From Opitutaceae bacterium (GTDB taxonomy: Bacteria; Verrucomicrobiota; Verrucomicrobiia; Opitutales; Opitutaceae): 34,151 bases of DNA. How positions within the stretch are numbered: the first letter of the stretch is position 1; the number at the start of each line of letters is the position of its first letter. A program made the translations under genes and the position numbers. This document shows, piece by piece, positions 1 through 34,151 of this stretch. The notes under the pieces are model-generated. The model had not been told where the DNA came from and did not search any database. It saw only the letters and a program-made list of their open reading frames with translations. The stretch is from positions 1-34,151 of the forward strand of contig JALOTV010000019.1 in assembly GCA_025457685.1 (NCBI GenBank), in the 5' to 3' direction.

Positions 1-1
1 G

Positions 2-433
2 TTGAACCGTTATGAGAGCCTGTTCAACGGCCTGAACACGATCATCGCGCACATCGCCCCGCCGGTCACCTCGGTGTTCTTGCTCGGCATTTTCTGGCCT
101 GGCGCGACGGCGCTTTCCGGCCGCCTGACGCTCTGGGCGGGCTCGGCTCTCGGGGCCGGCGTCTTTGCCCTGAACGCCATGGTGCCGGACCAGGCGCTGG
201 CCCGGGTGCCGTTCATGTTGATGGCCTTTTATCTCTTGGTGGCATGCATGCTTTTCCAGGTCGCCGTCAGCCTGATCCGCCCCGCGACCGAAGCCCAGCG
301 TGCCGGGGCGGTCTGCTGGAAGTCGCCCTGGGAACCGCTGCGCTCGCCCGGTTGGCCGGGCATGGCGGATTACCGTGTGCTTTCGCTCCTCGTCATCGCG
401 GGCATGGCGGTGCTCTACGCCTTTTTTCGCTAA
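2..433 (+). CDS. Sodium/solute symporter (SSS family), C-terminal part
   Basis: This is the C-terminal 143 residues of a sodium-coupled sugar or organic solute importer in the inner membrane. The reading frame is open to the window edge, and the TTG at its first codon is not a credible start, so the gene begins upstream. The segment ESLFNGLNTIIAHIAPPV followed by FLLGIFWP is typical of a late transmembrane region of SSS (SGLT-like) carriers. About four hydrophobic segments are visible, near residues 12-35, 44-62, 67-93 and 125-142. The next gene starts four bases after the stop, so it is probably the transporter of the deoxysugar operon that follows. The substrate is inferred from the neighbours (L-fucose or L-rhamnose) and is not shown by the sequence. 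Confidence 0.85.
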   Translation: MNRYESLFNGLNTIIAHIAPPVTSVFLLGIFWPGATALSGRLTLWAGSALGAGVFALNAMVPDQALARVPFMLMAFYLLVACMLFQVAVSLIRPATEAQRAGAVCWKSPWEPLRSPGWPGMADYRVLSLLVIAGMAVLYAFFR

Positions 434-437
434 GCCT

Positions 438-941
438 ATGAAGCGCCTCGTTCCCATCGCCTTGGTCGTTTTTCTTTTCGCCATGTCTTCTTTCGCCAAT
501 CCCAAACCCGCCGTGCCGGCCGAGTCCGGTGCATTGCCGCCGGTTGCGCCGATTTACGGCCCTAGCAATCCCGCTCCGCTTGCCGGACATGAACCCGGTG
601 TGAAGCGTTTTGCCTCCGTGGTGGGGCTGGATCCCGCGAAGGAAAAACTCTACCGCGAACTCCACGCCGAGGTATGGCCCGAGGTGGTGGCCGCGATTCG
701 CCGCGCGAATATCGTCAATTTCAACATCTACGTGACGGAAATCGCCGGCGCGCGTTACCTGATCAGCACGTTCTTCGACTATATCGGCACCGATCCGGAA
801 AAGGATTTTGGTTCGATCGCGCTCGATCCCGTTACGCGCGACAAGTGGTGGCCGCTCACCGACGCCTGCCAGATTCGCCTGCCCGGCACGGCGGCCGGCG
901 CGCAATGGCGCCCCATGGAGCAGGTCATGCACCTGCCCTGA
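438..941 (+). CDS. L-rhamnose mutarotase family protein with signal peptide
   Basis: A 167-aa protein whose region from about residue 53 to the end matches the RhaM/DUF718 L-rhamnose mutarotase family, which interconverts alpha and beta anomers of 6-deoxysugars. Family features visible are the H-x3-WPEV segment after KLYRELHAEVWPEV, the NIYVTEIAGARYLIS strand region and the WWPLTDACQ segment near the C-terminus. E. coli RhaM is about 104 aa and cytoplasmic. Here an N-terminal hydrophobic stretch (MKRLVPIALVVFLFAMSSFA) followed by a Pro-rich spacer looks like a Sec signal peptide, so this copy is probably periplasmic. The ATG at 438 was chosen because it starts exactly at the signal peptide; the ORF-track start at 300 lies inside the symporter gene. 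In the Xanthomonas L-fucose pathway a homologous mutarotase is encoded in the fuconate cluster, which fits this context. Confidence 0.85.
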   Translation: MKRLVPIALVVFLFAMSSFANPKPAVPAESGALPPVAPIYGPSNPAPLAGHEPGVKRFASVVGLDPAKEKLYRELHAEVWPEVVAAIRRANIVNFNIYVTEIAGARYLISTFFDYIGTDPEKDFGSIALDPVTRDKWWPLTDACQIRLPGTAAGAQWRPMEQVMHLP

Positions 942-967
942 ATCTTCCACGAAAATTTATCGACGCC

Positions 968-1819
968 ATGGCCATGCATGCACACGCCCCCATCACCGAC
1001 GCCCACCTGCACTGCTGGGATCCCAGCCTGCTGAGCTACCCATGGCTCGACTCGGTGCCGACTTTGCGCAGGCCCTATTTCGTTAGCGAACACATCGCGC
1101 AGACGGCGGCGCGAGGCGTCACGCGAAGGGTCTTTGTCCAGGCCGACTGCGCTCCGTTGCAAGCCCTCGCGGAGACGGACTGGGTCTCCGGTCAGGATGC
1201 GATAGATGCCATCGTGGCCTTCGCCCCTGTCGAGGATGGCGCAGCGCTTGAGACGGCGCTCCGCGCGTTTGCGACGCGGCCCAAGGTCAGGGGCGTGCGA
1301 CGCCTCCTGCAGGGCGAGACGGCGCCGGATTTTTGCCTGTCGAAGGAATTTGTGGCCGGTGTGCGCTCCCTGGGGCGTCATGGCTTGACCTTCGATATCT
1401 GCATCCGCGCGGACCAACTGCCGTCGGTGACCCAACTGGCCGGCCTCTGCCCGGAGGTCGTTTTTGTGCTCGATCATCTGGGCAAGCCGCCCATCCGCGC
1501 CGGCTTGCTGGACCCCTGGCGCGCGCACCTCGCCGCGATCGCCCGCCTGCCCAACGTGGTCGCAAAAATTTCCGGCCTGACGACCGAGGCGGACCACGCC
1601 GGATGGACGACCGCGCACTTGCGGCCTTTCGTGGCCCATGCGGTCGAGTGTTTCGGTTGGTCGCGTCTTTTGTTCGGCGGTGACTGGCCGGTGGTGGATC
1701 TGGCCGGAGGGATGGCGCGATGGATGGATGCCATCGAGGAGCTGACGGCCGACGCCTCCGAGGCCGAGAAACGCGCGTTATTTCATGAAAACGCGGGGCG
1801 GGTTTATCGTCTGGGCTGA
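968..1819 (+). CDS. Amidohydrolase, probable L-fucono/L-rhamnono-lactonase
   Basis: A 283-aa member of the amidohydrolase_2 (COG3618) family, TIM-barrel metal hydrolases that include the sugar lactonases of non-phosphorylative L-fucose, L-rhamnose and L-galactose routes. The N-terminal metal-binding HxH is seen in DAHLHCWDP (about residues 11-19). A later histidine lies in VFVLDHLGKP, and the barrel-closing aspartate lies in LLFGGDWPVV. The start is ATG at 968; a second ATG at 974 is equally possible. No clear Shine-Dalgarno is present. The position between a deoxysugar mutarotase and an SDR/FAH pair supports hydrolysis of L-fuconolactone (or L-rhamnonolactone) to the acid. The exact sugar cannot be read from the sequence. 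Confidence 0.85.
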   Translation: MAMHAHAPITDAHLHCWDPSLLSYPWLDSVPTLRRPYFVSEHIAQTAARGVTRRVFVQADCAPLQALAETDWVSGQDAIDAIVAFAPVEDGAALETALRAFATRPKVRGVRRLLQGETAPDFCLSKEFVAGVRSLGRHGLTFDICIRADQLPSVTQLAGLCPEVVFVLDHLGKPPIRAGLLDPWRAHLAAIARLPNVVAKISGLTTEADHAGWTTAHLRPFVAHAVECFGWSRLLFGGDWPVVDLAGGMARWMDAIEELTADASEAEKRALFHENAGRVYRLG

Positions 1820-1834
1820 GCGGCGCCTTTCCTC

Positions 1835-2605
1835 ATGCAACTCCCTTCGCGTTTCACTTCCAAACATGTGCTGGTCACCGGTGGTGGCTCGGGCATCGGG
1901 CGCGCCATCGCCCTGCGTTTCGCCGCCGAGGGCGCGCATGTGATCATTCTGGAGCTCAGGGCTGAGGCGGGAGCCGAGGTGGTCGCGGCGATCGTTGCCG
2001 CCGGAGGCTCTGCGGAAGTGGTGGCGGCGGATGTCGCCTCTACGGACTCGATGCGTCGTGCGTTCGAATCGATCGGCGCGCTCGACGTCCTCGTGAACAA
2101 CGCCGGCATCGCCCACGTGGGAAACGTGCTGAACACGAGCGCGGAGGATCTCGACCGGCTCTACGCGGTGAACGTGCGCGGCGCCTACCACACCTTGCAC
2201 TTTGGTATCCCCAAACTGCTCGAGCGGGGTGGGGGAGCCATTCTCAACCTGGCGTCGATCGCGTCGAAGGTTGGCCTGCAGGACCGCTTCGCCTACGGCA
2301 TGACCAAGGGGGCGATGTTGAGCATGACCCTCTCGGTGGCGCGCGACTTCGTGGATAAAAAGATTCGCTGCAACTGCGTCTGTCCGGCCCGCGTGCACAC
2401 CCCGTTTGTGGACGGGTTTATTTCCAAAAACTATCCCGGTCGGGAGGCGGAGATGTTTCAAAAACTCTCGGCCTCGCAGCCCATCGGGCGCATGGGCGAG
2501 CCGCACGAGGTCGCCGCACTGGCCGCTTTTCTCTGCTCGGCGGAGGCGGGGTTCATCACCGGCTCGGCCTACGATATCGACGGGGGTGTGACGCTGCTGC
2601 GCTAG
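1835..2605 (+). CDS. SDR dehydrogenase, probable 2-keto-3-deoxy-L-fuconate dehydrogenase
   Basis: A classical short-chain dehydrogenase/reductase of 256 aa, the normal family length. It has the cofactor-binding TGGGSGIG motif at residues 15-22, NNAG at 88-91, and a catalytic Ser141/Tyr154/Lys158 set (YGMTK). The C-terminal GSAYDIDGGV segment is the usual SDR ending. In the fuconate pathway this class of enzyme oxidises 2-keto-3-deoxy-L-fuconate to the 2,4-diketo acid with NAD+. The assignment comes from its place between the lactonase-type amidohydrolase (15-bp gap) and the FAH-family hydrolase (24-bp gap). L-fucose dehydrogenase is a possible alternative because some of those are also SDRs. 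Confidence 0.83.
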   Translation: MQLPSRFTSKHVLVTGGGSGIGRAIALRFAAEGAHVIILELRAEAGAEVVAAIVAAGGSAEVVAADVASTDSMRRAFESIGALDVLVNNAGIAHVGNVLNTSAEDLDRLYAVNVRGAYHTLHFGIPKLLERGGGAILNLASIASKVGLQDRFAYGMTKGAMLSMTLSVARDFVDKKIRCNCVCPARVHTPFVDGFISKNYPGREAEMFQKLSASQPIGRMGEPHEVAALAAFLCSAEAGFITGSAYDIDGGVTLLR

Positions 2606-2629
2606 CGCCGGCCCCCAAACGTTTTTCCC

Positions 2630-3493
2630 ATGAAACTCCTCCGCTTTGGACCTCCCGAAAATGAAAAGCCCGGCGTGTTGACCGCCGACGGACGGCGACT
2701 CGATGTGTCGGCCGCAGTTTCGGACTTTGACGAAAAGTTTTTCGCCTCGGGCGGTCTGGAACGACTCGCCGCCTGGCTGGCTTCTCCCGCCGCTGCCGGC
2801 GCCCCCGTGATACCGGACTCCGCACGGCTGGGTTCGCCGATCGCGCGGCCGAGCAAGATCATCTGCATCGGGCTCAATTACCGGGACCATGCGGCGGAGT
2901 CCGGCATGGCCGCGCCCGCCGAGCCGGTGGTGTTTTTCAAATCGACCACCGCGCTTGCCGGTCCTTGCGACGATCTCGTGATTCCCCGCGGTTCGCAAAA
3001 GACCGACTGGGAAGTCGAACTCGCCGTCGTGATCGGCCGCACCACCCGCCACGTCACGCCGCCCGAGGCCCACGCCTGCATCGCCGGCTATGTGTTGCAC
3101 AACGATTACTCGGAACGCGAGTGGCAGCTGGAACGCGGCGGCCAGTGGGTGAAGGGCAAAAGCGCCGACACGTTTGCCCCCTTGGGGCCGTGGTTGGTGA
3201 CACGCGACGAGATCCCCGACGTCGGAAATCTGAACCTGTGGCTCACGGTCAATGGACGCGGGTTTCAACGCGGACACACCTCCAACCTGATCTTCGACGT
3301 GCCCACCATCGTGAGCTACCTGAGCAACTTCATGACTCTGCTGCCCGGCGACGTGATTTCCACCGGCACCCCCGCCGGCGTGGGTTTGGGGCAAAAGCCG
3401 CCCCTGTATTTGAAACCGGGAGACGTGGTCGAGCTGGGCATCGACGGCCTCGGCACCCAGCGTCAGGTCGCTCGGGCTTGGTCTGCGGCATGA
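2630..3493 (+). CDS. Fumarylacetoacetate hydrolase-family protein, probable 2,4-diketo-3-deoxy-L-fuconate hydrolase
   Basis: A 287-aa FAH-fold hydrolase. The N-terminal small domain (about 1-75) is followed by the conserved core: ICIGLNYRDHAAESG, VFFKSTTALAGP, the metal-ligand glutamates in DWEVELAVVIG, the DYSERE segment, KSADTFAPLGPW and STGTPAGVGLG. These are diagnostic of acylpyruvase-type FAH enzymes. In non-phosphorylative L-fucose and L-rhamnose catabolism this enzyme cleaves the diketo acid to pyruvate and L-lactate. It is the last gene of the cluster. The dehydratase (enolase superfamily) and the sugar dehydrogenase needed to complete the pathway are not in the window and would be expected upstream of position 1. 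Confidence 0.85.
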   Translation: MKLLRFGPPENEKPGVLTADGRRLDVSAAVSDFDEKFFASGGLERLAAWLASPAAAGAPVIPDSARLGSPIARPSKIICIGLNYRDHAAESGMAAPAEPVVFFKSTTALAGPCDDLVIPRGSQKTDWEVELAVVIGRTTRHVTPPEAHACIAGYVLHNDYSEREWQLERGGQWVKGKSADTFAPLGPWLVTRDEIPDVGNLNLWLTVNGRGFQRGHTSNLIFDVPTIVSYLSNFMTLLPGDVISTGTPAGVGLGQKPPLYLKPGDVVELGIDGLGTQRQVARAWSAA

Positions 3494-3616
3494 CGGGTCC
3501 ATGTCTAGGCGACAGAAGCCCCACGAACCCTGCGTAAACGAAGGGAACTCCGATAAATCGAGGCTTGCGCCGCGCTCCCGCGCCCGTTGCTTTCTTCCCT
3601 TTTAACCAATCCCACC

Positions 3617-3784
3617 ATGGCCCAAGAACTCGTCACCCTTGAATGCACCGAAGCCCGCAAAGAGGGCAAACCCACCTCGCGCTACCTGACCTTCCGTAAC
3701 AAGAAGACTGTCACCGAGCGCATCGAGAAGAAGAAGTATAACCCCTTCTTGAAGCGCCACACCGTGCACAAGGAGATCAAGTAA
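3617..3784 (+). CDS. rpmG: 50S ribosomal protein L33
   Basis: A 55-aa ribosomal protein of the large subunit. It reads [20 protein letters not shown], then a basic RNKK stretch, then the [16 protein letters not shown] ending that is diagnostic of L33. It is the zinc-independent version, with a single Cys and no CxxC pairs. The ORF track begins at 3587, but the family N-terminus starts at ATG 3617. A strong intrinsic terminator follows about 40 bp after the stop. It is monocistronic here, flanked by the sugar operon and the convergent rlmN. Confidence 0.95.
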
Positions 3785-3793
3785 GTCTCTTCC

Positions 3794-3815
3794 AGAGAGA
3801 GCTTTCTCTCTTTTC
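3794..3815 (+). terminator. Weak hairpin after rpmG
   Basis: A 7-bp stem (agagaga/tctctct) with a GCTT loop lies ten bases after the rpmG stop and is followed by a short T run. It is AU-rich and weaker than the hairpin just downstream. It may stabilise the mRNA end or assist termination. Confidence 0.4.
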
Positions 3816-3823
3816 AGTCCTTC

Positions 3824-3854
3824 GCCCGCGATCCATCCGATCGCGGGCTTTTTT
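3824..3854 (+). terminator. Rho-independent terminator of rpmG
   Basis: A 9-bp GC-rich stem (gcccgcgat/atcgcgggc) with a 7-nt loop is followed directly by six T residues. This is a textbook intrinsic terminator on the plus strand. It ends before the 3' end of the convergent rlmN gene. Confidence 0.9.
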
Positions 3855-3873
3855 GCGCCCGTCGCCAGGCGGC

Positions 3874-5001
3874 TCAGGTCGTCGCGGCGGCGGCCAGCGA
3901 GGCGCGATCTTGCTCGGTCTTTAGGCGAAGTTGGCCGCAGGCGGCGTCGATATCGTGTCCCTTTTCGCGTCGGAGCGTCACCGGCACGCGCGCTTCGCGG
4001 AGCACGTCGGCGAAGCGCTCCATGCGGTTGCCGGAGGGACGTTTCCACGGGAGGCCCTCGACGGTGTTGTAGGGGATGAGATTCACGTGGGCGTGCAGAT
4101 CGGCGGCGATGTCGCGCAGGGCGGCGGCCTGGTCCAGCGAGTCGTTGATGTCCTCGATGAGGATAAACTCCAACGTGACCATGCGACCGTGCTTTTCGCT
4201 AAAGGTGCGGATGGCGGGGATGAGTTTTGCCAGCGGGTAGGCCTTGTTGACCGGCATGATTTTCTCGCGGACCTCGTCGGTCGCGCCGTGGAGCGAGATG
4301 GCGAGCCGGAAGCCCAGAGGCTCCTCGGCGAGCTGGAGGATCTTGGGCACCAGGCCGCTGGTCGAAAGGGTGATGCGGCGGGCGCCGAAGCCCAGGCCCC
4401 ACTCGGCGTTGACGATGGTGAGGGCGCGCAGCACGGCGTCGTAGTTGGCGAGGGGTTCGCCCATGCCCATGACGACGATGTTGTCGAAGGTGGCGAGGCC
4501 GGCGTGGGCGCGCGGATCGTGGGCGTCCTCGCGGTAGCAGACCTGGAGCAACTGGGAGACGATTTCGCCGGCATCGAGGTCGCGTTTCCAGCCGGCGAGG
4601 CCGGACGCGCAAAATTTGCAGGCCATGGCGCAGCCGACCTGGGTGGAGATGCAGATGGTTTTGCGCGATTGGTCCAGACCCACGCCCTCCTGCGGGGCGC
4701 GGATGATGACGGTCTCGATGAGCTGGCGGTCGCCGAGCTCGAAGAGAAGTTTGTCGGTGACGTCGCGCGATTGTTTGTCGAACAGCAGCTTGATGGGGTG
4801 CAGCTCGAAGGTCTCGGCCAGCCAGGCGCGGAGCGGCTTGGAGAGGTTGCTCATCTCGTCCCAAGAGCGGGCGCGCTTCTTGTAAACCCACTCCAGGATC
4901 TGTTTGGCGCGAAAAGCGGGTTCGCCGCGCTCCTGCAGGCGCGCGGTGAGGGTGTCGAGGGTCTCGCCGGTGAGGGCGGGCTTGGCGGGCGTGAACTTCA
5001 T
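3874..5001 (-). CDS. rlmN: 23S rRNA/tRNA adenine C2-methyltransferase RlmN
   Basis: A 375-aa radical-SAM enzyme that methylates C2 of A2503 in 23S rRNA and A37 in some tRNAs. The cluster-binding CxxxCxxC is C124/C128/C131 (CAMACKFC). The two catalytic cysteines used for the methyl-transfer mechanism appear as C117 (KTIC) and C355 (AACGQL), matching E. coli C118 and C355. The GMGEPLANYD motif and the VTLEFILIEDINDS segment are also family-typical. The start is ATG at 5001 (MKFTPAKPALTGETLD); the 25-residue extension in the ORF track has no family similarity. The gene diverges from the LptF/LptG gene across a 73-bp gap that must hold both promoters. Confidence 0.95.
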   Translation of the reverse strand: MKFTPAKPALTGETLDTLTARLQERGEPAFRAKQILEWVYKKRARSWDEMSNLSKPLRAWLAETFELHPIKLLFDKQSRDVTDKLLFELGDRQLIETVIIRAPQEGVGLDQSRKTICISTQVGCAMACKFCASGLAGWKRDLDAGEIVSQLLQVCYREDAHDPRAHAGLATFDNIVVMGMGEPLANYDAVLRALTIVNAEWGLGFGARRITLSTSGLVPKILQLAEEPLGFRLAISLHGATDEVREKIMPVNKAYPLAKLIPAIRTFSEKHGRMVTLEFILIEDINDSLDQAAALRDIAADLHAHVNLIPYNTVEGLPWKRPSGNRMERFADVLREARVPVTLRREKGHDIDAACGQLRLKTEQDRASLAAAATT

Positions 5002-5074
5002 GCTTGGACAACACGCTCGCACGCGGCGGACTCTTGGCAACACCGCGCCTCCGTCCACGATCACGCTCCACGCC

Positions 5075-6211
5075 ATGGGTCTTTTACATCGTCATATTTT
5101 TTCCAGCGTGGGCGGCGCCTGCGTGGTCGCGGTGGCGCTGTTCGCGTTTGTGCTCATCGCCGGCCAGGCGTTGCGGGACCTGCTCGGTTACCTGATGGCG
5201 GGGCAGATATCGGCGGCCACGGCGCTCAAGCTCGTCGCGCTCATCCTGCCCTACGTGGCGGTCTACGCGCTGCCGATCGGTTTGCTGACCGCGGTGCTGC
5301 TTGTGCTGGGGCGCATGTCCAGCCAGCAGGAGATCACCGCGATGCGGGCGGCCGGGCTAAGTCTCGGCTATATCTCGCGCCCCATCTGGATCATCGCGGC
5401 GGCGGCGGTGCTGTTGTCGCTGGCCTTGAATTTTCAGATCATGCCTAAGGCGCGCACCGCCTACCGGGCGACCCTGGTGGAGGCGGTGCGGCAGAATCCT
5501 CTGAATTTCATCGTGCCCCGGACCTTCGTGCGGGATTTCCCCGGCTTCGTGGTCTATGTCGGCGCGCGGGATGGGGCGGAGTTGCAGGACTTTTGGCTGT
5601 GGCAACTCGACGGCCAGAAACGCGTGACGAGCTTCGCGCGCGCCAAGTCCGGCACGGTGGCCTTTCGCGACGAGGATAGCCGGATAATCCTCACCCTGCG
5701 CGACGTGACGGTGGAGACCCGCGATGGCGACGATCCGGAGAACTTCGCGCGGCCCCAGCCGGTGGGAAATTCCGACGCGATGACGGTGGAGCTGAAACTC
5801 GACGGCGTGTTTCGCACCATGCAGTTCAACCAAAAGATCAACTGGATGACCTATGGCGAATTGGTTGCGAGGCGCGACGTGCTCGCGGCCCGCGGCGACC
5901 ACGCCACGGCGGCGGAGCGCAAGGAGCTGCTGCGCGTGCGTATCGCGTTGAGCGAAAAAGCGGCGGCGAGTTTCGGCGTGTTGGCGCTGGCCTTCGTGGC
6001 GGTGCCGCTGGGCATCAAAGTTTCCCGGAAAGAGACATCCGCCAACCTGGGCCTCGCGGTCGCGCTCGTGCTGGGCTACTACTTTCTCGCCTCGTTTGGC
6101 GGGATGCTGGAGCGCGCGCCAGAACTCAGGCCCGAACTTTGGGTCTGGATACCGCCGCTGGCGTATGCCTGCGCCGGCGTGTGGTTGTTCCGACGCGTTG
6201 ACCGGGCCTGA
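5075..6211 (+). CDS. LptF/LptG-family LPS export permease (YjgP/YjgQ)
   Basis: A 378-aa inner-membrane protein of the LptFG family, which with LptB extracts lipopolysaccharide and passes it to the periplasmic bridge. Three N-terminal transmembrane segments (about 12-30, 51-77, 103-120) flank the conserved QQEITAMRAAG coupling region. A periplasmic beta-jellyroll region spans roughly 125-290, and three C-terminal membrane segments close the protein, the first around FGVLALAFVAVPLGI with basic VSRKE after it. The start is ATG at 5075; the track start at 4904 lies in rlmN antisense. Only one of the LptF/LptG pair is present here, so the partner must be elsewhere. LptF versus LptG cannot be decided by eye. 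Confidence 0.88.
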   Translation: MGLLHRHIFSSVGGACVVAVALFAFVLIAGQALRDLLGYLMAGQISAATALKLVALILPYVAVYALPIGLLTAVLLVLGRMSSQQEITAMRAAGLSLGYISRPIWIIAAAAVLLSLALNFQIMPKARTAYRATLVEAVRQNPLNFIVPRTFVRDFPGFVVYVGARDGAELQDFWLWQLDGQKRVTSFARAKSGTVAFRDEDSRIILTLRDVTVETRDGDDPENFARPQPVGNSDAMTVELKLDGVFRTMQFNQKINWMTYGELVARRDVLAARGDHATAAERKELLRVRIALSEKAAASFGVLALAFVAVPLGIKVSRKETSANLGLAVALVLGYYFLASFGGMLERAPELRPELWVWIPPLAYACAGVWLFRRVDRA

Positions 6212-6260
6212 GCTTGGTGCGGATGCCCGATCAACGCGCCGCCGGGCGCTTGCGAGATGA

Positions 6261-7928
6261 TCAAGCCAGCGCGCGGTTCAGCGCGCTGACGATGGCGCGG
6301 ATGGAGGCGACCTCGATGTTGGTGTCCACGCCCGCGCCGAACAGGCTGCGACCTCCGGCGAGTTTGAGCTGGATGTAACTGACCGCGCGGGCCTCCGCGC
6401 CGCTGCCCAGCGAGTGTTCGCTGTAGCTTTGCACGTCGCAGGCGGGCACCCGGCCCGTGGTGGCGAGGCCGCGGACGAAGGCGTCGATGGGGCCGTTGCC
6501 CTGGCCGGTGAGGCGCACGGTGTCGCCACGCAGAGTGAGCTCGGCCTCGCAGGTCACCTGCGCGCCGCGCTCCGTGGTGCGGAACTCACGGAGCACGATG
6601 GCGGCGGCGGGCTGATGGAGGTATTCGCGCTCGAAGGCGCCGCGGATCTCGTCGGGCGTGAGCTCGGTGCCCTGTTTGTCGGCGAGGTCGTTGACCACCT
6701 TACCGATCTCCTTGTGCATGAGCTTGGGCAGCTGGTAGCCGAACTCCGTCTCGAGCACGTAGGCCACGCCGCCTTTGCCGGATTGGGAGTTGATGCGGAT
6801 AATTGCCTTGTAGGTGCGACCGATGTCGGCCGGGTCGATCGGAATGTAGATAACATCCCACGGGCGGCCGGGTTTTTGGTGCGGCCACGACTTCTTGATC
6901 GCGTCCTGGTGCGAGCCGCTGAAGGCGGTGAACACGAGGTCGCCGCCGTAGGGCTGGCGGGGCGGCACCTCCATGCGGGTGCAGCGCTCATACACCTCGC
7001 GGACATGGGGAAGGTTGGAGAAATCCAGGCCGGTCTCGATGCCGTGGGTGTGGAGATTCAGCGCGACGGTGACCACGTCGAGGTTCCCCGTGCGTTCGCC
7101 GTTGCCGAAGAGCGTGCCTTCGACGCGATCCGCGCCCGCGAGCAGGCCCAGCTCGGTGGCGGCCACGCCGGTGCCGCGATCGTTGTGGGTGTGGAGCGAG
7201 ACGAGCGTGAGCTCGCGGCGCGTGAGATGGCGGCACATCCACTCGATCTGGTCGGCGTGCACGTTGGGCGTGGCGTATTCCACCGTGGCGGGCAGGTTGA
7301 GGATGATCTTGTTGTCCGCCGTGGGTTGCCAGACGTCGGTGACGGCTTCGCAGATCTCCAGCGCGAAATCCAACTCGGTGCTGGTGAAGCTTTCCGGCGA
7401 ATACTCCAGCCGGATGCGCGAGCCCTCGGCCACGAGCGCGGCCATGTGTTGCTTCAACCACAAGATGCCGCGCACCGCGATGGCCTTGATGTCCTCGCGC
7501 GAGGCGCCGAACACGTATTCGCGCTGTTTGGGCGAGGTGGAGTTGTAGAGGTGGAAGATGATGTTTTTCGCGCCGCGCAGGGCTTCGAGCGAGCGGACGA
7601 TCAGATCTTCGCGGCACTGGCAGAGGATCTGGAGCGAGACGTCGTCCGGGATGCGTTTTTCCTCGATGAGCCGGCGGCAGAAATCGAATTCGATCTGGGA
7701 GGCGGAGGGAAAGCCGACCTCGATCTCCTTAAACCCGATCGCGACCAGCATCTCGAAGTATTCGAGTTTTTCCGCCACGCTCATGGGCTGGGCCAGGGCC
7801 TGGTTGCCATCGCGGAGATCCACCGAGCACCAGATGGGGGCGCGTTCATGGACGCGGTTCGGCCATTGGCGGTCTGGCAGATGAACGGGTGTGAAGGGCG
7901 TGTATTTGCCGGCGGGAGAAAAGGGCAT
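6261..7928 (-). CDS. leuA: 2-isopropylmalate synthase (long, type 2 form)
   Basis: A 555-aa enzyme that condenses acetyl-CoA with 2-ketoisovalerate, the first committed step of leucine synthesis. The N-terminal WPNRVHERAPIWCSVDLRDGNQAL is characteristic of the longer LeuA2 branch found in actinobacteria and others. The catalytic barrel shows the LRDGNQ metal/substrate loop and the HTHNDRGTG motif. The C-terminal quarter ends in the LeuA regulatory-domain pattern with a GVDTNIEVASIRAI segment, so leucine feedback control is expected. The start is ATG at 7928 (MPFSPAGKY). The track extends 103 codons upstream, but that extension has no family character and lies in a hairpin-rich leader. The gene stands alone, without leuBCD nearby. 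Confidence 0.93.
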   Translation of the reverse strand: MPFSPAGKYTPFTPVHLPDRQWPNRVHERAPIWCSVDLRDGNQALAQPMSVAEKLEYFEMLVAIGFKEIEVGFPSASQIEFDFCRRLIEEKRIPDDVSLQILCQCREDLIVRSLEALRGAKNIIFHLYNSTSPKQREYVFGASREDIKAIAVRGILWLKQHMAALVAEGSRIRLEYSPESFTSTELDFALEICEAVTDVWQPTADNKIILNLPATVEYATPNVHADQIEWMCRHLTRRELTLVSLHTHNDRGTGVAATELGLLAGADRVEGTLFGNGERTGNLDVVTVALNLHTHGIETGLDFSNLPHVREVYERCTRMEVPPRQPYGGDLVFTAFSGSHQDAIKKSWPHQKPGRPWDVIYIPIDPADIGRTYKAIIRINSQSGKGGVAYVLETEFGYQLPKLMHKEIGKVVNDLADKQGTELTPDEIRGAFEREYLHQPAAAIVLREFRTTERGAQVTCEAELTLRGDTVRLTGQGNGPIDAFVRGLATTGRVPACDVQSYSEHSLGSGAEARAVSYIQLKLAGGRSLFGAGVDTNIEVASIRAIVSALNRALA

Positions 7929-8257
7929 AGGAATGGAGTGAGAAAAGCGGGTGAACGAGTTAATGTGAAGCAGCGATGCGACGCCGAGGGTTCGCAGCAA
8001 AGCTGCGAAGGGCGGATCAATAAAATGCAGGCCGGACGCACGATCGACCGCAGGCGCGGTCTCGGGGATCGTGCGTCTAGGTAAGTCGAAGCGACTGTGC
8101 GGTGCCTTGCATCCGATGTATTTTTGAACCTGTCCTGCCCGCCTAGTCAAGGCGGTGGGCTGGGCTGGCCCACGAGGCTTCGGAGTAGCTTCGCGCTGTA
8201 ACCGCAGGGGAGGTCGGACGTCTTGAGTTTCGTGCATGCAACCTCCTCACTTGCTCC
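7929..8257 (-). promoter_or_regulatory. Structured leuA leader / divergent intergenic region
   Basis: This 329-bp stretch between leuA (-) and the ECF sigma gene (+) has no convincing gene but several inverted repeats. In leuA transcript order these are a gtgggc/gcccac stem (8155-8173), a ccgcct/aggcgg stem (8139-8155), a nested stem (8035-8077) and an 8-bp ttcgcagc/gctgcgaa hairpin (7991-8009). A 12-codon mini-ORF (8112 down to 8077, MQGTAQSLRLT) ends exactly at the base of the nested stem. A weak sigma70-like pair, TTGACT-17-TCAAAA, lies on the minus strand (8150 to 8122) just before this mini-ORF. The geometry is compatible with transcription attenuation of leuA, but two Leu codons is a small number. 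The sigma-gene promoter must also be here; no clear box was identified for it. Confidence 0.45.
8035..8077 (-). promoter_or_regulatory. Nested inverted repeat in the leuA leader
   Basis: A perfect 11-bp outer stem (gacgcacgatc/gatcgtgcgtc) encloses a second hairpin with stem gaccgc/gcggtc and loop AGGC. A short bulge lies on one side. In the leuA transcript it is followed about nine bases later by TTTTATT. It could be an attenuator terminator or an operator cruciform. Confidence 0.55.
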
Positions 8258-8869
8258 ATGCTGCCGCCACCTGACGCCGACGACGATGATTCGCCGCCCG
8301 ATGTCGAGGGCTGGCTCGCGCGCATTCGCTCCGGGGACCAGCAGGCTGCCCGTCAACTCGTCGAACACCTCTATCCCCAGGTCATCCGCATCGTCCGCGC
8401 GCGCTTGCCGCGCCGGGGTGGCGAAGAGGATCTGGCCCAGGACATCTTTCTGAAAATGTTCACGCGTCTGGACCAATATCAAGGTCAGGTGCCCTTGGCC
8501 CACTGGGTCTCGCGGATCGCCGTCACCACCTGCATCGACGCCCTGCGCGCACAGCGCCGCCGGCCCGAGCTGCGGTGGGCCGATCTATCCGAGACCGAGG
8601 CGGATACCTTGGACGCGGTGCTCACCCGCGAGGATTCCGCCGACACGGCCGACGCGCTGGCCTCGCACGAGCTGGTGCACAAATTGCTCGACCAACTGGA
8701 GCCGCGCGACCGCCTTGTGTTGCAGCTTCTGGATCTGGAACAGAAGACGCTGATCGAGATCCGGGATATCACCGGCTGGAACACCACCCTGATCAAAGTC
8801 CGCGCCTTCCGGGCACGGAGAAAATTGCAAAAGCTTTTCCAAAAACTCACCCAAAAGGAGCGCACATGA
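8258..8869 (+). CDS. ECF-type RNA polymerase sigma factor
   Basis: A 203-aa sigma-70 family factor with only regions 2 and 4, the extracytoplasmic-function layout. Region 2 is recognisable from about residue 30 to 100 (EEDLAQDIFLKMFTRLDQY, then HWVSRIAVTTCIDALRAQRR). Region 4 lies near 145-197 (LEPRDRLVLQLLDLEQKTL, then a helix-turn-helix ending RAFRARRKLQKLF). The Asp-rich N-terminus (DADDDD) is unusual but short. The stop codon overlaps the next ATG as ATGA, so it is translationally coupled to the small membrane protein. The three-gene arrangement resembles ECF systems with a membrane anti-sigma and a periplasmic sensor such as CnrH-CnrY-CnrX. Confidence 0.88.
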   Translation: MLPPPDADDDDSPPDVEGWLARIRSGDQQAARQLVEHLYPQVIRIVRARLPRRGGEEDLAQDIFLKMFTRLDQYQGQVPLAHWVSRIAVTTCIDALRAQRRRPELRWADLSETEADTLDAVLTREDSADTADALASHELVHKLLDQLEPRDRLVLQLLDLEQKTLIEIRDITGWNTTLIKVRAFRARRKLQKLFQKLTQKERT

Positions 8870-9207
8870 ACGATCTCAAACTCACGCCTTGGATGCGCCT
8901 CGCCGCCGCCGCGCGGCGAGCCCGGTCTGTCGCGCCTTCCGACCATGGCGACGAAGCGGCCCCCGTTGGCTTCGCTACGCGGGTCGTCGCAAGAGCGCAG
9001 TTGCGCCCGGCCGGCGGGTTGTTTGCCGGACGGGCTTTTGAGCGGCTCGCGGCTCGCGCCCTGGCGCTGTCGTGCGCGGGCGCCTTGACCGTGGTGGTCT
9101 GGACCGCGTTGCCCTCGCGTGTGGAAGCTTCGGCGGTTTCGGAAGCCACCTCGGTGGATTACTACCTCGATCCGGTCGGCGTCGTGATGGAAGTCGTGCA
9201 ATCCTGA
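8866..9207 (+). CDS. Small single-span membrane protein, candidate anti-sigma factor
   Basis: A 113-aa protein that I do not recognise by sequence. It has a basic N-terminal half (residues 1-60), one predicted transmembrane segment around 62-82 (LAARALALSCAGALTVVVWT), and a short C-terminal tail of about 30 residues ending DPVGVVMEVVQS, expected in the periplasm. It overlaps the sigma-factor stop by 4 bp and its own stop overlaps the next start by one base. Small membrane proteins coupled to an ECF sigma gene are commonly anti-sigma factors (CnrY is of similar size), so that role is inferred from position. No zinc anti-sigma HxxxCxxC motif is present. Confidence 0.7.
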   Translation: MNDLKLTPWMRLAAAARRARSVAPSDHGDEAAPVGFATRVVARAQLRPAGGLFAGRAFERLAARALALSCAGALTVVVWTALPSRVEASAVSEATSVDYYLDPVGVVMEVVQS

Positions 9208-9692
9208 TGAATCGCACCCTCAAACTTTCGTTTTTCTGCGCCGGTATCTTCGCCTGTGGCGTGGTTGTCGGCGGGCTCGGGGCTAAAAAACACTTTGCGC
9301 GTCCGCCCGCGGCGGGGCCCGGCAACGCCCAGCCGGCCTCCGCGCCGGAGGGTTTTGGCCCGCACCAGCTGCGCCGCCTGACCGCCGAGCTCGCGCTGAC
9401 CGAGCCCCAGCAAGCGGCCATCGCGCCCGTCTTGGAGAAGGCCGGCGAAGAGTTGCGCCAGCTCCGGAGGGAAAGCTTCCGTCAAAGCAGCGCCATCATC
9501 GAGGCCATGGAAACCGTGGTGGCGGCTAACTTGACCCCGGAGCAAAAAGTGAAGCTCGCGGCTTTGCAGGAAGAGCAGCGCGCGCGTATCAAGGCGAAGA
9601 TGGAGGAGCGCAACCGTCGTCGGGCCGAGGGCGGCGAGCGTCGCGAGGGCGAGCCGCCTCCGCCTCCCCCGCCGCGTCCTGAAGCTCCGTGA
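9207..9692 (+). CDS. Spy/CpxP/CnrX-like periplasmic protein
   Basis: A 161-aa protein with an N-terminal membrane anchor or uncleaved signal (FFCAGIFACGVVVGGLGAKK, about 9-28), then a helical domain with two LTxxQ-type motifs (LALTEPQQ and NLTPEQK), the hallmark of Spy/CpxP/ZraP and the heavy-metal-sensor (CnrX) proteins. It is rich in Glu/Arg helices and ends in a Pro-rich tail after a basic NRRRAEGGERR stretch. The start ATG overlaps the previous stop (TGATG). With the sigma factor and membrane protein it likely forms a signalling set: periplasmic sensor, anti-sigma, sigma. The stimulus (metal, envelope stress) is not visible. Confidence 0.75.
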   Translation: MNRTLKLSFFCAGIFACGVVVGGLGAKKHFARPPAAGPGNAQPASAPEGFGPHQLRRLTAELALTEPQQAAIAPVLEKAGEELRQLRRESFRQSSAIIEAMETVVAANLTPEQKVKLAALQEEQRARIKAKMEERNRRRAEGGERREGEPPPPPPPRPEAP

Positions 9693-9743
9693 AAGATTCT
9701 CATTGAACCGCCTGAAACCGCCGCCCACGGTGCCGGCGGCCAG

Positions 9744-9822
9744 GTGCCATGCATGGGCAGGCGCGTGAACCCCGCCAGGGCCGGAAGGCAGCAACGGTGA
9801 CGACGTTCTCCCAGTGCGTTTT
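9744..9822 (+). ncRNA. ffs: Signal recognition particle RNA, small bacterial (4.5S) type
   Basis: The segment contains the SRP RNA domain IV signature: gtgaaccccgccag, then GCC-GGAA-GGC (a GGAA tetraloop on a GCC/GGC stem), then agcaacggtgacg. The symmetric internal-loop bases CAGG/AGCA that bind the Ffh M-domain flank this stem. Outer sequences gcatggg and cccagtgc can pair to close the hairpin, which sets the approximate ends; they are uncertain by about 15 nt. SRP RNA directly upstream of dnaX is a known arrangement in several bacteria. It guides ribosomes making membrane and secreted proteins to FtsY/SecYEG. The ORF-track entry at 9749 is translation of this RNA and is not a gene. Confidence 0.9.
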
Positions 9823-9866
9823 CGGGTTTGCGCTTGGCGCAGGCGCACGTGCTTTCGTTGCCAATC

Positions 9867-11042
9867 GTGTCGAACGCTTCCTACCAAGTCATCGCCCGCA
9901 AGTGGCGGCCGCAAACCTTCGAGGATGTGGTCGGTCAGGACCACGTGGTTCGCACCCTGCGCAACGCCATCGCGCGCGGGCGCATCGCCCACGCCTACCT
10001 GTTCGTGGGGCCGCGCGGCACCGGCAAGACGTCCACCGCGCGCATTTTCGCCAAGGCGCTTAATTGCACCGGAGGTCCGAAGGCCGACTTTGATCCCGCC
10101 GATCCGGCGTGCGTCTCCATCGCAGCGGGCAGCCACCTCGATGTGATCGAGATCGACGGCGCCTCCAACAACGGCGTCGATCAGGTGCGCGATCTGCGCG
10201 AGACAGTGCAATACACGCCGGCGCAGGGCCGGTTCAAAATCTACATCATCGACGAGGTGCACATGCTCTCGGCGGCCGCGTTCAACGCGCTCCTCAAGAC
10301 GCTGGAGGAGCCGCCCGCGCACGTGAAGTTCGTGTTTGCGACCACCGATCCGCAAAAGGTCCTGCCGACCATCGTGTCGCGTTGCCAGCGCTTCGACCTC
10401 AAGCCCATCCCCGCGGCCCTGATCGTCGAGCGTCTGGCCCGCATCGCGAAGGCCGAGGGTATCCAGGCTACGGATACGGCGCTGGCCTGCATCGCGCGCA
10501 TGGCGGACGGGGGCATGCGCGATGCGCAGTCCATTTTCGACCAGATGATCTCGTTTTGCGGCAACCACATCGACGAGCCGGACGTGCTCGATGTCTATGG
10601 GTTGGTCTCCACCGAGAAACTCGCCGCGCTCGCCGCCGCGCTGGCCTCGGGCGATCACGCGGAGATCGTGCGTCTCGTGGATGAGTGCGACGCGGCCGGC
10701 CGCGATCTCGCCCGACTGCTCACGGATTTGCAGGGGCATATCCGTGACGCCCTGCTCGATGCGATCGGCAAGGGGGGGCGCAGCGCCCTGCTCGGCGGCG
10801 TGTCGCTGACCACAGAGCAACTCACCCGCATGCTGGATGTGCTGCGTCAGGGTGAGGACGGGGTGAAGCTCGGGTTGTCCGACAAAATCAATCTCGAGGT
10901 CACGCTGCTCAAGGCGGTGGACGCATCACGGGCTCGCGCGATCGATTCCCTGCTGAAGGAACTCGCCACGCTCAGCGCCGCCTTGCCCGAGGCCGGCTCG
11001 GCTGTCGCGAGCGGTGCCGGCGAGGAAAAAAAAAAGCCCTGA
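9867..11042 (+). CDS. dnaX: DNA polymerase III subunit gamma/tau, zero-frame (short) product
   Basis: The clamp-loader ATPase. In zero frame it is 391 aa from GTG 9867 ([18 protein letters not shown], which matches the family N-terminus; the TTG at 9828 is less likely). Walker A is GPRGTGKT (48-55), Walker B is IIDE (127-130), and SRCQRF (171-176) is the conserved arginine-finger region. The zinc-module cysteines are incomplete: C67 and C82 are present, but the expected CxxC partners are absent. The frame ends right after a run of ten A residues (11026-11035) with codons GAA AAA AAA AAG CCC TGA. The product therefore covers domains I-III plus a short linker, like a gamma subunit. A long open -1 frame continues beyond it (see next entry). 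Confidence 0.93.
11026..11036 (+). promoter_or_regulatory. Slippery A10-G site in dnaX
   Basis: Ten consecutive A residues followed by G contain the E. coli dnaX heptamer A-AAA-AAG in the same phase. GAGG sits 4 nt before the heptamer. An 8-bp GC stem (cgccgccg 11056-11063 with cggcggcg 11085-11092) lies 20 nt after it. Either ribosomal -1 slippage or RNA-polymerase slippage would join the two dnaX frames. Confidence 0.7.
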
Positions 11043-11578
11043 TTGATCGGCTGGACGCCGCCGTCCTCGCATACGTCGCCGAATCGGCGGCGAGCGCACC
11101 GCCGCCTCGCGGCCTGCCTTTTGCCGCACCCGCGGCCCGCGCTTCGCTGCGCGCCAACTACGTTCCTCCTGCGCTGGGAGAAGCCGGGACGTCGGATATA
11201 CTGGACGAAGACGCCCAGCCCGCCTGGGCGGGACCTGCCGGTGATGGATCGGCCGGAGCTGCCGCGATCGCGGGATCCGGCGAGGACGACGGTCCGCCGC
11301 TGGAGGTCTTGGAGGCGCAGATGGGGGGCGAAGTCGCCGCCCGCGACCGTCAGCCGTCCGCCTCCGGTTCACGCCGGAGCGTGCCTGACGAAGACGAGGA
11401 CGATGCGTCGCGGCCGGGCGCCGTCTTGCCGGATTTAGATACGCTTACCGCGCGTTTGCCCGCGGACGTTCGCGAGACGCTCGACGAACTGTTCCGTGCG
11501 CGCTTCATCAGCGTGAAAAAGTTGCCTAAAAAAGTGTTCAAATCCCTGTCTGTGAAGACATCAGACGAGGCTTCCTGA
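11036..11578 (+). CDS. dnaX: -1 frame extension of dnaX (tau C-terminal region) reached by frameshift
   Basis: From the A10 run to the TGA at 11578 the -1 frame is open for 180 codons. Translated by eye it begins [20 protein letters not shown] and contains a Pro/Ala/Asp-rich low-complexity linker. It ends in a compact domain with [20 protein letters not shown] and [12 protein letters not shown]. The length and layout suit the tau-specific region that contacts DnaB and the polymerase alpha subunit. Joining at the heptamer A-AAA-AAG (11030-11036) gives a protein of about 570 aa. The ORF track shows only the last 89 codons because no start codon lies earlier in this frame. Alternatives are an assembly error of one A in the homopolymer, or an independent gene, which lacks a good start. 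Confidence 0.78.
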
Positions 11579-11654
11579 GCCGGCTGGGTTACGCGTTTGC
11601 TTTGTTGTCCCCGTGCGGGCTGAATGACAAATTCCCGTTACGCATCACTCACCA

Positions 11655-13220
11655 GTGAACACCCGTCCCATACGCCAAGTCGCCTCCCCGTTGCGTCTCC
11701 CGCTTGTCGGCCTCGCGCTTATTTTCTCCGCCGCGCTGCCCGCCCGCGCCGCGATTGAAAAGCTGGAGGTGACCTACGATTACGTTTCGCGCATCGCGGC
11801 CGATCGTGCCGCCGCGCCCTACAAGGAGCCGGATCGCGAGCTGCCCAAGCGTCTCGCCGAGCTGAACTACGACCAGATGCGCGATATCCGCTTCCGTCCG
11901 GAGCAGGCGCTCTGGCGAAACGAAAACCTTCCGTTTCACCTGCATTTTTTTCACCGCACAGGCTTTCACCGCGAGGCGATTCAGATCCGCGAGTTCAGCG
12001 CCACGCACGTGCAGACCGTCCCGTTTATTCGCGAGTTTTTCGACTACGGTAAATTGGTGAATCTCGGCTCGCTGCGTTCCTCGCTGGGCTATTCCGGATT
12101 TCGCCTGCATTATCCGCTCAACCGTCCCGACGTGTTTGACGAGCTGATCGTGTTTCACGGCGCGTCGTATTTCCGGGCGCTGGGGGCTGGCCAGATCTAC
12201 GGACTTTCGGCGCGCGGTCTGGCGGTGGACTCCGGCGTGCCGGACGTGATCGAGGAGTTTCCCGTTTTCACCGATTTCTGGATCGGCAAGCCCCGCCCGG
12301 GCGCGACCGCGATGCGCTTTTTTGCGTTGCTCGACAGCAAGAGCGTGGCCGGCGCCTATGAATTCACGGTGCAGCCGGGACGCCGCACGACGGTGAGCGT
12401 CCGGGCCAGGCTCTATGCGCGAGCCACGATGACCACGCCCGGTATCGCGCCGCTCACCAGCATGTTCTGGTTCGGGAAAAACGCCGACCGCCCCCAAGGC
12501 GACCCCCGCCCGCAGGTGCACGATTCGGACGGCTTGCTCGTTCACGCTGCAGATGGTGGCCACTACTGGCGTCCGCTGCAAAACCCGCGCCGCATTCTCA
12601 ACACCGATGTGCGGGTGGAAAATCCCACGCGCTTCGGCCTGATCCAGCGTGAACGCGACATCTCGGCCTACGAGGATTTTGAGGCGCGCTACCATGAGCG
12701 CCCGAGCTGCTGGATCGAGCCCATGGGAGAGTGGGGAGCCGGCAGCGTCCGCTTGGTGGAATTGCCCACCAACAGCGAATACGCCGACAACATCGTGGCC
12801 TACTGGATACCCGACAAGAAGCCCGTCCCCGGCCAGGTTTTCGAGATGGCCTACAAAATGTTTTGGGCGCTCGATCAGCCCGGTGCCGACTCGCTGGCCC
12901 GCGTGGAGTCCACCCGCATCGGCCACCTGCCTGGCGGCGGCGCGGGGCAGTTGTTCTGGATCGATTTTGCCGGCGCCGACCTGGGACAGCGCAGACCGGA
13001 CAATCTAGCTCCCGAGATCACGCTCGGGCCCGGAGCCCGCCTGCGTCACCAGACGCTTATCCGTCACCCGGGCATAGACGGCTGGCGTGTGGCCTTGCAA
13101 ATCGAGGACGCCACGACGCCCGATGCGGCGGGGGAGCGTCCGGCGGTGGAGTTGCGCGTGCGCCTGCGCGACGGCTACGAACCGATTTCCGAGACGTGGG
13201 TTTACACCTGGCTGCCATGA
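11655..13220 (+). CDS. opgG: Periplasmic glucan biosynthesis protein OpgG (MdoG)
   Basis: A 521-aa exported protein required for osmoregulated periplasmic glucan synthesis. An N-terminal signal peptide (LPLVGLALIFSAALPARAA, about residues 15-33) starts after a basic region. Family features include YDQMRDIRFRPEQALW, FHLHFFHRTGF, GYSGFRLHYPLN, FHGASYFRALG and FWIGKPRPGA, then a C-terminal immunoglobulin-like domain. The start is GTG at 11655. The OpgG N-terminal domain has been shown in other bacteria to act as a beta-1,2-glucan hydrolase-type fold. The next gene overlaps the stop by 4 bp (ATGA), and opgH follows, so the three form an operon. Confidence 0.93.
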   Translation: MNTRPIRQVASPLRLPLVGLALIFSAALPARAAIEKLEVTYDYVSRIAADRAAAPYKEPDRELPKRLAELNYDQMRDIRFRPEQALWRNENLPFHLHFFHRTGFHREAIQIREFSATHVQTVPFIREFFDYGKLVNLGSLRSSLGYSGFRLHYPLNRPDVFDELIVFHGASYFRALGAGQIYGLSARGLAVDSGVPDVIEEFPVFTDFWIGKPRPGATAMRFFALLDSKSVAGAYEFTVQPGRRTTVSVRARLYARATMTTPGIAPLTSMFWFGKNADRPQGDPRPQVHDSDGLLVHAADGGHYWRPLQNPRRILNTDVRVENPTRFGLIQRERDISAYEDFEARYHERPSCWIEPMGEWGAGSVRLVELPTNSEYADNIVAYWIPDKKPVPGQVFEMAYKMFWALDQPGADSLARVESTRIGHLPGGGAGQLFWIDFAGADLGQRRPDNLAPEITLGPGARLRHQTLIRHPGIDGWRVALQIEDATTPDAAGERPAVELRVRLRDGYEPISETWVYTWLP

Positions 13221-13825
13221 ATCCGGCCGTAACCGACGTGTTGTTGCCCGCCACGGACGCCGATCTCTCCGGTCCGGCGTGGGACGAGGCCTTTCTTCGC
13301 GTGGAGAGTTATCTGCGCGCCCATCAGATTGAGAGCCGGCTCGTGCTGAATCGACTCACCGTCGAGATTATCCGCGCCGCCCGGGCCAAGGCGCTGGAGC
13401 ACAAAGCCGCCAACCGCGGCACCGTCGATCCGGTGGCGGTGGCCATGGGCGAGGCGGAGCGCCGCACAACGGCCTGGTTCGCCCGGGTGTTGGGAGACGC
13501 GGCGGACCCCGACGACGAGCGTCTCGGCACGCGCGGACGCATCGCCCTCGTGATGGCCGATGTGCCCGCCCGCTGGCCCCGCGACTTTTTCGCCGACACG
13601 CCGCCACCGCCGGAGCTCGTCGAGGCGATGCGCGCCGCCTACATCGAGGCGGGGCCCGAGCTGGAGCTCACCCGCATGGTGCCGCGACCCTTCGACTTCG
13701 GTCCCATCGCCAACGTGGCCGACGAGGCGTGGAAGACCTTCGCCCGGTGGCCGGTGTTGCGCGCGATCTTCGGCTGGCTGGTTTTTCTCGGCCTGTTGGC
13801 CGGAGCGTGGTTCGCCACCCACTAG
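13217..13825 (+). CDS. Uncharacterised membrane protein between opgG and opgH, possible detached OpgH N-terminal region
   Basis: A 202-aa protein, mostly helical and soluble (1-178), with one C-terminal transmembrane segment (about 181-200, LRAIFGWLVFLGLLAGAWFA). It is translationally coupled to opgG and precedes opgH by 67 bp. The segment MVPRPFDFGPIANVADEAWK just before the membrane span recalls the SMFPDPWRTNP region of the cytoplasmic N-terminal part of E. coli OpgH. The OpgH encoded next lacks that roughly 130-residue N-terminal region. I infer that this gene may encode the OpgH regulatory N-terminus as a separate polypeptide. Otherwise its function is unknown. Confidence 0.75.
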   Translation: MNPAVTDVLLPATDADLSGPAWDEAFLRVESYLRAHQIESRLVLNRLTVEIIRAARAKALEHKAANRGTVDPVAVAMGEAERRTTAWFARVLGDAADPDDERLGTRGRIALVMADVPARWPRDFFADTPPPPELVEAMRAAYIEAGPELELTRMVPRPFDFGPIANVADEAWKTFARWPVLRAIFGWLVFLGLLAGAWFATH

Positions 13826-13892
13826 CCAGCGCATCACGCCGCCGGCGCGCGCAAAACATGTATTCGTTTAGCAACTACAGGAGCTTCTTTTC

Positions 13893-16049
13893 ATGAGCGA
13901 CGTTCGTTTTGATCCCGCCCGCCTGGATGGCACCCGCATCACCCAGCGCCGTCTCCTTGTCGCCACGCTCACCCTGTTGCTCACGGGACCGGCGGTGGCG
14001 TTGATGGCGGATCTGCACTGGCGCGTGGGGATGGATAACTGGAAGCTGTTGCACCTCGTGCTTTTCGCGGTGCTGTTTTCCCTTGTCGCCTTCGGTGCGG
14101 TGCAGGCCGCGGTGGGTTTTTACTGCCGCCTGCGCGGCGGGGACGCCAACCGCATCCTCAACAGCCTCGCGCCCGAGGACGAGGCCCGGCCCGTGACCGC
14201 GCCCACCGCGATCGTGATGCCGGTGTTCAACGAGGACACCTCGCGCATCATGGAGGGGTTGCGCGTGATCTACCGCTCCCTGGAGGCCACCGGTCAGCTC
14301 GAGGCCTTTGATTTTTTCATCCTGAGCGACACCACCAACCCGAATCGCTGGATCGAGGAGGAGAGCGCGTGGGTGGCGCTCACCCGTCAGCTCGACGCCC
14401 GCGGGCGGATTTTTTACCGTAAACGCCGGGTCAACCTGAACAAAAAGGCGGGCAACCTCGCCGACTTTTGCCGCCGCTGGGGCAAGCGCTACCGCTACAT
14501 GGTCGTGTTGGACGCCGACAGCATCATGACCGGCGAGGCCATCACGAAGCTGGTTCGCCTGATGGAGAAAAATACCGGCGCGGGCATCATCCAGACCGTG
14601 CCGCGGCTGGTGAACGGCGAGACGATCTTTGCGCGGTTGCAGCAATTCGCCTCACGTCTTTACGGACCGGTTTTTGCCAGCGGCCTCAATTTCTGGCAGC
14701 AAGGCGAGGCGAATTACTGGGGCCATAACGCGATCATCCGCGTGGCTCCTTTTATCGAGCACTGCTCGTTGCCCGATCTGCCCGGAGCCGAGCCTTTCGG
14801 CGGCAGGATCCTGAGCCACGATTACGTCGAGGCCGCCTTGATGCGGCGAGCAGGATGGTCGGTGTGGCTCGCGGTGGATCTCGAAGGGAGCTACGAGGAA
14901 TGCCCCGGCAACTTGATCGACTTCGCCAAGCGAGATCGCCGTTGGCTGCAAGGCAACCTACAGCACGCCTGGCTGGTGACCGCGCGCGGCCTGCACATGG
15001 CCAACCGCCTGCATCTCGCGCTGGGCATTCTAGCCTATCTGGCCTCGCCGCTCTGGCTGGCTTTTCTGGTGGTTTCGTCCGTCATCGCCTGGCGCTACGC
15101 CGCCACGGGGCTGACGCCGCTTCCGGTCGATAGTTTCGCCCGCTACCTGCCGCTCGATTTCAACGCGCAGGCCTTGCTGCTGTTTGCCGCCACGATGGGG
15201 CTACTTTTTTTCCCGAAGGTTCTCGCGGTCATCGATCTGAGGAACCGTCCGGGCGAGGCCGCTCGATTCGGAGGCTGGCTGCGCTTGGTGGGCGGGGTGG
15301 TGGGGGAGACGGCGATATTCACACTGATCGCCCCCGTGTTGATGCTGCTCCACTCCAAGTTTATCGCATTGACACTCATGGGCAAAGGCGTGGCCTGGGT
15401 GGCGCAGCGTCGCGGCGCCGATGGCGATCCGGAGTGGCGCGAAGCGATTCTGACTCACGCCGGTCATACCGCGGTCGGCTTGGGTTGGGGCGGTCTGGCG
15501 CTGGTCATCAATCCCTTCTTTGCGGCCTGGATGTCGCCTATTTTGCTGGGTATGAGCCTGTCCATTCCGGTGTCGCTCGTCACCGGTCAGCTGGTGCCGG
15601 GGCAATTCGTGCGGCGGCTGGGCTTGCTCGGCGTTCCCGAGGAGATCGATCCCCCGGCGGAGCTGGCCCGTCTGGCCCGCAATCTGGAGGCGTGCCGGCG
15701 GCATACGCCTCCTCTGCCGGAACTCGCTCCGGAATATGGGCTGATGCAGGCCGTGCTCGATCCTTACGTGAACGCCGTGCACCTCGCGCTCTTGCGCGAA
15801 CGCGATCAGGCGCCCGGCGTCGCGGCGGAAGTGCGCTTCGCGCCGTTGCGCGAGCGTTTGCTGCGCGAGGGCCCGAGCGCGCTGGCCGCGCGCGACAAAC
15901 TTGCGCTCATGCTGGATGCCGAGTCCATGGCCATCCTGCATCGCGATCTTTGGTCTTTGCCCAGCGAGCGCCTCGCCGCGTGGTGGCGCACTGCCATACG
16001 TGCCTACAACGTATTGGCACCTGCTCCCCAGACGGCTCTATATCGCTGA
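13893..16049 (+). CDS. opgH: Glucan glucosyltransferase OpgH (MdoH)
   Basis: A 718-aa inner-membrane GT2-family glycosyltransferase that makes and translocates the beta-glucan backbone from UDP-glucose. Two N-terminal transmembrane segments (about 20-40 and 50-75) precede the catalytic domain. That domain has MPVFNED, the ILSDTTNPN loop, the metal-binding LDADSIMTG, the acceptor-side LSHDYVEAALMRRAGW, and the DRRWLQGN (Q/RxxRW-type) motif. Several membrane spans follow, and a cytoplasmic C-terminus rich in RERDQ/RERLL closes it. It is shorter than E. coli OpgH (about 847 aa) mainly at the N-terminus. A good Shine-Dalgarno (AGGAG) stands just upstream of ATG 13893, unusual in this window. Confidence 0.93.
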   Translation: MSDVRFDPARLDGTRITQRRLLVATLTLLLTGPAVALMADLHWRVGMDNWKLLHLVLFAVLFSLVAFGAVQAAVGFYCRLRGGDANRILNSLAPEDEARPVTAPTAIVMPVFNEDTSRIMEGLRVIYRSLEATGQLEAFDFFILSDTTNPNRWIEEESAWVALTRQLDARGRIFYRKRRVNLNKKAGNLADFCRRWGKRYRYMVVLDADSIMTGEAITKLVRLMEKNTGAGIIQTVPRLVNGETIFARLQQFASRLYGPVFASGLNFWQQGEANYWGHNAIIRVAPFIEHCSLPDLPGAEPFGGRILSHDYVEAALMRRAGWSVWLAVDLEGSYEECPGNLIDFAKRDRRWLQGNLQHAWLVTARGLHMANRLHLALGILAYLASPLWLAFLVVSSVIAWRYAATGLTPLPVDSFARYLPLDFNAQALLLFAATMGLLFFPKVLAVIDLRNRPGEAARFGGWLRLVGGVVGETAIFTLIAPVLMLLHSKFIALTLMGKGVAWVAQRRGADGDPEWREAILTHAGHTAVGLGWGGLALVINPFFAAWMSPILLGMSLSIPVSLVTGQLVPGQFVRRLGLLGVPEEIDPPAELARLARNLEACRRHTPPLPELAPEYGLMQAVLDPYVNAVHLALLRERDQAPGVAAEVRFAPLRERLLREGPSALAARDKLALMLDAESMAILHRDLWSLPSERLAAWWRTAIRAYNVLAPAPQTALYR

Positions 16050-16294
16050 GTGGGGTGGGGCGGTGTGGCCGCCAAAGCTTCGTGCTTCGGATCGCACCTT
16101 GATCCGAGCTCTCGCAAAAGGCCTGCAAGTTTGTGGGCTGTAAAACGGGCTTTGCCTTGTCGGGGAACGGTTTTTGACAATTACAAAACACTGGCTCAAC
16201 TCCTTTGCCGTTGCTGAGGTATTTCCCCTGCTTTTTCCTCTTCGACCCGTCGGATCCCGCTTCCACGGATTGCTCAACCCCACCCACATAAACT

Positions 16295-19267
16295 GTGTCA
16301 GCCAAAATTCTCCTAGTTCGCACAGGCCCAGATATCTTTAAGGCTAAAGCCATAGTGGCGGTAGAAACAGGCCTATATGGCAGAGATGTCTCCAGCCTTT
16401 CCGATTTGGAGATGGCCCTGAAGACCGAGCAGTTTGACCTCGTGGTGCACGATGGTTCCCAGCTTGGTGGACAGTCGCCCCTTTCCTTGGCTGAGAGCAT
16501 CCGCAGTCACCAACGCACCGCGCCCATTCTGTTGCTCTGCGAAAAGCCCGAGATGGACGTGATCGTGCGGGCTATTCGCCTTGGCGTGCGCGACTTGTTT
16601 CATCCGCCCTACAACTTGGGCGCATTTTTTTCCCGAGTCGCGGATCTTCTTCAGCCCCGACTCAACGGCAACTCGCCGTCCATCGCACAGCACTGCCAGC
16701 AGGAGATCACCTTTTTCTTGGCGGGAGAATCTTCCGGTCAGACTGCGTCCATCGCGGTTCCGACCGGCGAGGCAACAGGCTCGCCATCGACTCACGCGGA
16801 GCTCGAGCGACTGGCCCGTGAACTAAAGGCGGAGCAAGACCGCAGGGCGGAGATTGAGCGCCGCGTGGAGGAGCAAGCGCAGGAACTCGAAGCCAGGGAG
16901 CGGGCTCTTAAGAACGCGCAGCTCCAGTTGGACACAGAGCGCGAGCGCATCGAGACGGAAGGCCGCGAGCTCGCCGAGCTGCAGGCCGGGGTCGAAAAGG
17001 ATAAGAAGCAAAACGACAAGCGACTCGCCGAGCTGGCCAAGTCCGACAAAACGATCGCCCCCCAGCGCGCAGAGTTGGAGGCCGCGCAGGCCGCGCTCGC
17101 CGAGCGCGAAAGCATCGCCGCGAAAGACCGCCAGACGATCGCGCTGCAGCGCGCGGAGCTGGACGCAGAGCGCGCCGAACTCGCCGAGCTGAGCGCACAG
17201 ATCGAGAAGTCCCGCCTCGGCGCGCAGGAAATCGAGGCCGCTCTCGCCGCCCGACGCGCAGAGATCGAGATGGTCCGCAGCCAGCTCGCCGCCGAACAGG
17301 TGCGCATCGCCGACGAGGCGGAGGAGCTGGAGCAGGCCAAGGCCCAGGCCAGCGAATCGCTCAAAACCCACCAGAAGCGCAACCGGGCGCTTGCCGAGGC
17401 CGAGGCCGCCCTGGGCGAGCGCGAGGCGGCGTTGTTGGCCAACCAGACACGCCTGACCGCGCTCGAAAAAGCCATCACCGAGCGCGAGGAGAATTTCTCC
17501 ATGCGCGAGCGCTCGATCCAAGCGCAGGAAAAGAAAGTCGCCGCGCAGCTTTCGCGCGTTCGCGCCGAGGAGGAGACCTTTGCCGCCCGCCAAGCGGAGC
17601 TGGAAGTGGAGGAGGCGCGTTTGCAGCAGGACGCTAAGCGCGTGGCCGCCGACCGGGCCTCGCTTGAGAAAGAACGCGCGAGCATCGCCGATGCCGAGGC
17701 GGCATCCTTCAGTCGTGCCAAGGAACTGGCCCACGCCGAGGCCATGCTCGGCGAGCGCGAAGCCGCGCTGGCCGCCGGACAGAAGGCGATCGAATCCGAG
17801 CGCAAAAAAGCTTCCATCGCCCTGGCCGAGGCGGCTGCCCGCGAGCAGGCCCTCGCCGCCCGCGAGGCCCAGATCACGGCGGCGAATAGTTCGCTGGCGG
17901 CGGCTCAAAAGGAATTTGCCGAGCGCACCGCCAAACTTGAGACCGACCGCAAGCGGCTGTCCCAGGATACCTCGCGACTGGCCGATGAGGCCGAGGCACT
18001 AAAGGCCAGCGAGGCCAAGACCGTCACCGCCCGGCAGGAAGTCGAAAAACGTGTCGCCGCAAATCAAGCGGCCGAGGCCGCGCTCAAAAAGCGCGAGGAA
18101 GAGCTGGGCAAGGCCCGCAAGTCCGTGGACGAGGGCCAGGCCAAGCTCGATGCCCGCGATCAGCAACTCTCCAAACGCGCCGCCGAGCTTGCCGTGCTGG
18201 AAAAGAAAGCGGCCGAGCAGACCGAAGCCTTGAAGGCGGCCGAGACCAAGCTGGCCGACCAGCGCAAGACGTTGGACACGGAGCAGGGGCGCTTGAAAGC
18301 CGAGGAGACCCGTCTGGCGGCCGAGAAGCAGGCGAACGAAAAAGCCAAAGCCGAGACCGTCGCCGCCCTGGACGCGCACAAGAAGCGCGCCGCCGAACTC
18401 GCCAAGGCCGAGCTCGCGCTCGCCGAACGCGAGTCCTCGCTGAACTCGGTGCGCAAACAGCTCGACGCACGGACACACGAACTCGACGCCACGGCCGGCG
18501 AGTTTGAGAAACGTGCCGCCGCCTTGGCCGAGGCGGAAAAGAAACTGGGCGAGCGCATCGCCTCCGCGGATGCCGCGGACAAGGCGCTCGCCGAACGCAT
18601 CAAGAGCTCCGAGGCCGAACTTGCGGCCGCACGGGCACGCTCCGAAAGCGAACGCGCCCAGATCAAGGCCGATCAAGACGCCCTCGCCGCCCAGCGTGCC
18701 ACGCTGGAATCTGCCAAAACCGCCCATGCCGCCGCCGCCAAGGCCTTGGCCGAGCGTGAGCAGGCCCTGTCCACCCGCGAGGCTGAGGTTTCCAAGCGTG
18801 CAAGCGCGGTCGAGGCCGCGGCGCAAAAAAACACCCAGCTATCCAGCCAGCTCGAAAGCCGCGCCAAGGTCCTCGACGAACGAGACAAACGCCTCGACGC
18901 GCGGGTGGCCGCCGTCGGCGAGACCGAACAGCAGCTCGCCGCGGAAAAGAAGCAGCTCGCCGCTGAGCGCTCGCGGATCGAGGCCGATTCGGCCGGCGTC
19001 GAGGAAGCCAGCCACGAGATCCTGGCCCGCGAGAAGAAACTCAAGCAAAGCAGCGACCAAATCGCGCTCCTCCAGGCGGAGATCGACGCCGGACTGGCCG
19101 AGTTGGAAACCGCGCGCGCCGCCCTCGCCAAAGAGCGGTCCGCCTTGGAAAAATCCCGCGTCGAACACCAAGTGGAGCGCGAGGCCTTCGAGGCGGAGTG
19201 CGCCGTGCTCAAAAATCGCGAAAAGGCCTTTGAGGATCGCCGCAAAAAACTGCTCGAAGCACTTTAA
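16295..19267 (+). CDS. Degenerate receiver domain fused to a very long coiled coil
   Basis: A 990-aa protein. Residues 1 to about 125 look like a response-regulator receiver fold: KILLVRTGP strand, FDLVVHDGS with the Asp at the phosphorylation position, APILLLCEKP, and a final AIRLGVRDLFHPPYNLGAFF. The acidic pair after strand 1 and the conserved lysine (here Pro in HPPY) are missing, so phosphorylation is doubtful. From about 165 to 985 it is almost pure Ala/Glu/Lys/Arg heptad coiled coil with loosely repeating units such as AEAALGEREAAL and AEAMLGEREAAL. It has no signal peptide or membrane span. The start is GTG 16295 (MSAKIL). The PilM-like gene follows after 60 bp. The family is not one I can name; a scaffold or cytoskeleton-like role at the envelope is a guess. 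Confidence 0.8.
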   Translation: MSAKILLVRTGPDIFKAKAIVAVETGLYGRDVSSLSDLEMALKTEQFDLVVHDGSQLGGQSPLSLAESIRSHQRTAPILLLCEKPEMDVIVRAIRLGVRDLFHPPYNLGAFFSRVADLLQPRLNGNSPSIAQHCQQEITFFLAGESSGQTASIAVPTGEATGSPSTHAELERLARELKAEQDRRAEIERRVEEQAQELEARERALKNAQLQLDTERERIETEGRELAELQAGVEKDKKQNDKRLAELAKSDKTIAPQRAELEAAQAALAERESIAAKDRQTIALQRAELDAERAELAELSAQIEKSRLGAQEIEAALAARRAEIEMVRSQLAAEQVRIADEAEELEQAKAQASESLKTHQKRNRALAEAEAALGEREAALLANQTRLTALEKAITEREENFSMRERSIQAQEKKVAAQLSRVRAEEETFAARQAELEVEEARLQQDAKRVAADRASLEKERASIADAEAASFSRAKELAHAEAMLGEREAALAAGQKAIESERKKASIALAEAAAREQALAAREAQITAANSSLAAAQKEFAERTAKLETDRKRLSQDTSRLADEAEALKASEAKTVTARQEVEKRVAANQAAEAALKKREEELGKARKSVDEGQAKLDARDQQLSKRAAELAVLEKKAAEQTEALKAAETKLADQRKTLDTEQGRLKAEETRLAAEKQANEKAKAETVAALDAHKKRAAELAKAELALAERESSLNSVRKQLDARTHELDATAGEFEKRAAALAEAEKKLGERIASADAADKALAERIKSSEAELAAARARSESERAQIKADQDALAAQRATLESAKTAHAAAAKALAEREQALSTREAEVSKRASAVEAAAQKNTQLSSQLESRAKVLDERDKRLDARVAAVGETEQQLAAEKKQLAAERSRIEADSAGVEEASHEILAREKKLKQSSDQIALLQAEIDAGLAELETARAALAKERSALEKSRVEHQVEREAFEAECAVLKNREKAFEDRRKKLLEAL

Positions 19268-19327
19268 GTGTCCACTTTTCGACCCCTTTCTGTATCCAGC
19301 CACCACCCCAGACTTCACGTTTAACCC

Positions 19328-21328
19328 ATGTCCAACCCCTCCGCTTCTCCGCTCGCATTCGCCGAACTCGCACCGCACTCGATCCAGATCGCCGTGCTGT
19401 CGGGTAATAAAGTCGTCGCGGCTCGCGCCTTCTCCCTCGATGCCAAGGCGGACTTGGCCGCGTTCGTTTCCGAAAATCAGCTGACGTGCCTCGTCCGGGC
19501 CTCGGTGATAGGCATCAAGAATTTTGTCCACCGTTCCGGCGAGGCGGAATCTGGTGCGGTGCGTCAGCCGGGCGCGCTCCAGGCGCACGCCGCCAAGTTG
19601 CCGCACGGGTTCGACGGCGTCCCTCTGGCCGTGGCCGTGGATGCGGCCTCCGGCGGCGCACCCGATGCCGCCCGCGTGACGCCTTGGGTGCTGGCGGCGG
19701 TCGACGCCGCCAGTGTCGCCAACGCCCGCGATTTCCTGCAGGCCGCAGGTTTGGTCACTGCGGAAATCACCGTCGCGGCCACGGCGCATGTGGGCGCTGT
19801 GGCGACAGGTCTGCCCGCCGGGCAAACCGCGCTCGTGCTCATTCCCGGCGAAGACAGCGCCCAGTTGGTCTGGGTGACTGGCGAGGGCGTGCAGGCCGTG
19901 TCCGCCGCTCCGGTGGGTTTTGGCAAAATCTACGAGGCCGTGCAGCTGGGGCTCGGGCTCAAGTTCAAAGCTGCCGCCGGCAAACTCTTCTACAACGAGA
20001 GTTACGATTTCTCGGATGCGGCCGCCAAGATTGCCGGTATCCTTGCGGACCAGCTAAAGCCCGCTTTGGAAAATCGCCGCGCCACCCACCTTCACCTGGC
20101 GGGTCTCGTGCCCAGCCAGGCGTGGCTGGCCAAGTCTCTCTCCGCTTCGCTGGGCATGAGCGCATGGTCGCCCGTGGTCGGCAACCAAGCGTCGCGCTCG
20201 GGTCTGGATGTCGAGGCGGGCCTCCTCACCGCGGCCACGTCCGGTTTGCTGAAGCTCGCCGCGGCCGGCTCCGGCAATTCCGCCTGGGTTCAATCCAGTC
20301 TCGAAACTCTTGCCGCCGCTCGCCCACGCACCGCCGCGCCTTTCCCTGCGGCCGCCGCCGTCCCTGAGCCCCGTCCCAAACCCGTGCTGCGCCCCGCGCC
20401 CGCTCCGGCTCCGATCGAGGAGGTGCAAGTCCAGGCGGCCGCGCCATCTGCCGTCCAGGCCCCCAGAAAGAGCAACAAGGGCCCCGTCCTGATCGCCACC
20501 ACGGTGGGCGTCGTGGCCGCGGTGGTGGGCCTCGCCGCCTACTTCCGTCGTCCGCCCGAGCTGCCCGCCGATCGCGCGGCCACGCCCGCCGTGAGTCCCG
20601 CGGCCACGCCTGCGCCCGAGGCTGCCAAGCCCGCGCCCGCCCCTGTCGCCACCGCACCGGCTCCGGTGGTCGCGCCCGCCCCCGCCGCGATCGTCTCGTC
20701 GGATCTGTCCTCCGCCGACGCTCGGCGCTTTGGCAACGAGCGCTATCGTTTCGAGGTCACCGAAAAGGGTTTCATCCAAGCATTGGCGTCCAGCCGTGAC
20801 GAAGTGTTGGTGGAATCCGCCGCCGGCATCAGCCTGCAAGGCAGCTACGTGGGCACCGATGGTCGCCGCAAGTGGTTCAATGTCGGAGGCGTTGACGACA
20901 TCGGCTACCAGGCGACGGTGAACAAGACGGTCAGGGACGGGGTGACGGTGTTTGACGTGAAGGTCACCCACCCACGCTTCGAACTCGCGCAGACGTTCTC
21001 CTGCCTGCCCGATTCCATCAAGGTGTCGGCCAAGTTCACGCCCATCAACCTCCGCGATCCCCGCGGCGTGATCGCCGCCGTGCACTCGGTCCGCCTCTCG
21101 CCCGTGGCGCTGAATCCCTCGCTGCGCATGCGTGCGACAAGCGATGGCTTCGCCTACGCGATGAAGGCCGGCACGCTGCGCATCAACCATGACAACGTCA
21201 CATGGGCGCGTGATGGCGCGGATGGACGCCAGACCATCATCGCGGGCGAGAACGGCGCCGCCTTCCACTTCACCGAGACCACCGAGGCTTCGCGCAACAC
21301 GCTCAACTACGAGATCGTGCTGCCCTGA
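19328..21328 (+). CDS. PilM-like actin-fold protein with a transmembrane span and periplasmic domain
   Basis: A 666-aa protein. Residues 1-330 resemble the actin/ASKHA-fold cytoplasmic domain of PilM/GspL-type proteins: an FAELAPHSIQIAVL opening, an internal duplicated strand layout, and VGFGKIYEAVQLGLGLKF plus DVEAGLLTAATSG segments. This similarity is recognised by pattern and is not certain. A Pro/Ala-rich linker (about 335-382) leads to one transmembrane segment (386-405, PVLIATTVGVVAAVVGLAAY). A second Pro/Ala linker follows, then a C-terminal beta-rich domain (460-666) presumably in the periplasm. The layout resembles GspL, but no pilin or secretion genes are nearby. It probably works with the coiled-coil protein upstream. 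A strong terminator follows. Confidence 0.75.
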   Translation: MSNPSASPLAFAELAPHSIQIAVLSGNKVVAARAFSLDAKADLAAFVSENQLTCLVRASVIGIKNFVHRSGEAESGAVRQPGALQAHAAKLPHGFDGVPLAVAVDAASGGAPDAARVTPWVLAAVDAASVANARDFLQAAGLVTAEITVAATAHVGAVATGLPAGQTALVLIPGEDSAQLVWVTGEGVQAVSAAPVGFGKIYEAVQLGLGLKFKAAAGKLFYNESYDFSDAAAKIAGILADQLKPALENRRATHLHLAGLVPSQAWLAKSLSASLGMSAWSPVVGNQASRSGLDVEAGLLTAATSGLLKLAAAGSGNSAWVQSSLETLAAARPRTAAPFPAAAAVPEPRPKPVLRPAPAPAPIEEVQVQAAAPSAVQAPRKSNKGPVLIATTVGVVAAVVGLAAYFRRPPELPADRAATPAVSPAATPAPEAAKPAPAPVATAPAPVVAPAPAAIVSSDLSSADARRFGNERYRFEVTEKGFIQALASSRDEVLVESAAGISLQGSYVGTDGRRKWFNVGGVDDIGYQATVNKTVRDGVTVFDVKVTHPRFELAQTFSCLPDSIKVSAKFTPINLRDPRGVIAAVHSVRLSPVALNPSLRMRATSDGFAYAMKAGTLRINHDNVTWARDGADGRQTIIAGENGAAFHFTETTEASRNTLNYEIVLP

Positions 21329-21361
21329 TGTGGCAGCCGTGCAGGTTCGTCTAAGCGCTCA

Positions 21362-21392
21362 AGGCCGGCTCCCACGGGAGCCGGCCTATTTT
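21362..21392 (+). terminator. Rho-independent terminator after the PilM-like gene
   Basis: A perfect inverted repeat aggccggctccc/gggagccggcct (at least 11 bp, short loop) is followed by ATTTTG. It separates the coiled-coil/PilM-like unit from psd. Confidence 0.85.
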
Positions 21393-21463
21393 GTGCCCGC
21401 GGTCCGGCGGCCGAGGCTTTTTGCTTTTCGTCGGGCCTGCGGCGAGGCCTCCTGACGGGCAGC

Positions 21464-22375
21464 ATGGCCCAAGAACCCATCATTTTTTTCAATCGTCGCA
21501 CCGGCCGCGTGGAGACCGAGCGCATTTACGGCGAGGCGTGGCTGCGTTTTATCTACGGGGGAAATCCGTTCGCGCGTTTGAGCCTTTTCGCCGTCGTGCG
21601 CCGCGCGTGGTTTTCCGCCTGGTATGGCTGGCGAATGAATCGCCGGGCGAGTGCCGCCAAGGTGCTGCCTTTCGTGGTCGATTACGGGCTCGACGCGGAA
21701 GAATTTGCCAAGCCCGCGACCGCTTACCGCACGTTTAACGAGTTTTTCTACCGTCGTCTGAAGTCCGAGGCGCGCCCGATCGCGCCTGGCGACGAGGTGG
21801 CGGTGTTTCCGGCGGACGGCCGGCATCTGGCGTATCCAAATGTGGATACGGCGGATGGTTTTTATGCGAAGGGGAAAAAGTTCACTCTCGCGGCCTTGTT
21901 GGGCGGCGAAGAGCTCGGGGCCGAATTCGCCGGTGGCTCGATGCTGATCTCACGCCTGTGCCCGGTCGATTATCACCGCTTCCACTTCCCCGTGGCGGGC
22001 ACGCCGACCGACGCGGCACAGATCAACGGCTGGCTCTACTCGGTGAGCCCCCTCGCGCTGCGCTTGAACCCCGGCTACCTCACCGAAAACAAACGCATGG
22101 TCACGCTGGTGGATTCACCGCGCTTCGGCCGCGTGGCGGTTCTCGAGGTCGGTGCGACGATGGTCGGCGCCATTCTGCAGAGCTTTACGCCCGGCGCGGC
22201 GGTGGCGAAGGGGGAACTCAAAGGCATGTTCGCTTTTGGCGGTTCATGCGTGATCACGGTTTTCGCCAAGGGACGCATCCAGTTTGACCCTGACCTCATC
22301 GAGCATGGCGCTCAGCAGCGCGAAGTCTACGCGCGCATGGGAGAACGCATGGGCGTGGCAGTGGCCAAACCCTAA
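21464..22375 (+). CDS. psd: Phosphatidylserine decarboxylase
   Basis: A 303-aa proenzyme that makes phosphatidylethanolamine. The catalytic Asp lies in FPADGR (D118), the histidines in DYHRFHFPVAG (H171/H174), and the self-cleavage site is FGGS at Gly260-Ser261, where the new N-terminal serine becomes the pyruvoyl group. The N-terminal region with FIYGGNPFARLS and FNEFFYRRLK is typical of the longer branch of bacterial Psd found in Chlamydiae, Clostridia and relatives. The beta chain would be about 260 aa and the alpha chain about 43 aa. No pssA is adjacent. Confidence 0.93.
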   Translation: MAQEPIIFFNRRTGRVETERIYGEAWLRFIYGGNPFARLSLFAVVRRAWFSAWYGWRMNRRASAAKVLPFVVDYGLDAEEFAKPATAYRTFNEFFYRRLKSEARPIAPGDEVAVFPADGRHLAYPNVDTADGFYAKGKKFTLAALLGGEELGAEFAGGSMLISRLCPVDYHRFHFPVAGTPTDAAQINGWLYSVSPLALRLNPGYLTENKRMVTLVDSPRFGRVAVLEVGATMVGAILQSFTPGAAVAKGELKGMFAFGGSCVITVFAKGRIQFDPDLIEHGAQQREVYARMGERMGVAVAKP

Positions 22376-22401
22376 GAGCTGTCGCGATTAGCGTCCGTCC
22401 C

Positions 22402-22452
22402 CGCGAACTTGCCCGCGCCTCCACGAGGCAAGGGCGAGGACGTGAGTTCGCG
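22402..22452. terminator. Large inverted repeat between convergent psd and HPt genes
   Basis: An 8-bp outer stem (cgcgaact/agttcgcg) encloses a cttgcc/ggcaag stem. It lies in the 79-bp gap between two convergent genes and may act as a bidirectional terminator or mRNA end stabiliser. It has no T run on either strand. Confidence 0.45.
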
Positions 22453-22454
22453 CA

Positions 22455-22817
22455 TCAAGCGAGAAGCGGTTGGAGTGCCTGCTTGGCCCGAACGAAGGCC
22501 GCTTGGAGCTCGTCGAGTTCGGAATCCAGCTCACTCAGCGGCGAAACCTTGGCGCGGTGCTCGATCTTTTCCGATAGATTCTTCATCTCGACCGCGCCCA
22601 CGTTGGCCGAACTGCCCTTGATGGTGTGTGCGCTGCGCACGTAGAGGGCTCGGTCGTCCGAGGCACGCGCTCCCTTGAGATCGGCGATGCGCTGGGGCAC
22701 ATCTTCGAGGTATATGCCGATGATCTCGCGCAGAAAGGTGTCATCACCCTCATCACCCAAGGCGCGCAAATTCTCGATGGCTTCTTGATCGATGATGACG
22801 GCGGGAGATTGGGACAT
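22455..22817 (-). CDS. Histidine phosphotransfer (HPt) domain protein
   Basis: A 120-aa stand-alone HPt protein: a four-helix bundle that relays phosphate between receiver domains. The phospho-acceptor is H64 in RSAHTIKGSSANVGA, the classic HPt motif, preceded by FLREIIGIYLEDVPQRI. No kinase or response regulator is adjacent, so its partners are elsewhere. The nearest receiver-like domain is the degenerate one at 16295. Upstream of its start lies a G-rich tract on the opposite strand. Confidence 0.9.
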   Translation of the reverse strand: MSQSPAVIIDQEAIENLRALGDEGDDTFLREIIGIYLEDVPQRIADLKGARASDDRALYVRSAHTIKGSSANVGAVEMKNLSEKIEHRAKVSPLSELDSELDELQAAFVRAKQALQPLLA

Positions 22818-23195
22818 ATGCGGTTCCGAGTCTATGGAAAGGGAGGGGGAGGGGTTTGGCAGGGTCTATCTGGAGCGCGAATTGATGGCCAAGAACGAGA
22901 AGAATCTTACTTACGCGCAAACTTACCTACGTGCACCGATTAGGAAACGATCCAAGTTGTTTCGGCGAAAATGAGCCGCCAAGGATAGGCTTGGGTGAAT
23001 AAATATCCGCTTTTGTAAGTGACTACACTGATTTCGCTTAATGCTAACCTTAACCGGTCTTGGTCATGTTTTTTGTTTCTGTGCTGAACGAGGATAGGCT
23101 CATGGATAATGAACACATCAAGGAATGCGCATATGTTGATATTAAGCTTGCCGGTGACGCCGAATCGGCGAGTGTGAGCCCCTACCTCTTCATCC
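22818..23195. promoter_or_regulatory. AT-richer intergenic region between HPt gene (-) and metK (+)
   Basis: A 378-bp gene-free stretch with visibly lower GC than the rest of the window, especially 22970-23160. It must hold the divergent promoters of the HPt gene and metK. A possible metK promoter is TTGTAA-18-CTTAAT near 23013-23042, weak. An exact 10-bp direct repeat, aggataggct, occurs at 22982-22991 and 23091-23100. A gccg-aat-cggc hairpin lies close to the metK start. I looked for SAM-I and SAM-II riboswitch consensus elements and did not find them, but the long leader of a SAM synthetase gene is a reasonable place for an RNA regulator of another class. Confidence 0.5.
22841..22864 (+). 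other. G-quadruplex-type motif upstream of the HPt gene
   Basis: Four G runs (GGG-A-GGGGG-A-GGGG-tttggca-GGG) satisfy the canonical G3+N1-7 pattern. It begins 24 bp upstream of the HPt start codon, with G residues on the strand opposite to the HPt coding strand. Confidence 0.5.
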
Positions 23196-24416
23196 ATGGC
23201 AAACACCTTTGTTTTTTCCTCTGAGTCCGTTGGCGAAGGCCATCCCGACAAGGTCGCTGACCTCATTTCCGACAGCATCCTCGATGCGTGTCTCGCGTTT
23301 GATCCCAAGTCGCGTGTGGCCTGCGAGACGTTCGTGAAGTCGAACATCGTGGTGGTCGGCGGCGAGATCACCATCCCCAAGCTTCAGGATAAAAAGACCG
23401 GCAAAACCAAGCCGATCGACGAGGCGTTCAACGTCGATAAGGTGATTCGCGATGCGATCCGCCACATCGGCTACGTGAACGATGACGACGTGTTCCACGC
23501 CGATACCGTCTTCATCAATAATTACCTCACCGCCCAGTCCGCCGACATCGCGCAGGGTGTGGATGCCAAAAAGGCCGAGGGCAAAGATACCGCCGAGCAG
23601 GGCGCCGGCGACCAAGGTTTGATGTTCGGCTTCGCCGCCGACGAGACCGACGAGCTCATGCCCGCTCCGGTGATTTTCGCCCATCGTCTGGGGCGCGAGC
23701 TCACGAAGATCCGCAAGAGCGGCAAGGTGAAGTGGCTGCGTCCTGACGCCAAGTCGCAGGTCTCCGTGCGTTACGTGGACGGCGTGGCGACCGAGATCGT
23801 CAACGTGGTTATCTCCACCCAGCACACTGCCGATGTCGATCACGCCACGATCAAAGACTTCCTGATCAAGAACGTGATCAAGAAGGTGCTGCCCGCCAAC
23901 CTGCTCAACGCCAAGACCGAGTATCTTATCAACCCGACCGGCAAGTTCGTGATTGGCGGCCCTCAGGGCGACTCCGGCCTCACCGGACGCAAGATCATCG
24001 TGGACACCTACGGCGGCTGGGGCCGTCACGGTGGCGGCGCCTTCTCCGGTAAGGATCCGTCCAAGGTCGATCGCTCCGCCGCCTACATGGGCCGCTGGGT
24101 CGCCAAGAACATCGTTGCCGCCAAGCTCGCCAAGCAATGCGAGGTGCAGTTCGCCTACGCCATCGGTCATCCCAAGCCGGTCAGTGTGTATGTGAACACC
24201 TTCGGCACGGGCAAGGTGTCCGACGAGATCATCACCGAGGCCATCCAGCAGGTTTTCTCCTTCAAGCCCGCCGACATCGTAAAGCAGCTCGATCTGCTCC
24301 GTCCGATCTATCGCGAGACCACCAACTACGGCCACTTCGGCAAAGCCGGTCTGCCTTGGGAGGAGACCACCAAGGTCGCCGTCCTCCAGGCCGCGGTGAA
24401 GAAACTCGCCAAGTAA
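23196..24416 (+). CDS. metK: S-adenosylmethionine synthetase
   Basis: A 406-aa enzyme that forms SAM from methionine and ATP. It begins with [20 protein letters not shown], where GEGHPDK (13-19) carries ATP/methionine contacts. It contains the [12 protein letters not shown] signature and the phosphate-binding [19 protein letters not shown] segment. The length is slightly over the usual 380-400 aa because of a Lys-rich insert ([17 protein letters not shown]) near residue 65. It is followed by ahcY after 123 bp, so synthesis of SAM and removal of its by-product are clustered. Confidence 0.96.
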
Positions 24417-24448
24417 TAACCGGCCGCCACCTCCCTCCGGCAGCCCGT

Positions 24449-24485
24449 CCGCCGCGGTTACCCCACCATTGGAACCGCGGCGGTT
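24449..24485 (+). terminator. Hairpin between metK and ahcY
   Basis: A perfect 11-bp stem, ccgccgcggtt/aaccgcggcgg, with a 13-nt loop lies 33 bp after metK. It is followed by TTCTGTA, a poor T run, so it may give partial termination or protect the metK mRNA end. Confidence 0.5.
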
Positions 24486-24539
24486 CTGTATCCAAATTCC
24501 CAGCACACGCTTCTCTTTCCCACTTTCACGAAAACCAAC

Positions 24540-25979
24540 ATGAGCAACGCCACCCTCCCTCCTCCCGCCGTCGCCGGCGCCGATTACCATGTCGCCGACA
24601 TCAAGCTCGCCGACTGGGGCCGCAAAGAAATCTCCATCGCCGAGCATGAGATGCCCGGCCTGATGGCCGTCCGCAAAAAGTTCGGTCCGTCCCAGCCCCT
24701 CGCCGGCGTGCGCATCACCGGCTCCCTGCACATGACGATCCAGACCGCCGTCCTCATCGAGACGTTGGTCGCTCTCGGCGCCAAGGTGCGCTGGGCCTCG
24801 TGCAACATCTTCTCCACCCAGGATCACGCCGCCGCCGCCATCGCGGCCACCGGCGTGCCGGTCTTCGCCTGGAAGGGCGAGACGCTCGAGCAATACTGGG
24901 ACCTCACCTGGAAGGCCATCGTCGGTCCCGACGGCAAGGGCCCGCAGCTGGTGGTGGACGACGGCGGCGACGTCACCCTGCTCCTCCACAAGGGCTACGA
25001 GCTCGAAAACGGTAGTGACTGGGTGAATACGGCCTCCGGCTCCCACGAGGAGCAGGTGATCAAGAACCTGCTCAAGAAGATCCACGCCGAGGATCCGCTC
25101 GTGTTCACCCGCCTGGTCAAAGACTGGCGCGGCGTCTCCGAGGAGACCACCACAGGCGTGCACCGCCTCTACCAGCTCCACGAGCAGGGCAAGCTTCTCG
25201 TTCCCGCGATCAACGTGAACGACTCGGTCACCAAGTCGAAGTTCGACAACCTCTACGGCTGCCGCGAGTCGCTCGCCGACGGCCTCAAGCGCGCCACCGA
25301 CGTGATGATCGCCGGCAAGTGCGCCTTTGTCGCCGGCTACGGCGACGTGGGCAAGGGCTCCGCCTTCTCGCTCAAGGGCTTCGGCGCCCGCGTGATCGTC
25401 TCCGAGATCGACCCCATCAACGCCCTCCAGTGCGCGATGGAAGGTTTCGAGGTGAACACGATCGAGAGCACCCTCGGCAAGGCCGACATCTACGTCACCA
25501 CCACGGGCAACAAGGACATCATCACGCTTGAGCACATGATGGCCATGAAAGACCAAGCCATCGTCTGCAACATCGGCCACTTCGACAACGAGATCCAGGT
25601 GGACCGTTTGAAGAACGCGCCCGGCGTGAAGCACGTGAACATCAAGCCCGGCTACGACGCCTACACCTTCCCGGCGGGCAACACCATCTACATGCTCGCC
25701 GAAGGTCGTCTGGTGAATCTCGGCTGCGCCACCGGCCATCCGTCCTTCGTGATGTCGAACTCGTTCACCAACCAGACGCTCGCCCAGCTCGACCTCTGGA
25801 AGAACAAGGACACCTACGCGGTCGGCGTTTACCGCCTGCCCAAGCACCTCGACGAGGAGGTCGCCCGCCTCCACCTCGAGCGCATCGGCGCCGTGCTCAC
25901 CAAGCTCACCAAGTCCCAGGCCGAGTATCTCGGCGTGCCGGTCGAGGGTCCCTACAAGCCCGAGCACTACCGCTACTAA
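24540..25979 (+). CDS. ahcY: Adenosylhomocysteinase
   Basis: A 479-aa enzyme that hydrolyses S-adenosylhomocysteine, the inhibitory product of SAM-dependent methylation, to adenosine and homocysteine. The length and the long insert between about 145 and 190 are typical of the bacterial long form. Family segments visible are [31 protein letters not shown], the NAD-binding [21 protein letters not shown] and the C-terminal KPEHYRY. The start is ATG at 24540. A strong terminator downstream overlaps the end of the convergent TPR gene. Confidence 0.96.
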
Positions 25980-26005
25980 AACTCAGCGTCACAGGCCGTC
26001 CCCGC

Positions 26006-27265
26006 TCATTCCGAGCGAGGGTCGGCCTCGACGGCGGCAGACGAGGTCAACGCACGCGCGTGGGCCTCGTCTTTTTTTGCGTCCTCCTCGCGGCCCAGCC
26101 CGCGGAAGGCCCGCGCCCGATAACGATAGCCCATGGGGTCGGACGGGCGCAGTCCGAGGTAGGTGTTCATATCGGCCAAGGCCTCATCGTGGCGTTTCAG
26201 CGCGAGGTAGGCGTAGGCGCGCGGCAGGTAGTTGGGGGCGTGTTTCGGATTCACCGCTATGGCGGCCGTGGCGTCGGCCAGCGCTTCGTCATGGCGTTTG
26301 AGTTGGTTGTAGCACCGCGCGCGATTCGCGAGCGCGGTCATGAAGCGGGGCGAACGCGCGAGCGCGGCGCCGTAGGCATCGGCCGCCGCCTGCCACTGTT
26401 TTTGCTCCGACAACACGCGGCCGCGCAGATGGTGCACCTCGGCGTCGTTCGGGGACAGTTGCGCGGCGCGATCGAGGTCGAGTTGCGCGGCGTCGAATTT
26501 GTCCTGCATCAGCCGGGCGTAGCCGCGCCGGATCGTGTAGTAGGTGTGCTCCGGACGGAGACGCAGGGCCTCGGTGAACGCACGCTCGGCCGCTTCGTAG
26601 CGCCCCAAGCGAGACAGCACATCGCCGCTGCTGCCGTGGGCCTTGGCGAGGCTTGGATCGAGGGTGAGCGCCTGCGTGTAGGCGGCCAAGGCTTGGGTGT
26701 AGTCGGTCCGCGCCCACCAGAGCTCGCCCAGCGCGTAGTGATGCTCGGCGACCTTGGGTTCGAGTCGCAGGGCGGCTTCGAGGTCGAGCTGCGCGCCGTC
26801 GTAATCGCGCAGGCGGCGACGCAACTCGCCGCGCCGTGCCAGCGCGGGCACGTGTTCGGGCTGGAGACGCAGGGCTTGATCGAGCGCGGCCAAGGCCTCC
26901 CGACGCTTGCGCGAGTCGTCGAGCAACACGCGCGATTTTCCCCACCAAGCGGCAAACGAATCCGGCGCGAGCTCGGTCGCGGCGATGAAGTCGGCGAGCG
27001 CGCCGGGTTTGTCGCCGAGCTGGAGTTTGGCCTCCGCGCGTCCGGCGAGCAGCTCGGCCGATCGCGGCGCGGCGGCGAGGGCTTCGTCGAAACTCCGAAG
27101 CGCCGAAGCGGCGTCTCCCGCTTCGAGATGCATCTCCGCTTGCCGTGCGGCGGACGGAGGAGGCGGGGTCTTGGTCGAGCAAGCGGACAAGACCAGCAAC
27201 GCGCCGCCCAGCAAGGCCGCGGCAAGCAGACGAGTTTGCGGAGTAATCGGCCGGCGAGAGCGCAT
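26006..27265 (-). CDS. TPR-repeat lipoprotein
   Basis: A 419-aa protein with a lipoprotein signal peptide (LLAAALLGGALLVLSAC, lipobox LSAC with Cys29), then a short Pro-rich spacer. About nine to ten tetratricopeptide repeats run to the C-terminus, with typical A-x3-Y/W-x-A and ALxLxP patterns such as ALRLEPKVAEHHYALGELWW. TPR proteins bind other proteins; partner and process are unknown. The start ATG 27265 was chosen because it begins the signal peptide; 27292 is an alternative. Its last codons are shared with the ahcY terminator. The gene is divergent from cysI. Confidence 0.88.
   Translation of the reverse strand: MRSRRPITPQTRLLAAALLGGALLVLSACSTKTPPPPSAARQAEMHLEAGDAASALRSFDEALAAAPRSAELLAGRAEAKLQLGDKPGALADFIAATELAPDSFAAWWGKSRVLLDDSRKRREALAALDQALRLQPEHVPALARRGELRRRLRDYDGAQLDLEAALRLEPKVAEHHYALGELWWARTDYTQALAAYTQALTLDPSLAKAHGSSGDVLSRLGRYEAAERAFTEALRLRPEHTYYTIRRGYARLMQDKFDAAQLDLDRAAQLSPNDAEVHHLRGRVLSEQKQWQAAADAYGAALARSPRFMTALANRARCYNQLKRHDEALADATAAIAVNPKHAPNYLPRAYAYLALKRHDEALADMNTYLGLRPSDPMGYRYRARAFRGLGREEDAKKDEAHARALTSSAAVEADPRSE
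26039..26078 (+). terminator. Rho-independent terminator of ahcY inside the convergent TPR gene
   Basis: An 8-bp stem agacgagg/cctcgtct with an inner cacgcgcgtg palindrome is followed by seven T residues on the plus strand, 60 bp after ahcY. It lies inside the last 25 codons of the minus-strand TPR gene, which ends at 26006. Confidence 0.85.
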
Positions 27266-27468
27266 AAGTAGGCGAGGGGAGCGCGGATGCATCACGCACA
27301 TAGGGTGAGGCGGACGAACCGCCGGCAAGGCCTTTGACAACGATTTATGCCATGGTTTGCACCTTTATCTTCTAAATCTTACTCAACTTACTAATAATAA
27401 CATTTACCCCTCGCAGGTCGCTGGCGAACTTGGCAACTCTTCACACTTTTCCATTTTCCGACATCGCC

Positions 27469-29223
27469 ATGCATTCCGACTCCTCCGCCCCCAAGCCGCT
27501 CGTCGCCAACGAGGGCATCAAGACCGCCTCGAACCACCTTCGCGGCAACCTCAAGGCGGAGTTCTCCGACCTCGCCACGCCGCACGTGTCGGCCGATGCC
27601 GAGCAGCTGATCAAGTTTCACGGCACCTACATTCAGGACGACCGCGATCAGCGCATCACTCTGAAGCGCGCGGGCAAGGACAAGGCCTGGTCCTTCATGC
27701 TACGCGTCCGTCTGCCCGGCGGCAAAGCCACCCCGAAGCAGTGGCTCGTGCTCGACGGTCTCGCCGAGCAATACCAGTTCCCGTCCCTCCGTCTCACCAC
27801 CCGTCAGACCTTCCAGTTTCACGGCGTGCTTAAGGGCCAGATGAAGCCGCTTGTGAAGGCGATGCACACCGTGTTGCTCGACTCGATCGCGGCGTGCGGC
27901 GACGTGAACCGCAACGTGATGGCGCCGGTCAATCCCGAGCAGTCGCCGGTGCAGGAACTCGTCTATCAGGACGCGAAAGGTTGGTCCGACTACGCCCTCC
28001 CCAAGAGCCGCGCCTACCACGAGATTTTCCTCGATGAGGAACTCGTCGCGGGCGGCGAGCCCGAGCGCGAGCCGATGTATGGCGACACCTACCTGCCGCG
28101 CAAATTCAAGACCGGCTTCGCGGTGCCGCCGTCCAACGATGTGGACGTGTATTCGCAGGACCTCGGCTACATCGCCGTGATCGAGAACGGCCAGCTCGTG
28201 GGCTACGACGTTACCGTCGGCGGCGGTCTCGGCATGAGCCACGGCAACGAGGAAACCTTCCCGCGCGTCGCCGACACCCTCGGCTTCATCACCCGCGATC
28301 AGGTCAACGCCGTCGGCCACGCGGTCATCACCACCCAGCGCGATTTCGGCGACCGCACCAACCGCAAGCACGCCCGCCTCAAATACACCATCGAGGATCG
28401 CGGCATCGCCTGGTTCAAGGCCCAGGTCGAGGAGCGCAGCGGCGTGAAGTTCGGTGCCCCGCGCGCCGGCAAGTTCACCACCATCCAGGACCAGCACGGC
28501 TGGCACCAAAACGCCGACGGCACTTGGTTCTACGGCCTGCACATCCTCTCCGGCCGCATCATAGACCGCGCCGGCTGGCCGATGAAGACCGCGCTGCGCG
28601 AGGTCGCCCAGTTGCTCGAAGGCACGCGCGGCGACTTCCGCCTCACGCCTTCGCAAAACCTCACCATCTCCGGCGTCTCCGCCGAGCTGAAGCCGAAGGT
28701 GGACGCCATCCTTGCCAAGCACGGGCTCGACAAGGAAAACGAGCGCTCCGGCCTGCGCCTCAACGCGCTCTCCTGCGTCGCCCTCCCGACCTGCGGTCTG
28801 GCTCTCGCCGAGAGCGAGCGCGCGCTGCCCGAGATCCTCGAAAAGTTCGAGACCGTGCTCGACGAGTCCGGCCTGCGCCACGACGCCATCAGCCTCCGCG
28901 TCACCGGTTGCCCCAACGGCTGCGCCCGTCCCTACCTCGCCGAGATCGGCTTCGTGGGCAAGGCGCCCGGCAAATACGCGCTCTACCTCGGCGCCGCCTA
29001 CACCGGTGGTCGCCTCAACCGTCTGGTCGCGCCGAGCATCACCATCGACGACGCGGTCAAGCTGCTCGATCCCGTGATCAAGCGCTACGCCAAGGAGCGC
29101 GCCGCCGGCGAGCGGTTCGGCGACTTCTGCGAGCGCGTCATCCTGCCTTGGCACCGGCGGCCTCGTGCCCGCCGCCGCGCCCAAGCCCGCCGCACCGGCG
29201 GCCTGAGCGAAGTGAGCGCTTAA
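27469..29223 (+). CDS. cysI: Sulfite (or ferredoxin-nitrite) reductase hemoprotein
   Basis: A 584-aa siroheme/[4Fe-4S] reductase, most like the CysI beta component that reduces sulfite to sulfide in assimilation. The four cluster cysteines are seen as CVALPTC (C-x5-C) and CPNGC (C-x3-C) in SLRVTGCPNGCARPYLAEIG. The N-terminal ferrite-like domain has FMLRVRLPGGKATPKQW and LRLTTRQTFQFHG. The start is ATG 27469; the track start is a TTG 13 codons upstream. The last about 22 residues (after ERVILP) are Arg-rich, and a +1 frame here would give an Ala/Pro-rich tail ending at 29206. No flavoprotein cysJ is adjacent, so a ferredoxin may be the donor; ferredoxin-nitrite reductase is an alternative. 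Confidence 0.88.
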   Translation: MHSDSSAPKPLVANEGIKTASNHLRGNLKAEFSDLATPHVSADAEQLIKFHGTYIQDDRDQRITLKRAGKDKAWSFMLRVRLPGGKATPKQWLVLDGLAEQYQFPSLRLTTRQTFQFHGVLKGQMKPLVKAMHTVLLDSIAACGDVNRNVMAPVNPEQSPVQELVYQDAKGWSDYALPKSRAYHEIFLDEELVAGGEPEREPMYGDTYLPRKFKTGFAVPPSNDVDVYSQDLGYIAVIENGQLVGYDVTVGGGLGMSHGNEETFPRVADTLGFITRDQVNAVGHAVITTQRDFGDRTNRKHARLKYTIEDRGIAWFKAQVEERSGVKFGAPRAGKFTTIQDQHGWHQNADGTWFYGLHILSGRIIDRAGWPMKTALREVAQLLEGTRGDFRLTPSQNLTISGVSAELKPKVDAILAKHGLDKENERSGLRLNALSCVALPTCGLALAESERALPEILEKFETVLDESGLRHDAISLRVTGCPNGCARPYLAEIGFVGKAPGKYALYLGAAYTGGRLNRLVAPSITIDDAVKLLDPVIKRYAKERAAGERFGDFCERVILPWHRRPRARRRAQARRTGGLSEVSA

Positions 29224-29233
29224 CGGCTCTAAC

Positions 29234-29269
29234 AAAAACGCCTGCGGTGATTTCACCGCAGGCGTTTTT
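29234..29269. terminator. Bidirectional rho-independent terminator
   Basis: A 17-bp perfect inverted repeat starting aaaaacgcctgcggtga, with a 2-nt spacer, has A5 on one side and T5 on the other. It can terminate cysI on the plus strand and the convergent CusF-like gene on the minus strand. Confidence 0.93.
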
Positions 29270-29280
29270 GTTTTGGCCGC

Positions 29281-29634
29281 TTACTTGGCGGCGGCGACGT
29301 CACGCAGCCACCAGCCGTCTTCCAGGCGCACGAGCGTGGCGGTGATGGCCTGATCTTTTTTGGCGGCGGCGAGGGTGGGGGCGTCCACCTTGAGCAGCAT
29401 GGTCATGGCGCTCATCACGCCGGGGATTTCCTCGTGTTTGACCAGAAGGGCCTGCTTTGCCGGCAACACGTCGATGATGACGCCGCGCAGCGGGTGGCCG
29501 GCGGGCTGGGCGGGGGCTTCGGAGGCAGAGGACTGGGCGGGAGCGGCGGCCGGGGCGGAGCAAGCGCAGTTGCAGGCGAAGGCGGAGCCGGTGGTGACGA
29601 GCAGGGCGGCGAGGAGGGGGGCGGTGCGGAGCAT
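29281..29634 (-). CDS. CusF-like copper-binding periplasmic protein
   Basis: A 117-aa exported protein. After a signal peptide (about 1-20) comes a Cys cluster, CNCAC, and an Ala/Pro linker. Residues 48-117 match the CusF/PF11604 copper-binding fold (GVIIDVLPAKQALLVKHEEIPGVM, then SAMTMLLKVD) seen in CusF and in domains fused to copper efflux proteins. The His and Met residues in VKHEEIPGVMSAMTM correspond to metal ligands of the family. It starts 28 bp after nadA, so it is probably cotranscribed with it. The functional link is unclear. SenC/photosynthetic cytochrome proteins carry similar domains, so a role in copper delivery is possible. Confidence 0.82.
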   Translation of the reverse strand: MLRTAPLLAALLVTTGSAFACNCACSAPAAAPAQSSASEAPAQPAGHPLRGVIIDVLPAKQALLVKHEEIPGVMSAMTMLLKVDAPTLAAAKKDQAITATLVRLEDGWWLRDVAAAK

Positions 29635-29662
29635 GATGGCGAGAGGTGGGTGGAAGTTAAGT

Positions 29663-30631
29663 TTAGCGGCTCCAGTCCAGCATGCGCTGGAGTGGGGCGA
29701 GGGCGGCGGTGCGGACGTCCTCGGGCAAGGTGATCTCGGGGCGCATGAATTTGAGGGCGTCGCGGACCTTCTCGATGGTGTTCATCTTCATGAAGCGGCA
29801 GTCGTTGCACGCGCAGGTGTCGGTCGGACCGGCGATGAAGGTCTTGTGCGGCACCTCGCGGCGGAGGCGGTGGAGCATGCCGCTCTCGGTGACGACGATG
29901 ATGCGGTCGGCGGGCGTGTCCTTGGCGAATTTGACCATGAGCTCGGTGGAGCAGACCTCGTCGGCGAGGTCGCGCACGGCCTCGACGCACTCGGGGTGGG
30001 CGACCACGGGCGCATCCGGAAACTGGATACGGATCTTCTCGATGGCCTGGACGGTGAAGAGCACGTGGGCGTAACAGCTGCCCGGCCAGAGCTGCATCTC
30101 GCGGCCGGTTTTCTTGGACACCCACTGGCCGAGATTCTGGTCGGGCACGAAGAGGATTTTGCGGCCGGCGGGCACGCGGGAGACAATCTTCTGCGCGTTG
30201 CCGCTGGTGACGATGACGTCGCTAAGCGCCTTCACGGCGGCGGAGCAGTTGATGTAGGCGACGACGTAAACCTCGGGGTGGGCGACTTTGTAGGCGGCGA
30301 GGCGCTCAGCCGGACAGGAGTCGGCGAGCGAGCAGCCGGCCTCGAGATCGGGCAGGAGCACGGTGCGGGCGGGGTTAACGATCTTGGCCGTCTCGGCCAT
30401 GAAGTGGACGCCGCAGAAAAGGATGACGTCGGCCTGTGCGGCCTGCGCCTGGTAGCTGAGCCCGAGGGAATCGCCGACGAAATCGGCGACGCGCTGGATG
30501 TCCTCGTTTTGGTAATTGTGGGCGAGGATGACGGCGTTGCGCTGTTTCTTGAGGGCGAGGATCTCCTCCTGGATGGCGGTGAGCGGCGGCAGGCTGGCGC
30601 GCGGCGGGAGGACGAGAGGTTCGTAGTTCAT
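29663..30631 (-). CDS. nadA: Quinolinate synthase A
   Basis: A 322-aa [4Fe-4S] enzyme that condenses iminoaspartate with dihydroxyacetone phosphate to quinolinate in NAD synthesis. Diagnostic segments are ILAHNYQNEDIQRVADFVGD, FCGVHFMAETAKI, PDLEAGCSLADSC and TESGMLHRL. Cys100, Cys215 (AHPEC) and Cys278 (CACNDC) are placed as the three cluster ligands. The C-terminal DTCACNDCRFMKMNT is typical. nadB and nadC are not in the window. It lies between a small TPR gene and the CusF-like gene in a minus-strand unit headed by the fur-like gene. Confidence 0.95.
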   Translation of the reverse strand: MNYEPLVLPPRASLPPLTAIQEEILALKKQRNAVILAHNYQNEDIQRVADFVGDSLGLSYQAQAAQADVILFCGVHFMAETAKIVNPARTVLLPDLEAGCSLADSCPAERLAAYKVAHPEVYVVAYINCSAAVKALSDVIVTSGNAQKIVSRVPAGRKILFVPDQNLGQWVSKKTGREMQLWPGSCYAHVLFTVQAIEKIRIQFPDAPVVAHPECVEAVRDLADEVCSTELMVKFAKDTPADRIIVVTESGMLHRLRREVPHKTFIAGPTDTCACNDCRFMKMNTIEKVRDALKFMRPEITLPEDVRTAALAPLQRMLDWSR

Positions 30632-30676
30632 GGAGAGAGGAAAAAACGGATGCGGGCGCGGGACGACGAGTCGCGG

Positions 30677-31057
30677 TTAGCCCTTGGGCTTGGTGGTGTG
30701 GCGAACGATCTCGAGCAAGGTCTGGAAGTCGGGCCGGGCTTGCAGGGTGGCGAGGTCGGGATCGCTGGCCATCCACTCGGCGTCGTCGTAGCCGAGCGAG
30801 ACGGCGCGGGCTAGGGTGGCGATGGCCTCGGAGGGGCGTTTGGAGAGGGCGAGACTGCAGGCGAGGTTGTAGTGGGCGGTGGCGTTGTCCGGCTGGAGGC
30901 GGACGAGCTTGCGGTCCATTTTTAGCCCATCGGCGATGCGGCCGGCCTTGGTGTAGAGACCGCCCAGGATCTCCGCGACCTCGGCGTAGGAGGGGTCGCG
31001 GCGAAGGATGCTTTCGTAGAAGGCGATGTCGAAGGAGTGGTCTTCTTTGCGGGCCAT
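30677..31057 (-). CDS. Small TPR-repeat protein
   Basis: A 126-aa cytoplasmic protein with two to three tetratricopeptide repeats, for example YAEVAEILGGLYTKAGRIAD and ATAHYNLACSLALSKRPSEA. It ends with a DPDLATLQARPDFQTLL segment often found at the end of such short TPR proteins. It has no signal peptide. It lies 45 bp upstream of nadA in the same direction. Function beyond protein binding is unknown. Confidence 0.85.
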   Translation of the reverse strand: MARKEDHSFDIAFYESILRRDPSYAEVAEILGGLYTKAGRIADGLKMDRKLVRLQPDNATAHYNLACSLALSKRPSEAIATLARAVSLGYDDAEWMASDPDLATLQARPDFQTLLEIVRHTTKPKG

Positions 31058-31144
31058 GGATCGGAGAATAACGGGAGCGAACTAAACGGCAACGCCGGCC
31101 GGCAACCCTGACGGGAAGCATGGCATCCGGCGCCGGCCTCGCGC

Positions 31145-31612
31145 TCAGGCGGAGGCGCGGTGTTTGCAGACGCCGGTGGCCTTGAGCGAATCGCAGCTGG
31201 CGCTGACTTGGAGCCGTTGCGTGACCGGGGTGAGGCCCAGCTTGGTGGAGACGGTGTTGCCATACCATGACATGAACGGGGCGCTGATCTCGAAGATCTT
31301 GTCGCAATCCACGCAAATCACTTGGGCGACCTGTGCGGAGCTGTCGCGGTTGGGCAGGTAGTATTTGAGGTTTTTGCCGATATCGACCTCGCGCAGCACG
31401 CCGCTGCCGGTGAGGTGGGGCAGGGTGCGATAAACGGTGGCGCGCGAGACGGAATCGTCGATCGCGCGGGCGTAGGCGAGCAGGTCCTCCGCCGTGAAAT
31501 GCTCGGTCTGACCAAAGGCCGCGTCAAAGATGGCCATGCGCTGATTGGTCACGCGCAGGCCGTGGGCGGAGAGGTGGGTGCGAAACTTGTCGCGGGCGGC
31601 GTCGGTGCTCAC
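31145..31612 (-). CDS. Fur-family metalloregulator
   Basis: A 155-aa transcription repressor of the Fur/Zur/PerR group if started at GTG 31612 ([20 protein letters not shown]). The winged helix shows [14 protein letters not shown] and [18 protein letters not shown], the standard recognition helix. The structural zinc site has C100-x2-C103 (ICVDC) and C140-x8-C149. The usual His-rich HHDHLIC segment before the first CxxC is replaced by SAQVAQVIC, so the regulatory metal site is altered. The ORF track starts at a TTG (31657), which would place a repeated sequence inside the gene; GTG 31612 fits the family better. The target metal or signal is unknown. Confidence 0.87.
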
Positions 31613-31617
31613 GAGGT

Positions 31618-31646
31618 TGAGTCTCAGGTGAGTCTCAGGTGAGTCA
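31618..31646. promoter_or_regulatory. Tandem palindromic sites upstream of the fur-like gene
   Basis: The 9-bp palindrome TGAGTCTCA occurs at 31618-31626 and again at 31629-31637, exactly 11 bp apart, followed by a half site TGAGTC at 31640. The repeats begin 6 bp upstream of the GTG start and lie in the gap to the divergent kinase gene. The spacing of one helical turn suggests an operator, perhaps for autoregulation. Confidence 0.5.
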
Positions 31647-31713
31647 AGGACGGCCAAGCGCCGGCGCGAACATCGGGGCTAGCGAGGCAGACTCTGAGGT
31701 GTTTGCGTGGGGC

Positions 31714-32711
31714 ATGGACTTTTTCCTCGGGGTGGATGCGGGCGGCACCAAGACGCGGGCGATCATCGTCTCGCGCGATGGCGGCGTGCGGGGGCGGGGC
31801 GAAGCCGGGCCGGGCAACTGGCAGGCGGTGGGCGTGGCTGCGGCGATCGCGGAAGTGGAGCGCTCGGTGGTCCAGGCCCTTGCTGGCGCCGGGGTGGCCG
31901 CGAGCGCGGTGGGCGGAAGCTTTTTTGGCCTGGCCGGTGTGCGCACGGAGACGGAGCGGGAGCCGCTGCGGGCCGAGCTTGCGCGGCTGGGCCTGGGCGG
32001 GGTGCTGGAGGTGGACGGCGATCTGGCGTCCGCGCATGCGGGCGCGCTGGGCGGAGGGCCGGGCGTGGTGGTGATCGCCGGGACGGGCTCGGCGGCCTGG
32101 GGAAAAAATGCGGCCGGCGAACGCTGGCAGGCCGGCGGCTGGGGCTGGCTGGTGGATGACGCCGGCGGTGCGAGCTGGCTGGCGAAGCGCGGGCTGCGCG
32201 CGGCGTGCGAGGCGCAGGACGGGCGCGGACCGGAGAGCGGACTTGGCGCGCGCGCGGCCGCCTACTTCGCGGACTTGGCGCGCGCGCGGCCGCCTACTTC
32301 GGGCAGGCCGGCGTGCGGGAGATTTTGCGCGAGCTGCACGCGGGGCGCATCGACCGGGCGGGCTTGGCGGGCTTTGCGCGGGAAGTGCGCGAAGCGGCGG
32401 CGACCGATGCCGTGGCGGCGGCCTGCGTGCGCGAGGCGGGCGAGGAGCTGTTGCGGCTGGCCGAGGCGGTGCGCGGACGGCTGGCGCCGCGTGGCACGGC
32501 GGAGCACGCGGGCTTCCCCCTCGCGGTCACCGGTGGGCTGGGCATGGGCGAGGTGATCCGCGCGCGTGCGGCGGCGGCGGGCTTTGCGCCGATGGAGCCG
32601 CTGGGCGAGCCGGTGGCGGGTGCGGCCTTGCTGGCGGCGCGGGCGGCAGGGGTGGAGCTGGACGCGGGGGCCCGGGTGCGTTTGCTGGATGCATGCAAAA
32701 CCAAGGGCTGA
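31714..32711 (+). pseudogene. BadF/BadG-type N-acetylglucosamine kinase, frameshifted by a 32-bp duplication
   Basis: An ASKHA-fold kinase of the BadF/BadG/BcrA/BcrD family, most like bacterial N-acetylglucosamine/glucosamine kinases. The start is ATG 31714 with the phosphate-binding MDFFLGVDAGGTKTRAI. Further motifs are FGLAGVRTE, VDGDLASAHAGAL, VVIAGTGSAAWG and WGWLVDDAGGASW. The frame breaks at an exact 32-bp tandem duplication (32237-32300). Past it the original protein resumes in another frame (AAYFGQAGVREILRELHAGR, then FPLAVTGGLGMGE and LGEPVAGAALLAAR) up to the TGA at 32711. Deleting one copy restores a 321-aa intact protein. As written the product would run off into an Arg-rich tail ending at 32556. 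Confidence 0.87.
32237..32300 (+). repeat. 32-bp perfect tandem duplication
   Basis: Two identical head-to-tail copies (32237-32268 and 32269-32300), each beginning gcggacttggcgcgcgcgcg and ending cctacttc. The unit length is not a multiple of three. It contains an alternating CG run that would favour replication slippage. Confidence 0.97.
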
Positions 32712-33076
32712 CGGACGCGACGGCGACGCTCGGAGAAATCAAGGCGCGGGTGCTCGCCTTTGCGCGCGAGCGAGACTGGGAGCAGTTTCACGCGCCGAAA
32801 AATCTGAGCATGGCGCTGGCGGCCGAGGCGGGTGAGCTGATGGAGCATTTCCTCTGGGATACGCCCGAGGCCTCGCGGACCAAGGTGCTGGAGGACGCGG
32901 CGCGGCGCGCGAAGATCGAGGAAGAGCTCAGCGACGTGGTGATCTACGCGCTGGAGTTTGCCAACATGACCGGCATCGACGTGGCGGCTGCCATCGAGCG
33001 CAAGATGGCGCAAAACGCGGCCAAGTATCCGGTGGCAAAGGCCAAGGGCCGCAGCGCGAAATACACCGAGCTGTAG
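32693..33076 (+). CDS. MazG-like nucleotide pyrophosphohydrolase
   Basis: A 127-aa all-alpha NTP pyrophosphatase (MazG-like/RS21-C6 type) that hydrolyses nucleoside triphosphates to monophosphates and PPi, usually for pool sanitation. The metal-binding EAGELMEHF and EEELSDVVIYALEFANMTG motifs match the family E-x3-E and E-x2-D pattern. RDWEQFHAPKNLSMAL precedes them, as in this subgroup. The start is ATG 32693, which overlaps the end of the kinase frame by 19 bp. The longer track frame beginning at 32108 is the shadow of the kinase gene. Confidence 0.9.
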   Translation: MQNQGLTDATATLGEIKARVLAFARERDWEQFHAPKNLSMALAAEAGELMEHFLWDTPEASRTKVLEDAARRAKIEEELSDVVIYALEFANMTGIDVAAAIERKMAQNAAKYPVAKAKGRSAKYTEL

Positions 33077-33095
33077 GTTCGGCCGCGAGGGCCGC

Positions 33096-34064
33096 TCAGT
33101 CCTTGGCGGCGCGAACGTCGAGGGCGTCGCGCAGGCCGTCGCCGAGGAGATTGAGCGCAAGCAGGGTGAGGGCGAAAACGGTGCCGGGGAAGACCAGCAA
33201 CCACGGGTAATTCTCCATCTTGTCGGCGCCGTCCTTGATGAGCGTGCCCCAGCTGCTGAGCGGGGCGTCCACCCCGAGGCCGAGAAAGCTGAGGAAGCTT
33301 TCGAGCATCATCACGGCGGGGATGGTGAGGGTGGTGAAGACGATCACGGGCCCGAGGATGTTGGGCACGATGTGGCGGAAAATGATGCGCGGGTGCCCGT
33401 AGCCGAGGGTGCGCGCGGCCTCGATGTATTCCATTTTTTTGACGCTCAGGACCTGGCCGCGCACGATGCGGGCCATGGTCAGCCATTCGACCGCGCCTAT
33501 GGCGGCAAATAGGCCGACGATTTTGCCGATGCCCTGAAATTCGCGCAGCAAGGCAAACTCGCGCAGCCAGGCGTCGAGGGCGTCCATCGGCTCCTTGAGG
33601 AACACCATCATGAGGATGACGAAGATGGTGAAGGGCAGCGCGTAGAGAATATCGACCACGCGCATGAGAAACGCGTCCACGCGCCCGCCGGCGTAGCCGG
33701 AGATCGCTCCGTAGGTCACGCCGATGAAGAGGGCGACCAGCGAGGCCACAAAGCCGACCATGAGGGAGATGCGTCCGCCGTAGAGCAGGCGGGCGAGCAG
33801 ATCGCGGCCCAGTTCGTCGGTGCCCAGCCAGTTTTCGGCGGACGGGGCGGTGGCCCCGCGCGCGAGATTCTGGTCCGCGTAGCCGTGCTCAAGGAAGGGC
33901 GGCATGGCGATGCACGCCAACGCGAGCGCGAGCACGAACACGCCTGACACGACGGCGAGCCGGTTGCGGCGCAGGCGCAGCCAAGCGTCATGCCACGGCG
34001 AATGCGAACGCGAGGCCGGAGCGGCGACGGCGGGGAGCACGGGGGAGGCGGACGCGGCGCTCAT
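33096..34064 (-). CDS. ABC transporter permease, OppC/DppC type
   Basis: A 322-aa inner-membrane subunit of a peptide/nickel-type ABC importer. The N-terminal OppC-type membrane segment (about 41-60, LAVVSGVFVLALALACIAMP) is followed by a periplasmic stretch with the WLGTDELGRDLLARLLYGGR signature. Five more spans follow. The ATPase-contacting EAA loop is EAARTLGYGHPRIIFRHIVPN. The C-terminus ends FALTLLALNLLGDGLRDALD, as in DppC/OppC. The start ATG 34064 overlaps the stop of the upstream OppB-like gene as ATGA. The substrate is not shown; oligopeptide, dipeptide or, given the YejE-like WGTLIKDGADKMENYPW, microcin/peptide import are options. Confidence 0.92.
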   Translation of the reverse strand: MSAASASPVLPAVAAPASRSHSPWHDAWLRLRRNRLAVVSGVFVLALALACIAMPPFLEHGYADQNLARGATAPSAENWLGTDELGRDLLARLLYGGRISLMVGFVASLVALFIGVTYGAISGYAGGRVDAFLMRVVDILYALPFTIFVILMMVFLKEPMDALDAWLREFALLREFQGIGKIVGLFAAIGAVEWLTMARIVRGQVLSVKKMEYIEAARTLGYGHPRIIFRHIVPNILGPVIVFTTLTIPAVMMLESFLSFLGLGVDAPLSSWGTLIKDGADKMENYPWLLVFPGTVFALTLLALNLLGDGLRDALDVRAAKD

Positions 34065-34151
34065 TCGAATTTGAGGCGGGGGTTGAGCCACACCTGCACG
34101 ACATCGACGAGCAAGTTGAGCCCGATGATGAGCACGGCGTAGAGCAGGACG
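34061..34151 (-). CDS. ABC transporter permease, OppB/DppB type, C-terminal end
   Basis: The last 29 codons of a gene that continues beyond the window. Translated by eye it reads YAVLIIGLNLLVDVVQVWLN and ends PRLKFE before the TGA at 34063-34061. This matches the final transmembrane helix and the D-x-R-ending region of OppB/DppB permeases. The 4-bp overlap with the OppC-like gene is the usual coupling of the two permease subunits. It is absent from the ORF track because it is short. Confidence 0.8.
   Translation of the reverse strand, partial: VLLYAVLIIGLNLLVDVVQVWLNPRLKFE

Follow-up and report, generated by a model that had tools for sequence, protein, structure and literature searches.

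Organization of the locus

The window analyzed here is a stretch of 34,151 nucleotides from an Opitutaceae bacterium, corresponding to contig C239 of a source genome that is 77.5% complete. It encodes, on the forward strand and separated by only 60 bp, a long coil protein and a PilM-like membrane protein, with a terminator-like hairpin behind them. A first-pass annotation of the same DNA had placed both reading frames at these positions, with no pilus genes nearby and a terminator closing the unit, and all of this is borne out. The features of the locus are as follows:

16295..19267, + strand: coil protein, whole gene, 990 aa, start GTG (open reading frame plus genus orthologues)
16295..16669, + strand: pseudo-receiver head, residues 1-125 (Response_reg, 22.3 bits; family profile against PDB receivers, 1e-14)
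16799..19174, + strand: heptad-periodic helical rod, ~residues 169-960 (period 3.50)
19175..19264, + strand: conserved C-terminal tail (FEDRRKKLLEAL region), motif F[EDAQ]x[KRH][RQKHSN][KRQE]
19328..21328, + strand: PilM-like membrane protein, whole gene, 666 aa, start ATG (open reading frame plus genus orthologues)
19328..20332, + strand: PilM-like actin-fold domain, residues 1-335 (profile A1 to pilM-operon PilM, ~1e-40)
20336..20470, + strand: cytoplasmic Pro/Ala-rich linker (56% P+A)
20486..20542, + strand: single membrane span, residues 387-405 (hydropathy 2.25; preceded by RKSNK)
20549..20692, + strand: periplasmic Pro/Ala-rich linker (68% P+A)
20702..21325, + strand: C-terminal domain, a family of its own, predicted periplasmic (62-83% identity within the genus, 31-36% in genus g45)
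21362..21387, + strand: terminator-like hairpin 3' of the pair (11-pair stem, 9 GC; GC-rich, short T-run)

Both reading frames show third-position GC bias, and orthologues of both genes are found in at least seven genomes of the same genus, with ~50-77% identity over their domains. The GTG start of the coil gene (VSAKILLVRTGP) is conserved. Two reverse-strand frames of 361 and 404 aa that lie over the genes were discounted as shadow frames, the conserved proteins being those read in the forward frames.

Genomic neighborhood analysis places opgG (MdoG, E 5e-173) and an opgH-like glycosyltransferase gene upstream of the pair and psd downstream, with no pilus gene among the neighbors. The order opgG, ~200-aa ORF, opgH, coil, PilM-like, psd is found at most contig-covered positions in G003, G006, G008, G010 and G012, G008 carrying a different gene at the psd position; it is partly preserved in the broken contigs of other same-genus genomes and is found also in genus g177 (L123). 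The ~200-aa ORF between opgG and opgH (window positions 13217-13822, AWDEAFLRVESYLR, with a C-terminal membrane span) is itself conserved in several genomes, and the one relative that was scanned matched no Pfam family.

The coil protein: a pseudo-receiver head, a rod and a conserved tail

The head of the coil protein scores under the Pfam cut-off for Response_reg, while the profile of its family matches receivers of known structure. The acidic pair and the Lys are lost in 17/17 heads, the Lys being replaced by Pro, whereas the phospho-acceptor-like Asp is retained in 15/17, a point on which the first-pass annotation, correct about the losses, was silent. The head is thus a receiver fold without the phosphotransfer residues and, judged by these residues, its phosphorylation chemistry has been lost. 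The best matches of the head profile in the PDB are generic receivers, and none of the 60 matches listed carries the name FrzS.

Behind the head, ~820 residues form a heptad-periodic helix, as first proposed. The hydrophobic period is exactly 3.50, with a power of 66.5 (99% of shuffles remain below 9.1), and the periodicity is certain. One heptad register runs from about residue 169 to 750 and, after a single shift, a second continues to the end. When composition is read by register, each heptad has a single L/I/V core position, and the expected second core position is rich in R, E and A. With a single apolar core position instead of two, the sequence does not dictate an oligomeric state, and a stable coiled-coil filament is not assured. 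The SMC, FlbB and HmpF models that hmmscan aligns with the coil score far under the cut-offs and reflect coil composition.

A constant tail follows a rod of variable length. Coil proteins measure 605-1147 aa within the genus of the window and 230-2450 aa overall, with a heptad period of ~3.5 in those measured. The tail motif occurs within the last ~25 residues of 24/27 family f1 proteins versus 0/1107 interior windows, a descriptive count given that the motif was picked after viewing the tails and that the sequences are related. By pattern, it is also present in 7/8 of the headless short coils of genus g179 (230-263 aa). It is missing from the coils of G034 and G269 and from those of family f21.

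Another receiver-coil paralogue is encoded without a PilM partner (L105 6473-8194, L106 6438-8123, L107 6390-8057, L108 8427-13055 and L109 5061-9194) and, in G026 and G033, lies beside a gene that is PEP carboxykinase-like. Its members have other tails, three of them ending in a different conserved sequence, GPLRIGR. Tail and neighborhood together exclude the paralogues near the PEP carboxykinase-like gene as orthologues of the coil protein.

The PilM-like protein: a conserved cytoplasmic domain and a variable periplasmic module

The 666-aa protein by itself has no match in a Pfam scan. However, profile A1, which covers 14 relatives, recovers the plain PilM of the lineage (348-350 aa) at ~1e-40 over 320 positions. 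By this homology the N-terminal domain belongs to the PilM/actin-like superfamily, and its sequence kinship with PilM is real. In the PDB, PilM is the sole match of the domain, a weak one (E 0.28); the best Foldseek match is the PilM-PilN structure 2ych (E 1.1e-4), obtained with a weak AlphaFold model (pLDDT ~45). The first-pass description of a PilM-like domain with one span between Pro/Ala linkers therefore stands.

In G018, G029 and G020, the gene for the plain PilM of the lineage shares its operon with a secretin gene (E 4.5e-49 for the secretin of G018) and with genes for small single-span proteins, one of which is weakly PilO/GspM-like. In a tree, these operon PilMs form a supported clade separate from the forms with a membrane span, the deeper branches being without resolution. 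The source genome also encodes, on contig C323 (L083 153-1880), a membrane-spanning PilM_2 protein of 575 aa, a GspL-like fusion.

Beyond the span, the protein differs between genera. In most of them, three to four PEGA repeats and a TonB_C domain follow the span, above the Pfam cut-offs in the proteins scanned. The window-type C-terminal domain, an orphan for which no Pfam or PDB relative was found, occurs in genera g1, g45 and g177; TonB_C, present in the long forms of other genera, was not found in the window protein. In genus g21 (G034, G269), the PilM-like protein stops right after the span, without a periplasmic module. The domain announced by the first-pass annotation as large and beta-rich is strand-rich only in a poor AlphaFold model (pLDDT 45), and Foldseek with this model returned nothing under 0.1. 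Kinship with a YidC-type supersandwich (PF14849) found no support: the hhalign probability was 0.1%, equal to that of negative controls, for a YidC alignment that was automatically assembled and in which some rows may be in wrong frames.

The sole relative of the orphan domain found outside PilM-like proteins is a stand-alone 247-aa protein from another family (L103 7573-8316, G141), encoded beside a GH31 glycosidase gene. Its signal-like N-terminus agrees with a periplasmic location of the orphan domain.

Association of the two genes across relatives

A sample of 250 genomes of the family yielded 69 profile matches, one of them a plain PilM, leaving 68 PilM-like genes. A coil gene adjoins 48/68. 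The coil is receiver-headed beside 37 of them, in tandem at 20 loci and divergent at 17, with starts 183-416 bp apart in the latter; the tandem PilM-like gene of G343 lacks the membrane span. Three further PilM-like genes lie beside coil fragments cut at contig ends, and eight, all in genus g179, are preceded at a distance of ~30 bp by a short coil gene without a receiver. Another family of the order has the pair as well (G177 and G204, and G056 with a headless coil). Its neighborhoods differ (opgH/psd, uxaE-like, lpd-like, PDH-like), and the paired loci read have unrelated neighbors and lie in no pilus or T2SS operon, the pilM-secretin operon included. Scans of viral contigs found no further homologues.

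That the pairing recurs in either orientation and amid differing neighbors is strong evidence that the coil and PilM-like genes are functionally linked, the change of neighborhood arguing against passive linkage. There are exceptions. About 20/68 PilM-like genes have no coil neighbor (among them all those seen in g8, those in g11, and second copies in both g45 and G392), and coils without a PilM-like partner occur in G009, G352 and G421; the two parts can thus be lost or kept separately. The first-pass annotation had named two observations that would speak against its proposal: homologues of the 666-aa protein found routinely inside pilus or type II secretion operons, and the two genes occurring independently of each other. 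The former was seen at none of the loci read, and the latter holds for the minority of PilM-like genes and the few coils just listed.

Several loci depart from the two-gene arrangement. The same-genus genome G005, 99% complete, retains beside opgH, as a relic of the PilM-like gene, only the part for its 92 C-terminal residues (L100/L081 466-732, G005:C111); either a deletion removed the pair or the contig is misassembled at its edge. G096 has a second, coil-less PilM-like copy beside psd (L085 7674-9734), with ExbB/ExbD-like genes 4-6 kb downstream. Two tandem PilM-like genes without a coil are found in G392 (L120 2646-7086), which also has a paired copy.

Comparison with known systems

The first-pass annotation could match neither full architecture to a named family; this no longer holds, since the anchor has the plan of GspL/BfpC and the coil that of FrzS/AglZ. 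In GspL of the T2SS and BfpC of type IVb pili, a PilM-fold cytoplasmic domain is joined to a membrane span (PMC4471445), as it is in the 666-aa protein. Unlike these, the pair has no adjoining pilus or T2SS genes, either in the window or at any paired locus read, and the partner is a pseudo-receiver coil. The periplasmic fold of GspL is ferredoxin-like; the corresponding position here holds the PEGA/TonB_C array or the orphan domain, which has no Pfam or PDB match and is poorly modeled. The closest sequence relative of the N-terminal domain is the operon PilM, which differs in its length (~350 aa), in lacking a membrane span, in sharing an operon with a secretin and in forming a separate clade.

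FrzS and AglZ of Myxococcus xanthus consist of an N-terminal pseudo-receiver, a long coiled coil and a distinct C-terminal tail (PMC1974792), a plan that the coil protein shares. FrzS lacks the Asp that most heads retain here, and the partner of the coil is a PilM-like membrane protein. MglB (Robl_LC7, PF03259), the partner of MglA in the FrzS/AglZ polarity circuits, is absent from 38/38 relatives in which controls were detected, which disfavors a Myxococcus-type MglA/MglB polarity or gliding circuit. The long PEGA/TonB_C forms recall GltG, in which a cytoplasmic FHA domain is followed by one membrane span, a Pro-rich part and a TonB_C end (PMC3169522); the cytoplasmic signaling-type domain is nevertheless PilM-like here, and the AglRQS motor genes with which GltG works were not found beside the pair. 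HmpF of cyanobacteria is described as coiled-coil-rich, filament-forming and linked to type IV pili (PMC7002697, PMC12288463). Its NCBIfam model matches the coil region weakly, well under the cut-off and by coil composition only. HmpF is not known to have a PilM-like partner.

Each half of the pair resembles known architectures, GspL/BfpC on one side and, in plan, FrzS/AglZ/GltG on the other, while their combination is undescribed in the open-access literature searched. Nothing was found there on PilM with PEGA or TonB domains, or on PilM in Verrucomicrobiota.

A candidate envelope-anchored scaffold and its alternatives

We propose, with a probability of about one half, that the two proteins form a two-part envelope-anchored scaffold, in which a PilM paralogue would serve as anchor and a long rod would dock on it through its C-terminal tail. 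The 666-aa protein would be a PilM paralogue equipped with a membrane span and a swappable periplasmic module, acting outside the pilus machine in a role comparable to that of the docking part which GspL and BfpC have in the cytoplasm. The conserved tail of the coil would dock on the PilM-like domain as the PilN peptide does on PilM, a contact suggested by the conservation of the tail motif and by the known PilN-PilM contact (PMC4471445). Fully extended, the rod could reach up to ~120 nm; it would either keep the pseudo-receiver head away from the membrane or bundle into a filament. The head would be offered to a cytoplasmic partner, sensing or binding something by protein contact. On the other side of the membrane, the periplasmic part would probably grip peptidoglycan or the outer membrane, as the PEGA and TonB_C domains of the relatives suggest. 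The envelope-anchored rod of the first-pass annotation fits the anatomy, and a conserved pair and a PilM paralogue outside the pilM operon are both found; filament formation and envelope anchoring are inferred. The unpaired PilM-like genes and coils, and the anchors of G034 and G269, which lack the periplasmic module and whose coils lack the tail motif, speak against the scaffold, as do the f21 coils without that motif and, for a stable filament, the single apolar core position. A less probable formulation is that of an undescribed bacterial envelope-cytoskeleton linker: a PilM paralogue freed from the pilus would be the membrane receptor for rod tails, carry interchangeable grips (PEGA/TonB_C, the orphan domain or none) and position a pseudo-receiver relay.

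The pair could instead have an accessory role, regulating or positioning the type IV pilus or type II-like machine that the lineage itself encodes. The PilM-like protein would then join PilM, or compete with it, at the pilMNO-secretin complex, and the coil would position or gate the machine in the manner of FrzS at Myxococcus pili. The head-coil-tail plan common to FrzS (PMC1974792) favors this, as do the abundance of T2SSE ATPases in relatives and the operon in which plain PilM accompanies PilN/PilO-like genes and the secretin (G018, G029, G020). Plain PilM is moreover present in 12/12 Opitutales genomes with a membrane-span type protein versus 24/40 without it (class sample; Fisher p 0.010, a test that ignores kinship). 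Yet the pilM operon is common anyway, the same 24 genomes having plain PilM without the pair, and at the loci read the pair never lies within that operon, whose PilMs form their own clade. A pilus-accessory role is a real alternative, though less probable than the scaffold.

Less probable still is a force-transmitting complex like those of gliding or focal adhesions, in which the coil would correspond to AglZ and the TonB_C membrane protein to GltG. It is favored by the pseudo-receiver/coil plan of AglZ and FrzS and by the analogy between the FHA and TonB_C ends of GltG (PMC3169522) and the PilM-like/span/TonB_C series, but TonB_C is missing in the window's own genus and in g21, MglB is absent, and no AglRQS-type operon lies beside the pair, the ExbB/D-like genes near the second copy of G096 excepted. 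That the genes have no functional relation and simply happen to be neighbors is very improbable: each does occur alone in some relatives, but the pairing persists over several genera and in two families, in either orientation and in varied neighborhoods, which is unexpected under passive linkage.

If the scaffold reading is true, Verrucomicrobiota would have turned a core pilus-assembly domain into a general site at which long cytoplasmic rods dock to the membrane. The pair would constitute a small envelope scaffold of two genes whose predicted docking motif is directly testable, and its relatives, with coils of 230 to 2450 aa, would offer a natural series in which to study the effect of rod length. 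It would also be a place to learn what a pseudo-receiver that has kept its Asp responds to.
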